Assembly: GCF_003977755.1 (NCBI RefSeq)
Contig: NZ_RQWN01000001.1
Span: forward strand, 1,517,855-1,581,854
Direction of reading: 5' to 3'
Length of the DNA: 64,000 nt
Source of the DNA: Haloterrigena salifodinae
GTDB taxonomy: Archaea > Halobacteriota > Halobacteria > Halobacteriales > Natrialbaceae
Program-made: the position numbers and the translations under genes
Shown: positions 1-64,000 of the stretch, piece after piece
How the letters are laid out: each line of letters starts with the position of its first letter
How positions within the stretch are numbered: position 1 is the stretch's first letter
Notes under the pieces: model-generated
Told to the model about the DNA's origin: nothing
What the model saw: only the letters and a program-made list of their open reading frames with translations
Database searches by the model: none

Positions 1-429
1 AACGTCGACGGCGCGGGTCGGTTTCGTAACCTGCGGGCGCTCTCCCATGGCTCAGCGGACCTCGAGGAGTTGGCCGAAGACGTGACGTCGGCCGTCGGCC
101 AGCCGGTCGTCGACGAGTCGGATCCACACCCGTTCAGCGACCACTGGCCGTTCCTGCGGGCGGGCGTGCCGGCGCTGCAACTTCACAGCGAACCCCCGGA
201 GGGCAGCGAGCGCGGCCGCGGCTGGACGCACACGACGGCCGACACGCGCGACAAAGTGGACCGCCGGAATCTGCGCGAACACGCCATGTTGACCGCGCTA
301 CTGGTGCGAGAACTCACGCGTACCGAGGTATCCCGAGTCGACACCGCGGATCTGCAGGAGCGACTGCGAGAACAGGAGTACGAGCCGGGGATGCGCGCCG
401 CCGATATCTGGCCCGACGCGTGGGACTGA
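1..429 (+). CDS. M28-family metallopeptidase, C-terminal part
   Basis: The reading frame is open from base 1, so the gene starts upstream of the window. The visible 142 residues are the last part of an M28 (aminopeptidase Y/S-like) zinc peptidase domain: an NVDGAG stretch at the very start, then the SDHWPF and GVPALQL segment, and WTHTTADTRDKVD near the end, where family members place the last metal-binding His and the substrate-binding loop. The earlier His/Asp/Glu metal ligands lie outside the window. It ends in a short acidic tail after the NLREHA helix. The family removes N-terminal amino acids from peptides. The fold is fairly sure; substrate and cellular location cannot be told from this piece. 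Confidence 0.85.
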   Translation, partial: NVDGAGRFRNLRALSHGSADLEELAEDVTSAVGQPVVDESDPHPFSDHWPFLRAGVPALQLHSEPPEGSERGRGWTHTTADTRDKVDRRNLREHAMLTALLVRELTRTEVSRVDTADLQERLREQEYEPGMRAADIWPDAWD

Positions 430-462
430 CCGAAACGGTGCCTCGAGGCGGAACCGCGAGGA

Positions 463-777
463 TCAGAACGGCACGTCGTCCGAGATATCTCGGGAAGTTC
501 CCTCCGAGAGCCCGTCGAAGCCGGTCGTCACCGAGACGTAATCGATTTCGTCGATCTCGCCGGGGAGGCGACGCTGGATCGCCTGGGTCGTCATCGGACT
601 GACGCCGCAGCCGCTACAGGCGCCGGTCAGGTTGATCTCGACGTGGCCGTCCTCGAGGTCGACGGCGGTGATCGACGAGTCGCCGCCGTGGGCCTGAATC
701 TGGGGGAAGTTGCGCTGGAGGAACAGCGAGACGGCTTCGCGAACCTCGTCTTCCGGGGACTGGGCGGACTCGCTCAT
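463..777 (-). CDS. NifU C-terminal domain protein (Fe-S cluster scaffold/carrier)
   Basis: A 104-residue protein that is essentially one NifU C-terminal domain. The cluster-binding CxxC is at residues 54-57 (GACSGCG), preceded by the HGGD segment and followed by TTQAIQRRLP, all typical of Nfu-type carriers that receive a 4Fe-4S or 2Fe-2S cluster and hand it to apo-proteins. The ATG at 777 begins MSESAQSPEDE and gives the normal length; a longer in-frame extension upstream is arginine-rich and looks non-coding. It is convergent with the upstream peptidase gene and read in the same direction as the next membrane protein. The acidic C-terminal tail DISDDVPF is normal for haloarchaea. Confidence 0.9.
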   Translation of the reverse strand: MSESAQSPEDEVREAVSLFLQRNFPQIQAHGGDSSITAVDLEDGHVEINLTGACSGCGVSPMTTQAIQRRLPGEIDEIDYVSVTTGFDGLSEGTSRDISDDVPF

Positions 778-860
778 ACCGGAGCCGAGGATCCGGACGG
801 GTTTATCTCTGTTCACCGATCGGTTCGGCCTCGGGGAACGGGAGCCGAGTCGACCGACTC

Positions 861-1103
861 TCACCCGCGCATCTCGGCGTCGACGGCGGTCCGAACGACG
901 CGGGCGACGCCGAGCATCGCGACGAACGAGCCCGCGAGAATCAGCGCGGCCAGCAGGAAGACCGCGAGCCCGACCGCGCCGGCGGTCGGCCCCGACAGCA
1001 GCGGCGAGACGAGTTGCATGCCGAAGACGACGATACAGACGCCCGCCGCGACGCGGATCGAGCCCCGCCAGTAGGCGCCGTACTCGTCGGGAGACAGTTC
1101 CAT
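861..1103 (-). CDS. Small two-helix membrane protein, unknown function
   Basis: This 80-residue protein has a short charged N-terminus (MELSPDEYGAYWRGS), two hydrophobic segments at about residues 17-37 and 42-68, and a short tail ending in VDAEMRG. Codon use and GC at third positions match neighbouring genes. It sits between truA and the NifU-like gene, all on the minus strand. I do not recognise the family; it looks like one of the many small conserved membrane proteins of Halobacteria. Confidence 0.65.
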   Translation of the reverse strand: MELSPDEYGAYWRGSIRVAAGVCIVVFGMQLVSPLLSGPTAGAVGLAVFLLAALILAGSFVAMLGVARVVRTAVDAEMRG

Positions 1104-1157
1104 ACGGCTGACTGTCGGTCCCGACCGTAAAAAGCGTCTGTCCGCCGGCCGGTCCGC

Positions 1158-2045
1158 TCACCGGACGCCGTCCGCGATCTGGCCCGCGACTCGAGCCCTC
1201 GTCCGTCGCTCAGTTCGGCGTTCGCGGAAGATCTCGCGGGCGCTCGCGGCCGCCGTCTCGTCGATTTCGAAGGAGAGGTTGGGATAGTCGACGGCGGTCA
1301 GGACAAGCGGCTCCGGCGCCGCCGGCGCGACTCCCTCGTGGCCGGGCAGGGGTTCGGGGTCGAACGCGCGGTCGATCTTCTCGAGGGGCGCGTCGCCGGT
1401 CCCGACCGCGCGGGCGAGCGAGACCAGTCGGCGGACGAGTTCGCGGGCGAAGCCGCCGGCGGTGACGGTCAAAACGAGAAAGTCGCCGTCGCGGGTCGCC
1501 TCGAGGGTCGGCGAGCGCTCGGTGTTGCGGTCGTCCGGCGTGAGGTTGTGGAAGTCGTGGCTGCCGGAGAGGGCCTCGCAGGCGGTCCGAAAGCGGTCAT
1601 CGTCGACGGCGTTTCGTCCGGGGTCGCCTCGATCGTCGGCGCGATCGCTCGCTGACGCGGATCGGTCGCGTCGACGCGAGTCTGCCGGCGGCGCGTACAG
1701 GTGATACGTGTACTCGCGGCGCTCGGCGTGGTGGGTCGCGTGGAACGCCGGGGGCGCGTCGGCGGCGGCCCACGCGCGGATATCGGCGGGGAGTTCGCCG
1801 TTCATGGCCCGCGGCGTCAGCCAGTCGGGCGCCTCGAGGGCGACCGTCTGAGCGAGCGCGGAGACGCCGGCGTCGGTCCGCCCCGCGGCGGCGTAGCCGT
1901 CGGGTCTGTCGGCGTTCGGGGCGAGCACCTCGAGATCGCGCAGGGCGTCGAAGATCTCGTCCTCGACGGTTGGGACGTCGGGCTGGCGCTGGAAACCGTA
2001 GTAGCCGGTGCCGTCGTAGGCGATCCGGAACGCGCGGGTCGGCAT
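1158..2045 (-). CDS. truA: tRNA pseudouridine synthase A
   Basis: The 295-residue product isomerises uridines to pseudouridine in the tRNA anticodon stem-loop (positions 38-40 in the family). The catalytic aspartate is D58 in AAAGRTDAGVSAL, the TruA signature, and the N-terminus MPTRAFRIAYDGTGYYGFQRQ is the standard first strand. A second family segment, GFARELVRRLV, is present in the C-terminal half. The ATG at 2045 was preferred over the upstream GTG at 2081 because family homology begins exactly there. An acidic/arginine-rich insertion (about residues 133-152) interrupts the middle, as often seen in haloarchaeal versions. The next gene diverges. Confidence 0.93.
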   Translation of the reverse strand: MPTRAFRIAYDGTGYYGFQRQPDVPTVEDEIFDALRDLEVLAPNADRPDGYAAAGRTDAGVSALAQTVALEAPDWLTPRAMNGELPADIRAWAAADAPPAFHATHHAERREYTYHLYAPPADSRRRDRSASASDRADDRGDPGRNAVDDDRFRTACEALSGSHDFHNLTPDDRNTERSPTLEATRDGDFLVLTVTAGGFARELVRRLVSLARAVGTGDAPLEKIDRAFDPEPLPGHEGVAPAAPEPLVLTAVDYPNLSFEIDETAAASAREIFRERRTERRTRARVAGQIADGVR

Positions 2046-2170
2046 CGACTCGAGGGTGGGCGGCCAACGTGTTAGGGTCATCGACCCGCGCCGAATCCGC
2101 GTGATACAGAGTCCTCCCGATAATTGACGCGGTCGTGACGTTCATGATCACCTTTTCCGCTATTGCAGGT

Positions 2171-2926
2171 ATGTCCTCCGACGAGGGCGGGGTGCTGTCG
2201 AAGCGGCCGCTGTTGCGACGAGCGCTGTTGCCGATGGTCGTGTTCGTCGGGGTGGTCGCGGTGACCATCGCCGGCTTCGTCGCGCTCGCCGGGGTCGATA
2301 TCGTCGAAGCGGCTTACTGGCTGATCACGCCGGAGAACATCGGGATCCACTTCCGGGACAACGAAGGGCCGGAGACGGTGACCAAGGGGTTTGCCGTGGT
2401 CTCCCGACTGGCCCAGGTCGTTACCGGGCTCTGGATCGGCCAGACCGTCGCGTCGGCCCTGTTCGGGGGACAGCTCACGGAGGAACTCAAACGCGTGACC
2501 CAAGAGAAGAAGATAGCGACGTTCTCCGACCACGTGGTGATCTGTGGCTACGGCATGTTCGGAGAGACCATCGCATACCAGTTGAACGGAGCGGGGAAGG
2601 ACGTCGTCGTCATCGAGAGCGACGACGACAAAGCGAGTCAGGTCGAACGCGACGGCCACCTCGTCGTCGACGGCGACGCGCGCCAGGAGCCGACCCTCGA
2701 GCGCGCCGGGATCGAGGACGCGGCGACCGTCGTCGCGGCGATCGACGACTCGAACGTCAACCTCCAGATCAGCGTCCTCGCGAGCCAGCTCGCGCCCGAG
2801 GCGACGCTCATCGTCCGCGTCGGCGAGCAGACGTACGCGTCGACGGCCCGCCGCGCGGGCGCCGACACCGTGGTCATCCCGGAGATCATGAGCGGGAGCG
2901 ACATCGCCGGCGAGCTGACGGACTGA
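2171..2926 (+). CDS. Two-helix channel-like membrane protein with TrkA-N (RCK) domain
   Basis: The layout is one transmembrane helix (about residues 14-35), a pore-helix-like stretch EAAYWLITPENIGIHF, a second, weaker membrane segment (GFAVVSRLAQVVTGLWIG), then a Rossmann-type TrkA-N/RCK domain beginning VVICGYGMFGETIA, with the nucleotide-binding GxGxxG-like turn and the acidic VVIESDDD strand end. This matches two-TM RCK potassium channels such as MthK, but the selectivity-filter sequence (TVGYGD) is absent and PENIGIHF stands in its place. It may be a non-selective or non-conducting relative that senses nucleotides. The ATG at 2171 (MSSDEGG) was chosen; a GTG at 2135 is also in frame. Confidence 0.82.
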   Translation: MSSDEGGVLSKRPLLRRALLPMVVFVGVVAVTIAGFVALAGVDIVEAAYWLITPENIGIHFRDNEGPETVTKGFAVVSRLAQVVTGLWIGQTVASALFGGQLTEELKRVTQEKKIATFSDHVVICGYGMFGETIAYQLNGAGKDVVVIESDDDKASQVERDGHLVVDGDARQEPTLERAGIEDAATVVAAIDDSNVNLQISVLASQLAPEATLIVRVGEQTYASTARRAGADTVVIPEIMSGSDIAGELTD

Positions 2927-3010
2927 GCGACGAGGCGCTCTCGCGGCGGCGGAACCGTCCGGCGACCGCGATCCGGCCGCTTATCCGCCGGAAGCCCCGA
3001 GACATCCCGC

Positions 3011-3964
3011 ATGAGCCGCCCCGTATTGATCGATACGGATCCGGGTTGTGACGACGCCGTGGCGCTCCTGGCCGCCCTCGAGCACGCGTCTCTCGAGGTC
3101 GTCGGGCTGACGACCGTCCACGGAAACGCGTCGGTCGACGACACGACGCGAAACGCCCGCGCGATCCTCGAGGCGGTCGATCGGACGGACGTTCCCGTCT
3201 CGAGGGGCGCGGATCGGCCGCTGCTGGTCGACCTCGAGACGTCCGAGGAGATCCACGGCGAGGGCGGGCTCCGCGGCGAATTACCGGATCCGGGAGCGGC
3301 GACCGAGCCGGGCGACGTCCACGCCGCACGGCGCATCGTCGAGCAGGCCCGCGCTCACGACGGCGACCTAACGCTCGCGGCGATCGGCCCGCTGACAAAC
3401 GTCGCGCTCGCCCACGCGATGGAACCCGCCTTGCCCGAGTTACTCGACGAACTGATCATCATGGGCGGCGCGGCCTTCGCGTCGGGGAACGTCACCCCGC
3501 TGGCGGAGGCGAACTTCCACTCCGATCCCCACGCCGCCCGCCGGGTCGTCCGGGACTGCGAGCCGACGATCGTCGGGCTGGACGTGACGGCTCGGGCCGC
3601 GGTCCCGCCCGAGCGGGTCGACGGGATCGAGCGGGACGGGCCGCTGGAACGGTCGCTTTACGAGTGGCTCACCTACTACGACGCCGACCGCCTCAAGCGC
3701 TACGGCATCGAATCGGCCGCGGTCCACGACGCGCTCGTGATCGCAGAACTGATCGACGACGGCGTGCTCGAGACCCGATCGTATCCGATGGAGGTCGGTG
3801 CCGACGGCGACCTCACGCGGGGCGCGCTGGTCGTCGACGAGAACGACGTGACCGGGGCGGCGGAAAACGGCGAGGTGGCGCTCGAGGCCAACTACGAGCG
3901 GTATCGAGAACTGGTGAGCGCGTCGCTCGAGCGCGTTCTCGAGCGGATCGAAGCGGAACCGTGA
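3011..3964 (+). CDS. Inosine/uridine-preferring nucleoside hydrolase family protein
   Basis: A 317-residue member of the IUNH family, which hydrolyses the N-glycosidic bond of ribonucleosides to give base plus ribose. The calcium-binding aspartate cluster is at the N-terminus, D8-x-D10-PGCDD (D14, D15), and further family blocks follow: LTTVHGN, IGPLTNVALA, IIMGGA and NFHSDPHAA. A TRGALVVD segment near the end fits the usual active-site close. It lies next to, and convergent with, a PfkB/ribokinase-like gene, which would suit use of the released sugar; that link is inference. The ATG start gives full family length. Confidence 0.92.
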   Translation: MSRPVLIDTDPGCDDAVALLAALEHASLEVVGLTTVHGNASVDDTTRNARAILEAVDRTDVPVSRGADRPLLVDLETSEEIHGEGGLRGELPDPGAATEPGDVHAARRIVEQARAHDGDLTLAAIGPLTNVALAHAMEPALPELLDELIIMGGAAFASGNVTPLAEANFHSDPHAARRVVRDCEPTIVGLDVTARAAVPPERVDGIERDGPLERSLYEWLTYYDADRLKRYGIESAAVHDALVIAELIDDGVLETRSYPMEVGADGDLTRGALVVDENDVTGAAENGEVALEANYERYRELVSASLERVLERIEAEP

Positions 3965-4260
3965 GTAAATATCGACTGGAGAGGGAGTGGCAGTTCCAGC
4001 CACCAGCAGGGACAGGACACTCGTTTTCGTCCCGCTCCGTTCGAGTTAGCCCGTGAACACCCTCTCAGAGGCCTGAATTCGGGTCGGTCGTTCTCTTGTC
4101 GTGGCAACGAGGAATCGCCTCGCCCTCCCCAGCCGGTTCACTCACTTCGTTTGTTCACCCCTCGCGCGGTTTCGGACCGCGGCTCGCTGCCGCTCGCCCT
4201 GGTCCAGCGCACGCCATCACACGTCGATTCCGGACAGGCGGGAGAGCGCCACGACGGTAC

Positions 4261-5253
4261 TCACCGCTCGTCGCCGACGGCCCCGAACGCGTCTTCGAGC
4301 GCCCGTTCGACCGTTCCGCGTTCGGGAATCACGATCTGGACGCCCTCGGTCTCGGTCGCGAGCGACCCCGCGACGGTAGCAACCTCGACGGCCCGCTCGA
4401 GATCCTCACCCTCGGCCAGCAGCGTCGCGAGATAGCCGCAGAAGGTGTCGCCGGCCCCGGTCGCGTCGACCGCGTCGACGGTCGGCGGCGTGACCCGGAG
4501 GTCGGTGACGGCGCCGGCGTCGGTGACGAGCACGTCGTCGTGACCTCGCGTGCGGACGACCGTCGCGTCGGCGTCGGCGAGGCGGTCCTCGAGCGCCACG
4601 TATTTGCCCTCGTTGACGACGATGACGTCGACGGCCGCGCAGTCAACCAGCGGTTCCGCGCCGTCGGCCGGCGCCGGGTTCAAGACCACCGTCGGTCGTT
4701 CGGACGCATTTTCGTCGGTCTCGAGGCGCTCGAGAGCGGTCTCGGTCGCCGAAACGGGAATCTCGTTCTGGAGGAGCACGGCGTTGACGGCGCGGAGCCG
4801 CTCGAGGGATCGATCGACGTACTGGCTGTCGACCGCGTCGTTGGCGCCGCCGACGATCGCGATCCGGGACTCGCCGCCCTCGTCGACGAAGACGGATGCC
4901 TTCCCCGTCTCGCGGTCGCTGGTCGTCACGCCGTCGACAGCGACCCCGCGTTCGGCGAGCGTCTCGCGGACGTCGTACTCGGCCTCGTCGCGTCCGACGC
5001 AGCCGAGAAACGCGGCGTCGGCTCCGGCGCGGGCCGCCGCCACCGTCTGTTTCGACCCCTTGCCGCCGACGGCGGTTCGGTATCGAGCGCCCTCGAGGAC
5101 GCCGGCGGGGAGGTCGGGACTCCCCTCGATACGGACGGTCTCCCCGGTTGCCGGAAACCAGCCGCAGCGGTTCTCGAGGTCGCAGATCCGCTCGGCCGGC
5201 AGGTACCACGTTCGATCGACGTTGACGCTGCCGAGACTCACGGCGTCGCTCAT
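4261..5253 (-). CDS. PfkB-family carbohydrate kinase (ribokinase-like)
   Basis: This 330-residue sugar kinase phosphorylates a sugar or nucleoside with ATP. It has both PfkB signatures: VGGKGSKQTVAAARAGA with VGRD following in the first half, and DAVDATGAGDTFCGYL near the C-terminus, where the aspartate of GAGD is the catalytic base. VLNPAPA and VVNEGKY are the usual ribokinase-type intermediate blocks. The genomic neighbour is a nucleoside hydrolase, so ribose from nucleoside breakdown is the natural guess for the substrate, but this is not shown by sequence. ATG at 5253 (MSDAVSLGS) is preferred; another ATG two codons upstream (5259) is possible. Confidence 0.88.
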   Translation of the reverse strand: MSDAVSLGSVNVDRTWYLPAERICDLENRCGWFPATGETVRIEGSPDLPAGVLEGARYRTAVGGKGSKQTVAAARAGADAAFLGCVGRDEAEYDVRETLAERGVAVDGVTTSDRETGKASVFVDEGGESRIAIVGGANDAVDSQYVDRSLERLRAVNAVLLQNEIPVSATETALERLETDENASERPTVVLNPAPADGAEPLVDCAAVDVIVVNEGKYVALEDRLADADATVVRTRGHDDVLVTDAGAVTDLRVTPPTVDAVDATGAGDTFCGYLATLLAEGEDLERAVEVATVAGSLATETEGVQIVIPERGTVERALEDAFGAVGDER

Positions 5254-5296
5254 TCGCATTCGAGTTCGTCCGCAGAGGTGGTAATATCGGTCGGGA

Positions 5297-6721
5297 TCAC
5301 CGCCGGATGTCGTCGCGGTCGTCCTCCAGCCGGGGGTGGACCGTCTCCCAGTTGTTCGGCAGGACCGGTCCCTCGAGCAGCGGGTCGGCGGTCGCGTCCA
5401 TCCACTCGAGCAGGTCCGTTCGAAGCTCGTCGCGAACGGTCTCGGTAGCCGGATCGTCCGGGTCGTCCCCCGCCGCGAGGTTCTCCCGCTCGAGCGGGTC
5501 GGCCTCGAGGTCGTACAGTTCCTCGTAGGGTCGCTGCCGGCCGTAGTACTCCTCGTGTAGCTCCCGACCCGCCGCGCTGCAGAAGACGTCCGTCGTCATG
5601 TAGACTGCGGGTAGGTGCCAGAAATTACGAATATACTTCCAGCGGTCGGTTCGGATGGCCCGGATCGGGTTGTATCGATCGTGCCAGGTCATCCCCGAGA
5701 AGACCCGGTCGCGGGGCTTGTAGGCGTCCTTGCCGGCGGCTCCGTTCGCGCCGCCGCTGTTCCCGCCGTCGAACAACTGCGGCGCGAAACTCTGCCCCGC
5801 GATGTCGTCCCCATCGGTGTCGACGCCGGGAACCGGCGCGTCCGCGATATCGAGCAGCGTCGCGAAGACGTCGACGTTGCTCACGAGGTCGTCGACGACC
5901 CGGCCCGACGCGATGGTTCCCGGTTGGGCCATCAGCAGAGCCGCCTCGATGCCGGCGTCGAAACAGGTGCCCTTCGCGCGCGGCATCGCCAGCCCGTGTT
6001 CGGTCGTGAAGAGCAGGAGGGTGTCTTCGGCTAGTCCCTCGTTCTCGAGGGCGTCGACGATCGTTCCGACGCCGTCGTCGATCGCGCTGACCATCCCGTC
6101 CATTCCGGCGATGTCCGACCGGATACCGGACCGATCGGGGAGGAACTCGAGGGTCTCGACCGCGTCGGGATCGGGGGCGTCGTACCGCTCGCCGTCGAAG
6201 CTGAACCCGCCGTCCACCGCGATGCGGTGGAGTTCGAAGAAGCCGACCGACGCGAAGAACGGGTCGTCGCGATCGCCCGCTTCGAGCCACTCCGCAACGT
6301 CGTCGGCGACGGTGCGTGCGCGGGCGCCCTCGTGGACCGACGTCGGGGTCTCGCTCGTCAGAGACTCCTCGTTGTGCGTCCGATCGTAGCCGAGTCGTTC
6401 GGGGAACTCGGTGACGTGCTGGAGGCCGAAGCGGTGGGTCTCGTAGCCGGCCTCGCCGAGGAGTTCGGGCAGGAACCGTTCGTGAGGGCCGACCTCCCAG
6501 TTGCCGTGGGCGAGCCCGAGCATCCCGTTCTGGTGCGGGTGCCGTCCCGTCATGAGACTCGAGCGACTCGGCGAACACTGCGGGGCGGTCACGAAGTGCC
6601 GATCGAACCGAACGCCGTCGGCCGCGAGCGCGTCGATCCTGGGGGTGTCGACGGCCGCGCCGTAACACCCGACGTACTTCCCCAGGTCGTGGCAGTGAAC
6701 CAGCACGATATGCGGTGGCAT
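5297..6721 (-). CDS. Type I sulfatase (formylglycine-dependent, cysteine type)
   Basis: A 474-residue sulfatase with the canonical formylglycine motif CSPSR at residues 49-53, followed by SSLMTGRHPHQNG. The cysteine would be oxidised to formylglycine, the nucleophile for sulfate-ester hydrolysis. The first metal-site region is HCHDLGKYVGCYG, and a TTEHGL segment in the middle corresponds to the DHG metal site of the family. Overall layout resembles heparan N-sulfatase (SGSH)-type enzymes. No signal peptide is evident, so it is probably cytoplasmic. It is divergent from a second sulfatase-superfamily gene whose nucleophile motif differs. Substrate unknown. Confidence 0.9.
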   Translation of the reverse strand: MPPHIVLVHCHDLGKYVGCYGAAVDTPRIDALAADGVRFDRHFVTAPQCSPSRSSLMTGRHPHQNGMLGLAHGNWEVGPHERFLPELLGEAGYETHRFGLQHVTEFPERLGYDRTHNEESLTSETPTSVHEGARARTVADDVAEWLEAGDRDDPFFASVGFFELHRIAVDGGFSFDGERYDAPDPDAVETLEFLPDRSGIRSDIAGMDGMVSAIDDGVGTIVDALENEGLAEDTLLLFTTEHGLAMPRAKGTCFDAGIEAALLMAQPGTIASGRVVDDLVSNVDVFATLLDIADAPVPGVDTDGDDIAGQSFAPQLFDGGNSGGANGAAGKDAYKPRDRVFSGMTWHDRYNPIRAIRTDRWKYIRNFWHLPAVYMTTDVFCSAAGRELHEEYYGRQRPYEELYDLEADPLERENLAAGDDPDDPATETVRDELRTDLLEWMDATADPLLEGPVLPNNWETVHPRLEDDRDDIRR

Positions 6722-6886
6722 GACCGCCGTCTACGGCGAGAGGGAGAGTAACGATTTGGACGCGTTCGTCTCGAAGAGTCTCTCTCGCGGGAGGGTATCG
6801 GCGGACCGAACCCATTCCAATATCGTGAACCACCTGCATAATCCGGGCTGGTGGCCTTCCCTCCATGGGTCGGAGTAGACTGCAGT

Positions 6887-8416
6887 ATGGCTGAGTCAGT
6901 TGATTCATCCGATTCTGCAGATGTCGACGCAGCGTCGACCAACGGACGTGATCCGAAGTCACATCCCACCGTGCGGAACGTCGCGCTCGTCGTCCTCGAT
7001 ACGGCGCGTTCGACGAGCACCGGTCCGGAGACGACGCCGGCGCTGAACCGACTCGCTGACGACGGCACCGTTTTCGATTCCGCCTTCGCGACCGCCCCCT
7101 GGACGCTCCCGTCTCACGCCTCGATGTTCACCGGGACCTACCCCTCCGAGCACGGCACCCACGGCGGCCACACCTATCTCGACGACGAGTTGCGGACGCT
7201 CCCGGAGGCGTTCGACGACGCGGGATACGAGACCATCGGCGTCTCGAACAACACCTGGATCACCGAGGAGTTCGGGTTCGATCGGGGCTTCGACGACCTC
7301 CGGAAGGGCTGGCAGTACATCCAGTCCGACGCGGACATGGGCGCCGTCGTCCGCGGCGAGGACCTCCGGGAGAAACTCCAGGCGACCCGCAACCGGCTCT
7401 TCGATGGCAACCCGCTGGTCAACGCCGCGAACATCCTCTACAGCGAGGCCCTCCAGCCCGCGGGCGACGACGGCGCCGACCGGTCGACGACCTGGATCGC
7501 CGATTGGCTCGACGGCCGCGACGACGACCAGCCGTTCTTCCTGTTCTGTAACTTCATCGAACCCCACGTCGAGTACGATCCGCCTCGAGAGTACGCCGAG
7601 CAGTTCCTCCCCGACGGCACGAGCGTCGACGAGGCACTCGCCATCCGGCAGGATCCCCGCGCCTACGACTGCGAGGACTACCACCTCTCCGAACGGGACT
7701 TCGCCCTGCTCCGCGGGCTCTACCGGGCCGAACTCGCCTACGTCGACGAGCAGCTCGGACGGCTCCGGGCGGCCCTCGAGGACGCCGGCGAGTGGGAGGA
7801 CACCCTGCTCGTCGTCTGCGGCGACCACGGCGAGCACATCGGCGACCACGGCTTCTTCGGCCACCAGTACAACCTCTACGACACCCTGATCAACGTCCCG
7901 CTGGTCTGCCACGGCGGCCCCTTCACCGACGGCGGCCAGCGCGAGGACCTCGTCCAGTTACTCGACCTCCCCGCCACGATACTCGAGACCGCCGGGATCG
8001 ACGACCCAGAGCTACGCGCGCAGTGGTCCAGCCGCTCGTTCCACCCCGCGTCGGACGACGACCCACGAGACGCCGTCTTCGCGGAGTACGTCGCCCCCCA
8101 GCCCTCGATCGACCGCCTCGAGGCCCGCTTCGACGAACTTCCCGACCACGTCTACGAGTACGACCGTCGCCTCCGGGCCGTCCGGACGCGCGAGTACAAG
8201 TACGTCCGCGGCGACGACGGGTACGACCGGCTCCACGACGTCGAGACCGACCCGCTCGAGCGCGACGACATCGCCGCACGGGAGCCCGAGCGGGTGCGAG
8301 CGATGCAGCGGCGCCTCGAGGAGCGGTTCGATCCGCTCGCCGAGGCCGGCGACAGCGGCGAGGTCGAGATGCGCGAGGGGACCAAGGAGCGACTGGCGGA
8401 TCTGGGGTATCTCTAG
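6887..8416 (+). CDS. Sulfatase/alkaline-phosphatase superfamily hydrolase with Thr in place of Cys/Ser
   Basis: The 509-residue product has the sulfatase fold: metal-site VVLDTARSTST near residue 38, the nucleophile segment APWTLPSHASMFTG with Thr73 where sulfatases carry Cys or Ser and His where they carry Arg, and VVCGDHGEHIGDHGFFGHQ as the second metal site. A Thr nucleophile is typical of phosphoglycerol-transferase and phosphodiesterase relatives, so true sulfatase activity is doubtful. The ATG at 6887 (MAESVDSSDS) was chosen; the in-frame GTG at 6851 lies in the divergent promoter region. Haloarchaea use such proteins in polysaccharide or glycolipid modification, but no partner genes are adjacent. 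Confidence 0.85.
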   Translation: MAESVDSSDSADVDAASTNGRDPKSHPTVRNVALVVLDTARSTSTGPETTPALNRLADDGTVFDSAFATAPWTLPSHASMFTGTYPSEHGTHGGHTYLDDELRTLPEAFDDAGYETIGVSNNTWITEEFGFDRGFDDLRKGWQYIQSDADMGAVVRGEDLREKLQATRNRLFDGNPLVNAANILYSEALQPAGDDGADRSTTWIADWLDGRDDDQPFFLFCNFIEPHVEYDPPREYAEQFLPDGTSVDEALAIRQDPRAYDCEDYHLSERDFALLRGLYRAELAYVDEQLGRLRAALEDAGEWEDTLLVVCGDHGEHIGDHGFFGHQYNLYDTLINVPLVCHGGPFTDGGQREDLVQLLDLPATILETAGIDDPELRAQWSSRSFHPASDDDPRDAVFAEYVAPQPSIDRLEARFDELPDHVYEYDRRLRAVRTREYKYVRGDDGYDRLHDVETDPLERDDIAAREPERVRAMQRRLEERFDPLAEAGDSGEVEMREGTKERLADLGYL

Positions 8417-8839
8417 GTCCGGTCGCGTTCGTTTCGGTAGCGACTGCGGCGTTCTCGAGTCCCGCTTTCGATCGGCAGTTTGTACTCGTGGATTCGGCGT
8501 ACAGTGGCGCGTGCTGTCGCTCGCTCGAACGGCAGCGTATCGACCGCGACACGTCGTGCGAGGAGTTATACGTACCGAGCGAATCAGTTCGGCGAGGTCG
8601 CGGTACTTCCCGCCAGCAGGGAAAGAGCGTTCGGTTTCCCGGGTATTCGGCGGCGGCGTTCAGTTCGGGTGCTGTTCGGCTCACCGAATCGCAAACCACA
8701 GAGGTGCAGCGGCGGGGATCCGACCAGTGGACCGATACCGCCCTACTGGCTCCTCGCTCCTTCGTCGCTGCGGTGCTCATTGAGGACGGGACTTAGCGCC
8801 CTCATTTCCAGCTAACAAGAGGAGTACGCGTCGCTTCTC
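8417..8839. other. Intergenic stretch without a recognisable gene
   Basis: Several overlapping open frames occur on both strands here but their translations are arginine/serine-rich, share no family motif and overlap one another, as expected for GC-rich non-coding DNA. I see no tRNA-like cloverleaf and no repeat with a partner elsewhere in the window. Confidence 0.5.
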
Positions 8840-9052
8840 TTACGACCGTTTTCTGAGACCGAGATAGTACGCTGTGCCCATCACGGTCCCGCTGAGGAGT
8901 ACTTCGAAGAGACTCAGGACGGGATTCCGACCAAGGAGGAGGAAAAATGCCAACAACACTGCCGAACTCGAGATCGCGACGATGAGTGCACCGAACTCGA
9001 TTGAGACCTCGTTCCCGAATCCAGTATCAATCGCCGCCATTATTTCATACAC
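8840..9052 (-). CDS. Small membrane protein in an AT-rich patch
   Basis: A 70-residue hydrophobic protein with two predicted membrane helices (about residues 21-41 and 46-64) and a basic C-terminus, GLRKRS. It is followed on the same strand by a similar small membrane protein gene. Both lie in a patch (about 8.8-9.4 kb) clearly richer in A and T than the surroundings, which hints at recent acquisition or relaxed selection. No family recognised. Confidence 0.55.
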   Translation of the reverse strand: MYEIMAAIDTGFGNEVSIEFGALIVAISSSAVLLAFFLLLGRNPVLSLFEVLLSGTVMGTAYYLGLRKRS

Positions 9053-9130
9053 ATAATGCCTATGTATAAGCTATTTTGGGAGCTATCTATCATAGTTCTA
9101 GTAATTTCTAGAGATACTCGACTCGGACAT

Positions 9131-9355
9131 CTATCCCTTCCCTTCGAACACCTTTCTAGCGTTTCCTCGAATATCATAGAGGAGGGATAAAATCGCACAG
9201 AGATTGATTACGATGAGTTCTATAATGAGCCCGACCAATCCAATTCGATCCAATATCCATGCACCATTTATGAACATACCCGCAGCAATACTTCCACTTA
9301 TAGCAAACGCAACCAAGACTAGGATGGAACCGTATGCTTTAGTCCTTTCTTTCAT
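9131..9355 (-). CDS. Small membrane protein in an AT-rich patch
   Basis: A 74-residue protein with two membrane helices (about residues 9-30 and 35-60), a basic N-terminus MKERTKAYGS and a charged tail RGNARKVFEGKG. Third codon positions are much less GC-rich than in neighbouring genes. It is same-strand and upstream of the 70-residue membrane protein gene, with a gap of 78 bases. No family recognised. Confidence 0.55.
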   Translation of the reverse strand: MKERTKAYGSILVLVAFAISGSIAAGMFINGAWILDRIGLVGLIIELIVINLCAILSLLYDIRGNARKVFEGKG

Positions 9356-9807
9356 ACTGATATCTAGCCATAAAATGGTTGAATAACCTATCGATCGCTC
9401 TCGTACGCACTGTTCGGGATACGGGTTCGAGACGACAACAACGGACGCTCACCTGCGTTACAGCAAACGGCAATCAGTCACCGCATCGATAGCAATGTTC
9501 GCTGCCTGACGGTCTGTGGGTAAAGTGGTCGGAGTGATGGGCGTCGAAGTCAGATAACGGTTCACGTATACCGCCACGAACTGTCGATCGCGCCGTTCCT
9601 CGTGGCCTATCAAACGGCCAGTCGTACGTGCGGAGACGTTTGGCGCTCGAGTCGAACCGTCGGCGAACGCGATAATCGCTCGCCGCTACCGAGCCGCGGC
9701 GATCGAATCGCACCCGAGCGCAAGTGAGCCAACTGCTCGAGCCCCGAGACCGGTATTGCAAGGCAAGGCCGGCGTTTGATCGGTCGGGCGGTCGAACAAT
9801 CGGACGG
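9356..9807. other. Intergenic stretch, no supported gene
   Basis: The left part is AT-rich and the right part returns to normal GC. One 95-codon frame on the minus strand (9474-9761) is arginine/serine-rich with no motif and is probably spurious. The bases just upstream of 9808 would hold the promoter of the LUD-domain gene. Confidence 0.45.
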
Positions 9808-10473
9808 ATGAGCGACGACTACTACACGAAGGACGATTTCGTCGACGACCTCGAGGTGGACGCCTCGCGGTTCGATACCGCCCCGGACGAGGAGACGATC
9901 GAGACCGTCGTCTCGAACGTCGAGGACCGCAACATCGACGTCCACGTCTTCGACGACGGCGACGAGGCTCGCGAGCACCTCCGCGAGCAGCTCCCCGACG
10001 GCGCGACGGTGATGGACGGACACTCGACGACCTTAGAGGAAATCGGCTTCACCGACGACCTCGAGGACGGCGACGGATTCGAGTACCTGGGGGCACAGGT
10101 CCAGGAGATCGACGATGACGAGGAGCGCGCCGAGGCCCGCCGCGAGGCGACCACGGCGGACGTCTTCTTCGACAGCGTCAACGCCATCGCCGAATCCGGC
10201 GAACTGCTCGGCGCCAACGCCCTGGGCAACGGCGTCGGCGCGTGGGCCTTCGGTGCGAAGAATCTCGTGCTGGTCGGCTCGACCAACAAGATCGTCGCGG
10301 ACTTCGACGCCGCCGTCGAGCGCGTTCGGGAGTACGCCTACCCCCTCGAGGACGCCCGTGCACAGGAGGTCTACGGGCAGGGCAGCGTCGTCGGGAAACT
10401 CGTCTCGATGGAGTACGAGCGAGTCGACGACCGGACGCAACTCGTGTTGCTCGAGGGCGATCACGGCTTCTGA
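9808..10473 (+). CDS. LUD-domain protein (LutC/YkgG-like)
   Basis: The 221-residue protein is a single LUD (DUF162) domain. Diagnostic stretches are DGHSTTLEEIGF, a segment rich in small residues, GANALGNGVGAWAFGAKN, and the strand LVLVGSTNKIV before the C-terminal helices. LutC-type proteins act with LutA/LutB in NAD-independent lactate oxidation, but no lutA or lutB is beside it, so its exact role is open; stand-alone LUD proteins are common in archaea. The ATG at 9808 begins MSDDYYTKDDF, where conservation would be expected to start; the upstream in-frame GTG gives an arginine-rich extension and was rejected. Confidence 0.85.
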   Translation: MSDDYYTKDDFVDDLEVDASRFDTAPDEETIETVVSNVEDRNIDVHVFDDGDEAREHLREQLPDGATVMDGHSTTLEEIGFTDDLEDGDGFEYLGAQVQEIDDDEERAEARREATTADVFFDSVNAIAESGELLGANALGNGVGAWAFGAKNLVLVGSTNKIVADFDAAVERVREYAYPLEDARAQEVYGQGSVVGKLVSMEYERVDDRTQLVLLEGDHGF

Positions 10474-10604
10474 TCGATCGCCGTTGCCGACCGCTAAATC
10501 CGTCGGGCGCGTGCCTGCAGCACCCTTTTGCTCGCGAGTCCGATACGGTGGACTCGAGCCGACCGACCGAACGCCGATCCGCCGACACCGCGACCGAACA
10601 CCCG

Positions 10605-12080
10605 ATGTCATCACAGAACGCTCGTCTCGAGACCAGCGGCTTCGTTCCCTTCTATCGGTCCTACACGAAGACGTGGATCCACGCCGTCGCGACGGCCGGC
10701 CTGACGGCGTTCGGGACGCTGACGATCGTCCACCGCTGGTTCGCCGCGCTCGCGCTGGCGTCGTACGTCGTCCCGCCGATCGTGCTATACCTGCGCCACG
10801 GCCGGGACGACGACCGGGCGGACGCGGACCGCGACGCGTCGGCGCCCGAACGCGACGACTCGCCGACGGCATCCAAACCGGAACCCGACACGCCGAAACC
10901 GGATCGCGAAATCGAATCGGACCGCACTGGGCCGGATCCCGACACGTCAGGACCGAGCCGCGCCGACCCGGACACGACGGCTGCAACGGATGCGACCGGC
11001 GCACTCGAGGAAGACCACTCAGGCGGTGAACGGGACGAGTCCATCGAGAGCGACGACAGTATCGAGCGCGACGAGACCACCGGGAGCAGCGACACCGCCG
11101 AATCGACCGCGGCCGATGAGACGCCAGGAGCCGCGACTCGAGACGCTCGAGAGGAACCGGCACCCAAATCCGAGCGGGAATGGCACACCGTCGATGCGCC
11201 CACGGACGCGACCCTGCGCGACGTCGCGGTCGCTGCAGTCGACGACACGGCGGACTCGAGCGCCGCCTACGCGGTCGGCGATGGCGGGGTCGTCCTCGCC
11301 GACGCGGGCGACGAGTGGACGGCCGTCATCGCGGACGGCCCCGCCGCGGGGGGCAACGACCTCCGCGGAGTCGATGCGACGGCCGACGGCGAGGCGGTCT
11401 GGGTCGCGGGCGACAGCGGCGCGCTGGGGCGGATCGACGCCGAGACGGGCCGCCACACGGACTTCACGGCTCCCGAGGACATCACCGACAACTGGCTGGG
11501 GGTCGCCGTTGGCGGCGCGAGCGGCGCGGAGACGATTCTCCTGATCAACGGCTCTGGCGCCGTGCTCCGCGGGACGTACGGCGCTGACGGCGACGGCCGC
11601 GCCCTCGAGTGGACCGGACCCGAGAAACCCGGCAGCGGCTCGAGTCTGTCCGGCGTCGCGTTCGCCGACGACGCGGTCGGCTACTGCTGTGACACCAACG
11701 ACGGCGTCTTCGAGACGACCGATGGCGGCGAGTCGTTCGACCGCGTGGGACTCGAGGGCGCCGACGGGACACTGACCGACGTCGCGACCGCGGGCCGGGA
11801 CGACTGTCTGGTGAGCGCGGACGACGGCGTCGTCCACCGCTACGACGGCCCGACCTGGACGCCCGAACGGGTCGCTGACGACTCGCTGACCGGTATCGCC
11901 CGCCGCGAGGAACGGGCGATGGCGTGTGCGGCCGACGGGGCGGTCCACGAGCGCGCCGGCGGAGCCGCCGGCTGGGAGCGCACCGATACCGACGCCGCCA
12001 GCGCGCTGCTAGCCGTTTCGCTCGGCGCGGCGCGGGCGGTCGCCGTCGGCGAGGATGGAACGATCGTCGCTCGAGGATGA
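10605..12080 (+). CDS. Membrane-anchored Ycf48-like beta-propeller protein
   Basis: This 491-residue protein has two N-terminal membrane helices (about residues 22-62), then a long, acidic, low-complexity linker (about 70-190, rich in Asp, Glu, Ser, Thr and Pro), and a C-terminal half of repeated blades. The repeats contain AYAVGDGGVVL, VWVAGDSGALGRI, GYCCDTNDGVFETTDGGESF and AVGEDGTIVARG, the pattern of Ycf48/photosystem-assembly-like and sortilin-type propellers. In archaea such proteins are of unknown role, probably protein-protein interaction at the membrane. The ATG at 10605 (MSSQNARLE) was preferred to a much longer upstream frame that overlaps the previous gene. Confidence 0.75.
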   Translation: MSSQNARLETSGFVPFYRSYTKTWIHAVATAGLTAFGTLTIVHRWFAALALASYVVPPIVLYLRHGRDDDRADADRDASAPERDDSPTASKPEPDTPKPDREIESDRTGPDPDTSGPSRADPDTTAATDATGALEEDHSGGERDESIESDDSIERDETTGSSDTAESTAADETPGAATRDAREEPAPKSEREWHTVDAPTDATLRDVAVAAVDDTADSSAAYAVGDGGVVLADAGDEWTAVIADGPAAGGNDLRGVDATADGEAVWVAGDSGALGRIDAETGRHTDFTAPEDITDNWLGVAVGGASGAETILLINGSGAVLRGTYGADGDGRALEWTGPEKPGSGSSLSGVAFADDAVGYCCDTNDGVFETTDGGESFDRVGLEGADGTLTDVATAGRDDCLVSADDGVVHRYDGPTWTPERVADDSLTGIARREERAMACAADGAVHERAGGAAGWERTDTDAASALLAVSLGAARAVAVGEDGTIVARG

Positions 12081-12150
12081 GGACGGAACGATCACCCCCA
12101 CGGTAAGACTGACGATCGGCGACCGAGGTTGACAGTGTTATGTCCCTCGA

Positions 12151-12166
12151 GTCCGACTGTTCGGAC
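12151..12166. promoter_or_regulatory. Perfect inverted repeat before the P-type ATPase gene
   Basis: GTCCGA and TCGGAC arms of six bases flank a four-base spacer, one base before the GTG chosen as the ATPase start. It could be an operator for metal control of the gene. If the upstream TTG at 12129 is the real start, it would instead lie inside the coding region. Confidence 0.35.
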
Positions 12167-12167
12167 A

Positions 12168-14708
12168 GTGAGCGAAACGCGAACGGACCGGGAACGGTGT
12201 CGCCTCTGTGGAACCGCGCTCGAGGAGTCGCCCGGCGAGCCGGTGGCGGACGCGAGAGCCGACGGGCCGTTCTGCTCGACGGGGTGTCGGGATATCGCCG
12301 CGGATCTCGGCGTCGACGAGGGCGGCGCGGACGGGACGGTCGGCGCGGACAAGACGCTCGATGACGAGCGTCCCGCGGACCTCGAGCGGTCGTTCTTCCG
12401 GATCGACGGGATGCACTCGGCGCAGTGCGAGGCGTACCTCGAGTCGGTCGCCGAGGGTCGCGACGGCGTCGCGGATGCGGCGGCCAGTTACGTCACTGAG
12501 ACGGTCCGCGTCGATCACGACCCCAATCGGATCGGGACCGAGGCGCTCGAGGACGCGCTGAGCACGACCGGATACACGGCCTACCGCCGCGAGGAGGCGG
12601 CCGAGGACGACGACGCGGCGGGCGACGAGAGCACGACCCGCCGGTCGCGCGAGATGCAGGGAGTCCGGAAGCGCCGCTCAGAGAACGTCCTCGAGGTGCG
12701 CTACATCGTCGGGATCGTCTTCGGCTCGTTCCTGCTGGTGCCGTACGTCACGACGTTCTACCCGATGTACCTCGCCGCGTTCACCGACTACTGGCTGTTC
12801 GAACAGTTCGCACAGCAGTTCAACAGCTACGAGGTCAGCCTCTACGCCCCGCTGTTCATGGGGATGACCGGCGCTATTCTCTACTTAACCGGCCGGCCGC
12901 TCCTGCGGGGGGCGTACGTGAGCCTGAAGCTCCGCGAGCCGAGCACGCACCTGCTGGCGACGCTGACCATCGTGGCCGCCTACGCCGCCGGGGCGGTCGC
13001 ATTCGTCCGCGGCGGGCCGGATCTCTACTTCGACCTGACGATCCTCGTCGCCGCGATCGTGATGGGTGCGATCTTCTACGAGGAGACGGTCAAACGCGAC
13101 GCCCTGAACCGGCTGACCGACCTCACGATCTCGCAGGTCGGCACGGCCCGGGTCCTCGATGCCGACGGGGCGACGCGGGAGGTGCCGATCGCGGACGTCG
13201 CGGCCGACGACCGCCTGCTCGTTCGCGCGGGCGAGCGCATCCCAGTCGATGGCCGCCTCGCCGAGGGGACGTGTACCGTCGACGAGGCGGTCGTCACCGG
13301 CGAGTCGCTGCCGGTTTCGAAGACCGACGGCGATCCGGTGATCGGCGGTTCGGTCGTCACCGACGGCGCCGCGATCGTCGCCGTCGACGACGAGACGACG
13401 AGCAGCATCGACCGACTGACGCGGACCGTCTGGAACCTCCAGAGCGCGGACCACGGCGTCCAGCGCCGGGCCGACGCGCTCGCCGGCACCGCGCTCCCGA
13501 TCGTCGTCGCTGCGGCCGTCATCGCGGGGCTGGCCGCCCTCGTCGTCGACGGGACCGCGGTCGGAATCGCAGCGGCCGTCTGCCTGGCGCTCATCGCCGC
13601 GAGCCCGTGGGCGTTCGCGTTCGCGACGCCGATATCGATCGCCTCGAGCATCCGCGACGCCCTCGAGCGCGGGATCGTCATCTTCGACGAGAGCGTCTTC
13701 GAACGCCTGCGCGAGATCGACATCGTCGTCTTCGACAAGACCGGGACGCTGACGACCGGCGAGATGACCGTCCTCGAGGCCGACGCGCCCGAGGACCTCC
13801 TGCGGGCCGCCGCCGCGGTCGAACGCCGGGCTTCGCATCCGGCGGCCGCGGCGATCGCGAACGCCTTCGGCGACTCGGCGGACACTACGTCAGACGCTCG
13901 AACTGACGGCGGCGTCGTCGACGACGCCGAGGACGCCATAGACGGCGAGGGCGGCGCCGAATCCGGAACGGTCCGGGAGTTCGAGCGCCACGCCACCGGC
14001 GTCGAGGGACTCGTCGACGGGCGGCGACTCCTCGCCGGCCACCCCGAACTCTTCCGGGAGCGGGGCTGGGAGCTCGAGGACGGACTGACGGACCGCATCG
14101 CCGAGGCGCGGGACGCCGGTCACTTGCCCGTCGTTGTCGGTCGGGACGGTCACGCGGAGGGCGTCATCGTCGTCGGCGACGAGCCTCGAGAGGGGTGGGC
14201 GGAGACGGTGACGGCGCTGGCCGACGAGGGCGTCGACGTCGTGGTTCTCACCGGCGACGACGGCTCGGCGGCGGCCAACTTCCGGGGGCACTCGGGCGTC
14301 ACGCGAGTCTTCGCGAATGTTCCACCCGCAGGCAAGACAGCAGCGATCCGCCGGCTGCGAACCGAGGGTCACGTGGCGATGGTCGGCGACGGGACTAACG
14401 ACGCGCCGGCGCTGGCGGCGGCGGATCTGGGACTCTCGCTGGGCGGCGGGACGGCGCTGGCCGCCGACGCGGCCGACCTCGCGATCGTCGAGGACGACCT
14501 CGCCGCGGTCGAGCGCGCGTTCGCCCTCGCGCGGGCCGCCCGCCGTCGGGTCGTCCAGAATCTCGGCCTGGCGCTGGGCTACAACGCGATCGTGATCCCC
14601 GTCGCGCTGGCGGGCCTGTTGAATCCGGTCGTCACGACCGGCGCGCTGGCCGTCACCGGGCTGGCGATCGCCGGCAACTCGCTCCGCGAACTGGTCGGCG
14701 ACGAGTGA
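12168..14708 (+). CDS. Heavy-metal P1B-type ATPase, CcoI/FixI-like, with altered metal site
   Basis: An 846-residue P-type ATPase. The order is an N-terminal zinc-ribbon-like segment (C11-x2-C14 and C36-x3-C40), as in CcoI/FixI copper ATPases; a degenerate HMA domain around residue 82 (GMHSAQC instead of GMxCxxC); membrane helices; the actuator motif VVTGESLPVSK; the phosphorylation motif DKTGTLT (D523); the HP locus ASHPAAA; and the hinge GDGTNDAPAL. The catalytic core is intact. The transmembrane metal motif, normally CPC, reads SPW at residues 479-481, so the ion carried is uncertain. The GTG at 12168 (MSETRTDRERC) was chosen; a TTG at 12129 is in frame. CcoI-type enzymes supply copper to cytochrome oxidases. 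Confidence 0.88.
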   Translation: MSETRTDRERCRLCGTALEESPGEPVADARADGPFCSTGCRDIAADLGVDEGGADGTVGADKTLDDERPADLERSFFRIDGMHSAQCEAYLESVAEGRDGVADAAASYVTETVRVDHDPNRIGTEALEDALSTTGYTAYRREEAAEDDDAAGDESTTRRSREMQGVRKRRSENVLEVRYIVGIVFGSFLLVPYVTTFYPMYLAAFTDYWLFEQFAQQFNSYEVSLYAPLFMGMTGAILYLTGRPLLRGAYVSLKLREPSTHLLATLTIVAAYAAGAVAFVRGGPDLYFDLTILVAAIVMGAIFYEETVKRDALNRLTDLTISQVGTARVLDADGATREVPIADVAADDRLLVRAGERIPVDGRLAEGTCTVDEAVVTGESLPVSKTDGDPVIGGSVVTDGAAIVAVDDETTSSIDRLTRTVWNLQSADHGVQRRADALAGTALPIVVAAAVIAGLAALVVDGTAVGIAAAVCLALIAASPWAFAFATPISIASSIRDALERGIVIFDESVFERLREIDIVVFDKTGTLTTGEMTVLEADAPEDLLRAAAAVERRASHPAAAAIANAFGDSADTTSDARTDGGVVDDAEDAIDGEGGAESGTVREFERHATGVEGLVDGRRLLAGHPELFRERGWELEDGLTDRIAEARDAGHLPVVVGRDGHAEGVIVVGDEPREGWAETVTALADEGVDVVVLTGDDGSAAANFRGHSGVTRVFANVPPAGKTAAIRRLRTEGHVAMVGDGTNDAPALAAADLGLSLGGGTALAADAADLAIVEDDLAAVERAFALARAARRRVVQNLGLALGYNAIVIPVALAGLLNPVVTTGALAVTGLAIAGNSLRELVGDE

Positions 14709-14727
14709 GCCGGCCGACGGACCCGAG

Positions 14728-16089
14728 CTAGACGAGCCCGATCGAACTCGCAACGAAGAACGCCGCGAGCAGCGCACAGAGAACGCTTCCGACGGCCAGC
14801 GGGACGTTCTCCATAGCCTTCTCGTGGACCGGCATGGCCGCGTACTCCTCGCGGAAGGCCTCGAGGTTCGTCTCGTCGTAGAAGTACTTCGTCTCGAGCG
14901 CGAACCGCTCGGTGACGGCACAGCCGGTACAGACGGGGTCGCCCTCGAGTCGCTCTGCTTTCGTGTGCTCCTCGCAGTTGACGCTCCCGCAGTTGTCGCA
15001 GTAGGTGTAGGTCTCGCTCGCGCCCGCCGTCTCGCAGTGGACGCACTCCTGAAGGTCGTTTCGCGTGGTCGCCCGCGAGGGGCCGGCGGCGCGGTAGGCG
15101 TACCAGTAGTCGTACTCGCCCAGCGAGAGGCGAGACCGGACGTGCGGAACGTAAACGGGGTCGATATCTCGGACCGAGATGTCCGAACGGCTCGGCGTGC
15201 AGGTCTTTTCGTAGTCGACGTTGTTGTCGCCCGTGTAGTGGACCGTCGCCGTCTGCGCCTGCCGGAGGCGGTCGACGGTCCACTCCTTGTACTCGGTTTC
15301 AGTTTGCCCGAACCGGTGGCGTTCGACGTCGTCGAAGGTCGACTCGAGGTCGGCCGCCTCGAGGTCGATGCGGGACGCCGAGCGGTTGGCGGCGAGGTCG
15401 CGAACGTCGCCGGTCGCGACCCGCGGCTCGTCGCGGTCGGCGCGGATCACGAGGCCGGTCGTCTCGTCGATCCGGTGGATGACGCCGACGGAGGTCTCGA
15501 ACGTCGCGTCTGTCGTCGCGCGGACGGTAACCGTCGGCTCGAGCGCGACCGTCGTCTCGGGCGTCGGAATCGTCGCGGCCTCGAGGTTCTCGATTTCGCG
15601 GACGGCCTCGAAGACCGGGGCGTCCCGGCCGGCGGTGGGGTGGGTCGGCCGGAGCGCTTCCTCGCAGAGAATCTCGATCCGACCGTTGTAGAGATCCAGA
15701 CCGATCTCCGTGCCGATCTCCCGGAGGTCCCGTCCGTCGAGGAGTTCGATGCCGCCCTCCCGGTTCGACCCCAGGTTCGCGGCGTAGTCGCGTGCGGGCT
15801 CGGTAAACCGACCGGTCGTCACGACCATCCCGCGGACCGGCCCGTCGTAGTCGTAGGTCGCGACCGCCGAGTGGAGTTTCTGGATGACCGGCCGGCTGAC
15901 GGTCCCCGTGTGCTTGCACTCGACGACGACCGCCCGGCGGCGGCCGTCGACGACTTCCTCCATCAGGATGTCCCGTCCCTCGTCGGCCGTCCGCCGCGAC
16001 TGTCGAACGTTCTCGTAGCCGCAGTGTCGAAACACGTCCTCCATCAGGTCCTCGAACTCGTAGCCCGAGAGGTCGTCGAGTATCGCCAT
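14728..16089 (-). CDS. Mrr/DUF2034-type restriction endonuclease fused to zinc ribbon and C-terminal membrane helix
   Basis: The 453-residue protein starts with an Mrr-like PD-(D/E)XK nuclease domain: the YEFEDLMEDVF helix, then catalytic D40 in DEGRDIL and E57-x-K59 in VVVECKH, with QKLHSAV following. The central part (about residues 170-320) is a beta-rich region I do not recognise. Towards the end lie CxxC pairs CVHC, CDNC and CTGC, forming one or two zinc ribbons, followed by a single hydrophobic helix (about 425-450). This makes it a membrane-tethered nuclease, probably facing the cytoplasm. Mrr relatives cut modified DNA. The ATG at 16089 begins MAILDDLSGY; a GTG three codons upstream is also in frame. 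Confidence 0.82.
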   Translation of the reverse strand: MAILDDLSGYEFEDLMEDVFRHCGYENVRQSRRTADEGRDILMEEVVDGRRRAVVVECKHTGTVSRPVIQKLHSAVATYDYDGPVRGMVVTTGRFTEPARDYAANLGSNREGGIELLDGRDLREIGTEIGLDLYNGRIEILCEEALRPTHPTAGRDAPVFEAVREIENLEAATIPTPETTVALEPTVTVRATTDATFETSVGVIHRIDETTGLVIRADRDEPRVATGDVRDLAANRSASRIDLEAADLESTFDDVERHRFGQTETEYKEWTVDRLRQAQTATVHYTGDNNVDYEKTCTPSRSDISVRDIDPVYVPHVRSRLSLGEYDYWYAYRAAGPSRATTRNDLQECVHCETAGASETYTYCDNCGSVNCEEHTKAERLEGDPVCTGCAVTERFALETKYFYDETNLEAFREEYAAMPVHEKAMENVPLAVGSVLCALLAAFFVASSIGLV

Positions 16090-16205
16090 CGCGTTCACGA
16101 CTCCTCTCGAGTCGACCGTCGAGAGTGTTGCGGCCCCAGTATCGGCCGCGAGAATCGGCCGCTGTTTGGCCCAAGGGCTTTTGTCGCGGTCGGCGTCCGA
16201 CCGGT

Positions 16206-16607
16206 ATGGAACGCGACCCGGACGACCTCGAGTTGAGCGACGTCGAAGCGGACGCGCTGCACGAACTCCAGCTTGGGATCGAGTACGTCCATCGGGCTTA
16301 CGGGACCTTACTCGAGTTCCACCACGAGCTGGGCCACGCGATGGACCGCATGGGCGACGCCGAGGACGCCCTCCGCGAGGCCGGCCACGAGGAGTGGGCC
16401 GACGCCCTCAGAGACGACCACCTCCCGGCCGGCGCGGTCAGCGACCAGTGGACCTTCGAACTCGTCGAGGAGTTCTCCGAGGAGTTCGTAGCGGAGGTCG
16501 ACGCCTTCGAGACCGAGGTCCGCGAGGAACTGGCCGACGGCGTCGATCACGTGACCGAACGCCGGCAGAAGCGACAGCTTCGCGATCGGGCGGACGGCGA
16601 GGACTAA
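16206..16607 (+). CDS. Conserved acidic helical protein, unknown function
   Basis: A 133-residue, very acidic and almost wholly alpha-helical protein. The stretch LGIEYVHRAYGTLLEFHHELGHAMDRM is His-rich and amphipathic and could bind a metal or form a helical bundle. A basic segment TERRQKRQLRDR is near the C-terminus. It is divergent from the Mrr-type nuclease gene and convergent with the DUF5305 gene. No named family recognised. The ATG at 16206 (MERDPDDLEL) is the obvious start. Confidence 0.75.
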   Translation: MERDPDDLELSDVEADALHELQLGIEYVHRAYGTLLEFHHELGHAMDRMGDAEDALREAGHEEWADALRDDHLPAGAVSDQWTFELVEEFSEEFVAEVDAFETEVREELADGVDHVTERRQKRQLRDRADGED

Positions 16608-16634
16608 GCCGACGGCCGCCTCGAACCGTCACTG

Positions 16635-18206
16635 TCAGTGATCGGGCCCGCCTTGGGATCGATCCGCTCGCTCTTCGTCGCCGTCTCCCGTCGACTCGAA
16701 CAGGCGGGGCCCCGAAAGGTCCCTGGGCTCGAGTCCGGCGAGTGCGAGCAGGTCCTCGTCGTCGATGCCGGCAGTCGAGTCGGACGCCGGCTCCGACGGC
16801 TCCGCCGGCGACTCGAGCAGCGGCTCGCGGGTCGTCTCGCTCGACGAGTCGCGAGGTGCTCTCGCCGCCGCTTCGACGTCTGGGTCAGTCGGTTCGACAG
16901 CGTTCCCGGTCGTCTCCCGACGCGCCGATCGGTCGGAGTCCGCGTCGCGACCGTCAGGAACAGTCACCGGCGCGGACCCGGTATCGGAGTCGGTCGGCGA
17001 CGCGGCGGATCCGTCGGCCTCGCCGACTGCGAGCTCCTCGCGGCCGGTGTCGGTATCGTCCGCCGCCGAATCGGCCTCCATCGTCACGGGGGCGAGCAGA
17101 TCGTCCCCGGTCGGCGGCCGCGGCGGCTCGAAGACGTATCGGACGCCGTCGCCGCGGACGACGTAGCGGTTCTCGTCCGAATCGAAGAGCACCGCTGCCT
17201 CGAGATCGATTCCGAGGCGCGCGAGCGTCGCCAGCGAGTCGACCGTCGCACGAGGCTCCGCAAGCTCCGATGCGGGAAGACTGACCGTCGTGATTACCTC
17301 CTCGAACTCCGAGCGGTCGGTCCGGTAGGCCAGCCACTCGCGTTCGGTCTCCGTCAGCTCCGGGAACCGACGCGTTACGACCGCCACGGCACTGATACCG
17401 GCTGCGCCCAGCCCCAGCAACAGGGGTCCGCCGACGGATCGAAGCGGCCCTGCCGAGACAGGAACCTCGACGGACTCGTACTCCTCTCGTGGCTCGTCGT
17501 ACGAGCCGTCGGCCTCGAGGCGGTACGCCTCCCCGTCCGTCGTGATCGGCACCTCGTAGCTGTGGTTCGCCGAGCGGCGCTCGCCGTCGATCCGGCCGTC
17601 GACCGTCCGCTCGAGGTCGAGGACGATCTCGGTCTCGCCGGGGCCGGCCCCGACCTCCCGCTCGATCTCGGCGATTGACTCCTTGACCGCCGTGACGTTG
17701 ACCGCGAACGACGCGGTGACTGCCTCGCCCGGCGCGACGTCCGTCGCCGTCGCCGACTCGAGTTCCTCCCGTCGGCTCCAGTAGACGCCGTCGCCGTTCG
17801 GGTCGACCGAGCGATAGATGAGGTCGACCGCGACCGAGACGCGGACGTTCTCGCCGCCGCCGGCGTCGTATCCGCCGACGAACTCGCCGTCGACCGTCGG
17901 CGCGATCCCCTCGTAGTACAGCGACTTGTTCTCGAGGCGCGTCCCCTCGGGATGGACGGGGTTGGACTCGGTGACGACGGCACCGTGGGAGAACTCCCCC
18001 GTCGCCATCCAGCGGTGCTCGAGCTGTTGCTCGGTCGCCGTCTCCGAGGTGGCGTAGGCGCCGTAGCTCAGCCACGCGCCGAGGCCGAGCAGGACGACGA
18101 ACGCGATCAGTAGCACCGTCCGATACTCCGCGAGCAGGGCGCGAAGCCGCAGCCGTCGCTCCCGCCCCGTCTCGTCGCTGTCGACGTCCGTCAGTAGCGA
18201 TACCAT
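16635..18206 (-). CDS. DUF5305-type membrane protein
   Basis: The 523-residue protein has a cytoplasmic N-terminus, a membrane helix (about residues 31-50), a large outside domain with beta-strand character, a second helix (about 262-285), then a cytoplasmic part and a long, acidic, disordered tail (about 385-523). This two-helix plan with the extracytoplasmic segment beginning YATSETATEQQLEHRW matches haloarchaeal DUF5305 proteins, usually found beside a signal peptidase gene, as here. The signal peptidase stop is three bases upstream of its ATG, so they form an operon. It may chaperone or anchor the secreted proteins of the locus; that is inference. Confidence 0.85.
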   Translation of the reverse strand: MVSLLTDVDSDETGRERRLRLRALLAEYRTVLLIAFVVLLGLGAWLSYGAYATSETATEQQLEHRWMATGEFSHGAVVTESNPVHPEGTRLENKSLYYEGIAPTVDGEFVGGYDAGGGENVRVSVAVDLIYRSVDPNGDGVYWSRREELESATATDVAPGEAVTASFAVNVTAVKESIAEIEREVGAGPGETEIVLDLERTVDGRIDGERRSANHSYEVPITTDGEAYRLEADGSYDEPREEYESVEVPVSAGPLRSVGGPLLLGLGAAGISAVAVVTRRFPELTETEREWLAYRTDRSEFEEVITTVSLPASELAEPRATVDSLATLARLGIDLEAAVLFDSDENRYVVRGDGVRYVFEPPRPPTGDDLLAPVTMEADSAADDTDTGREELAVGEADGSAASPTDSDTGSAPVTVPDGRDADSDRSARRETTGNAVEPTDPDVEAAARAPRDSSSETTREPLLESPAEPSEPASDSTAGIDDEDLLALAGLEPRDLSGPRLFESTGDGDEERADRSQGGPDH

Positions 18207-18209
18207 GTA

Positions 18210-19370
18210 TTAATAGCGTTTCCGGATGAGCGAACGCGTCTTCGTCCGCCGGTCGCGAGCCGCGTCCCGCCGCGAGCGCGGATCGCGGGGACCACAGAGC
18301 CGGCGGCCGACACCGTACGTGAGCCCGCCGAGCAGCGAGACGATGACGACGACGGGCGACCACGGATGGACGTCGTGGAGGGCGTCGATTACCGGCAGCG
18401 GGAGCACGTGCAGGTACCGGTACTCGGTGACGTAGGCCGGGTAGTGGCCGGTCTCGGCGGGCGCCGAGATCGACAGGGGGACCTCGGCGTCGTCCCGCGG
18501 ACCGACGGTCGCGGGTCCCTCGTCGACCGCGACGTGGTCGCTTTCCGTTTCGACGTACGAGACGACGGGGACGATCCCGTCGTTGGCCACGACGTATGGC
18601 ACCGTCTCGGTGGTCCCCCGTTCGATCACCAGCGCCTGCTCGGAGTCGAACTCCGCGCTGACGACGCCGTACGATTGGGTACCGGCGGGGACGAGCATCG
18701 CCCCCGCGGCGGCGACGACGACCAGCAGCGCGAAGACGCCACAGAGGAGTCGCGGATCGAGCGCCACCCCGTCGTCGCTGCCCAGCCGCGACTCGTCGGA
18801 CACGCTGCGGCGCTCGCGGGCCGTCTCGATGGCGTAGAGGGCCCCCGATAGCCCGAGTCCCAGATACGCCAGCCCCGACGTTCCCCGGATCGATCCGAGC
18901 CCGAACGCGACCGCCAGTCGGCTCTGGCCGGACTCGATGGCGTCACCGACCGTCATCACGGCGGTTCCGAGATGGGGGATCGTGACGACCTCGCCCGTCG
19001 GTCGCCAGGCGCTCGCGACGATCTGCCCGTCCTGAACGGGCGGTTCCCCCGAGTCCTGATCCGTAACCGGATTGGCGTCGCCCTTGGTGATGTATCCCCG
19101 CTCGGTCTCCTCAACCACCCGGTGAGTCGTCAGCCCGCCGCCGTCGATCTCCTCGGCCTCGAAGACGATTACGTCGCCGGGCTCCGGATCGTCCGTCACG
19201 ACGTCCGGAACCGCGACGAACCCGTGACCGGTCTCGATGGTCGGCTCCATGCTGCCGGTCTCGACGAACCCCAGCAGGATCGGCTGGCCGAGTATCTGCC
19301 CCGCGAACAGGGCGAGGATACTCGCGAGTACGAGCCCCTGAAACACCCGCGTCACCCCCCAGTGAATCAT
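18210..19370 (-). CDS. Signal peptidase I, Ser/His (archaeal/SipW) type
   Basis: A 386-residue membrane peptidase of family S26B. After an N-terminal helix (about residues 8-33), the catalytic Ser40 is in ETGSMEPT, His83 in TTHRVVEE replaces the bacterial Lys, and Asp98 is in ITKGDAN. It has extra C-terminal parts: two more membrane helices, an outside beta-domain (about 225-305), a final helix and a basic tail. SipW of Bacillus, which matures the biofilm fibre protein TasA, is also of Ser/His type. Its place beside DUF5305 and DUF1102 genes suggests it serves those secreted proteins. The housekeeping signal peptidase should lie elsewhere. Confidence 0.88.
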   Translation of the reverse strand: MIHWGVTRVFQGLVLASILALFAGQILGQPILLGFVETGSMEPTIETGHGFVAVPDVVTDDPEPGDVIVFEAEEIDGGGLTTHRVVEETERGYITKGDANPVTDQDSGEPPVQDGQIVASAWRPTGEVVTIPHLGTAVMTVGDAIESGQSRLAVAFGLGSIRGTSGLAYLGLGLSGALYAIETARERRSVSDESRLGSDDGVALDPRLLCGVFALLVVVAAAGAMLVPAGTQSYGVVSAEFDSEQALVIERGTTETVPYVVANDGIVPVVSYVETESDHVAVDEGPATVGPRDDAEVPLSISAPAETGHYPAYVTEYRYLHVLPLPVIDALHDVHPWSPVVVIVSLLGGLTYGVGRRLCGPRDPRSRRDAARDRRTKTRSLIRKRY

Positions 19371-19374
19371 TCGT

Positions 19375-19435
19375 ACACCTAGACTAATTTTATAAAATTA
19401 CTTGTATATTTCGATTTATAACATGTATTTGCGGT
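19375..19435 (-). promoter_or_regulatory. AT-rich promoter region of the signal peptidase operon
   Basis: A sharply AT-rich stretch lies directly upstream of the signal peptidase ATG, with a TATA-like TTTATAAAATTA on the plus strand (minus-strand TAATTTTATAAA) about 20-30 bases before the start codon. This spacing fits a leaderless haloarchaeal transcript. No transcript data, so placement is inferred. Confidence 0.5.
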
Positions 19436-19486
19436 ATCGGTGACAGTCAAACGCAGCTCGCTACGACGAAAATCGGCGTCGCGGCG

Positions 19487-19612
19487 CTACGCGGAGAAGA
19501 GCCGCTCTAGCTCCGCGTTGATCGTTTCCCGGTCGAGTTCCTCACCGGATAGGTCGAATTCGATACCCGCTACCGTCTCGTAGTCGTCGAGCGTCGGTGT
19601 CGTGTCCGTCAT
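19487..19612 (-). CDS. 41-residue acidic protein following a DUF1102 gene
   Basis: I read a short ORF here, starting with ATG at 19612 and ending at TAG 19487. Its product begins MTDTTPTLDDYETVAGIEFD and ends ELERLFSA; it is acidic and helical in its second half (LSGEELDRETINAELERLF). Its start is only three bases after the stop of the upstream secreted-protein gene, which argues for translation within the same operon. Codon choice is normal for the genome. Function unknown; it could be a small partner or regulator of the secreted protein. Confidence 0.55.
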   Translation of the reverse strand: MTDTTPTLDDYETVAGIEFDLSGEELDRETINAELERLFSA

Positions 19613-19615
19613 CTC

Positions 19616-20212
19616 TTAGACCTCCTCTGCAATGATTTCGATCTCGTCGTTGACGGCGACCGAGTCCACCGCCGTCTCCGGGAGGGCGAACGCCGCCAGA
19701 CTGAACTCGATCTCCTCACCGGGCGACAGCGTCGAGATCGAGATGAAGTTGCTCTCCCACGGCGGCCACTCGAGATCAATCTCGATTCCGCCGGCCTGGG
19801 GCACGAGCAGGACACCAAGCACGCCGTCGAAGTCCTGCCAGTCCACGTCGCCAAACGCCAGCGGCGTGACCCGGAGTTCGACCTCCTGGGAGCCCTGGTT
19901 CTGGATCTGGAAGATGTCCTCGATTCCCGTGACCGCGTTGGCGTTCAGACCCTGGCCGCCGGCGATACCGTCGCCGACATTGTCGTTGTCGCCGGTCAGA
20001 TTGATCGCGAGCGCGTCGCTGTCGGTCGTGTCCACATAATTGCCGTTCGGCCCGTCGCCGGGCTGGATGCCAAGGTACGCGCTGGCGTCCTCGGAGACGG
20101 TGACGGCGACGTCGCGCTCGGCCTGGACGCTGCTGAACGCGCCGGTACCGAGGGCGAGCCCGCTGCCCGCCGCGAGCGTGCCGATACTCAGGACGAAGTT
20201 GCGTCGTTCCAT
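19616..20212 (-). CDS. DUF1102-type secreted protein, TasA-like fibre subunit candidate
   Basis: The 198-residue protein has an RR-containing signal sequence (MERRNFVLSIGTLAAGSG) running to a GTGAFSSVQA cleavage region, then a beta-rich domain beginning ERDVAVTVSEDASAYLGI. This start matches the two other secreted proteins of the locus, and resembles the way TasA and camelysin-type, SipW-dependent proteins begin. The rest has regularly spaced strands (IFQIQNQGSQEVELRVTPL, LSPGEEIEFSLAAF) and an acidic end. The family is named DUF1102 in archaea. A role as a surface filament or matrix subunit is my inference from the Ser/His signal peptidase nearby. Confidence 0.82.
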   Translation of the reverse strand: MERRNFVLSIGTLAAGSGLALGTGAFSSVQAERDVAVTVSEDASAYLGIQPGDGPNGNYVDTTDSDALAINLTGDNDNVGDGIAGGQGLNANAVTGIEDIFQIQNQGSQEVELRVTPLAFGDVDWQDFDGVLGVLLVPQAGGIEIDLEWPPWESNFISISTLSPGEEIEFSLAAFALPETAVDSVAVNDEIEIIAEEV

Positions 20213-20227
20213 CTGTTATCCACTCAG

Positions 20228-20767
20228 TTACGCGGTCGCGCTGAAGGTCACCGAGTCGAGCAGTTCGTCGCCGTCGCCGAGGCCGCTGTCTTCGGTATCG
20301 ATTTCGAGACAGATCGTCGTGCTCTCGCCGGCGCCGAGCGTGACCGCGCTGTCGGTCAGCGAGTCGCCGTCGTAGGCCTCGCCGTCCGGGTAGAACGCGA
20401 CCAGGTCGGCGTTATCGCCGTGTTTGGCCACGATGACGTCGACTTCCTGCGTCCCCTGGTTCTCGATGTCGAACAGGTTCCCGATCTGCGTGACCGCATC
20501 GGGGTTGACGCCCTCGCCGCCGCCCGCGACGCCGTCGTTGCTCGGGCTGAGATCGATCGTCAGCGTGCCGTCGTTCCCGTCGTCGGTGACGTAGTCCGCG
20601 TTGTCGCCGCCGGTGCCCTCGAGTCGCAGGTAGGCCGAAGCGTCGTCGGCGACTTCGACGTCGATGTCACGATTCGCGCTCACGCTCGAGAACGCCCCCG
20701 TCCCGATCGCCGCGGCGGTTCCGGATGCCAGTGCGCCCATTCCGATAACGAATTTGCGTCGTTGCAT
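20228..20767 (-). CDS. DUF1102-type secreted protein, paralogue
   Basis: A 179-residue paralogue of the next gene. The signal sequence is MQRRKFVIGMGALASGTAAA with cleavage near GTGAFSSVSA; the mature part begins NRDIDVEVADDASAYLRL. Later it has LFDIENQGTQEVDVIVAK, which aligns with IFQIQNQGSQEVELRV of its neighbour, and it ends soon after a strand that follows a GAGEST turn. The ATG at 20767 was chosen since the upstream in-frame extension lacks signal-peptide character. The gap to the downstream paralogue is 15 bases, so they are co-transcribed. Two related subunits side by side fit a major/minor subunit pair. Confidence 0.82.
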   Translation of the reverse strand: MQRRKFVIGMGALASGTAAAIGTGAFSSVSANRDIDVEVADDASAYLRLEGTGGDNADYVTDDGNDGTLTIDLSPSNDGVAGGGEGVNPDAVTQIGNLFDIENQGTQEVDVIVAKHGDNADLVAFYPDGEAYDGDSLTDSAVTLGAGESTTICLEIDTEDSGLGDGDELLDSVTFSATA

Positions 20768-21280
20768 GGTTAGTGGTGTGGTGAGCGGAACCTCGCGGAC
20801 GGTCGTCCGCGAGAACCCGTCGCCCCGCTTCTCGCGGGGACCACGATTCAGCGATGGACAGCAGGGGATATTGTAATACAGTCGTGGAATTAATTCTGAC
20901 ACTGGTTTCCCTTCTATCAACGAGCGGTGGAGCGAACGTGGTACGTCGCATGGTGGCGATTGACTCGAGTCGCGTGCGAGTCAGCGGTCCGTAGACTGCG
21001 ATCGACGCATCGTTGGCTTTCGGTCAATCGACCCCTGAGTACGATTGGAGGCGGTCTCGGTCCGATTGACTCTCGGTCAACCGGTGACTGAACCCGCATC
21101 GCGGGAGAATCGAGCGACGACGACCGTTCCGGGTAACTCCCGAAAGCGGATCTGTGACCGTCGATCGGCGGATGGTCGAAGCTTATCACTAGAACAAATA
21201 TTCTCTACACAAAATAATTTAATTGAAGAAATTCAGGATTTCAATAGTTTTATTTCTGTACGCGTCCCACGTTCGATTGA
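20768..21280. promoter_or_regulatory. Divergent intergenic region with repeated CGATTGAC motif
   Basis: This 513-base gap separates the secreted-protein operon from the divergent winged-helix regulator gene. It is AT-rich at both ends (about 20870-20900 and 21185-21260), where the two promoters should lie. CGATTGACTC occurs at 20957-20966 and 21063-21072, and its reverse core GTCAATCG at 21023-21030. The repeated motif is a candidate binding site for the regulator encoded next door. No gene was recognised in the gap. Confidence 0.45.
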
Positions 21281-21904
21281 ATGGGGGGATGCCACGCGGA
21301 ACAGACTCGGGACCGGAACGTCCCGCGACGAAACCAAGACGAATTGACCGAAGACGAACTCTTCGAACTCCTGTCGAACCGACGACGGCGACACATCCTT
21401 CACACGCTGATGGACGAGGCGGAGACGGCTGACATCGGCGACCTCTCACAAGAGATCGCCGCGGCGGAGGATGGACTCGCCTACGAGGAAGTCTCGAGTA
21501 CCGATCGAAAGCGAGTCTATACGGCGCTCCAGCAGTCGCATCTACCGAAGCTGGATAAGGCCGGCGTCGTCGAGTTCGACCGCGATCGGGGGCTCGTCGA
21601 ACCCACCCCGGCGCTCGAGAACGTCGAGATCTACATGGACGTCGTTCGCGGACGAGAAATCCCGTGGAGCGACTACTATCTGGGGCTGACGGCGGTGGCC
21701 ACGTTGTTGCTCGGGGCGACCGTCGCCGGCTTTCCGCTGTTCGCCGACCTCCCGTCGCACGCGTGGGGAGTGTTCGTCGTCGTCGCCTTCGGCGTCTCCG
21801 CGCTCGCACACCGCTACTACGCGCGGCGCAACCGGCTCGGTATCGCCGACGAACCGCCGGCCGTGGAACTCGAGTACCGGAACCGAACGGAAGAGGGGCG
21901 ATGA
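21281..21904 (+). CDS. Winged-helix regulator with C-terminal membrane helices (DUF7344-like)
   Basis: The 207-residue protein has an N-terminal winged-helix domain: LTEDELFELLSNRRRRHILHTLMDE, a recognition-helix region DRKRVYTALQQSHLPKLDKAGVVEFD, and wing residues to about 110. Two membrane helices follow (about 135-155 and 160-178), then a basic and acidic tail. The ELLSNxRRRxILxxL opening is a hallmark of haloarchaeal DNA-binding domains of this kind. Located between the two halves of the secreted-protein locus, it is probably its regulator, held at the membrane. It is followed after one base by the next gene, so both are one operon. Confidence 0.82.
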   Translation: MGGCHAEQTRDRNVPRRNQDELTEDELFELLSNRRRRHILHTLMDEAETADIGDLSQEIAAAEDGLAYEEVSSTDRKRVYTALQQSHLPKLDKAGVVEFDRDRGLVEPTPALENVEIYMDVVRGREIPWSDYYLGLTAVATLLLGATVAGFPLFADLPSHAWGVFVVVAFGVSALAHRYYARRNRLGIADEPPAVELEYRNRTEEGR

Positions 21905-21905
21905 G

Positions 21906-22835
21906 ATGAAGCGAACCAGACGCGCAGCGCTGCTGTTGATGGCCGCCTCGAGCGGTACCCTTGCCGTCGAGACGCTCGGCCTCTCGCGGTCGGCGGCCCG
22001 GCGAGACGCGGCCGTCGACGCCGCCGGCGATGCCGTCGCCTACCTGGGACTGACCGAGGACGGCGTTGAGGCCGGCGGTACCCTGTTCGAAGACGGCCCC
22101 CGGCCGTCGCCCGCGACATTCTCCGTCGTCAACGGGCTCTCCGCGCCCATCGCGCTCACCCTCGCGTCCAACCAATTTCGGATTCGGACGACCGACGAGG
22201 CAGCGGCTGTCGACGGAGACAGACTGCTCGTCGGCGGTGACGCGGGCGATCCGCTGGACCCGGGCGACCGCCTCGCGGAGATTACGGTCGAGCCGACGCC
22301 GGCAGCGATCGGATCGTTGGTCGGCTCGACGATAACCGGAACCGTCGACGTCACGGCGACGGGCGCGGAGACTCGGGTCGACGCCGAGCGCGACCTCTCG
22401 CTTTCGGTTCCCGGCGTTTCGGTCGAACGGGCGCTGCTGTCGGTGTCCCAGCGAGGCGGCGGCGTCTTCGAACACCGGTGGCTACTGGAGGGCGTCGACA
22501 CCACGACGCACGGCCTCGAGGCGCTCAAACTCGATTACCGCAACGTCGAGACTGCCGGCGCGATCGACTTCACCGACGCGGACGGGCCGTCGGTCTCGGT
22601 CACTGCCGACGGCGCCGACCGTCTGGCGACGATCGAGACGCTGGAGCCGAACCGACTCACCGTCGCGCTCGCGGACGCGCTGATACTCGACGGAGCCGCC
22701 GTCGAACTCGTACTCGCGGAACCCGGCGGACCGGCGAGCCCGGGCGGTCAACCCGGTAGCCCGACGGGTGCGACGGTCGAACTGTTCGATGCCGGATTCA
22801 GCGCTACCGCCGAGGCGACACGGGACCGCCCGTGA
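21906..22835 (+). CDS. Secreted protein related to the DUF1102 proteins of the locus
   Basis: This 309-residue protein begins with a short basic signal sequence (MKRTRRAALLLMAASSGTLAVETL), and its mature start RRDAAVDAAGDAVAYLGL carries the same RD-x2-V and D-A-x-AYLxL pattern as the two DUF1102-like neighbours. The rest is beta-rich, with many Thr/Val strands, and near the C-terminus has a Gly/Pro-rich stretch GGPASPGGQPGSP. It is translationally coupled to the regulator gene just upstream. It may be a larger, tip- or anchor-like member of the same surface structure; no assigned function. Confidence 0.75.
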   Translation: MKRTRRAALLLMAASSGTLAVETLGLSRSAARRDAAVDAAGDAVAYLGLTEDGVEAGGTLFEDGPRPSPATFSVVNGLSAPIALTLASNQFRIRTTDEAAAVDGDRLLVGGDAGDPLDPGDRLAEITVEPTPAAIGSLVGSTITGTVDVTATGAETRVDAERDLSLSVPGVSVERALLSVSQRGGGVFEHRWLLEGVDTTTHGLEALKLDYRNVETAGAIDFTDADGPSVSVTADGADRLATIETLEPNRLTVALADALILDGAAVELVLAEPGGPASPGGQPGSPTGATVELFDAGFSATAEATRDRP

Positions 22836-22868
22836 TCGGTCGCTACTTCTCGACTGCGGATCCGAATC

Positions 22869-23792
22869 CTACAGCGGTTCGATGATTTCGTCGGCGAACG
22901 TCGACAGCGCCGCCTCGCGATCCTCGTTCTCGAGCCCGATGATGGCGTGGTCGAGGCCGTACTCCTCGAGTCGCCGGAAGTAGTCCCGGAACCACTCGAC
23001 GCCGGCCCGAAAGCCAAGGTGCAGCGGTTCGGCGTCGGCCGTCGGATCGTCGGCAAACTCGACGCGAACCGCGATGGCGAACGGTTTCTCGCCGGCCGAC
23101 TCGCGCCACTCGACGAGGTACTCTTCCAGCGTGCGTTCCGGGAGGTGATAGAATAACCAGCCATCCCCGTGCTCGGCGATCCACTCGCGGGACTGGCGGG
23201 CGTTGCCCGTCGGGAGGAGCGGGATCGTTTCGGTCGTGGGCTCGGGGACGACCTCGAGGTCGCCTGATAAGGAGCCCCATTCGCCCTCGACAGTCGGAAA
23301 GTCCTCCCGCCAGACGGTGCGGACGGCCTCGAACCGGTCGCGAAACGCCCGGCCCCGCTCCTCGCGGTCGACGCCGAAGGCGGGGTACTCGGGGTCGCGG
23401 TCGCCAGAGGCGACGCCGAGGACGAGCCGGCCGTCCGAGAGCCGGTCGACGGTCGCAGCGGATTTGGCGACATGGATCGGATGCCGGAGCGTGAGGACGA
23501 TACTCGAGGTACCGAGTGCGATGTCGTTAGTTCGGGTCGCGACGTGGGAGAGCCACGGCCACGTGTCGAACGTCTGGCCGGCGTCGCCGAACTTCGGCCA
23601 GTAGGTCGGAACGTCTCGCGCCCAGAGGCCGTCGAAGCCGACCGCCTCGGCGCGTTCGGCGAGTCGCAGTTCGGCTTCGATGTCGGGCGTCGAGCGGTTC
23701 GCTCCCGTTAGCGGGAAACCGGCGCCGAAGGTCAGGCCGTCGCTGTCGAACAGTCGTCGGTAGCCCTCGTTTTCGTGTCCACGGGTCGGCAT
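22869..23792 (-). CDS. Luciferase-like monooxygenase family (LLM class) oxidoreductase
   Basis: A 307-residue flavin/F420-dependent oxidoreductase of the bacterial luciferase fold. Recognisable parts are the first strand LTFGAGFPLTGAN, AERAEAVGFDGLWARDVP, the strand IALGTSSIVLTLRHPIHVAKSAATVDRLSDGRLVLGVASGD (given in part), and later LLPTGNARQSREWIAEHGDGWL. This order is seen in the TIGR03571-type subgroup. The substrate is unknown, and F420 is the likely cofactor in haloarchaea. It stands alone between a surface-protein gene and the broken M42 peptidase. Confidence 0.88.
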   Translation of the reverse strand: MPTRGHENEGYRRLFDSDGLTFGAGFPLTGANRSTPDIEAELRLAERAEAVGFDGLWARDVPTYWPKFGDAGQTFDTWPWLSHVATRTNDIALGTSSIVLTLRHPIHVAKSAATVDRLSDGRLVLGVASGDRDPEYPAFGVDREERGRAFRDRFEAVRTVWREDFPTVEGEWGSLSGDLEVVPEPTTETIPLLPTGNARQSREWIAEHGDGWLFYHLPERTLEEYLVEWRESAGEKPFAIAVRVEFADDPTADAEPLHLGFRAGVEWFRDYFRRLEEYGLDHAIIGLENEDREAALSTFADEIIEPL

Positions 23793-23887
23793 TCGGTCGA
23801 GCTATCGGCTCCGATCGGATGTCGGTACCGGTTCGCGAGTACCGGTGTCGTATCTCGCGTTCGCGACGCTCATCGTCTCGAGGGTGG

Positions 23888-24918
23888 TCAGATATCGACA
23901 GCGAACGGGGCGAACTCGCGCGCGCTACTCGCGAATGCGCCGAGCAGCGCCGCCACGGCCTCGAGATCGTTGGTGTCGATCACCTCTACGGGGGTGTGCA
24001 TGTACCGGTTGGGAACGCTGACGACTTGCGAGGGGATTCCGCCGGCCGCGGTGAAGAAGCCGTCGGCGTCAGTTCCCGTCCCGAGACCGAGCGCTTCGAC
24101 CTGGACGCCGATCTCTCGGTCGTCGGCTACCGACCGGAGCGCCTCGAAGAGCGTCGGATGATTCGTACTCCCCCGTCCCAAGGCCGGTCCCTCGCCGAGT
24201 TCCATTCGGCTCGTCTTCTCGCTCGGTGCCGAGGGGTAGTCGACCGCGTGACCGACGTCGACGACAACGACGGCATCGGGTTCGAGGTCGAAACCGACCA
24301 TCTGCTCCCCTTTGACGCCGACCTCCTCCTAGACGGTCGAAACGGCGTAGACGGTCGCCTCGCTGCCGGCTTCGACGGCCGTGCGGAAGCCTTCGGCGGC
24401 GGCCCACGTCCCGACGCGATCGTCGAGACCGCGGGCGGCGAGGCGCGTCTCCGAGAGCCAGGAGACCGTCGACGAGAACGTAATCGGTCGCCGATTTCGA
24501 GGCGTCCGCTCGCTTCCTCCTCGCTTTCGGCCCCGACGTCGATCCAGAGATCCGATATCTCGGGTCCGTCGTCGCTCTCTTCGCGGAGGTGGATCGCCGT
24601 CTGTCCGATGACTCCCTCGACGGGACTGTCTGCGGCGTGAATCGTCACGTGCTGGCCCCGAGAAACCGACGGGTCGCTACCGCCGATGCGTCCCGGTCTG
24701 ACGAATCCGTTCTCGTCGGCGTGGCCAGTGAGGTCCACTTCGGGCGCGTCGGGGTCCCCCTCGTGAACGGCGATTACGTTCTCGTAAGCGTCCGTACGAA
24801 CGTCGTCCGCGAATCGTTCGACGTAGTCGAGCCAAACGCGCTGTCCGCGAGTTTCGTAGCCCGACGGCGAGGGCGTCTCGAGCAGTTCAACGAGGAAACC
24901 GCGCGACGTAGATTCCAT
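23888..24918 (-). pseudogene. M42 family aminopeptidase, broken by a frameshift and a nonsense codon
   Basis: The N-terminal part begins at ATG 24918 with LLETPSPSGYE and the metal-site HADENGF. Around 24484-24490 the frame shifts by one base: GDR is followed in the next frame by ITFSSTVSWLSETRLAARGLDDRVG, typical of M42. In that frame a TAG at 24329-24331 replaces the Gln expected in STVQEEVGVKG, the catalytic glutamate motif. The C-terminal part continues intact to 23888 (VVVVDVGHAVD ... FAVDI). Both lesions are single-base and the remainder is well preserved, so inactivation is recent, or one lesion is a sequencing error. M42 enzymes are cobalt- or zinc-dependent aminopeptidases. Confidence 0.85.
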
Positions 24919-25065
24919 ATCCGAATCATACGGTCGGAGAGTTGGATATAACCACATTCATTTCGATCCGAAATACGCAGTCACTGTACGCGCGAACTGA
25001 ACACTAAACGGGTATCCACTGGTCGAGTCGTAAGGACTATAGTCGGCCCTGGTGCAAACACGTCA

Positions 25066-26253
25066 ATGCGCCTCTGGGACCGCTCCATGGCCGTCATAGG
25101 CGGGAGGAACGCGATCATCCTTCTTGGGGGGCTGTACCTCGCCCTTGCTGTTGGATGGGCGTTTCTGCCTACCACTCCGAAGCTGACCCTTCCGAGTGTT
25201 CTCTTCGTCTCCAGCTTCATCGGCGGCTCCGGATTCGTCCTCCTCATTGGTGGATATCGATTGCCCGACACCGACATCCACCCGAGATTCTATTCCACGA
25301 TTGCAGGCTGGTGCCTCGTCGGAATCGGGGTGATGCTCGCCATTCTCGCGCTCTACAACCTCCAGCCCGGACCGAATCTCTCCAGCCCACTGTGGTCTGT
25401 CTCTATACTCACAGGCTTCAGTTGTGTCGCTGGATACGGCGTGGGGACGTACGCCGCGCAAGCGAAAACACATGCCTATCGACTCGAACGGCAAAATCAC
25501 CAACTTGAACGGACGCAAGCGGAGCTCAGGGAATCGAACGAACGCTTAGAGCAGTTCGCGTACGCCGCGTCTCACGACCTGCAAGAGCCCCTCCGGATGG
25601 TCTCGAGTTATCTGGAACTCGTCGACCGCCGATATGGTGACGAACTCGACGACGACGGCGAGGAGTTCCTCGAGTACGCGATCGACGGCTCGGTGCGTAT
25701 GAAAGAAATGATCGACGGGTTGCTCGAGTATTCACGCGTGGATACACAGGGTGAACAGTTCGAACCCGTCGATCTCGCCGAGGTAGTCGCCAACGTTCGG
25801 GAGGATCTTCAACTGCAGATCGACGAGACCGACACCAGTATCGAAACCGGCGAGTTACCGCACGTCGAGGGAGATCGGAGTCAATTACGCCAACTCTTTC
25901 AGAACCTCTTGTCGAACGCGATCGAGTACAGCGGCGACGAGCCGCCGCGGATCGACGTTTCCGCCGAACCCGATACCGAGGAGTGGATAATCTCGGTTCG
26001 CGATAACGGCATCGGGATCGATTCGGAGGACCAAGATCGCATCTTCGAGGTGTTCCAGCGCCTGCACAGTCAGGACGAGCATTCAGGGACGGGAATCGGG
26101 CTCGCACTCTGTGAACGCATCGTCAAACGTCACGGCGGCGAGATCCGGGTCGATTCCAGTCCCGGAGAGGGGACGACGTTCACGTTTTCGTTACCGGCAG
26201 TGACCAATGAGACAGAGAACCCGCCTCCACCGAGCGACTTAATATCGACCTGA
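25066..26253 (+). CDS. Membrane histidine kinase
   Basis: The 395-residue sensor kinase has an N-terminal membrane part with about four helices (residues 1-130) and no periplasmic-type sensor domain, a short coiled coil (ERQNHQLERTQAELRESNERL), the HisKA dimerisation domain with phospho-acceptor His in SHDLQEPLRM, and a HATPase domain with N-box NLLSNAIEYS, G1 DNGIGI and G2 TGIGLALCERIV. The AA-SHDLQEPLRM type is common in haloarchaea and resembles phytochrome-type kinases. No response regulator is adjacent. The membrane part suggests it senses something in or near the membrane. Confidence 0.9.
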   Translation: MRLWDRSMAVIGGRNAIILLGGLYLALAVGWAFLPTTPKLTLPSVLFVSSFIGGSGFVLLIGGYRLPDTDIHPRFYSTIAGWCLVGIGVMLAILALYNLQPGPNLSSPLWSVSILTGFSCVAGYGVGTYAAQAKTHAYRLERQNHQLERTQAELRESNERLEQFAYAASHDLQEPLRMVSSYLELVDRRYGDELDDDGEEFLEYAIDGSVRMKEMIDGLLEYSRVDTQGEQFEPVDLAEVVANVREDLQLQIDETDTSIETGELPHVEGDRSQLRQLFQNLLSNAIEYSGDEPPRIDVSAEPDTEEWIISVRDNGIGIDSEDQDRIFEVFQRLHSQDEHSGTGIGLALCERIVKRHGGEIRVDSSPGEGTTFTFSLPAVTNETENPPPPSDLIST

Positions 26254-26487
26254 ACAGCCTATCTGCATCTCCTCCACCCGATCGCGCGCCTGTATTTCGG
26301 CTGCGGTTATTTGATTAGGAGACGTATTGACCGCTTCGATACGCCGAGGTGCGGTATCCGAGGAGTTCCGCACACCTAACTGATATTAACAGAACTGGGA
26401 TAGTTTTCTACCCAACGTATTACATCCGTTATCTATAGTGTGCAGCGAACAACTCCCAACGGTCAGTGAGGATTCCAACAGAGGAAC

Positions 26488-26524
26488 AAAAAATCGAAAC
26501 AGTGATTCGCTCGCTGAAGCGAGC
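26488..26524 (-). terminator. Stem-loop plus T-run after aconitase
   Basis: On the minus strand GCTCGC, a TTCA loop and GCGAGC (26509-26524) are followed after about fifteen bases by a run of six T (plus-strand A at 26488-26493). It starts three bases after the aconitase stop codon. This is a plausible transcription terminator; archaeal termination mainly needs the T-run. Confidence 0.55.
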
Positions 26525-26527
26525 CGA

Positions 26528-28501
26528 TCAGTCGTCGGCGGGCGCGGCGCCGCTGCCGCCCTCGGCCTGTTCTTTCGTCCAGGCGAGCTTGCCGCCGGCC
26601 GCGAGGATGTCGCGTTCGCGCTCGGAGGCGTCGAGGGTAGCGGTGTACTCCTCGTCGCCGTTGACGCGGACCGTGAACTCCTCCTGACCGGAGGTGACGG
26701 CGTCGTAGACGTCGTCGACGATCTCGACCTCGTCGCCCTGGTCGATGTCGGCGTAGGTGTCCTCGTCGATCGTCAGCGGGACGATACCGAAGTTGAAGAG
26801 GTTCGCGCGGTGGATCCGGGCGAAGCTCTGTGCGAGGACGGCCTCGATACCGAGGTACATCGGACACATCGCGGCGTGCTCTCGCGAGGAGCCCTGACCG
26901 TAGTTCTCGCCGGCGACGAGGACGCCGCCGTCGGCCTCTCGAGCGCGCTCGGCGAACGTGTCGTCGACGCGCGAGAGGGTAAACTCGGAGAGCTTGTCGA
27001 TGTTCGACCGGTACATCAGGATGTCCTGGGTCGCCGGGATGATGTGGTCGGTCGTGATGTTGTCCTCCATCTTCAGGAGGGCCTCACCCGCGATGTCGGA
27101 GTCGAGCTGGTCCTTCAGCGGGACGTCGCCGATGTTCGGACCCTTGATGAGTTCGTCGTCGACAGCTTCGTTGGGACTGATGAGGTCCGTCTTGGAGCCG
27201 TCGTACTCGTCGGGGAGCTCGACGCCGGGGGCCTCGAGGTCGCCGAGTTCGTCGGCAAGGTTGCGCGGATCGACGATTTCGCCTTTGAGCGACGCAGCGG
27301 CGGCGACCTCCGGCGAGCAGAGGTAGACGTTGTCGTCTTCGATACCCGAACGACCTTCGAAGTTGCGGTTGAAGGTTCGCAGCGAGACGGAGTCCGAGGA
27401 GGGGACGTGACCGATGCCGATACAGGCACCACACGTCGCCTCAGAGAAGTTGACGCCGGCGGCCATCATCTCCGCGACCCAGCCCTCACGGGCGAGCATC
27501 TCGGAGGCCTGCTTGGAGCCGGGTGCGACGATCGTCTCGGTCTCCATCGAGGTCTCGCGACCCTCGAGCATTTTGGCGACGGGGAGGATGTCCTCGTAGC
27601 CGCCGTTCGTACAGGAGCCGACGATGACCTGCTCGACGGACTCGCCTTCGACTTCGCTGACGGGAACGACCTTGTCGGGCATCGAGGGCTGTGCGATCAG
27701 CGGCTCGAGGTCCGAAAGGTCGACGACGATCTCGTCGTCGTACTCGGCGTCGTCGTCGGGCTGGAGCTCCTCGTACTCGTCGCCGCGGCCGACGCGCTGG
27801 AGGTAGTCCTCGGTCTGCTCGTCGGTCGGGAAGATCGACGTCGTTGCGCCGAGTTCCGTCCCCATGTTGGTGATGGTCATCCGCTCGGGAGCGGTCAGGG
27901 TCTCGACGCCCGGACCGGTGTACTCGAGGATTTTGCCGACGCCGCCTTTCACGGAGAGACGACGGAGCAACTCGAGGATGACGTCCTTCGCGGTGGCCCA
28001 CTCGGGGAGTTCGCCCTCGAGGCGGACGTTGACGACTTCGGGCATCTCGATGTAGTACGGTGCGCCGCCCATGGCGACGGTGACGTCGATCCCGCCGGAT
28101 CCGATGGCGAGTTCGCCGAGACCGCCGGGCGTGGGCGTGTGGCTGTCCGAACCCAGCAGCGTCTTGCCGGGGGCCGCGAAGTTCTCGCGGTGGACGTTGT
28201 GGCAGATGCCGTTACCGGGGCGAGAGAAATATGCGCCGTAGGTACCGGCCGCAGAGCGGAGGAAACGGTGGTCGTCAGTATTCTTAAAGTCGAACTGGTA
28301 CGTCTGGTGGTCACAGTACTGAGCGGCGATCTCGGTCTGGACCTCGTCCAGTCCCATGGCTTCGAACTGGAGCCAGACCATCGTCCCGGTCGTGTCCTGT
28401 GTGAGCACTTGGTCGATCTCGATCCCGATCTCCTCGCCGGTCTCGAGTTCGCCCTCGACGAGGTGGTCGTCGAGAATCTTCTCGGTGAGAGTCTGTCCCA
28501 T
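26528..28501 (-). CDS. acn: Aconitate hydratase
   Basis: A 657-residue aconitase, the TCA-cycle enzyme that isomerises citrate to isocitrate. The three 4Fe-4S ligands are in VGSCTNGGYED and ATCGACIGIGH. Other blocks are LLGSDSHTPTPGGLGELAIGSGG, AMGGAPYYIEMP and the swivel domain with GENYGQGSSREHAAM. The shortish length and domain order match the archaeal/mitochondrial-like group rather than the 900-residue AcnA/AcnB types. The ATG at 28501 (MGQTLTEKIL) is preferred over one three codons earlier. It is monocistronic and its downstream end has a terminator-like hairpin. Confidence 0.95.
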   Translation of the reverse strand: MGQTLTEKILDDHLVEGELETGEEIGIEIDQVLTQDTTGTMVWLQFEAMGLDEVQTEIAAQYCDHQTYQFDFKNTDDHRFLRSAAGTYGAYFSRPGNGICHNVHRENFAAPGKTLLGSDSHTPTPGGLGELAIGSGGIDVTVAMGGAPYYIEMPEVVNVRLEGELPEWATAKDVILELLRRLSVKGGVGKILEYTGPGVETLTAPERMTITNMGTELGATTSIFPTDEQTEDYLQRVGRGDEYEELQPDDDAEYDDEIVVDLSDLEPLIAQPSMPDKVVPVSEVEGESVEQVIVGSCTNGGYEDILPVAKMLEGRETSMETETIVAPGSKQASEMLAREGWVAEMMAAGVNFSEATCGACIGIGHVPSSDSVSLRTFNRNFEGRSGIEDDNVYLCSPEVAAAASLKGEIVDPRNLADELGDLEAPGVELPDEYDGSKTDLISPNEAVDDELIKGPNIGDVPLKDQLDSDIAGEALLKMEDNITTDHIIPATQDILMYRSNIDKLSEFTLSRVDDTFAERAREADGGVLVAGENYGQGSSREHAAMCPMYLGIEAVLAQSFARIHRANLFNFGIVPLTIDEDTYADIDQGDEVEIVDDVYDAVTSGQEEFTVRVNGDEEYTATLDASERERDILAAGGKLAWTKEQAEGGSGAAPADD

Positions 28502-28742
28502 AGCACCCAAAACTCGGCTTTCCGTCGTGATAAATCCAGCGTGTTTCCACGAGCCAGCGCAGGGGTAAGAGAGGCAAACACGACAGTTTTCCCGTAATTA
28601 TTGCCGAGCAAGCGGACGGACGACGAAGGGTGCGCGGACGCGTCCGTCGGGGCCCGATACCGACCGGCATGGGACGCGTGGCCGTCCCGTACGGGCCGTC
28701 CCGAACGGTACGCTTTTCTCCGTCCCGAAGCGTCTGGAGTAC

Positions 28743-29225
28743 ATGTTCCGCTCCGGTACGTTCGTCGCCGAGCACGTCTCGCCGACGGCCGCCGATCAGA
28801 TCCAGCCCAACGGCGTCGACCTCACGCTGGACGTCGTCTTCGAACAGCTCGAGCCGGGTCGAATCGGCCGGGATGGCAAGCAAGTCGGCGATCGCGTCGC
28901 CCGTCCCCTCGAGGAACTCGAGCAGAAGGATCCCGACACCTACTACCTGCCGGAGGGCGCGTACGTCGCCCGCTATGGCGAGCGGATCGAAATTCCGGAG
29001 GGCCACATCGGCTTCGTCTATCCTCGCTCGTCGCTGATGCGTAACTCCTGTATGCTGAACACGGCCGTCTGGGACGCCGGCTACGAGGGCCGCGGCGAGG
29101 GCCTGTTACAGGTCCACCACGACGTCGAGATCGAACGCGGCGCCCGGATCGCCCAGCTGGTCCTCGCGGAAGCCGACCACGAGGGCGTCTACGACGGGAG
29201 TTATCAGGGCGAAGGCCTCGAGTGA
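28743..29225 (+). CDS. dCTP deaminase/dUTPase family protein
   Basis: The 160-residue protein belongs to the trimeric dUTPase/dCTP-deaminase fold. Family segments are IQPNGVDLTLD near the N-terminus, GFVYPRSSLMRNSCMLNTAVWDAGYEGRGEGLLQV in the centre (motifs 2 and 3, quoted as separate family blocks PRSSLMR and WDAGYEGRGE), and the C-terminal GSYQGEGLE. It lowers dUTP or converts dCTP to dUTP for dTMP synthesis and genome protection. Short haloarchaeal forms are usually annotated dUTP diphosphatase or Dcd; I cannot separate these from the sequence alone. Confidence 0.85.
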   Translation: MFRSGTFVAEHVSPTAADQIQPNGVDLTLDVVFEQLEPGRIGRDGKQVGDRVARPLEELEQKDPDTYYLPEGAYVARYGERIEIPEGHIGFVYPRSSLMRNSCMLNTAVWDAGYEGRGEGLLQVHHDVEIERGARIAQLVLAEADHEGVYDGSYQGEGLE

Positions 29226-29291
29226 ATCGATGGCGGCGGCGTGCCGGTTCGCGTATCCGTTTGTGACCATCCGTCTGAGGGAGTGGTACCG

Positions 29292-29846
29292 ATGATGGCG
29301 ACGACGCACGTGTTCGCGGGGCTCGCCGCCGTCGCCCCGGTCGCCTACCTGCTGCCGGAGCTGGCGACGCCGCTGGCCGTCGGGGCGATACTCGGCGGGC
29401 TCGCCCCCGATTTCGACCTCGTTTTCGACCACCGACGGACGTTTCACTTCCCGGTGGCGGGCGCCGCGGTCGCCGTTCTCGCGGTCGCCGTCGCCGTCGC
29501 CGTCCCCGGCTCGCTCACGGCCGCGCTCGCTGCCTTCGCCGTCGCCGCGTGGCTCCACGCGGTCAGTGACGCCGCCGGCAGCGGTCCCGAGATGGACCCG
29601 TGGAACCACCGACACGACCGGGCCGTCTACGACCACGTCCGCGGCCGGTGGCTCCGACCGCGGCGCTGGATCCGGTACGACGGCGCCCCAGAGGACGCTG
29701 CGCTCGCCACTATCCTCGCAATTCCTGCGCTGGCGGTCTTCGACGGGCCGATCACTGTCATCGTTCTCGTCGGCGTCGTCCTCTCGATCGTCTACGCGCT
29801 CCTCCGGCGACGGCTGGTCGCGTGGCTCCCCGACTGGCTCGAGTGA
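29292..29846 (+). CDS. YdjM/DUF457-like membrane-bound metal-dependent hydrolase
   Basis: The 184-residue membrane protein has the family pattern THVFAGLA near the start, GGLAPDFDL on the first loop, and WLHAVSDAAGSG in the middle, which carry the His/Asp residues supposed to bind metal. About four membrane helices are visible, including a Val/Ala-rich one near residue 60. The family includes LexA-regulated YdjM of E. coli, with unclear activity. The second of two consecutive ATG codons, or the one at 29292, may be the start. Confidence 0.75.
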   Translation: MMATTHVFAGLAAVAPVAYLLPELATPLAVGAILGGLAPDFDLVFDHRRTFHFPVAGAAVAVLAVAVAVAVPGSLTAALAAFAVAAWLHAVSDAAGSGPEMDPWNHRHDRAVYDHVRGRWLRPRRWIRYDGAPEDAALATILAIPALAVFDGPITVIVLVGVVLSIVYALLRRRLVAWLPDWLE

Positions 29847-29925
29847 CAGGACTCGTCGCCCGAGTCGACGTCGCGTTCGGCCGCGAGTCGGAACGCTGAT
29901 ACTCCATCCCTCCGAGGCAGTCGGT

Positions 29926-30390
29926 ATGGTTGATGCGTTCCTCGCCCAGACAATTCACCTGATCTTCGCCGGGATCTGGGCCGGCAGCGTCTTTTACGTC
30001 GCGTTCGTCGTGTTGCCCCTTGCGCGGGACGGCGCGTTCAACACGACCAAGCCCCTCGAGGCGATCTCCGGGAAACTGACCACTATCTCGCGCGTGAGCG
30101 CCCTCGTTTTGCTGCTCTCCGGCGGCCACCTCGCCGGCCAGCGCTACACGACGGCACGGCTCTTCGAGACGACCAACGGTCACCTGGTGCTCGGAATGGT
30201 GGTCCTCTGGGCGCTTCTGGCCGGTCTCGTCGAGATCGGAGCGAAGCGACTCGAGACGGGACTCAACGGGAAGAAACTCCGCGAGCCGGCGGCCAACGCG
30301 CTTCCCGTATACCGGGCGGGGGCGGTCGTCGCCGTCGGATTGCTCGTCGTCGGCGGCGCGATCACGTCCAACGCCGCGGCGCTTCTCTGA
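29926..30390 (+). CDS. CopD/DUF4149-like four-helix membrane protein
   Basis: A 154-residue protein with about four membrane helices. The first begins AQTIHLIFAGIWAGSVFYVAFVV, where the HLxxxxxWxG pattern is shared with CopD-type copper-resistance proteins and DUF4149 proteins. A second pattern, SRVSALVLLLSGGHLAGQRY, fits the next helix pair. It may bind heme or copper through the conserved histidines; this is inference. Same strand as the YdjM-like gene but 79 bases apart. Confidence 0.65.
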   Translation: MVDAFLAQTIHLIFAGIWAGSVFYVAFVVLPLARDGAFNTTKPLEAISGKLTTISRVSALVLLLSGGHLAGQRYTTARLFETTNGHLVLGMVVLWALLAGLVEIGAKRLETGLNGKKLREPAANALPVYRAGAVVAVGLLVVGGAITSNAAALL

Positions 30391-30514
30391 AGTCCGTCGA
30401 ACGGCGACCGTCAACCGAACGGGACAGTTTGCGCCGCAATCCTGTCGTTCGGACGCCAACGAAAGCCGGACATTCTTGCGAAAGATACTTAATCAGTTAC
30501 TGTAAGGTACTCCC

Positions 30515-30952
30515 ATGATGATCAGGGGCAAAGAAATGGCGCTGTCGTTGCTGGCGGTCGGAACGGCCGCAGTCGCCGGATACGCACTTCGCTCGGGTCA
30601 GCGCACCGATTCGCCGTCGCGATCGAAAGCGAACCTCGGCGCACGAATCATCGGCCGCAACGAGGTTCCCGACGGCGCGACCGTCGTTGACAGCACCTCC
30701 CAGCGACTGGGCAAGATTCCAGGCGCGCGACGCGCCATCGGCCGCGCGGTCCGCAACGACGCGCGCGAGGAATGGGAACACGTGACGATCGACCGGGACG
30801 GCGCCTGGTCCGTCGTCGATACCGTCCGCGGCTCGCTGCCCTACTACAGCGGCTCCGGCGGAGAGTACAACGGCGTCTACGTCCGCCACAACGAACGCAT
30901 TGTCGTCCTCGACGCGATCGGCTGGGCCCGACTCGAGAAGCCGCTGCACTGA
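30515..30952 (+). CDS. Haloarchaeal protein with N-terminal membrane helix, unknown function
   Basis: This 145-residue protein has one N-terminal hydrophobic helix (about residues 9-24, ALSLLAVGTAAVAGYAL), then a basic and glycine-rich stretch, and a compact domain with EEWEHVTIDRDGAWSVVDTVRG and YNGVYVRHNERIVVLDAIGW. It is less acidic than most neighbours. An AT-rich TACTTAATCA element about 25-35 bases upstream of the ATG fits a leaderless promoter. No family recognised. Confidence 0.65.
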   Translation: MMIRGKEMALSLLAVGTAAVAGYALRSGQRTDSPSRSKANLGARIIGRNEVPDGATVVDSTSQRLGKIPGARRAIGRAVRNDAREEWEHVTIDRDGAWSVVDTVRGSLPYYSGSGGEYNGVYVRHNERIVVLDAIGWARLEKPLH

Positions 30953-31247
30953 TCGGCCGGCTGACTCGGGTCACTACACCGGTTGCGAGCGAAACGGTAC
31001 GCTAGCGGTACGTTGCAGTTCGTTCCTTCTCCGCCGACAGCGTCGGGTAACGATATCAGCGGTCGTACAGAGGCGGTGCCAGCGCGCTTCCATCGAGAGC
31101 GACGCTACGTCGCGCGCTCGAGTGAGTGATCGAACGGGAGAACGCGATCGAACAGGCCGTCGAAACGCGCACGAGTCGACGCGCCGGGAAGACGCTACAG
31201 CCCGCGAAATCACAACCACTACCTCGCAGCCCCGCCGAGTGGTCTCC

Positions 31248-32147
31248 ATGCAACTGGGCGTAATCGGACTCGGACGCATGGGACAGATCGTCGTCGACCG
31301 CAGCCTCGAGGCCGGCCACGACGTCGTCGCCTTCGACCTCGACGCAGAGGCCGTCGCGACGGCCGCCGACGCCGGCGCCGAGCCGGCGGAGTCGATCGCC
31401 GACCTCACCGACCGACTCGGCGAGGAGAAGCGCATCTGGCTGATGGTGCCCGCCGGGGAGGCCGTCGACGCGACCCTCGAGGAACTCGAGAGCCACCTCG
31501 ACGGCGACGACGTCGTTGTCGACGGCGGCAACTCCTACTTCGAGGACTCCGTGCGCCGCGCGGAGTCCTGTCCCGCGGCGTATCTGGACTGTGGCACCTC
31601 CGGCGGCCCCGCGGGCGCGGAACTTGGCTTCTCGCTGATGATCGGCGGCCCCGAGTGGGCCTACGACGAACTGACGCCCGTCTTCGACGCGGTCGCGACC
31701 GGGCCCGACGGCCACGAGCACATGGGACCCGCCGGCTCGGGTCACTACGTGAAGATGATCCACAACGGCGTCGAGTACGCCCTAATGCAGACGTACGGCG
31801 AGGGCTTCGAGTTGCTCCACGAGGGCCGCTACGATCTGGACCTCGAGTCGGTCGCGTCGGTCTGGAACAACGGCGCCGTCATCCGGTCGTGGCTGCTCGA
31901 GCTCTGCGAAGAAGCGTTCCGCGAAGAGGGCAATAGCCTCGGAACCGTCGCCGACCGCGTCGAAGGCGGCTCGACCGGCACCTGGACCGTCCAGGAGGCC
32001 TTAGAACAGGAGGTGCCGCTTCCCCTGATCTACACGGCGCTCTCCGAACGGTTCGGGTCGCGGGCCGACGACGGTCGCTTCTCGCGGCGCCTCGCGAACC
32101 GGCTCCGGTACGGGTTCGGCCGCCACGAGGTCCCGCGACGCGAGTAA
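31248..32147 (+). CDS. gnd: 6-phosphogluconate dehydrogenase, short (decarboxylating, NAD type)
   Basis: The 299-residue enzyme oxidises and decarboxylates 6-phosphogluconate to ribulose 5-phosphate. Seen in order: the Rossmann motif GVIGLGRMGQ at residues 4-13, VDGGNSYFEDS, the substrate loop DCGTSGGPAGAELG, and the catalytic KMIHNGVEYA. It lacks the long C-terminal helical part of 470-residue classical enzymes and matches the short GndA/YqeC-type used by haloarchaea in the oxidative pentose phosphate route. The ATG at 31248 starts exactly at the Rossmann strand; upstream in-frame sequence is arginine-rich and was rejected. Confidence 0.92.
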   Translation: MQLGVIGLGRMGQIVVDRSLEAGHDVVAFDLDAEAVATAADAGAEPAESIADLTDRLGEEKRIWLMVPAGEAVDATLEELESHLDGDDVVVDGGNSYFEDSVRRAESCPAAYLDCGTSGGPAGAELGFSLMIGGPEWAYDELTPVFDAVATGPDGHEHMGPAGSGHYVKMIHNGVEYALMQTYGEGFELLHEGRYDLDLESVASVWNNGAVIRSWLLELCEEAFREEGNSLGTVADRVEGGSTGTWTVQEALEQEVPLPLIYTALSERFGSRADDGRFSRRLANRLRYGFGRHEVPRRE

Positions 32148-32339
32148 GGCAATCGGACGAACGTGGTAACCGGACGGTCGACTCGACGACGCAATTCGAC
32201 CGTCGCTGACGGTTCGCGCGATTGAGGACGTCCAGCAACGGTCATAACGTGCCGTCTTGTCGAACTGTGATTTTGCCTGGCCCACGCAGTGCGAAAAATT
32301 GAGTCATTTTCTTTACTCCCGGTCTCAACAGAAACAGTC

Positions 32340-32639
32340 ATGAACTCTCAGAACCCGACAGCGGTTCCGGCAGCAGACGAAGATCTGAGTATGGCCGTCA
32401 TCGAACTCGTCGCCGACGCCTCCGGAATCGATCCGGTCGAACTCGATCCGCTCTACAACGTTATCGATCCCGAAGTCATCGACACTCTCTCCTCAAGTTC
32501 CGGATTCTCGTCCCTCGAGTTCGAGTACGCCGGTCACACCGTCGTCGTCGATGGCACGGGCAAGGAAATCGAAATCTCGCTCGAACCCGTCACGATCGGC
32601 TCCGATCGATCCTCCGGCGTTTCCGGTCCCTCCCTGTAG
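32340..32639 (+). CDS. HalOD1 output-domain protein
   Basis: A 99-residue stand-alone HalOD1 domain. It has the family features MAVIELVADASGIDPVELDPLYNVIDPEVIDTL (quoted loosely: ASGIDPVEL, PLYNVIDPE), then a strand pair around FEYAGHTVVV and a final EISLEPV strand. HalOD1 is a haloarchaea-specific domain also found at the end of signalling proteins, thought to be an output module. The ATG at 32340 is preferred over an upstream frame extension. No partner is adjacent. Confidence 0.85.
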   Translation: MNSQNPTAVPAADEDLSMAVIELVADASGIDPVELDPLYNVIDPEVIDTLSSSSGFSSLEFEYAGHTVVVDGTGKEIEISLEPVTIGSDRSSGVSGPSL

Positions 32640-32757
32640 GCTGTTTTCGCGGTCGGAGACCGACGTTCGGTCGACGGCCAGTCGCTACGTTCGACCCGTC
32701 CGTTCTCGAGAGAGTCCAGACCGTTTATCTCTCGTGGGGCCGACCGATAGCGCGTGG

Positions 32758-34248
32758 ATGGGTGAAGACAAACTGAACATCACCGTTCGGTTCTTCGACG
32801 GTGCGGGGAACTACACGGCCGTCCTCGAGGAGTGCTGTCACTACGTGCTCACCGAGGAGCCGGCGCTGCCGGCGCTGCTCGAGTGGGTAAAAGCCAACAC
32901 GCGGGCGACCAGCGACGAGGGAATCACCGACCGACTGCGGTTTCTCGAACGGATCGGGTTGCTTGTACTCGAGGAAGAACGGGTCCGACTCACCGACCGG
33001 GGCGTCCGGTGGGTCGCGGAGTCGGACCCCGAGATCCTGTTCGAGGCGCTCGTCGAGAACGTCCACGGGTTCGAGACGCTCCTCGAGGCGCTGCTCGACG
33101 GGCCGAAGACGGATGCCGAACTCGGCGCGGCGATCGCAGCCGACCATTCGGAGGTCGAGTGGACCGACCCCTCCGGTCCCGCACAGCACCGTGGCTGGCT
33201 GCAGAGTCTTGGCTACGTCGAGCGATCGGACGACCTGAACTCGCTGACCGAAAGCGGCGAGCGACTGGCGAGACGGGTCGCGTCCGGGCTTCCGGCGCTC
33301 GAGCGCGGAACCGAGTACTCGCAGTCGGAACTCGAGGCGGCGTTCGACACGAGTTTCGGCTCCTACATCAAGGGGATCAACCCGCGGACGGACGGCGACG
33401 GAGACCTGGCGTACATCATCCTGAAGGCTCGCGAGGACGGCCCGTACGGGGACGACCTCGAGGGCGAGCGGTTCACCTACATCGGGGAGGGCGTCCCCTC
33501 AAAAGGTGACCAGCACTTGACGCCCGCGAACGGGGCCCTGGTCGACCACGCCGAAGGGGCCGTCGTGCCGGTTTACTTCTTCTACCAGCCGGCGGACGCG
33601 GACCGGCTCCGGTATGAGGGGTTGGTCGACGTCGTCGACGCCGAGTATGTGGCCGACGCCGACGGCGATCGACTGGTCTACCGGTTCACGCTGGAACGAC
33701 TCGAAATCGACGACCCGGCCGAATTCGCAGCGCTCGCCGACTCGGTGGTCGGCGACGGCACCGAAACCGGTAGCGTGTCGACCGAAACCGACGCCGGCGG
33801 TGGAGGAAATGCAGACGAACCCGCGCTCACGGCCGACGATGAGGCGTTCACCGCGACGCAGCGGCGCGTCCGCTCGAGCGCCTTCGCGAAACGAGTTACA
33901 ACCGCCTACGACCGGCGCTGTGCGATCTGCGGCGCGTCCCGCGAGTCGCCCGCCGGAACCGTCGACATCGAAGCCGCCCACATCTACCCGAAGAAGGAGA
34001 ACGGACGCGATACCGTCCGGAACGGCCTCGCGCTCTGCCGGCTTCACCACTGGGCGTTCGACGTCGGGTGGCTCGCGGTGACCGACGACTACCGCGTGTT
34101 GGTCGCCGACCGTCCCGACCTCGAGGGGTACGAGGAGTTCGCGCGACTCGAGGGCGAGGAACTAACGCTCCCCGACGAAACGGAGCATCGGCCGCACGCG
34201 ACGTTCTTGGCCGCCCATCGAGAGCGACACGGATTCGAATCGACGTAG
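32758..34248 (+). CDS. Modification-dependent restriction-like nuclease: winged helix, SRA-like and HNH domains
   Basis: The 496-residue protein begins with a helical/winged-helix region (about residues 30-190, with two wHTH-like units ending in LTDRGVRWV and LTESGERLARRV). Next comes an SRA/YDG-like domain (about 195-330) with YIGEGVPSKGDQHLTPANGAL and VVPVYFFYQP, close to the pattern of ScoMcrA-type modified-DNA readers. An acidic linker leads to an HNH nuclease (about 375-440): RRCAICGAS, VDIEAAHIYPKKE and NGLALCRLHHWAFD. This order suggests cutting of DNA with modified bases. It is close to a PD-(D/E)XK-like gene, so the pair may be a defence patch. Confidence 0.83.
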   Translation: MGEDKLNITVRFFDGAGNYTAVLEECCHYVLTEEPALPALLEWVKANTRATSDEGITDRLRFLERIGLLVLEEERVRLTDRGVRWVAESDPEILFEALVENVHGFETLLEALLDGPKTDAELGAAIAADHSEVEWTDPSGPAQHRGWLQSLGYVERSDDLNSLTESGERLARRVASGLPALERGTEYSQSELEAAFDTSFGSYIKGINPRTDGDGDLAYIILKAREDGPYGDDLEGERFTYIGEGVPSKGDQHLTPANGALVDHAEGAVVPVYFFYQPADADRLRYEGLVDVVDAEYVADADGDRLVYRFTLERLEIDDPAEFAALADSVVGDGTETGSVSTETDAGGGGNADEPALTADDEAFTATQRRVRSSAFAKRVTTAYDRRCAICGASRESPAGTVDIEAAHIYPKKENGRDTVRNGLALCRLHHWAFDVGWLAVTDDYRVLVADRPDLEGYEEFARLEGEELTLPDETEHRPHATFLAAHRERHGFEST

Positions 34249-34275
34249 GACCGCCGGCAGGATACTCTTCCGCGC

Positions 34276-34629
34276 TCAGTACCCGTCTCGAACCTTGTCG
34301 ATCTGACACCGGATGCAGAGATCGTCGGGAAAACAGGAGACGCTGTCGTGCGGACAGTCGTGCGCTTCGACCTGCACCGACTGCCGGCGTTTCTCCCGTC
34401 GCCAGACGCTCTCCCAGTCGTCGATGTCCATGTCTGCGGAGGTGAACACGACGGAGCCGTCGCCGGCGACGATCTTCGCCGCCGTGACCGCGTGCTGGCG
34501 TTCCTTGACGCGGTCGATCGCGTCCTCGTAGGACGAACAGCGGATCTCCTCGGTTCCCGACCGGTCGTCTAAGAGCCGCACCGTGATCGAGCCGTCGTAC
34601 TCCTCCGTCGGCTCCAGCCCGTGGGTCAT
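34276..34629 (-). CDS. Small Cys-rich haloarchaeal protein
   Basis: A 117-residue acidic protein with a beta-rich first half (ITVRLLDDRSGTEEIRCSSYEDAIDRVKERQ) and four cysteines at the end, in CPHDSVSC and CIRCQ, which look like a zinc-binding site. It is convergent with the SRA-HNH nuclease gene and upstream of the nuclease-like gene on the same strand orientation. No named family; its place between two nuclease genes could mean an accessory role, which is only a guess. Confidence 0.7.
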   Translation of the reverse strand: MTHGLEPTEEYDGSITVRLLDDRSGTEEIRCSSYEDAIDRVKERQHAVTAAKIVAGDGSVVFTSADMDIDDWESVWRREKRRQSVQVEAHDCPHDSVSCFPDDLCIRCQIDKVRDGY

Positions 34630-34681
34630 GATTGATACTATCCGAACGGGGTGAAAAATGGCGGGGAAGGACCCCTCGCGT

Positions 34682-35929
34682 TTAGACCGGTTCGCGAAGC
34701 GCCCAGACGTCGTCGCGGGGCTCGAGGCGATGCGGTTCGGCGCCGCGTTCGGTCAGGATCCCAGTGTGGTACAGCATCGCTTTCAGCTGGAAGACGGTCG
34801 GCGCGTGGTAGACGGTGCCGTCCGCGAGCGCCTCGCGTCGCAACTTGCCGTCCTCGGTCAGCGCCCGCCGGCGAACGTCGTCGTCCCCGCGGAGGAACAG
34901 CTCCACCGCGAACGTCGGCTGCACTTCGTGCAGGTATGTGAGGAAATCGACGAGCGACGGCTCGGGTTGCCAATCGTCGTGCATGGCCTGGAGTTCCGCG
35001 ACGAGCAACTCGGTCGCCGGATACTCGAAGACGACGCGGCGAGCGAGTTGCCCCCAGTCGGGCGCGAGGTCGACGAACCGTTTTCGCGATCGGTACCAGT
35101 CCTCGAACTCCGCGAGGGCTGCCTCCACGGAGCCACACCGTCCCGTCGCGAATCGCACCACCTCCTGACCGAGCGAGGTTAGTTCGACGCCACGCGGCCC
35201 GTCCTCGATCAGTCCCAGGAACGCGGCTCCCTGTCTGGCGCTGTCGACGGCGCCGACGACCTCGTACTCCGACAGCAGGGTCGCCGTGTCGCCGTCGGCG
35301 TAGTGGGCCAGCGGATAGCCAAGGTAGTTCTTCGGATGGTTCAACCCGAACGACTTGTTCGCTATGCCCTGCGCGCCGGCCTGGAACCGCAGCGCCGTCG
35401 CCTCGCTCGAGGTCCGATTACCGACGATTCGGGGCACCTCAAGTGCCTCGACGTCGCCAGCGGCGTCGACGCCAAGCACGCCGACGTTCAGCTCCCGGGC
35501 CAGCGTCCGATCGGTTTCCGAGATCGCCGCCGCCGGCGCCGCGAGGTACGCCGCGTTGGCCTCGTGGAGTCGATCGTAGGCCTGTACGATGCCGCGTTGC
35601 GTGTCCACGCCGCCGCTGGCGTACCCCTTCGCCTCGATGGCGATCAGCGGCGGTTCCTCGCCCAGCCGTTCGACCGCGAGCAGGTCCGACTCGAGGTCGC
35701 GAACGCCCACGAGATCCGGGTAGCCGCCGCCGATCCGCACGTGGTTGAACGGCGCCAACCGGTCCCGGATCGCCGGCTCGATGGGGCGGCCGGGCAGCCA
35801 CTCGTCCTGCGAGAACTGCGTGTCGGCCACGACGTACGAGCGCTCCGCGCCGCCCTCGGTCGGAAAGAGCCGCCGCTTGGTGTGGGCCAGCACCTGCGGT
35901 TCGGAGAGGGATCCGGCCGCGCTACTCAT
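34682..35929 (-). CDS. PD-(D/E)XK nuclease-like protein with C-terminal helical/winged region
   Basis: The 415-residue protein has a nuclease-like N-terminal domain: GGGYPDLVGVRDLESDLLAV contains the first acidic residues, and PPLIAIEAKGYA, about 25 residues on, the ExK pair, followed by helix GIVQAYDRL. This is the PD-(D/E)XK layout. The middle (about residues 180-260) looks like a winged helix, EYEVVGAVDSARQGAAFLGLIEDGPRGVELT, and the remainder is helical. The family is widespread in haloarchaea without a characterised member. With the SRA-HNH nuclease at 32.8 kb it may belong to genome defence or repair. Confidence 0.68.
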   Translation of the reverse strand: MSSAAGSLSEPQVLAHTKRRLFPTEGGAERSYVVADTQFSQDEWLPGRPIEPAIRDRLAPFNHVRIGGGYPDLVGVRDLESDLLAVERLGEEPPLIAIEAKGYASGGVDTQRGIVQAYDRLHEANAAYLAAPAAAISETDRTLARELNVGVLGVDAAGDVEALEVPRIVGNRTSSEATALRFQAGAQGIANKSFGLNHPKNYLGYPLAHYADGDTATLLSEYEVVGAVDSARQGAAFLGLIEDGPRGVELTSLGQEVVRFATGRCGSVEAALAEFEDWYRSRKRFVDLAPDWGQLARRVVFEYPATELLVAELQAMHDDWQPEPSLVDFLTYLHEVQPTFAVELFLRGDDDVRRRALTEDGKLRREALADGTVYHAPTVFQLKAMLYHTGILTERGAEPHRLEPRDDVWALREPV

Positions 35930-36030
35930 GGATCACGATTCGTCACTGCCGTCAATAATGTTCCGGCGGAGCGACTGGTCGACAGCCGCGATGGTACTGC
36001 CGACTCGGGGATCCACCGCCGGGCGGGGCT

Positions 36031-36080
36031 GAAAGGGGCTGAGCCGCTCGGCCGCTAGCCGAGCGGCTCAGGGGCTTTCG
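36031..36080. terminator. Long perfect stem-loop between minus-strand genes
   Basis: CTGAGCCGCTCGGC at 36039-36052 and its exact reverse complement at 36058-36071 enclose a five-base loop. Beyond a three-base mismatch the stem extends with GAAAG and CTTTC. It lies after the small membrane gene at 36113 and before the nuclease-like gene starting at 35929, so it is a likely terminator or RNA-processing site, and possibly a dispersed palindromic element. Confidence 0.55.
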
Positions 36081-36112
36081 AGGCGTTCCCGCAAACGTAC
36101 CCACGTTCGATG

Positions 36113-36301
36113 CTACTCGACGCTGAACGCACCGGACTCGAGTTCGCTGAAGATCCCGGCCATAACGCCGACGAACCCCAGAATCGAGAGCGCGACGCCG
36201 ACGAGCCACTGCGGCGAGCCCCACGCGAACAGGTCGACGAGCCAGAGCGCGCCGACGAGGACGAGGCCGCCGGCGACGATCAGTCGGACGAACCGCTCCA
36301 T
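36113..36301 (-). CDS. Small two-helix membrane protein
   Basis: A 62-residue hydrophobic protein (MERFVRLIVAGGLVLVGALW ...) with two membrane helices at about residues 5-24 and 30-50, a GSP turn between and an acidic end ESGAFSVE. The ATG at 36301 was preferred over an upstream start, which adds only GGKTGC-type residues. Similar 60-residue membrane proteins with this hairpin plan (LVDLFAWGSPQWLVG) are common in Halobacteria. Function unknown. Confidence 0.6.
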   Translation of the reverse strand: MERFVRLIVAGGLVLVGALWLVDLFAWGSPQWLVGVALSILGFVGVMAGIFSELESGAFSVE

Positions 36302-36418
36302 ACATCCCGTTTTACCGCCCGGACCCAAGTATCCGGCCGTTCGACGGCCCCGCCTCGAGTGCCGTCCCGGCGGCGAACCCGAGTCAGCGGTTTGTGTCTC
36401 GAGCCCGTACCCCTAGCC

Positions 36419-36814
36419 ATGCTCGAGCCGACCCTCGTCTACGACGACGACTGTGGCTTCTGTACCTGGTGGGCCGACTACTTCGACGAGCGGACGGACC
36501 TCCGCATCGTGGGCTTTAGCGACCTGCCGGACCACCCCGAACTCCGCGAGCGGTTGCCCGAGTACTACGAGGAGTGCTCCCATCTCGTGACCGAAACCCG
36601 CGTCTACTCCTGCGGGGCGTCGATCGAGGAGGCGCTGCGCCGGTACGACAGCGGCGGCCCCGTCGACGAGACCCTCGGATTCCTTCGGAACTTCGAGGAC
36701 TACGCGCGGATCCGCGAATGGGGCTACCGGCAGGTGGCGGACAACCGCGACAAGTGGGGCCAGTTACTGTCGAAAACGCCGCCGGCGCGCCAGCAGTCGG
36801 ACGACGAGCGGTAA
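36419..36814 (+). CDS. DCC family (DUF393) thiol-disulfide oxidoreductase-like protein
   Basis: The 131-residue protein starts with LVYDDDCGFCTWW; the DCxxC pair near residues 11-14 defines the DCC family, a thioredoxin-like fold. The following CGASIEEALRRY and GYRQVADNRDKWG are also family features. Members are thought to act on thiols, and they often sit next to or are fused with lipase-maturation-factor-like or HTTM membrane proteins; such a gene is convergent here, ending 59 bases away. Cytoplasmic; no signal peptide. Confidence 0.85.
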   Translation: MLEPTLVYDDDCGFCTWWADYFDERTDLRIVGFSDLPDHPELRERLPEYYEECSHLVTETRVYSCGASIEEALRRYDSGGPVDETLGFLRNFEDYARIREWGYRQVADNRDKWGQLLSKTPPARQQSDDER

Positions 36815-36873
36815 GCCGGCCGCCGGACGCTCGAGCGGGAACTTCGGTTTCGGCCCCCATGGAGTCCCGCCGC

Positions 36874-38337
36874 TCACAGCCCCGGCCCGCGGAGCCGCAG
36901 TTCCTCGAGCGACGCGGGCGCGACGTAGGTGCCGACGCGCTCGCGTTCCCACCACCGGCCGGTCTCGTCGCGCTCCTCGGGCGTCGTGAACCGATACCGG
37001 TACCGGACCGCGCGAATATGCGTCGGCGACTCCTTGCGCCCGGCGAAGGGGTCCGCGGCCAGTAACGTCCGCGTTTCGCCGTCCTCCTCGAGCAGTTTCG
37101 CCAGCAACCGGTGGAACCACGGGTGGCGACGCGGCGAGGGCGCCATGGCAGCGAACCACAGCTGCCAGTCCAGCCGGAGGTGGTAGGGCGCGATCTGGGG
37201 CGGCCGCCGCTCGAGGTCGGTCGGCTTCCCCTTGAATCGGTAAGGCTCCCACTCAGTCTCCTCAGTTATTTCCTCGTCGCTGGTGCCCTCGATGACGATC
37301 TCGTAGCGATCTCGCGTGACCGAGCCGAACGCGCCGTAGGTGTTGACGAGGTGGAGCGGATCGTAGGCCGTGTTCATCGTCTGGCTCTCCGAGAGCATGT
37401 TCTCGATCGGCCGGATGCTCATCGCGATCACGGTGATCGCGACCAGGATCGCCGCGCCCTCGAGGTAGAGCGGCGTCGCGACGGTCTCGGGCGCCGTCAC
37501 GGGCAGCGCCCACTCGAGGGCGCCGTCGCTGAACGTCGCGATCGCCAGCACGATCGTCAGCGCGTTCAGCCACGCGAAGTTGCCGGTGAGCATCAGCCAG
37601 CCCATGAAGCCGATCGTCGCCGCACCGGCCAGCGACGAGGCCGGCTGGGGCGCGAAGTAGAGGAACGGAATCAGCAGTTCGACGACGTGATTCCCGAACG
37701 TCTCGAACCGGTGGAACCGATCCGGGAGGTGGTGGGAGAACCAGCTCAGCGGGTTCGGAATCGGCTGGGTCTCGTAGTGGTAGTCCATGCTGGAGAGGTC
37801 GCGCCAGCAGTCGTCCCCGCGGAGTTTGATCAGCCCCGCGCCGAACATGTTGCGGAAGAGCACCCACTGCAGGAGCAGAAGGATGACGAACGGCGGTGCC
37901 ACTGCTCCGGCGCCGATGAAGATCGCGAGAAAGCCCGTCTCGAGCAGCATCGACTCCCAGCCGTAGCCGTAGAAGGTCTGCCCGGCGTTGACGAACGATT
38001 GGTAGAGCAGCCACACGATAGCCCAGAGCACCATCGAGACCGGCGTCGGGTACGGCTCTGGCAGCCAGTATGGCAACCCGACCAGCGCCAGCGCCGAGAG
38101 GACGACGCCGGCCCACGCGACGACGGCGATCGCCCGATCGCTTGGGACGAAGTAGAAGAGACTCGGCCGCTCCCGGAAGTCGGCGCCCTCGGCGTACCAC
38201 TCGAGTGGTAACAGACCGTCCTCGCCGGCAAGCGGTCGGAACTGGAACGCGGCGACGAGAAACGCCAGCAGATACAGCAACGCCAGCCCTCGCTGGAAGA
38301 GGAAGCGAACGAGCCAGAACTCCTCGCCGTGGAACAT
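36874..38337 (-). CDS. Lipase maturation factor (LMF1)-like membrane protein
   Basis: A 487-residue protein with about eight to ten membrane helices and a conserved C-terminal soluble part. LMF1 family blocks are QTFYGYGWESMLLETGFLAIF, LRWVLFRNMFGAGLIKLRGD-like (here VLFRNMFGAGLIKLRGD), YHYETQPIPNPLSWF and, near the end, PPQIAPYHLRLDWQLWFAA. In animals LMF1 helps lipases fold in the ER; in prokaryotes the role is unknown. The DCC protein encoded beside it is a frequent companion, suggesting a shared redox or protein-folding job at the membrane. Confidence 0.85.
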   Translation of the reverse strand: MFHGEEFWLVRFLFQRGLALLYLLAFLVAAFQFRPLAGEDGLLPLEWYAEGADFRERPSLFYFVPSDRAIAVVAWAGVVLSALALVGLPYWLPEPYPTPVSMVLWAIVWLLYQSFVNAGQTFYGYGWESMLLETGFLAIFIGAGAVAPPFVILLLLQWVLFRNMFGAGLIKLRGDDCWRDLSSMDYHYETQPIPNPLSWFSHHLPDRFHRFETFGNHVVELLIPFLYFAPQPASSLAGAATIGFMGWLMLTGNFAWLNALTIVLAIATFSDGALEWALPVTAPETVATPLYLEGAAILVAITVIAMSIRPIENMLSESQTMNTAYDPLHLVNTYGAFGSVTRDRYEIVIEGTSDEEITEETEWEPYRFKGKPTDLERRPPQIAPYHLRLDWQLWFAAMAPSPRRHPWFHRLLAKLLEEDGETRTLLAADPFAGRKESPTHIRAVRYRYRFTTPEERDETGRWWERERVGTYVAPASLEELRLRGPGL

Positions 38338-38420
38338 AGTCGGCCCTCAGTCCGCGAAGCGCCAAAGGAGTGACGCGTTCCGCGCCGAACGGACGGGCAC
38401 GAACGGATCGCCGCCCTCTG

Positions 38421-39602
38421 CTACGGCGTCATGACGACCTTGATACAGTCGTCCTCCTTGTCGTTGAACGTCTGGTACATCTCCGGCCCGTCCTCGAGGC
38501 CGACCTGATGGGAGATGATAAAGGAGGGATCGATCTCGTCCTCCTCGATTTTCCCCAGCAGCGGATCGAGATAGCGCTGCATGTGCGTCTGTCCCGTCTT
38601 GACCGTTAGCGCCTTGTTCATCAGCGGGCCGAAGGGGACATTCGCGCGCCCGAGGTAGACGCCGGGCACCGAGAGGGTGCCGCCCTTGCGGCAGCACTTG
38701 ATGGCCTCGCGGAGCACGTACGGGCGGTCATCCTGCAGCTTCGCGCCCTCCTTGACGCGGTCGGAGACGCCGTCGAGACCCGTCCCGTGGGCCTCCGTTC
38801 CGACCGCGTCGATACAGCGGTCCGGGCCGCGGCCGCCGGTCATCGACATCAGGCGGTCGTAGACATCCGCGTGCTCGTAGTTGATCGTCTCCGCGTCGCC
38901 GTGTTCGCCCGCCATCTCGAGGCGTTCGGGCACGCGGTCGATGGCGATCACCTGGTTCGCGCCCATCATCTGTGCGCTCTGGATGGCGAACTGGCCGACC
39001 GGGCCACAGCCCCAGACGGCGACGGTGTCCTCGGGTTCGATGTCGGCGTTCTCGGCGGCCATGTAGCCCGTCGGGAAGACGTCGGAGAGGAACAGCACTT
39101 CCTCGTCGGAGACGTCCGACTCGATTTTGATCGGGCCGACGTCGGCGTAGGGAACCCGCAGGTACTCCGCCTGGCCCCCGGCGTAGCCGCCCAACAGGTG
39201 AGAGTAGCCGAACAGCCCCGCGGGCGACTGGCCCATCATCTTGCGGGCCATCTCGGCGTTGGGGTTCGAGTTGTCACACAGCGAGTAGAGGTCCTCCTCG
39301 CAGAACCAACAGGAGCCGCAACTGATCGTGAAGGGGACGACGACCCGGTCGCCGACCTCGAGGCTCTCGACCTCGTCGCCGACCTCGATCACTTCACCCA
39401 TCGGCTCGTGGCCGAGGACGTCGCCCTCGCGCATCCCGGGCATCCTGTCGTTGTAGAGGTGGAGATCGGAGCCGCAGATCGCGGTGGCCGTGATCTCGAC
39501 GATCGCGTCGGTCGGCTCCACGATCTCGGGCCGGGGAACCTCGCTGACTCGAACGTCCTTTTCGCCGTGCCACGTGAGCGCTCGCATCGTTTCCTCGGTC
39601 AT
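38421..39602 (-). CDS. Zinc-dependent alcohol dehydrogenase (formaldehyde-dehydrogenase-like)
   Basis: The 393-residue MDR-family enzyme has the catalytic zinc site (ICGSDLH, GHEPMG), the structural-zinc loop [15 protein letters not shown], and the NAD-binding [16 protein letters not shown]. The long insertion after the zinc loop (residues about 118-150, [18 protein letters not shown]) is typical of the glutathione-independent formaldehyde dehydrogenase/FDH-like group. It is the last gene of a minus-strand operon with an SRPBCC protein gene, overlapping it by four bases. Substrate not determined; NAD or NADP dependence unclear. Confidence 0.9.
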
Positions 39603-40336
39603 AGCAGATCACCCCGTCCGCGAGCGGACGGTCTGTGTTCGGTCGTCGGCACCGTGCCCGTCTCCGCGAGACTCTTGAAGCGGTCCAGCGCCGTCCCGAC
39701 GAGCGATTCGGGGACGACGTCGAGTCGCTCCACGGCCGCGCTGCCGGCCGTCCCGCCCGGCGGATCGAAGCGAACCTCGAGCGTTACCTTCGTCCCGCGG
39801 TCGCCCGGCGCCGAGTCGAACGACAGCGACCAGGCGTCGAACAGCGCGCCCATCGAGTCGTCGTCGACCGTCTCCCAGCGGAGCCGCTCGCCGGATTCGT
39901 CGGCCGTACTCTCCATCTCCCACGACAGCTCTCGGGCGAGCGGACCGCCCGCGCTCCACCGGTAGCGGTCGTCACCGACCGCAGAGACGTCGGCGAAGTG
40001 GCCGACGATGCGCTCTAAGCTCTCGGGGTCGCGCGCGAGGTCGGACAGTTCGTCCGCCGGTTTGTCGATCGTGATGGAGCGTTCGACCGGCTCCATCTCG
40101 CCAGCGTCGGTCAGATAGTCGCTGAGCGTCCGGTAGGAGAGTGCGCCGCCGACGAGCGCGATCACCGTTCCGCCCAGCGAACGGCGCCGGAGCCCGAACG
40201 CGACGAGGGCACCGCCGAGGGCGACGGTTCCCACTCGTTTCCACCGGGATCGGTTCGGTTCCGCTCCCGCGGACGCTCCCGGGTACATCGAGTTCGATAC
40301 CGCTTCGGCCGCCGACTCGAACGAGTGTTCGGACAT
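39599..40336 (-). CDS. SRPBCC (START/cyclase-like) family protein with membrane segment
   Basis: A 245-residue protein with an N-terminal Gly/Ala-rich hydrophobic part (about residues 33-75, [19 protein letters not shown] and [15 protein letters not shown]), then a SRPBCC/polyketide-cyclase-like domain starting [27 protein letters not shown]. The family binds hydrophobic ligands. The ATG at 40336 is preferred; in-frame upstream sequence overlaps the aldolase gene and is arginine-rich. Its stop overlaps the dehydrogenase start (ATGA), and the aldolase stop is two bases upstream, so three genes are translated together. Confidence 0.85.
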
Positions 40337-40338
40337 GA

Positions 40339-41127
40339 TCAGGTATCTCCGTATTCGTTCAGCCACGAGCGCACGGCGCCGCCCAGCGCCCCGGTCGTAC
40401 TCCCCAGATTGAGGATCTGGTAACCGGACCCGGCCTTCTCGTTGACGTCGTCCATTCCGAAGCCGAGCCCGCCCAGCGGAACCCCAGCCTCGAGGGCCGC
40501 CTCGCGGATCTGTTCGACGTGTTCCTCGACCTCGTCGTGAGTCGGCTCGCCGGGGTGGCCGAGCGACACCGCGAGGTCCAGCGGACCGGCGAAGACGAAG
40601 CCAAGTCCCGGGACCTCGAGGATTTCGTCGATGTTGTCGATCGCGGTCGGGTTCTCGATCGTCACGCCGACGACGATCTCCTCGTCCTCGGTGCCGGCGT
40701 AGTCGTCGGTCGTCCCCCACCGACTCGCCCGGGGGCTCGCGAAGCCGCGCTTGCCGGGGTCGCCGTCGTACTCGAACTGCGAGGCCTCGACGGCGCGGCG
40801 CACCTCGTCTGCGGATTCGATCCGCGAGACGAACAGCGACCGGACGCCCGCGTCGAGCGTCTTCCGGACCATCCCGGGGTCGGGCTCGGGTAACCGGACG
40901 AGCAGTTCCGTCCCCGTCACGTTCGCGGCCCGAGCCAGGTCTTCGAGTCGGTCGCCGTCGAACGGGCTCGGCCCGGCGTGCTCGAGGTCGATCCAGACGA
41001 AATCGAGGCCGAGTTCGCCGTAGAACTCGACCAGCGTCGGATCGTACGCGTTCTCGAGGACGCCGAGCGCGACGTCGCCGTCCGCGAGCGTCTGCTGTAG
41101 GAGATTGGTTCGTGGCGAGGTCGCCAT
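40339..41127 (-). CDS. HpcH/HpaI aldolase family protein
   Basis: The 262-residue protein is a class II aldolase of the HpcH/HpaI family, which cleaves 2-keto-acid aldols to pyruvate and an aldehyde. Typical blocks are FVWIDLEHAGPSPF, LLVRLPEPDPGMVRKTLDAGVRSLFVSRIES (quoted in part) with the metal-binding Glu in VTIENPTAIDNIDEI, and FAGPLDLAVSLGHPG. First gene of the three-gene minus operon ahead of the SRPBCC and alcohol dehydrogenase genes; an aldolase/dehydrogenase pair would be consistent with catabolism of a sugar acid or aromatic compound. Confidence 0.9.
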   Translation of the reverse strand: MATSPRTNLLQQTLADGDVALGVLENAYDPTLVEFYGELGLDFVWIDLEHAGPSPFDGDRLEDLARAANVTGTELLVRLPEPDPGMVRKTLDAGVRSLFVSRIESADEVRRAVEASQFEYDGDPGKRGFASPRASRWGTTDDYAGTEDEEIVVGVTIENPTAIDNIDEILEVPGLGFVFAGPLDLAVSLGHPGEPTHDEVEEHVEQIREAALEAGVPLGGLGFGMDDVNEKAGSGYQILNLGSTTGALGGAVRSWLNEYGDT

Positions 41128-41225
41128 AGGCCTTCGACACGAACCGAATGGATAAAGCTTCGCGCTGAATTAGAAGTCCGCTCCGCTCTCGAACGGTTTT
41201 GTTCCGACGCGTTGAACGGCGGCCC

Positions 41226-41750
41226 ATGCGACACCTCGCAATCGACGACGTCGACTCCGATCCGTACGACGAGGACCTCCACACCGATCGCCGTGCCCTC
41301 GCCGACCCCCTCGGGACGAATCACCTCGCGATCACGCGCTACGTCCTCGAGCCCGGCGAGCGGTTCAGCGGCTCCGTCCACGCTCACGCGGATCAGGAGG
41401 AGGTGTTCGTCGTCCTCGAGGGGGAGGCGACGTTCGAGATTCGGGCGGACGACGGCGACGAGGCGGCCGAGCGCATCGACGAAGTGACGGTCGGAGCGGA
41501 CGAGGTCGTCCGATTTGCCCCCGGCGAGTTCCAGTCGGGACGCAACGCCGGCGACGATCGCGTCGTGGCACTGGCGCTGGGAGCGCCGCGCGACAGCGAA
41601 GACGTTCGCATCGCCCGGATCCCGGGACTCGACGGCGGGAATATCACGTGTCCCGACTGCGAGTGCGATCACATGCGGGTCTCGAGGGCTGACGAGACCG
41701 ACTTCGAGTGCCCCGAGTGCGAGGCGACGCTCGCGCTCGAGGACGAATAA
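41226..41750 (+). CDS. Cupin-domain protein with C-terminal zinc ribbon
   Basis: The 174-residue protein has a cupin beta-barrel (about residues 25-115: LEPGERFSGSVHAHADQEEVFVVLEGEATF, quoted in parts, with His-x-His-x4-Glu metal ligands HAHADQEE) and a C-terminal zinc ribbon, CPDCECDHMRV and ECPECEA. This cupin plus ribbon plan is common in haloarchaea and the exact function is unknown; a metal- or sugar-binding role is expected. The next gene is convergent, ten bases away. Confidence 0.85.
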   Translation: MRHLAIDDVDSDPYDEDLHTDRRALADPLGTNHLAITRYVLEPGERFSGSVHAHADQEEVFVVLEGEATFEIRADDGDEAAERIDEVTVGADEVVRFAPGEFQSGRNAGDDRVVALALGAPRDSEDVRIARIPGLDGGNITCPDCECDHMRVSRADETDFECPECEATLALEDE

Positions 41751-41760
41751 GCGCTCGAAC

Positions 41761-42975
41761 TCAGCGCTCCAGTTTCCGAAGGGCGGCGCCCGCGGCGACC
41801 ACGACGAGCGCGCCGGTCGCGAGGACGGTCAGTCCGGGGACGAACGATCCGGTCGCGTCGCGCAACGCCCCGACGAGCATCGGCCCGAAGAACCCCCCGA
41901 GCTCGCCGACGGCGAAGATGAAGCCGACCGCGGTGCCGGTCAGGCGAGCGCCGATCCCCTCGAGGTCCGGCGGAATCGCGCGGACGAGCGGCGAGATGCC
42001 GCCGACGCCGATTCCGGTGACGACGATGCCGACGAGGACCAGCGGGCCGGTACCGCCGACGATCACGCCGGCGACGCCGACGAACGCGACGGCGCCGCAG
42101 GCCATCAGCGCGGGCCGTCGCAGTCCGTACCGGTCGGCCAGTTCCGGGACGGTGAGCACGCCGATGACGTAGGACGCCACCAGCAGGCTCGTGGTCTGGC
42201 CGGCCGGCCCGGCCGCGAGCCCCCGGGACTCGAGCAGCGTCGGGAGCCACCCCTGCAGGCCGTGGTTCAGGAGCAGGTACATCGTCCCGATGACGACGAC
42301 CAACTGGAGTTCGCGGTGGGAAAGGACCAGCCGAAGGTCCTCGCGAATCGACTCGAGGGAGAAGCCGCCGTCGCCGTCCATCCGCTCGTCGATTCCCGCC
42401 CAGAGAGTGACGACCAGCCAGACGAGCCCGTAGGCGACGGCGACGACGCCGCTCCAGAAGAACAGCGGCCGCCAGCCGCCGAGCCACGGCCCCAGGACCG
42501 GCCGTCCGACGGCGAAAACGAGCGCCGAACCCGTCGACGCGCCCACGAGGTAGACGGCCGACGGGCGGCCGGTCCTCTCGGGCGGGAACAACACGCCGAC
42601 CAGTTTCGGGAGGCCGAAGGTGATCGCCGTGGCACCGACGCCGAGCAGCAGCGTCACGACGAACAGCGACGGAAAGCCGGGCGCGAAACTCCGGGCGATC
42701 TGTGCGATCCCGTAGATCAGCACGCCCGCCGCGAGGCTCCGACCGGGCCCGATCCGGTCGACGGCGACGCCGGAGAACAGCGCCAGCGGGATGTAGGTCA
42801 GCGGCACCGCGCCCGTGAGGATCCCCGCCTGCGTGCTCGAGAGCCCTACGTCGTCGATGATCACCGACAGGTACGCCGGCAGCGAGAACCAGACGAACAT
42901 CAGGCAGGTGTAGCTCAGCGCCCCGAACGCGACGAGTCCGTACTCCCGACGATAGCCGGCGCTCGAGCGACCCAT
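41761..42975 (-). CDS. Major facilitator superfamily transporter
   Basis: A 404-residue protein with 12 predicted membrane helices. The MFS loop between helices 2 and 3, GVAVDRIGPGRSLAAG, is present, as well as the central cytoplasmic loop (about residues 190-215, ERMDGDGGFSLESIRED). The N-terminus is MGRSSAGYRREYGLVAFG; a longer in-frame extension upstream is arginine-rich and rejected. Its closest look is to CynX/NarK-like MFS members, but I cannot assign a substrate. Confidence 0.85.
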   Translation of the reverse strand: MGRSSAGYRREYGLVAFGALSYTCLMFVWFSLPAYLSVIIDDVGLSSTQAGILTGAVPLTYIPLALFSGVAVDRIGPGRSLAAGVLIYGIAQIARSFAPGFPSLFVVTLLLGVGATAITFGLPKLVGVLFPPERTGRPSAVYLVGASTGSALVFAVGRPVLGPWLGGWRPLFFWSGVVAVAYGLVWLVVTLWAGIDERMDGDGGFSLESIREDLRLVLSHRELQLVVVIGTMYLLLNHGLQGWLPTLLESRGLAAGPAGQTTSLLVASYVIGVLTVPELADRYGLRRPALMACGAVAFVGVAGVIVGGTGPLVLVGIVVTGIGVGGISPLVRAIPPDLEGIGARLTGTAVGFIFAVGELGGFFGPMLVGALRDATGSFVPGLTVLATGALVVVAAGAALRKLER

Positions 42976-43088
42976 TCGGACGAAGTGAGTGTCGGGCCAC
43001 TCGAGTAGTTTGCTTTTGCGGTGGATAGCCCCGGGTTCGGATGGCGGCTGGCACCGACCGTTTTCCCCGTCGGCGTCGTTCGTTCGGT

Positions 43089-43595
43089 ATGACGCCCGAA
43101 GAGCGAGCCGTCCTCGAGCGCGCCCGCGTCGCGACGCTGGCGACGGCCGACGGCGACGGTCGTCCCCACGCGGTCCCGATCTGCTACGCGGTGCTCGAGG
43201 GTAACGGCGGCGATTCGGCGTGCGACTCCAATCGCGACCCGCGACTCGTCTCGGCGATCGACGAGAAACCGAAGTTGACTCGCGATCTCCGGCGCGTCCG
43301 TGACGTACGGTCGAACCCGCACGCGACCGTGCTCGTCGACTACTACAGCGAGGACTGGTCGCGGCTCGCGTGGGTTCAGGCCAGGGGCCGCGCTCGCGTC
43401 GTCCCGCCCGACGGGGACGCCGAGGCGGGCGACGCAGAACGACGGACGGACGCGAGCGGCCACGACGCCGCCGTCGCCGCCCTCGAGGCGAAGTACGACC
43501 AGTACGCCGATCACGACCTGTCCGAGCGCGTGGTCCTCGAGATCCGCGTCGAGCGGACGCTCTCGTGGGGCGCGCTCGAGGCGTACGCAGAGTGA
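43089..43595 (+). CDS. PPOX-class F420-dependent oxidoreductase (TIGR03668-like)
   Basis: The 168-residue split-barrel flavin/F420-binding protein begins MTPEERAVLERARVATLATADGDGRPHAVPICYA, a typical opening of pyridoxamine-phosphate-oxidase-like F420-dependent enzymes (quoted only to place the family). Further typical parts are KLTRDLRRVRDVRSNPHATVLVDYYSEDWSRLAWVQARG and the C-terminal WGALEAYAE, as in the TIGR03668 subgroup. Substrate unknown. The last ordinary host-like gene before the beta-CASP gene where the island begins. Confidence 0.85.
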   Translation: MTPEERAVLERARVATLATADGDGRPHAVPICYAVLEGNGGDSACDSNRDPRLVSAIDEKPKLTRDLRRVRDVRSNPHATVLVDYYSEDWSRLAWVQARGRARVVPPDGDAEAGDAERRTDASGHDAAVAALEAKYDQYADHDLSERVVLEIRVERTLSWGALEAYAE

Positions 43596-43633
43596 GGCGA
43601 CAGCGCAGAGAAAGACCACAGCGCGGCAGAAGA

Positions 43634-44884
43634 TTACGATGCGGAGTGAGGCGACACCGAAACGGCATCGCCGCGCTCGGGCGCCGACGCATCGAATCCG
43701 TCCGCCTGCAGCTCCTCGGCGAACGCCTCGCATCGGTCGCCGTGGTTGATCAGCACCTCGACGTCCCGATAGGACTCGAGGAACTCGAGAAGTCCGTCCC
43801 GATCCGCGTGCGCGGAGAAGTCGTACTGTTCGACCCGGGCGCTGATCGGCATCCGGCGGCCGTCGATCTCGGCGCTCCCGGTCTCGAGGAGGTCGCGCCC
43901 GGGTGTCCCCTCGACCTGGTAGCCGGTCATCGCGATCTTGTTCATCGGATTCGCCCGAATTTCGGGGATGTAGGTCATGGCAGGGCCACCAGACAGCATC
44001 CCGCTGGTGGTGATGATCGCTGCCTTCTGGTCGGTGATACGCTTTCGCTGGCCGTTTCGTCCGGTGACGAACCGCGCGTGGGATTTCGCTCGTCGAAACG
44101 CATCTGCGTCGCGAACGAACTCGGGATACTGGTGGAGTATCTCGGTTACCTGTTGCCCCATTCCGTCGACGTAACAGGGGATGTCGTAGGCATCACAGAT
44201 GAGCATCATCTCTTGGGTCCGTCCGATCGCGAACGCGGGGACGACAACGGTCCCACCCTCCCAAAGCGTCGTCTCGATACTCTCGACAAATCGCTCCTCC
44301 ACGACTGATCGTTCCTCATGCTCGACATCGGAGTAGGTACTCTCGCAGATGACGACATCAGCATCTGGTCGTGCAGTCGTCCCTGAAACCAGACGCTGGT
44401 TGTCAGTGTGGAAGTCTCCCGTGTAGAGCAGTCGTGTATCCCCATCGTCAACGAGTACGTGGGCGCTTCCTGGGATGTGTCCTGCATTGTAGAATGTCAC
44501 GTCATAGCCAGCCGTTTCGAAGGTTTCCTGATACCCGTGCGTTTTCGATACCTGTGTAACGCGCTTGAGATCGTTCTCAGTGAACGGGCAGTTGTATGAT
44601 CCCCCGTGTAGCTTGAGCGTGTCTCGCGCAAGCGTCAGCGTTAGCTCGTACGTCGGGGGTGTCCAATGAATCGGCGGCCGTTCGTCACCGGAAAGCAGGG
44701 ACGGTATCGTACCAACATGATCGAGATGCCCGTGCGAAACAACGACTGCATCCGGGTTTGGTGTTCGCACCGGAAACTGAGGAGGATTGTCCGTCAACAT
44801 CCCGAAATCGAGTAGAAGAGAATCGTCCACGAGGATGGCGCTTCGGCCGATCTCGCGGGCTCCGCCGAGAAATTGAATATCCAT
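43634..44884 (-). CDS. Beta-CASP metallo-beta-lactamase-fold nuclease, chimeric at the left edge of the island
   Basis: The 416-residue protein is a beta-CASP family RNase-like enzyme (as CPSF73/aRNase J). The metal motif SHGHLDHVG is at about residues 69-77, HIPGSAHV and YTGDFH follow, then the beta-CASP domain with CESTYSD, GTVVVPAFAIGRTQEM, ITTSGMLSGGP and the C-terminal ARVEQYDFSAHAD. It appears complete. Base composition changes inside the gene: the C-terminal third (43634 to about 43990) is GC-rich like the host, while the remainder is distinctly lower in GC, as in the island. A truncated homologue with GC-rich sequence lies at 54530-55144, so this is probably a recombinant of host and incoming copies. 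Confidence 0.87.
   Translation of the reverse strand: MDIQFLGGAREIGRSAILVDDSLLLDFGMLTDNPPQFPVRTPNPDAVVVSHGHLDHVGTIPSLLSGDERPPIHWTPPTYELTLTLARDTLKLHGGSYNCPFTENDLKRVTQVSKTHGYQETFETAGYDVTFYNAGHIPGSAHVLVDDGDTRLLYTGDFHTDNQRLVSGTTARPDADVVICESTYSDVEHEERSVVEERFVESIETTLWEGGTVVVPAFAIGRTQEMMLICDAYDIPCYVDGMGQQVTEILHQYPEFVRDADAFRRAKSHARFVTGRNGQRKRITDQKAAIITTSGMLSGGPAMTYIPEIRANPMNKIAMTGYQVEGTPGRDLLETGSAEIDGRRMPISARVEQYDFSAHADRDGLLEFLESYRDVEVLINHGDRCEAFAEELQADGFDASAPERGDAVSVSPHSAS
43995..44054. repeat. 60-bp direct repeat, left copy (island junction)
   Basis: These 60 bases match 54564-54623 at 57 positions, in the same orientation, inside the two beta-CASP gene copies. They encode the GQRKRITDQKAAIITTSGML region. 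Composition of the left copy changes near here, so the repeat marks the probable crossover. Confidence 0.75.
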
Positions 44885-44953
44885 TATTGGAAGTGTGTTC
44901 GCCGAGCGCTTTTCTTCGTCGGTTCGCACAGAGAACTTCTTGACCGGTAGCAA

Positions 44954-45127
44954 TCATGGATGGTATTCGAACTCCAAGCGCTCGCTCAGCTGCGGCGTCT
45001 CCGGCGCGTTCTCCTCGTCTCCAGTGCGTACGAGGGTCCGATCGGTGAGGACTATGTCTTCCCGCGCAACGGGTTTTACTATTGGAAAGATGTTCGGTAT
45101 CTCTTTCTCGGATACAGCAACAGCAGA
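44954..45127 (-). pseudogene. Possible gene remnant between the beta-CASP and MFS genes
   Basis: On the minus strand a 57-codon open stretch reads like real protein (EIPNIFPIVKPVAREDIVLTD, then VRTGDEENAPETPQLSERLE and FEYHP before TGA), with acidic haloarchaeal composition. It has no start codon and an in-frame TGA just upstream at 45128-45130, before which more protein-like sequence (NPVDELFDELTVGLH) continues towards the MFS stop. It may be the decayed C-terminal part of a lost gene. Family not recognised. Confidence 0.35.
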
Positions 45128-45198
45128 TCAGTGAAGGCCGACAGTCAGCTCGTCGAACAATTCGTCTACGGGATTCGATACGGGCAGAAAACGGATGC

Positions 45199-53240: not shown

Positions 53241-53825
53241 ATGCGTACGGACACCCCACAGACGCCCACCGCTGACGACGAACCGCTGAGTCGAGCAGAA
53301 CTCGAGGAGCGAATTACGGAACTCGAGGACCGGCTTAGCGATGTTGAGTCCGAGAGCGGCGATGAACAGCCGAAGATGTCGATCATCGCGACGAAGGGGA
53401 CACTCGATATGGCGTACCCGCCGCTCATCCTCGCAAGTACCGCCGCCGCGTTTGGCTACGAGGTGACGGTCTTCCACACGTTTTGGGGGCTGGACATCCT
53501 CCACGAGGAGCAGTCGAAGAACCTGAAGCTGAGTTCCGTCGGCAATCCCAATATGCAGGTCCCAAACGCGATCGCGGCGCTTCCGGGTATGGATCGCGTG
53601 ACAACGAAACTGATGGAACGACAGATCGAGGACAACGACACGGCGACGATCGAGGAACTCATCGACACCTCCCTGGAGATGGGTGTCGAGTTCCAGGCCT
53701 GTCAGATGACGATCGATCTGATGGACTACGACGAAAACGACTTCTACAACGGTGTCACCGTCGGTGTCGGGGCAGCGACGGCGATTCAGGACATGACTGA
53801 ATCCGACATTCAACTCCTCATTTAA
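53241..53825 (+). CDS. DsrE2-like (DsrE/F/H family) sulfur-transfer protein
   Basis: A 194-residue protein. An acidic coiled-coil region (about residues 14-40, SRAELEERITELEDRLSDVE) leads to a DsrE-like domain: SIIATKGTLDMAYPPLILASTAAAFGYEVTVFHTFWGL, then a helical insert, and the reactive Cys in FQACQMTIDLM followed by GVTVGVGAATAIQDM. DsrE2 proteins pass sulfur to or from TusA, encoded four bases upstream. The stop overlaps the start of the DUF2270 gene. Confidence 0.9.
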   Translation: MRTDTPQTPTADDEPLSRAELEERITELEDRLSDVESESGDEQPKMSIIATKGTLDMAYPPLILASTAAAFGYEVTVFHTFWGLDILHEEQSKNLKLSSVGNPNMQVPNAIAALPGMDRVTTKLMERQIEDNDTATIEELIDTSLEMGVEFQACQMTIDLMDYDENDFYNGVTVGVGAATAIQDMTESDIQLLI

Positions 53826-54526
53826 TGTCACGACCCTCAGCGAAAGAGATCGATCCCAGCGACGCAGAGCAGCGGGAACTGGGAGAAGGCCTTCTCGAGG
53901 AGGATATGGGGCCTAGTTCAGCGACTGCTCACCTCTATCGGGGCGAGATTCACCGCATGAAATTCTGGCGAGAGCGCCTCGATCGGACGACGAACTGGGC
54001 AGTTCTCGTCATCTCCGCGATCCTCACATGGGCGTTCTCACGGCCCAGTATTCCACACTATATCATTCTCATCGGTGTGGCCACGCTCTCGGTATTCCTG
54101 CTGATCGAGGCTCGTCGGTATCGGGGATACGACATCTGGCGAAGCAGAGTCAGGAAGTTGCAAGAAAACGTCTTCGCATACGGCCTCGACCCCTCCGCTG
54201 GATTACCTGATCCCGACTGGCGTGAAACGCTGAGTCTGGATTACCGGGAACCGACGATCAAGATCAGCACGGAGGAAGCGATAGCTCACCGTCTCCGACG
54301 GGTGTACCTGCCGCTTTTCACCGTGTTACTCGCTGCGTGGCTCGTGCGTATCACCGCCTTCTCTCCAGAGCCGTGGGTGACAAGTGCAGCGATCGGGATG
54401 ATTCCCGGGTCGATCGTGGTAGGACTTGTGACACTGTTCTATCTCGGTGCAGCTATTACTGCTGTTCGCCCTCGAACGTGGCACGCAAAGGGCGAACTGC
54501 GTTCTGAAAATCTGCGTGAAAAATGA
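53825..54526 (+). CDS. DUF2270 membrane protein
   Basis: The 233-residue protein has four membrane helices in two pairs (about residues 58-75 with 80-96, and 160-180 with 195-215), and a cytoplasmic middle with RGYDIWRSRVRKLQENVFAYGLDP. The family, DUF2270, is found with sulfur-carrier genes in haloarchaea. Its start codon overlaps the stop of the DsrE2-like gene, so all three are translated in series. A membrane anchor or transporter for the sulfur-relay proteins is a reasonable but unproven role. Confidence 0.87.
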   Translation: MSRPSAKEIDPSDAEQRELGEGLLEEDMGPSSATAHLYRGEIHRMKFWRERLDRTTNWAVLVISAILTWAFSRPSIPHYIILIGVATLSVFLLIEARRYRGYDIWRSRVRKLQENVFAYGLDPSAGLPDPDWRETLSLDYREPTIKISTEEAIAHRLRRVYLPLFTVLLAAWLVRITAFSPEPWVTSAAIGMIPGSIVVGLVTLFYLGAAITAVRPRTWHAKGELRSENLREK

Positions 54527-54529
54527 GAC

Positions 54530-55144
54530 TCAAGCAGCAACTGCTAGCGGATCTTCGTTTCCGAGCATCCCGCTGGTGGTGATGATCGCGGCTTTCTGGT
54601 CGGTGATGCGCTTTCGCTGGCCGCGCGGGGACGTCGTCTCGGCCGCGTTGCCCCGATGATCGTCGACGTGGAAATCGCCCGTGTAGAGCAGCCGCGTCTC
54701 GCCGTCGTCGACGAGGACGTGCGCGCTCCCCGGGATGTGGTCCGCGTTGTAGAACGTCATCTCGTGGCCGGCCGCCTCGAACGTCTCCCGGTAGCCGTGG
54801 GTCTGCGAGACCTGCGTGACGCGCTGGACGTCCGTCTCGGCGAACGGACACTGCATCGTTCCGCCGTGGAGGTTCAGCGTGTCCCGAGCGAGCGTCAGCG
54901 TCAGTTCGGACGTCGGCGGCGTCCAGTGGATCGGCGGCTGTGCGTCGCCCGAGAGCAGCGCCGGTACGGCGCCGACGTGATCGAGATGGCCGTGGGAGAC
55001 GACGATCGCCTCGGGCGTCGGTGTCTCGACGGGAAACTGCGGCGGGTTCGCCGTCAGCATCCCGAAATCGAGCAGCAGGGTGTCGTTCACGAGGATCGCG
55101 CTGCGACCCACCTCGCGAGCGCCGCCGAGCAATCGAAGCTCCAT
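54530..55144 (-). pseudogene. Truncated beta-CASP nuclease gene at the right edge of the island
   Basis: The ORF starts at ATG 55144 (MELRLLGGAREVGRSAILVN) and aligns well with the first 170 residues of the 43634-44884 gene, including SHGHLDHVG and HIPGSAHV. After YTGDFHVDDHRGN it jumps to GQRKRITDQKAAIITTSGML, missing roughly 110-120 residues, then diverges and stops (GNEDPLAVAA). The second half of the beta-CASP domain and the C-terminus are absent, so it cannot be active. The 5' part is GC-rich as in the host genome, so it is probably the remains of the original host gene interrupted by island insertion. Confidence 0.82.
54564..54623. repeat. 60-bp direct repeat, right copy (island junction)
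   Basis: Matches 43995-44054 at 57 of 60 positions. Homology to the beta-CASP gene ends here on its left side: beyond it the sequence is unlike the nuclease gene, whereas in the left copy the gene continues. This fits a crossover or deletion end-point. Confidence 0.75.
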
Positions 55145-55264
55145 CGTTCGCACTGCGGCCTCGAGTCGATCAAAATCGACGCGGCGGCAGGGCCGCGGCG
55201 GATTCACGACGGCAGGATGCAGCGACCGAGGACAGGGCGGCGACGGGACGGCGCGGGACCGCGG

Positions 55265-55690
55265 CTACCGATCCCAGAGCCGCGTCCGATTGGTCGTCGA
55301 GTCGCGCGAGCGCCGCGTGTCGAGACCGTCGGTTCGACCGCGCCCGTCCTCGAGCAGACGGTCGAGTTCCCGTTCGAACTCGGTCTCGCTGAGTTCGCCG
55401 TCGACGTACTGCGAGCGGAGGCGTTCCTCGCGGTCGTCGGTCGACCGGGCGCCGTCGCGTCCGTACTCGGTCTCGAGATCGCCTCCTCCACCGTCGTCTC
55501 GGAGCAAGGAGACGAGTCCGACGGCCGCGAGGACGACGACGGCAAGCATCGCGAGCGTCGCGACGGCTGCCACGACGGTCGCGACGACCGAGAGGACGAT
55601 ACCGACGACCGTCGCGATGACGCTGAGCACGATGAACGCGAGCAGGAGGGCGCCGGCGCTCTTGAGCAGGAGTGATCCATGTCGGGGCAT
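55265..55690 (-). CDS. SHOCT-domain membrane protein
   Basis: A 141-residue protein with two hydrophobic helices (about residues 10-35 and 38-65), a Gly/Asp-rich linker, and a C-terminal SHOCT motif: LRSQYVDGELSETEFERELDRLLE. SHOCT is a short oligomerisation motif of two helices, common at the ends of haloarchaeal membrane proteins. The ATG at 55690 (MPRHGSLLLK) was chosen. The tail is Arg-rich and probably disordered. Confidence 0.8.
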   Translation of the reverse strand: MPRHGSLLLKSAGALLLAFIVLSVIATVVGIVLSVVATVVAAVATLAMLAVVVLAAVGLVSLLRDDGGGGDLETEYGRDGARSTDDREERLRSQYVDGELSETEFERELDRLLEDGRGRTDGLDTRRSRDSTTNRTRLWDR

Positions 55691-55729
55691 ACCTGTAATT
55701 CGACGCACACGCACAAAAATCTACAGACG

Positions 55730-56080
55730 CTACGAGCCGTTGGAACGCGCCTCGCCGGAGACGGCCGCGAGCGGGGCCGTTCGCTTCGTGAGCCCGATGA
55801 GATAGACGTCGAGCAGGCAGATGATCAGAACGGCGAGAGGAACGGCGACGTCCAGATAGCTGACGGAGTCAAACTGCAACGCCGTGACAAAAAACGGCTC
55901 GCTCACGGCGAACGCGCCGGACAGCGTCCGGGCGGAGAGGAACGCGAGCGCGAGGACGTACAACCCGAACCAGCTCGCTCCGCGTTTCCACTCGCCCAGA
56001 TAGCAGTGGCCGAGCCCGGCGACGAACACCGAGAGCGGGTACGCAGGCCAGATCGGACGCGAGAGTTCGCTGTCACTCAT
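55730..56080 (-). CDS. Membrane protein, unknown function
   Basis: The 116-residue protein has about three membrane helices (residues 13-27, 37-52 and 75-97). The GLGHCYLGEWKRGASW region is like the N-terminal helix pair of TM2-type or LPG-related proteins, in which a GxGHxYxG motif precedes a charged turn. A short charged tail follows the last helix. It is upstream of the SHOCT gene on the same strand. Function unknown. Confidence 0.72.
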   Translation of the reverse strand: MSDSELSRPIWPAYPLSVFVAGLGHCYLGEWKRGASWFGLYVLALAFLSARTLSGAFAVSEPFFVTALQFDSVSYLDVAVPLAVLIICLLDVYLIGLTKRTAPLAAVSGEARSNGS

Positions 56081-56090
56081 CGGTCGTGAC

Positions 56091-57089
56091 TCACCCGGAA
56101 AACGGCAGCCGCGTCGCTCGCTCGAGTCGGTCCAGTGGCGTCGAACCGGAGCCGGTCGTCTCGACGGCTTCGGCCAGCGATTCGAGCGCCCCGCGGGCTC
56201 GCTCGAGGTGGGACTCGACGGCCGGACCGCCCGAATCAGCTCCGTCGCGCGGCGCCGTTCCCGCGGGCGTCTCGGCCTCGCCGGCGAGGATGCGAGCGGC
56301 GTGCGACCGGAGATCGGTGTCGGACGCGACCGAGGTCCGGGACGTGAGTGCGGTCATCACCGCGTGACTATACGTCCGCAGCGCCGTCCGTGTTTCGGTC
56401 GGCGCGCCGACGACGGCCGCGCCGAGCGCACCGGCGGTCTCGGCGAGCGTCGCCTCGACGGCCGCGGAGTCGATGGCGCCGCGTCGTTCGTCGACCGGCG
56501 CGGCGTCGGACAGGAGCAGGAAGCGTCGCGCGAGCGCCGAGGACCCCTCGGTCAGCAGGCGGAACAGCTCGAGCTGGCGCTCCGCCGGAAGCGGCGCGTC
56601 GGCGACCGTCGCGTAGGCGCTGGCGTGGAGGTGATCGCTCGCCAGGAGGACGGCGTCCCGGTCCGCCGGGAACCGAACGTTCTCGAGGAGGACGGACAGC
56701 CACTCGGGCGTCGCGTCGGCCGTTTGGAACCTGGCGTCGTGATCGCCGTCGTCGGCGCCCGCCACCAGCGCGAGCCGGAGCCGAACGTACCCCTCGAGGA
56801 GGACGACGGACGTGGCGACAGGCTCGAGGAGGCGACCCAGTCGGTCCGAATCGGGCCGCGTGTGGGAGTCCGCGGTCTCGACCCCGACCTCGCCGGCGCT
56901 CGTACACAGCGTCGCGGGCAGCGACCGGTCCCGGGGCGGCAGCGATGCAGTGGCCAGCGCTCGGATCGGCGCTGCGAGGCCACCGGTCGGCTCGGCGGGA
57001 CGCTGACGCCAGGCGTTCCGAGTGGCATCACCGGCGTCCTGCCGCGTCGCGAACTCGTCGGCCGTGGCGGGGTCGCTGTAGTCGGTCAT
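56091..57089 (-). CDS. All-alpha haloarchaeal protein, possibly isoprenoid-synthase-like
   Basis: The 332-residue protein is nearly all helical. The segments SVVLLEGYVRLRLALVAGADDGDHD and VLLASDHLHASAYATVADAPLP recall the order of helices in polyprenyl synthases, where family members carry DDxxD; here those aspartate-rich motifs are absent or altered (GADDGD, LASDHLHA). It may be a catalytically dead or diverged relative. Its ATG overlaps by four bases the stop of the small ORF upstream at 57086. I am sure of the coding frame but not of the family. Confidence 0.7.
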   Translation of the reverse strand: MTDYSDPATADEFATRQDAGDATRNAWRQRPAEPTGGLAAPIRALATASLPPRDRSLPATLCTSAGEVGVETADSHTRPDSDRLGRLLEPVATSVVLLEGYVRLRLALVAGADDGDHDARFQTADATPEWLSVLLENVRFPADRDAVLLASDHLHASAYATVADAPLPAERQLELFRLLTEGSSALARRFLLLSDAAPVDERRGAIDSAAVEATLAETAGALGAAVVGAPTETRTALRTYSHAVMTALTSRTSVASDTDLRSHAARILAGEAETPAGTAPRDGADSGGPAVESHLERARGALESLAEAVETTGSGSTPLDRLERATRLPFSG

Positions 57090-57352
57090 CCGGAGGAATC
57101 ACCGTCCTGTACCGAACGCGGTTCGCCGCCGGTCGATGAGTCGGCGGCGCGGACCGAGGGCCGCTCGGCGTCCGCTTCCGGGCGAATCCAGTCGACGACA
57201 GCCGCGAGCGGGTCGAAGCGGGCGAAGGGCGCGGCCGTGCTGCGATCGGTTCGATCGGCGGCGATCGGGGCGGTGAGATCGGTATCGCCGACCTCACAGA
57301 GGGGATCGTCCGTCACATCCGCGATCGCACCGCGAGCGTCTGTGCAGGTCAC
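57086..57352 (-). CDS. Small acidic ORF coupled to the helical protein
   Basis: An 88-residue acidic protein starting MTCTDARGAIADVTDDPLC, with an Ala/Pro-rich middle and disordered C-terminus. Its stop overlaps the ATG of the 332-residue gene (ATGA), an arrangement that supports translation. It has no motif and could also be the N-terminal part of a formerly larger protein. Function unknown. Confidence 0.5.
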   Translation of the reverse strand: MTCTDARGAIADVTDDPLCEVGDTDLTAPIAADRTDRSTAAPFARFDPLAAVVDWIRPEADAERPSVRAADSSTGGEPRSVQDGDSSG

Positions 57353-57486
57353 TTACCGAATAGTCAGTCAGGGTCGAAAAAGTCGTTTCGGTTCACAGAA
57401 ATGTAAGGAGGAAGCCCACGGGTTTCGCCGTGGACGGAATCCGATACGAATACCGATGGCTCGAGGGACAACCCCGACGCTGGCCG

Positions 57487-57771
57487 CTACTCCTCGTTTC
57501 GATACCGGCGGATTCCGAACTGCCCGTAGCCGCCGTAGGCGATCTCGAGCGACCCGATCCACCAGTTCCACCGGTCGGTTGGCGGCCCGTCGGGTGCGTC
57601 CGCGAGTTCGTCGAGGACCACCTCGTTCGTCAGCGGCACCCCGACGTCGTCCTCGTACTGGCCGGCGTCGGCGAGGTCGACAGCCTGTCGAACGACCACG
57701 CGGGACTGGCCCATCGTACCGCCGAACTCGTCGCGCAAGCGGACCTCGAGTTTCCCGGGATCGATGAACAC
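57487..57771 (-). CDS. Conserved haloarchaeal protein, unknown function
   Basis: A 94-residue protein with a strand-rich beginning (MFIDPGKLEVRLRDEFGG) and a Trp/Tyr/Gly-rich end WNWWIGSLEIAYGGYGQFG. It is mildly acidic and no membrane segment is present. Codon use fits the host. No family recognised. The upstream gap leads to the ribosomal protein S6e gene in the opposite direction. Confidence 0.6.
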   Translation of the reverse strand: MFIDPGKLEVRLRDEFGGTMGQSRVVVRQAVDLADAGQYEDDVGVPLTNEVVLDELADAPDGPPTDRWNWWIGSLEIAYGGYGQFGIRRYRNEE

Positions 57772-58102
57772 GGGTTGCCGTAAGCGTTGCAGCTACTTGA
57801 CTGTTCGAGCGATGGGGATCGTGACGGTCGCCTCGAGGGCGGATCCGGGCTAATTTTGATGGCCGGGAGGACCGGCTCGAGCACCGCGAGAGCCGTCTGA
57901 CCCGGGGGAGGGCAGGCGAGTCATCGACAACGACCGCGAGTGAGCGCCGCAGGCGCGAACGAGCGGGCCGACGACCGACCCGTAGGGGAGGGAGGAGGCT
58001 TTTCATCCAAGTTTTGCCGAGGGCGCGACGGAGTCGCGCCCGCAGCGCAAAAGTTGGGTGACGATCGATGTTCTTTTGACCGACGGTCCTCTTCCGTCGA
58101 GT
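57772..58102. promoter_or_regulatory. Intergenic region upstream of S6e
   Basis: 331 bases without a recognised gene. It contains a long imperfect hairpin (58007-58057) and a nearby shorter GC-rich inverted repeat (GAGCGCC and GGCGC around 57940). Promoter elements of the S6e gene should lie after the hairpin, in the last 45 bases (TTCTTTTGACC region). Confidence 0.45.
58007..58057. repeat. 51-base extended hairpin element upstream of S6e
   Basis: CCAAGTTTTGC (58007-58017) pairs with GCAAAAGTTGG (58047-58057) apart from one central mismatch, and between them GGGCGCGAC (58021-58029) pairs exactly with GTCGCGCCC (58033-58041) around a three-base loop. Such CCAAxTTTTGC-bounded hairpins look like a dispersed intergenic element of haloarchaeal genomes. 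Confidence 0.6.
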
Positions 58103-58501
58103 ATGGCAAGTTTCACTGTCGTCGTCGGCGATCCCGACTCTGGGTCGTCGTATCAGCTCGAGGCGGAGGAACAGGACGCGAATCGGTTTATCGGCAAGTC
58201 GATCGGCGAGGAAGTCGACGGCGGTTCGGTCGGTCTCGACGGCTACACGCTCGAGATCACCGGCGGCTCGGACGACGCCGGGCGACCGCTGAACCCCGAG
58301 GTCGCGGGCTCGAACCTCAAGGAAGTCCTGATGAATGAGCGCCAGACGGGCTACAAGCCGTCCCGCGACGGCGAGCGCCGCCGTATCACGGTTCGCGGCC
58401 GCGAGGTCTCCGACGCCGTTGCACAGATCAACGCCTCGATCGTCGACCGCGGCAGCACCGATGTCGACGAGCTGCTCGGCGACGCCGAGGACGGCGAGTA
58501 A
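58103..58501 (+). CDS. rps6e: 30S ribosomal protein S6e
   Basis: The 132-residue small-subunit protein is specific to Archaea and Eukarya. Family stretches are [20 protein letters not shown] at the start, [23 protein letters not shown] and [23 protein letters not shown], in the expected order. The ATG at 58103 is the standard start; an upstream frame runs into the hairpin. The acidic end [13 protein letters not shown] is haloarchaeal. The DUF7112-like gene follows after 20 bases and may be co-transcribed. Confidence 0.95.
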
Positions 58502-58521
58502 CAGACGAGTTTTTTCGGCTT

Positions 58522-58959
58522 ATGGCAGATCGAATTGCGAGCGACCATCCGTCAGTGCAGACGGTTCGGTCGACCTGCGCGGAGACGACGACGGGCGTGC
58601 GCCTCGAGATCCCGGCCGACAACCGGGAGGCGTTTCCGACCGACGAGGTCGTCCGGATCGTCATCGAGGGCGAGGAACTGTTCGGCCGAGTCGAACGGGC
58701 GTTGACCGGCGACGACCTGTCGATTCCGGGCGTCTACGAGACGCCAGACGCGGCGCGCGATCCGAGCGGGGCGACGGATCGGCTTACCGAGTGGGTCGAC
58801 GCGGGAAGCGTCTCGAAGGGCGGCTCGGTACTGATCGACGTCGTCGAGCCCGACTTCCTCTACGGGCTGCGTGCGCCCGGCGAGACGAGCTACTACGACG
58901 CGTACGAACCGCCGAGCAGCAGCTTGAGCGATATCGCGAAGGATCTCGAAGAGCAGTAA
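58522..58959 (+). CDS. Conserved haloarchaeal protein (DUF7112-like), downstream of S6e
   Basis: A 145-residue acidic protein beginning MADRIASDHPSVQTVRSTCAE. The middle has FPTDEVVRIVIEGEELFGRVERAL and IPGVYETPDAARDP, and the end LIDVVEPDFLYGLRAPGETSYYDAYEPP. It looks like a small all-beta domain with a short helical end. The same neighbour is often found after S6e in haloarchaea, but its function is unknown. Confidence 0.75.
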   Translation: MADRIASDHPSVQTVRSTCAETTTGVRLEIPADNREAFPTDEVVRIVIEGEELFGRVERALTGDDLSIPGVYETPDAARDPSGATDRLTEWVDAGSVSKGGSVLIDVVEPDFLYGLRAPGETSYYDAYEPPSSSLSDIAKDLEEQ

Positions 58960-59085
58960 CGGCTCGAAGCCGTCGTCAGCGAGCGGATATCCGAAGGGAA
59001 GCCAACGATCGACAAACGGCGTCGCTACTGTGTTCTGATATCGGTGCGATCGGTAAAATTCGATAGCGCGGCGAGTAGCCGCCGC

Positions 59086-59586
59086 TCAGAGCCGCGGCAG
59101 GAACGCGTACAGCAACAGTCCGAAGGCCAGATGCTGGACCATCGTTCGCTCGACGGTCGATCTGACGTACTCCTCGTCCGTGATGGAGTACTCCTTGGTT
59201 CGAACCTTCGCGTGCATCGACAGCACGCCCTCCTCCTCCAGCGCGTGGAGGCACGGATAGACGGTGCCGGGACTGAGTTGGGCGCCGAAGAGATGAGTCA
59301 GATCCGAGAGGAGTTCCTTGCCGTGGGTCTCCTCGTGTAAGGCGATCAGCATCAGGAGAATCTCGTCGAGATTCTCCTTGATCAACGCCTCGTCGAACGT
59401 GACGTCGTCGGTCGGCAGCGCCGCGTTGACCTGATCCATTAGCTCGTCGAGCTCGCGCTCGACGTCCTTGGTCGACTCCGCCGTCGTTCCAAGCGAGATA
59501 TCGTACGATTCCGACTGTGAATCCGCAGTCGCCGCCCTCGACAGTTCGTCGAAGACGGACTCGGTATTGTGGGTTTCCTCACGCAT
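59086..59586 (-). CDS. PadR-like transcriptional regulator
   Basis: The 166-residue regulator has an acidic, helical N-terminal part (residues 1-75), then a PadR-type winged helix: ENLDEILLMLIALHEETHGKELLSDLTHLFGAQLSPGTVYPCLHALEEEGVLSM (about residues 77-128), with the YxxLxxLExxGL-type signature as VYPCLHALEEEGVL. A short C-terminal hydrophobic helix follows. PadR-family members in haloarchaea often control nearby transport or motility genes; the archaellum genes upstream run on the same strand. Confidence 0.85.
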   Translation of the reverse strand: MREETHNTESVFDELSRAATADSQSESYDISLGTTAESTKDVERELDELMDQVNAALPTDDVTFDEALIKENLDEILLMLIALHEETHGKELLSDLTHLFGAQLSPGTVYPCLHALEEEGVLSMHAKVRTKEYSITDEEYVRSTVERTMVQHLAFGLLLYAFLPRL

Positions 59587-59922
59587 TAACGATCACCAGT
59601 GGGGGGTCCGTGAATGGAACCATCAACGCCACGCGTCGGCCACGCACTGCCGCCGGTGACAGCGGCCCCAGTCACGACTACTGTGATCCTGGCACTGATA
59701 CATATTAAACGACAGGGAACGGAACAGACCGAGTATGCGTAATTAGAACATATCCTGAGTTATAAAATAACTGTTTTATCGACTATTGGATATTACTGCG
59801 GCCTGTGGGGACTCAATAACGATGCGTACGACAGCATATTTTCAGAATATGTTGTATTGTTCTGATTTTACCTCAAAACGAACTAGTTCTTGGAGATTCT
59901 GTCAGAAACCGAAGAGGGGAGA
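59587..59922. other. AT-rich intergenic region between FlaD/E and PadR genes
   Basis: 336 bases, much richer in A and T than the flanks, without a supported gene. Inverted repeats ATAAAA/TTTTAT (59762-59779) and CATATT/AATATG (59835-59851) occur. The first may be part of the PadR promoter and the second a terminator for the archaellum operon. Confidence 0.45.
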
Positions 59923-60381
59923 TCAATATGTCGACGGGCCGTCCCGGATGATGCTCACCATCTCGTCGGGGTCTCCGTCCTCGTCGTCCTCATCGATCTG
60001 CCGTTCGACGCGTCGTTCGGCCATCCGGGCGATCATGACGTGTTCCTCGAGATCGTCGCCGCGGATCGTCGCGATGTACTCGAGACTCTGGGCGTGGGTG
60101 CTAAACAGCGTTCCGCTGAGCGACTCGAGGGGGTATTCGAGGGTCGTCGGTTCGTCGTACCGTTTGTTGTGGATCTCGCCCAGAGAGAGGCCCCGAAGAT
60201 AGGAGACCATCTGTTTGCGCACGAGCGGACTGATCCAGCCGAGATTCTCGTAGTAGCGCAGGCAGTTGAGCGCCCCGGTCGTCCCGAAGGTTTCACCGAG
60301 AAAGCGAGCCCACTGGATGGTCGCGTCGGTCCGCCCGGCCGATTGTTCGAGCGTCTCGAGGTACGGTTTTGATCCGATCAT
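59923..60381 (-). CDS. FlaD/E-domain archaellum accessory protein
   Basis: A 152-residue protein consisting mostly of the FlaD/FlaE domain: KPYLETLEQSAGRTDATIQWARFL, GTTGALNCLRYYENLGWISPLVRKQMVSYLRGLSL and a short region after TTLEYPLESLSGTLFSTHAQSLEYIA. ArlD/E proteins sit at the cytoplasmic base of the archaellum and link it to the chemotaxis machinery. Here the gene follows arlJ by 118 bases. The acidic tail is IDEDDEDGDPDEM. The ATG at 60381 (MIGSKPYLE) is preferred over a longer basic extension. Confidence 0.87.
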   Translation of the reverse strand: MIGSKPYLETLEQSAGRTDATIQWARFLGETFGTTGALNCLRYYENLGWISPLVRKQMVSYLRGLSLGEIHNKRYDEPTTLEYPLESLSGTLFSTHAQSLEYIATIRGDDLEEHVMIARMAERRVERQIDEDDEDGDPDEMVSIIRDGPSTY

Positions 60382-60499
60382 GATGAGTGGCCGGCGTCTC
60401 CGGTCTATACGGTCAGCAGTCGCGGTAGTATCAAGAAGGTTCGGCCGATTACGAGCGGTGAGTCGCCCGTCCCGACGGTCGGTCACAGGCCGGCCGAGG

Positions 60500-62221
60500 T
60501 TACATCACGAAGTTGACCACGTACTGCGTGCTGGTCGCGACGAGCGCGCCGAGCCACGTGAGGAAGACGAAGTGGACCAGCCCGCTGAGCAGGTGGCCGC
60601 GGTCGGTGATCCGGATCATGATCGCCGACAGCGCGGCGTTGACCAGGACCGTCCCGAGCAGCAGATACTCGATGGTGACGAGGTCGTACTGTTCGGTGTG
60701 CATGAGGTCCCCCGCGACTCGGCTCTGCTCGCCCAGATTCATCTCGCCGGTGATGTCCATCATGATTTCGACGACCTCAAGGCCGATGAAAAACGAGAAG
60801 ACGCTCGCCGCGGTAATCCCGTAGAGGACGCCGATCAGCGTCGTCGTCGCCTGCTGGCGCTTCTCGCGGACCTTGAGCACCTCGTTCTGGTTCTTGCTGA
60901 TCACGTTGCCTAGCACCTGCGGGTCGCCGCCCATCTGTCGGCCGACGACGTACATGTCGCCGAACTTCTGGATGAGGTACGACCCGGTCTCCGCGGCGAA
61001 CAGCCGCCACGAGCGAACGTTGTCGATCCGCATGTTGAGTCGCTTGTAGAGGGCGTCGACGTTCGCGGTCAGCGCCCCGAAGTCCTTCTTGCGTAAGCTC
61101 TCGAGGACGCTCCCCGTCGAGGTCTGCTTGACGCTCTCGACAGTCCCCAGCGCCCGGATGAAGCTGGGGAACTCGCTGTCGCGGTCCTTGACCTTGCTCT
61201 CTTCCTCTCGGATGCGCCAGCCTGGCAGGAGGAGCGGCGTCACGGGGATCGCCGCGAGGATCGGCAGCGGTACCCGATCGGCGACGAACGGGAGATAACC
61301 GAGGATAACGAGGAGGACGCCGATCGCGAGGAGGAGGGTGCCACCGATACCGATCGCGAGCGCGCGCGGGATTCGTTTCATCGGACCCTCCCCGTCTGTC
61401 TCCTCGATATACCACGTCGGGTCGTACGGCGACACCACGTGGATTGCGTAGACGAACCCGACTTGGACGATCGCGAACATGGCGATCGTGCCGGAGATGA
61501 GCAGCGTCGGACTCGTCCCGATCAGGATCGGCAGGACGATCGCGAACACGAGTACGAACGCCACTGACAGCATCATCGACATGTACAGTTCCTTCATCAC
61601 GTCGAGTTTCGCCAGATCGGACTCGTACCTGGTGACGAACTGCTGGATGATCGTGTCCTGTTCGTCCATCAGGAACTCGCTGATCTGCTGGCCGCCGCCG
61701 ACCGTGTAGGCGAGTCGCTCGAGGAAGTCGGTCAGGAGCGGGCTCGGCGTCTGCTTGGCGCGGATCCGGCAGGCGTCGTCGAGACTCTGGTTCCACGTGT
61801 CGACCAGCGCGACGAGGTAGCCCATCTCCTCGGCCAGCGCGTCGTACTCGTCTTCCTCGGCTAAGGTGCGGAAGATTTCGACGCGGTTGATGTTCGTCAT
61901 CGAGAGGACCGTGATGTGGGTCAGGAAGAGGTGAAAGCGCTGGCGGACCTGCTTTCGCTTCCGATCCTGAGAGAGTTTCGGGTAGATGATCGCGACGACC
62001 ATCGCCAGCAGACTCAACAGGATGACCGGTAGGCCGACGAACAGCGGCAGTCCCAGCGCGATTATCAGCGCCACCCCGCCGATGAAGATCGCAAACGCCG
62101 GCGTGATCGCGAGGATGAGATACCGTCCGGAGGACATCTCCATGGACGCGTACGCCGTGGTGAGCGACTCGAGGAACGATCGAGCGCTGGTATCCGGCGC
62201 GGATTGGGTCTCTGTGGACAT
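60500..62221 (-). CDS. arlJ: Archaellum assembly membrane protein ArlJ (FlaJ)
   Basis: The 573-residue polytopic protein has two copies of the type II secretion F-type domain, around residues 95-250 and 360-500, each with the conserved helical cytoplasmic part (RQRFHLFLTHITVLSMTNINRVEIFRTLAEE, and EFPSFIRALGTVESVKQTSTGSVLESL) and a pair of helices. About nine membrane helices are visible. It is the platform protein that works with the ArlI ATPase in exporting and rotating the archaellum filament. The arlI stop is 24 bases upstream, one operon. Confidence 0.93.
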   Translation of the reverse strand: MSTETQSAPDTSARSFLESLTTAYASMEMSSGRYLILAITPAFAIFIGGVALIIALGLPLFVGLPVILLSLLAMVVAIIYPKLSQDRKRKQVRQRFHLFLTHITVLSMTNINRVEIFRTLAEEDEYDALAEEMGYLVALVDTWNQSLDDACRIRAKQTPSPLLTDFLERLAYTVGGGQQISEFLMDEQDTIIQQFVTRYESDLAKLDVMKELYMSMMLSVAFVLVFAIVLPILIGTSPTLLISGTIAMFAIVQVGFVYAIHVVSPYDPTWYIEETDGEGPMKRIPRALAIGIGGTLLLAIGVLLVILGYLPFVADRVPLPILAAIPVTPLLLPGWRIREEESKVKDRDSEFPSFIRALGTVESVKQTSTGSVLESLRKKDFGALTANVDALYKRLNMRIDNVRSWRLFAAETGSYLIQKFGDMYVVGRQMGGDPQVLGNVISKNQNEVLKVREKRQQATTTLIGVLYGITAASVFSFFIGLEVVEIMMDITGEMNLGEQSRVAGDLMHTEQYDLVTIEYLLLGTVLVNAALSAIMIRITDRGHLLSGLVHFVFLTWLGALVATSTQYVVNFVM

Positions 62222-62245
62222 GTGCGATGAGAAGCGGTGCGGTAC

Positions 62246-63925
62246 TCAGGCGAACTGGTTGAGGTTGCGGATCCGGATCGGGAGGCCTTCGATGCCGTCG
62301 CGCTGGAAGTCGGCGATAGCCTTGTTAACCTCGTGGTAGCCCAGGATGTCGGCGTCGATCAGCTGTCGGATGATCTCGGCGCGCCGGTCGAGTTCGTCGT
62401 AGATCTTGCGGGTGTCCTCATACCCCAGCAGCGTCGCGATCTGCTCTTCCAAGACGTAGGAATTGTTTCGGCCGGTAAAGGAGACGTCGTCGTCGCGAGG
62501 GTCCCACTTGAACGCCTGCCGGGTGACCACGCCGCCCTCGTAATCGGAGTAGCCTTCGATCTCCTGGACCGAGGTAACCCGGCGGAGGACGTCGTCGCCC
62601 TGCTTGACCCGGTTCTGGAACAGGGCGACGTCGCAGTTGTCCATGAACGTCTCGGGAACGTTGATCGGGGCGCCGGTAAACCGCTGGATCATCGAGACGA
62701 TGTCGCTGGCGTGGAAGGTCAGCATGACCGGGTGACCGGTCTGGGCCGCCTGGAACGCCATCTGCCCCTCCGCCCCGCGGACCTCGCCCACGATGATGTA
62801 GTCGGGACGGGAACGGAGCGCGGCCGCGACCAGGTCGAACATGTCGACGTCGGCCGACTCGTCGCCCGACCCCTCACGGGTGAGCAGTTGCTGCCAGGTG
62901 TCGTGGGGCGGAATGACCTCAGCGGTGTCCTCCGCCGTGTAGATCTTCGCGTCCCGAGGGATAAAGGAGAGCGCGGCGTTCAGCGTCGTCGTCTTCCCCG
63001 ATGCCGTCTCGCCGACGACGAACACCGTCTGCTCGTTCTCGAGACAGAGCCAGAGGTACGCCGCCAGTTCCGGCGAGATCGTCCCCCACTTCGTGATCTG
63101 GAAGACCGATAGCGGGATCTCCTCGCCCTGACGGATCGTCAGCGACGGCCCCTGGACCGAGACGTCGTCGGAGTAGATGATGTTGATACGCGAGCCGTCG
63201 GGCAGGGTCGCGTCGATCACCGGGTCGGAGTCGCTGACGGGGTGGTTCATCCGCTCGCCCATGTTTCGCAGCCACTGCTCGAACTCCTCGGGCGTGCCGA
63301 AGTCGACCGTCGCCTCGATCATGCCGTAGGTGCCGTGATCGAGGTAACACTGCTTGGGTCCGATGACGTGGATGTCCTCGTTCGCCGGGTCGGTCATCAC
63401 GGGCTCGAGCGGTCCGAGCCCGACGATGTCTCGCTGGAGCTGGTAGCGCAGCCGGTCGAACTGGTCCTGCGAGAGGGAGATCTTGCTGGTCCCGAAGGAC
63501 TTGAGCCGACCGATCGACTGGCCGGTGATCCCCGACGTAACCTCGACGACGTCGTCGAGGAGTTCGTCCAAGTGCTCCTCGAACTCCTCGTTGTCGCCGG
63601 GCGCCGGTCGCGTGACGCTCTTGTCGAGGATCCGGCGGCGGATGCGGTCGTATAGCTCCTCGTCCTCGCCTTCGAGGGTCGGCTCGACGCAGTAGTAGGT
63701 CGTGCTGATCCCCATATCGCCGTAGACGTGACAGAAGATCGGTTCCTCGGCCACGTAGATGACGTTGGGCCGGTGGGATTCCCACTCACTCGAGGGTTCG
63801 TCGATGAGTTTCGGGTACTCGTTGTACTCCTCGTAGAACCACTCGAGGTGTTCCCGGAGGTGGGGGTACTCGTCGGCCAGCGCGTCCAGTTTGTTCTCGA
63901 GTCGCGCGGTTCCAAAGTCCGACAT
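62246..63925 (-). CDS. arlI: Archaellum motor/secretion ATPase ArlI (FlaI)
   Basis: A 559-residue type II/IV secretion ATPase. The N-terminal half has the acidic, haloarchaeal start SDFGTARLENKLDALADEYPHLREHLEW. The catalytic domain has Walker A GETASGKTTTLNA, the Asp box IYTAEDTAEV, Walker B RPDYIIVGEVRGAEG and the His box GHPVMLTFHASDIVSM. ArlI drives both filament assembly and rotation. Its start is directly before the stop of the preceding arlH-like gene. Confidence 0.94.
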   Translation of the reverse strand: MSDFGTARLENKLDALADEYPHLREHLEWFYEEYNEYPKLIDEPSSEWESHRPNVIYVAEEPIFCHVYGDMGISTTYYCVEPTLEGEDEELYDRIRRRILDKSVTRPAPGDNEEFEEHLDELLDDVVEVTSGITGQSIGRLKSFGTSKISLSQDQFDRLRYQLQRDIVGLGPLEPVMTDPANEDIHVIGPKQCYLDHGTYGMIEATVDFGTPEEFEQWLRNMGERMNHPVSDSDPVIDATLPDGSRINIIYSDDVSVQGPSLTIRQGEEIPLSVFQITKWGTISPELAAYLWLCLENEQTVFVVGETASGKTTTLNAALSFIPRDAKIYTAEDTAEVIPPHDTWQQLLTREGSGDESADVDMFDLVAAALRSRPDYIIVGEVRGAEGQMAFQAAQTGHPVMLTFHASDIVSMIQRFTGAPINVPETFMDNCDVALFQNRVKQGDDVLRRVTSVQEIEGYSDYEGGVVTRQAFKWDPRDDDVSFTGRNNSYVLEEQIATLLGYEDTRKIYDELDRRAEIIRQLIDADILGYHEVNKAIADFQRDGIEGLPIRIRNLNQFA

Positions 63926-64000
63926 TTACGCCACCGTCCTGCTAACGATCGAGATGCCACGGCCCTGCTGAACGCTGAAACCGATGGAGTCGTCGACCGG
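63926..64000 (-). CDS. arlH: C-terminal end of the upstream archaellum gene, probably ArlH (FlaH)
   Basis: The last 24 codons of a minus-strand gene, ending with TAA at 63926-63928, directly next to the arlI start. The visible end reads VQQGRGISIVSRTVA. In haloarchaea arlH, a RecA-fold ATPase-like partner of ArlI, precedes arlI, and a beta-strand of this kind closes it. The rest lies outside the window, so identification rests on gene order. Confidence 0.7.
   Translation of the reverse strand, partial: PVDDSIGFSVQQGRGISIVSRTVA

Follow-up and report, generated by a model that had tools for sequence, protein, structure and literature searches.

Well-studied donor-strand fibres are built from subunits exported unfolded via Sec, while Tat carries folded proteins; the pilins of haloarchaeal Tat-fimbriae (Tafi) are reportedly exported by Tat. 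Tat-type pilins combined with a SipW-like peptidase pose the question of how ready-folded subunits make a fibre. Tat-fimbriae were described by Galeva et al. (2025, iScience), as cited in PMC12687288, and the reference set used here consists of the TafA, TafC and TafE families (NCBIfam NF052520-2) and the Tafi pilus of Natrinema sp. J7-2 (PDB 9p0a). In another archaeon, Sulfolobus acidocaldarius, threads are reported to use donor-strand complementation, and their subunit to be secreted by Sec and to have an SPI site (PMC9715654).

The locus analyzed here, positions 16635-22835 of the window (the whole 64,000-nucleotide stretch of Haloterrigena salifodinae DNA), belongs with the haloarchaeal Tafi loci, among which it is a divergent variant. 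Judging from its sequence, it very probably makes a thin cell-surface protein fibre, and the best overall explanation, which we hold with good confidence, is that it both makes and matures such a fibre, of the Tat-fimbria class. The core of the initial annotation, a surface fibre of TasA-like build, is well supported by homology, but this fibre type had already been described as Tat-fimbriae. The class being known, what looks new is a fixed trio of genes and the company that the peptidase-DUF5305 pair keeps with TasA genes. The literature searched held no description of a Tafi sub-class like this locus, and none of the trio or its 41-codon gene, although such searches cannot exclude one in print; a search for DUF1102 returned no paper.

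Gene content, pilins and predicted fold

All open reading frames of the initial annotation were recovered at their coordinates when frames and translations were re-read. A related locus, L113, holds a matching set of genes (pilin, DUF7344, TafC, TafE, peptidase and DUF5305), and its TafA, TafC and TafE exceed the NCBIfam cut-offs. By contrast, no protein of the window locus reached these cut-offs in the profile search, the best scores being 73.9 bits for TafE (cut-off 155), 41.4 for TafA (190) and 23.5 for TafC (410).

Two pilin genes stand in tandem on the minus strand. Pilin 1 (20228..20767) is TafE-like (70.2 bits) and matches DUF1102 (PF06510) above the gathering cut-off (39.4 bits vs 22.2, E 8.8e-10). 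For pilin 2 (19616..20212), TafE-like in its N-terminal part (73.9 bits), the Pfam search gave nothing at E<=1, DUF1102 included, so that only one of the two proteins initially assigned to DUF1102 belongs there. The two pilins share 49% identity across 116 residues, and both match the solved Tafi pilin 9p0a by phmmer (E 2.5e-10 for pilin 1, 1.5e-14 for pilin 2), in line with the surface fibre first proposed. The models for TasA/camelysin (PF12389) and for the SipW-type signal (TIGR04088) were not listed at E<=1 for any of the three secreted proteins.

Export is where the pilins depart from the SipW-like scheme initially suggested: SipW substrates carry Sec-type signals, whereas the motifs of the pilin signals (MQRRKF, MERRNF) mark them as Tat-type, a feature that the initial annotation does not mention, with the twin arginine at residues 3-4 in both. 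This goes beyond chance. When pilin-like ORFs were gathered from the window and the related loci (193 unique ones), a GTGAFSS-type exit motif (our own pattern) was found in 144; 143 of these 144 have RR within the 30 residues before it, and a looser test found RR in 183 of the 193. Further downstream, the stretches shared by the three secreted proteins, NRDIDVEVADDASAYLRL, ERDVAVTVSEDASAYLGI and RRDAAVDAAGDAVAYLGL, give the pattern RD-x2-V then DAxAYLx[L/I]; the first half had been correctly described, but the second had been given as DAxAYLxL. The mature protein probably starts about 8 residues before 'RD', with the cut between GTGA and FSS.

From a structural point of view, the pilin 2 model, which is only moderately confident (pLDDT 65, pTM 0.56), aligned best with 7ueg, the Pyrobaculum bundling pili (Z 8.4, 125 residues, 3.4 A), followed by 9p0a (Z 7.7, 134 residues, 3.7 A) and by 7pnb, the Sulfolobus threads (Z 6.9, 127 residues, 3.5 A), with later rows at Z 5.9, bearing in mind the alignment tool's own caution that Z <8 can be background. 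In Foldseek, 7ueg alone had E<=0.001 (4.4e-4); 9p0a (2.4e-3) was followed by E. coli FimA variants (4.2e-3, 8.0e-3), and the Sulfolobus thread ranked ninth. TasA structures were absent from the matches listed by both tools. This moderate-confidence model points to a jelly-roll fold for pilin 2 and to kinship with the subunits of archaeal TasA-like fibres, and its proximity to three archaeal fibre subunits agrees with the proposed fibre. Alternatively, these proteins might be secreted to the cell surface and matured by the peptidase to serve in signalling or as an enzyme system, forming no fibre. We consider this very improbable: the locus is indeed known from genes alone, the jelly-roll is a common fold and the model is moderate, but the pilins match a solved pilus subunit by sequence, the closest structural relatives of pilin 2 are fibre subunits, and no enzyme family scored above its cut-off for either pilin in Pfam or NCBIfam. 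A Tat-fimbria-class fibre is thus the reading we retain.

On the plus strand, the gene at 21281..21904 encodes a DUF7344 winged-helix protein (PF24035, E 8.1e-29) with hydrophobic C-terminal segments, a proposed regulator. It is followed by a secreted Tat-type protein (21906..22835), a putative minor or terminal subunit, whose TafC match (23.5 bits) covers residues 2-56 only and whose place behind DUF7344 is that of TafC in L113. The divergent intergenic region that separates the operon of the pilins from that of the regulator (20768..21280) was considered as a shared operator, a candidate that was rejected, its inverted repeats recurring only in the nearest of four relatives (L121).

A 41-codon gene and the pilin trio

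Directly behind pilin 2 lies a 41-codon gene (19487..19612, minus strand). A search of 392 genomes detected it in 22 at E<=1e-6, each time immediately after pilin 2, and pilin 1, pilin 2 and this ORF look like a fixed trio, itself apparently new. Trio loci that also contain peptidase and DUF5305 genes come from Natrialbaceae and from one further family (L084); three trio loci, L130-L132, showed no peptidase gene within ~7 kb. The 41-codon gene is under purifying selection, pN/pS being <1 in all 45 pairs among 10 sequences. Its product matched nothing over any Pfam or NCBIfam cut-off, had no plasmid match at E<=1, and shows no visible signal peptide.

Such a short ORF could be what is left of a pilin 2 tail, or be reached solely by stop-codon read-through. 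In the window, only a stop and a single codon separate it from pilin 2, with which it is indeed in frame, and the two are fused in one genome (G122). Over 13 loci, however, the start of the ORF falls in each of the three possible frames with respect to pilin 2 and follows either TAA or TGA, and on these grounds read-through was rejected; every holder genome keeps the ORF, 21 of the 22 as a separate one, and the selection noted above also speaks against a remnant. Such an origin is therefore improbable, if slightly less so than a system without a fibre, and a conserved partner of pilin 2 is the preferred reading. A beta-strand that it might donate to pilin 2 was sought in a model of the artificial read-through chain, where the 41-residue part formed two helices (208-215, 228-240) and no strand.

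A tentative proposal, which we regard as possible and well short of probable, makes the 41-residue protein a partner dedicated to a single pilin of a donor-strand fibre exported by Tat. Having no signal peptide, it would attach to pilin 2 once this has folded in the cytoplasm, block early polymerisation and ride Tat as a hitchhiker, to end up within the fibre or as its cap; the background would be a TasA/SipW maturation pair kept while haloarchaeal pilins went from Sec to Tat. For the question of how a fibre arises from folded subunits, the trio provides a short list of parts that can be tested.

Signal peptidase, DUF5305 protein and a second locus

The signal peptidase I (18210..19370, minus strand) has Ser40, His83 and Asp98 at the positions previously described. 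However, Ser/His catalysis is no mark of SipW here: an SM motif (our own pattern) was found in 73 of 85 peptidases of this kind, and all 73 have His at the expected place, none Lys. The enzyme exceeds the general archaeal model TIGR02228 (56.8 bits vs a cut-off of 51.85), but falls below that of the SipW equivalog NF046067 (38.5 bits vs 190). In the model, its C-terminal half forms a second beta-sandwich domain, probably extracytoplasmic. Before its start, an AT-rich gap with a TATA-like stretch read by eye (19371..19486, minus strand) may be a separate promoter for the peptidase-DUF5305 pair.

The DUF5305 membrane protein (16635..18206, minus strand; PF17231, E 6.9e-56) is a proposed assembly partner of the peptidase. 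Its beta-sandwich ectodomain (block pLDDT mostly 81-96) lies between two TM helices, the second of which is followed by a long acidic cytoplasmic tail, the topology being read from the sequence and model helices. Neither this protein nor the C-terminal domain of the peptidase gave a clear fold match, the best Z values, 7.8 (factor XIII) and 7.7 (E. faecium WxLIP, rmsd 17.8), lying in the usual background range. Of the listed rows, six fell wholly on the peptidase domain: four MSP-type proteins, an axoneme chain and, at Z 6.3, the pilus chaperone CupB2. These may serve as a lead only.

In 40 DUF5305-centred haloarchaeal loci, which are our own selection, some picked for an already known TafE-like gene, a peptidase was found in 39, a pilin in 38 and DUF7344 in 32; no pilin was detected in L094 or L106, the latter also being without peptidase. 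Among 146 genomes, DUF5305 and TafE-like genes occurred together in 83, alone in 7 and 4 respectively, and neither was found in 52. None of 14 control genomes, Haloferax volcanii among them, showed DUF5305 at E<=1e-5. Six loci were checked in archaea of the same phylum outside the order; in four, the peptidase-DUF5305 pair adjoins TasA/camelysin proteins that bear SipW-type signals, which further supports the initially proposed surface fibre and suggests that haloarchaea retained the TasA/SipW maturation pair and shifted their pilins to Tat export. Haloarchaeal fimbriae are thereby tied to the biofilm fibres of bacteria through their gene neighbours, without recourse to fold. When an archaeal camelysin-type protein (L203) was compared by sequence with PDB chains, no match was better than E 0.2.

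The genome also has a second, different locus ~120 kb away, which encodes a pilin, a peptidase and a DUF5305 protein separate from those of the window, and a DUF7344 protein 40% identical to the window one. The window pilins could be minor or adaptor (TafE-like) subunits of that locus's fibre, making none of their own, a reading which gains from this proximity and from the higher score of TafE, the adapter family, over TafA for both. The second-locus pilin, however, likewise favours TafE (64.7) over TafA (51.8), and this order of scores is therefore no guide. Moreover, the window locus has a peptidase and DUF5305 of its own, a supported branch separating this peptidase from its second-locus counterpart in the peptidase tree, and the taxonomic spread of complete trio loci also argues against a subordinate role. 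We consider the adaptor role unlikely, while granting it more weight than the other alternatives, and keep to a separate fibre.

Proposed assembly and comparison with known systems

From a mechanistic point of view, pilins 1 and 2 would fold in the cytoplasm and leave via Tat, as their RR signals suggest, the 41-residue protein binding pilin 2 before export. The dedicated signal peptidase would then cut between GTGA and FSS, freeing an N-terminal strand of ~12-15 residues which, by homology with TasA and archaeal bundling pili, may enter the groove of a neighbouring subunit. The peptidase and DUF5305 might conceivably use their extracytoplasmic domains to hold subunits for this hand-over. The TafC-position protein would be either a minor subunit or one at the fibre end, while both divergent operons may be under the control of the DUF7344 protein.

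Compared with known systems, the locus is closest to Tafi, with which it shares Tat-type pilins, the GTGAFSS exit, a related fold and the company of DUF7344, a TafC-position protein, an archaeal signal peptidase and DUF5305. It differs in its two tandem pilins and 41-codon gene, in scores below the Taf cut-offs, and in that no CARDB or VWA gene was detected here, in contrast to the second locus. With Bacillus TasA/TapA/SipW (PMC9674648), it has in common an archaeal-type Ser/His peptidase beside its likely substrates, a probable peptidase-freed N-terminal donor strand and an aromatic residue directly after the cut; in other archaea, the peptidase-DUF5305 pair stands beside proteins of the TasA family PF12389. 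Unlike the Bacillus system, with its Sec-type signals, it uses Tat-type signals and adds DUF5305 and DUF7344 proteins, and none of its seven proteins matched the TapA family in Pfam or NCBIfam. Finally, the Pyrobaculum bundling pili and the S. acidocaldarius threads, first and third in structural alignment with the pilin 2 model, have 10% and 6% identity to pilin 2, respectively, and both differ from the window pilins, whose signals are of Tat type.

Gene content and class of the locus

All the open reading frames named in the initial annotation were present. Encoded on the minus strand are pilin 1 (20228-20767), pilin 2 (19616-20212), a 41-codon ORF (19487-19612), a signal peptidase (18210-19370) scoring above the cut-off of the archaeal signal peptidase NCBIfam model, and a DUF5305 protein (16635-18206, E = 6.9e-56). 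On the plus strand lie a winged-helix DUF7344 protein (21281-21904, E = 8.1e-29) and a secreted protein (21906-22835) weakly matching TafC (NCBIfam). Pilins 1 and 2 score 70.2 and 73.9 bits with TafE, the cut-off being 155. Two DUF1102 proteins had been proposed; in the family scan pilin 1 indeed belonged to DUF1102, and pilin 2 did not. The host genome is closely related to Haloterrigena salina, pilin 2 being 96% identical to its counterpart in that species. Elsewhere in the window, GC content is 52-63% by kilobase at 44001-55000, against mostly 60-73% in the remainder, and this low-GC part may be imported DNA.

TafA, TafC and TafE are fimbrial proteins according to their NCBIfam descriptions, and the original paper on the Tat-fimbriae (tafi) is reportedly that of Galeva et al., in iScience in 2025. 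In a sequence search, both window pilins matched PDB chain 9p0a, entitled "Structure of Natrinema sp. J7-2 Tafi pilus". One source describes tafi as thin haloarchaeal surface filaments with components exported by Tat, and TafA as their core component (PMC12687288). Residues 3-4 are RR in both pilins of the window; the exit motif was found in 144 of 193 unique pilin-like ORFs, RR lying at most 30 residues upstream of it in 143 of these. In a locus where TafA, TafC and TafE all exceed their cut-offs (L113; 250.6, 567.6 and 224.6 bits), the three have DUF7344, signal-peptidase and DUF5305 genes next to them. Equal gene company is present in the window, whose locus is therefore of the Tafi class, with proteins outside the named TafA, TafC and TafE equivalogs. 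The fibre locus proposed initially was well-founded, the gene set and pilin homology observed here placing it in a known class; no description of its sub-class was found in the literature searched.

Of 146 genomes of the order, 90 contained DUF5305 and 87 contained TafE-like genes, with both in 83, DUF5305 alone in 7, TafE-like genes alone in 4 and neither in 52 (Fisher p = 7e-27, a statistic that ignores kinship). Beyond the two loci of the window's own genome, 40 DUF5305-centred stretches were fetched from 123 DUF5305 matches; in this set, hand-picked for spread and partly chosen since TafE was already known there, a peptidase was found in 39, a pilin in 38, DUF7344 in 32, a CARDB-like protein in 16 and a TafC-like protein in 15. 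Within these 40, DUF5305 was the only company gene detected in L106, and pilin and DUF7344 were not detected in L094. A 55-kb Haloarcula sinaiiensis plasmid (NZ_CP073370.1, 36449-42205) carries a pilin-like protein about 4 kb from a related signal peptidase, and such plasmid-borne loci may be transferred between strains.

The pilin trio and its small gene

When 392 genomes of the order were searched with a profile of the 41-codon gene, 22 gave matches at E ≤ 1e-6, and in all 22 the arrangement was pilin 1, pilin 2 and, directly behind, the small gene. Weak matches only (E 0.001-0.05) were obtained in another 17 genomes, and no pilin was found in the eight of their loci that were annotated (L192-L199). 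This conserved trio was observed in 12 of the 51 loci of the named collection (L121-L132), from Natrialbaceae, Halorubellaceae and Haloferacaceae, and a divergent relative seems present, by eye, in L133. A quick tree built without bootstrap from 133 pilins had one starred set (97) whose 23 rows were all trio-locus pilin 2 proteins, including L178, and the pilin 1 proteins likewise formed one set (23 rows, 95), save one extra L124 copy.

Over 13 loci, every one of the three possible frames relative to pilin 2 is used by the small gene, and the pilin 2 stop is TAA or TGA. The spacing is 1 to 7 bases in 12 of them; in L132 it is -4 if the small gene begins at a GTG, and 2 if it begins at the ATG. 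Its pN/pS values were 0.13-0.71 (45 pairs from 10 sequences, pS being high in many), and the gene is under purifying selection. In one genome (L083:10303-11064), a natural fusion places the small-protein sequence at the C-terminal end of pilin 2, via a short linker. Frames, pN/pS, fixed position and fusion together establish that the 41-codon ORF is a real gene, and its product very likely touches pilin 2. In L130-L132, the 7 kb or so around the trio contained no detected peptidase or DUF5305; the trio can therefore stand apart from this pair, which may act from elsewhere in those genomes.

A second version in the same genome

About 120 kb further on, a second locus (L011) contains a TafA-like pilin, a CARDB protein, a peptidase, a DUF5305 protein, a divergent DUF7344 protein, a TafC-position protein and a VWA protein. 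Identity to the window counterparts is 45% over 341 residues for the peptidase, 27% over about 350 for DUF5305 and 40% over 171 for DUF7344. In a midpoint-rooted tree of 82 peptidases, some with long branches, all 18 trio-locus rows, including the window, fell within a 40-row set (support 96/85), and L011 among the remaining 42. On these tree positions and identities, the genome holds two well-diverged versions of the system. Besides the peptidases of the two loci, two more signal-peptidase ORFs of this model were detected in the genome, making four; they lie near each other on contig C3 (517444-518772), measure 330 and 326 aa and are possibly housekeeping peptidases. The VWA protein (L011:7761-10418, 885 aa, with DUF7289 and DUF7305 domains) has relatives in several other L011-type loci and is perhaps an adhesin.

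Predicted folds, probable maturation and proposed kinship with TasA fibres

The jelly-roll sought since the initial annotation was predicted for pilin 2 modelled with the small protein, the stop being read through (39 aligned rows; pLDDT 65, pTM 0.56), with archaeal fibre subunits best aligned. Foldseek gave E ≤ 0.001 for 7ueg (Pyrobaculum bundling pili) only, followed by 9p0a, then E. coli FimA variants, with 7pnb (Sulfolobus thread) ninth. VIA-align ranked 7ueg best (Z 8.4, 125 residues, 3.4 Å), then 9p0a (Z 7.7, 134 residues, 3.7 Å) and 7pnb (Z 6.9, 127 residues, 3.5 Å), the following rows being at Z 5.9 and enterobacterial FimA subunits at 5.3-5.9; values below 8 are possible background according to the tool's own note, and the match is given weight by the grouping of three archaeal fibres at the head of the ranking, together with the sequence homology. 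The small protein was modelled as two helices with no strand (block pLDDT 69-87, last residue 56). For the peptidase C-terminal half with DUF5305, a better model was obtained (pLDDT 79.7, pTM 0.43), with two beta-sandwich domains, and fold searches gave no clear structural match. Among six listed matches wholly on the peptidase C-terminal domain (18210-18764), four were MSP-type and one was the pilus chaperone CupB2 (Z 6.3), which hints weakly at a chaperone-like domain within the peptidase itself.

The 9p0a chain has 215 residues, 188 of them in the library model, and the alignment reaches residue 215; if the 27 missing residues are all N-terminal, the visible part opens with the Phe that follows GTGA in GTGA↓FSS. 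For TasA, two sources give residues 28-38 as donor strand, with Phe29 packing into the neighbour (PMC9674648), and a Phe at P2' of the SipW cut (PMC10269814), so that mature TasA starts at residue 28. Analogy with 9p0a and TasA, and residue counts, would place the cut of the window pilins at A25↓F26, rather than at the mature start "RD" first suggested. TasA is assembled by donor-strand exchange, and the free monomer is stable, with its groove occupied by a part of itself (PMC9674648); a folded subunit could therefore pass Tat. From a mechanistic point of view, the window pilins would be exported by Tat, cut at GTGA↓FSS and joined by donor-strand exchange, with the peptidase and DUF5305 as putative assembly partners. 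The small protein would accompany pilin 2, either as its partner in the cytoplasm or as a hitchhiker, and the TafC-position protein is a candidate minor subunit. A specialist's time would be best spent on the trio and on the shared maturation pair.

A wider draw covered 294 genomes of the phylum; 68 contained DUF5305, including 26 from outside the order. Loci from six of these 26 were fetched (L200-L205), chosen among the better scores; a peptidase adjoined DUF5305 in five, and a peptidase fragment was recognised by eye in L202. Seven proteins of L200, L201, L203 and L205 passed both PF12389 (Camelysin/TasA) and TIGR04088 (SipW-dependent signal), a count that leaves aside the large protein of L204; L202 has a large PKD-repeat protein in their place. 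The TasA-type proteins of these loci have N-termini with GTLAYFSDTET and similar sequences, and no RR was seen, by eye, in those printed. On this small sample of six loci, the plain reading is that the peptidase-DUF5305 pair would belong to TasA-like fibres generally, the haloarchaeal pilins having apparently moved to Tat.
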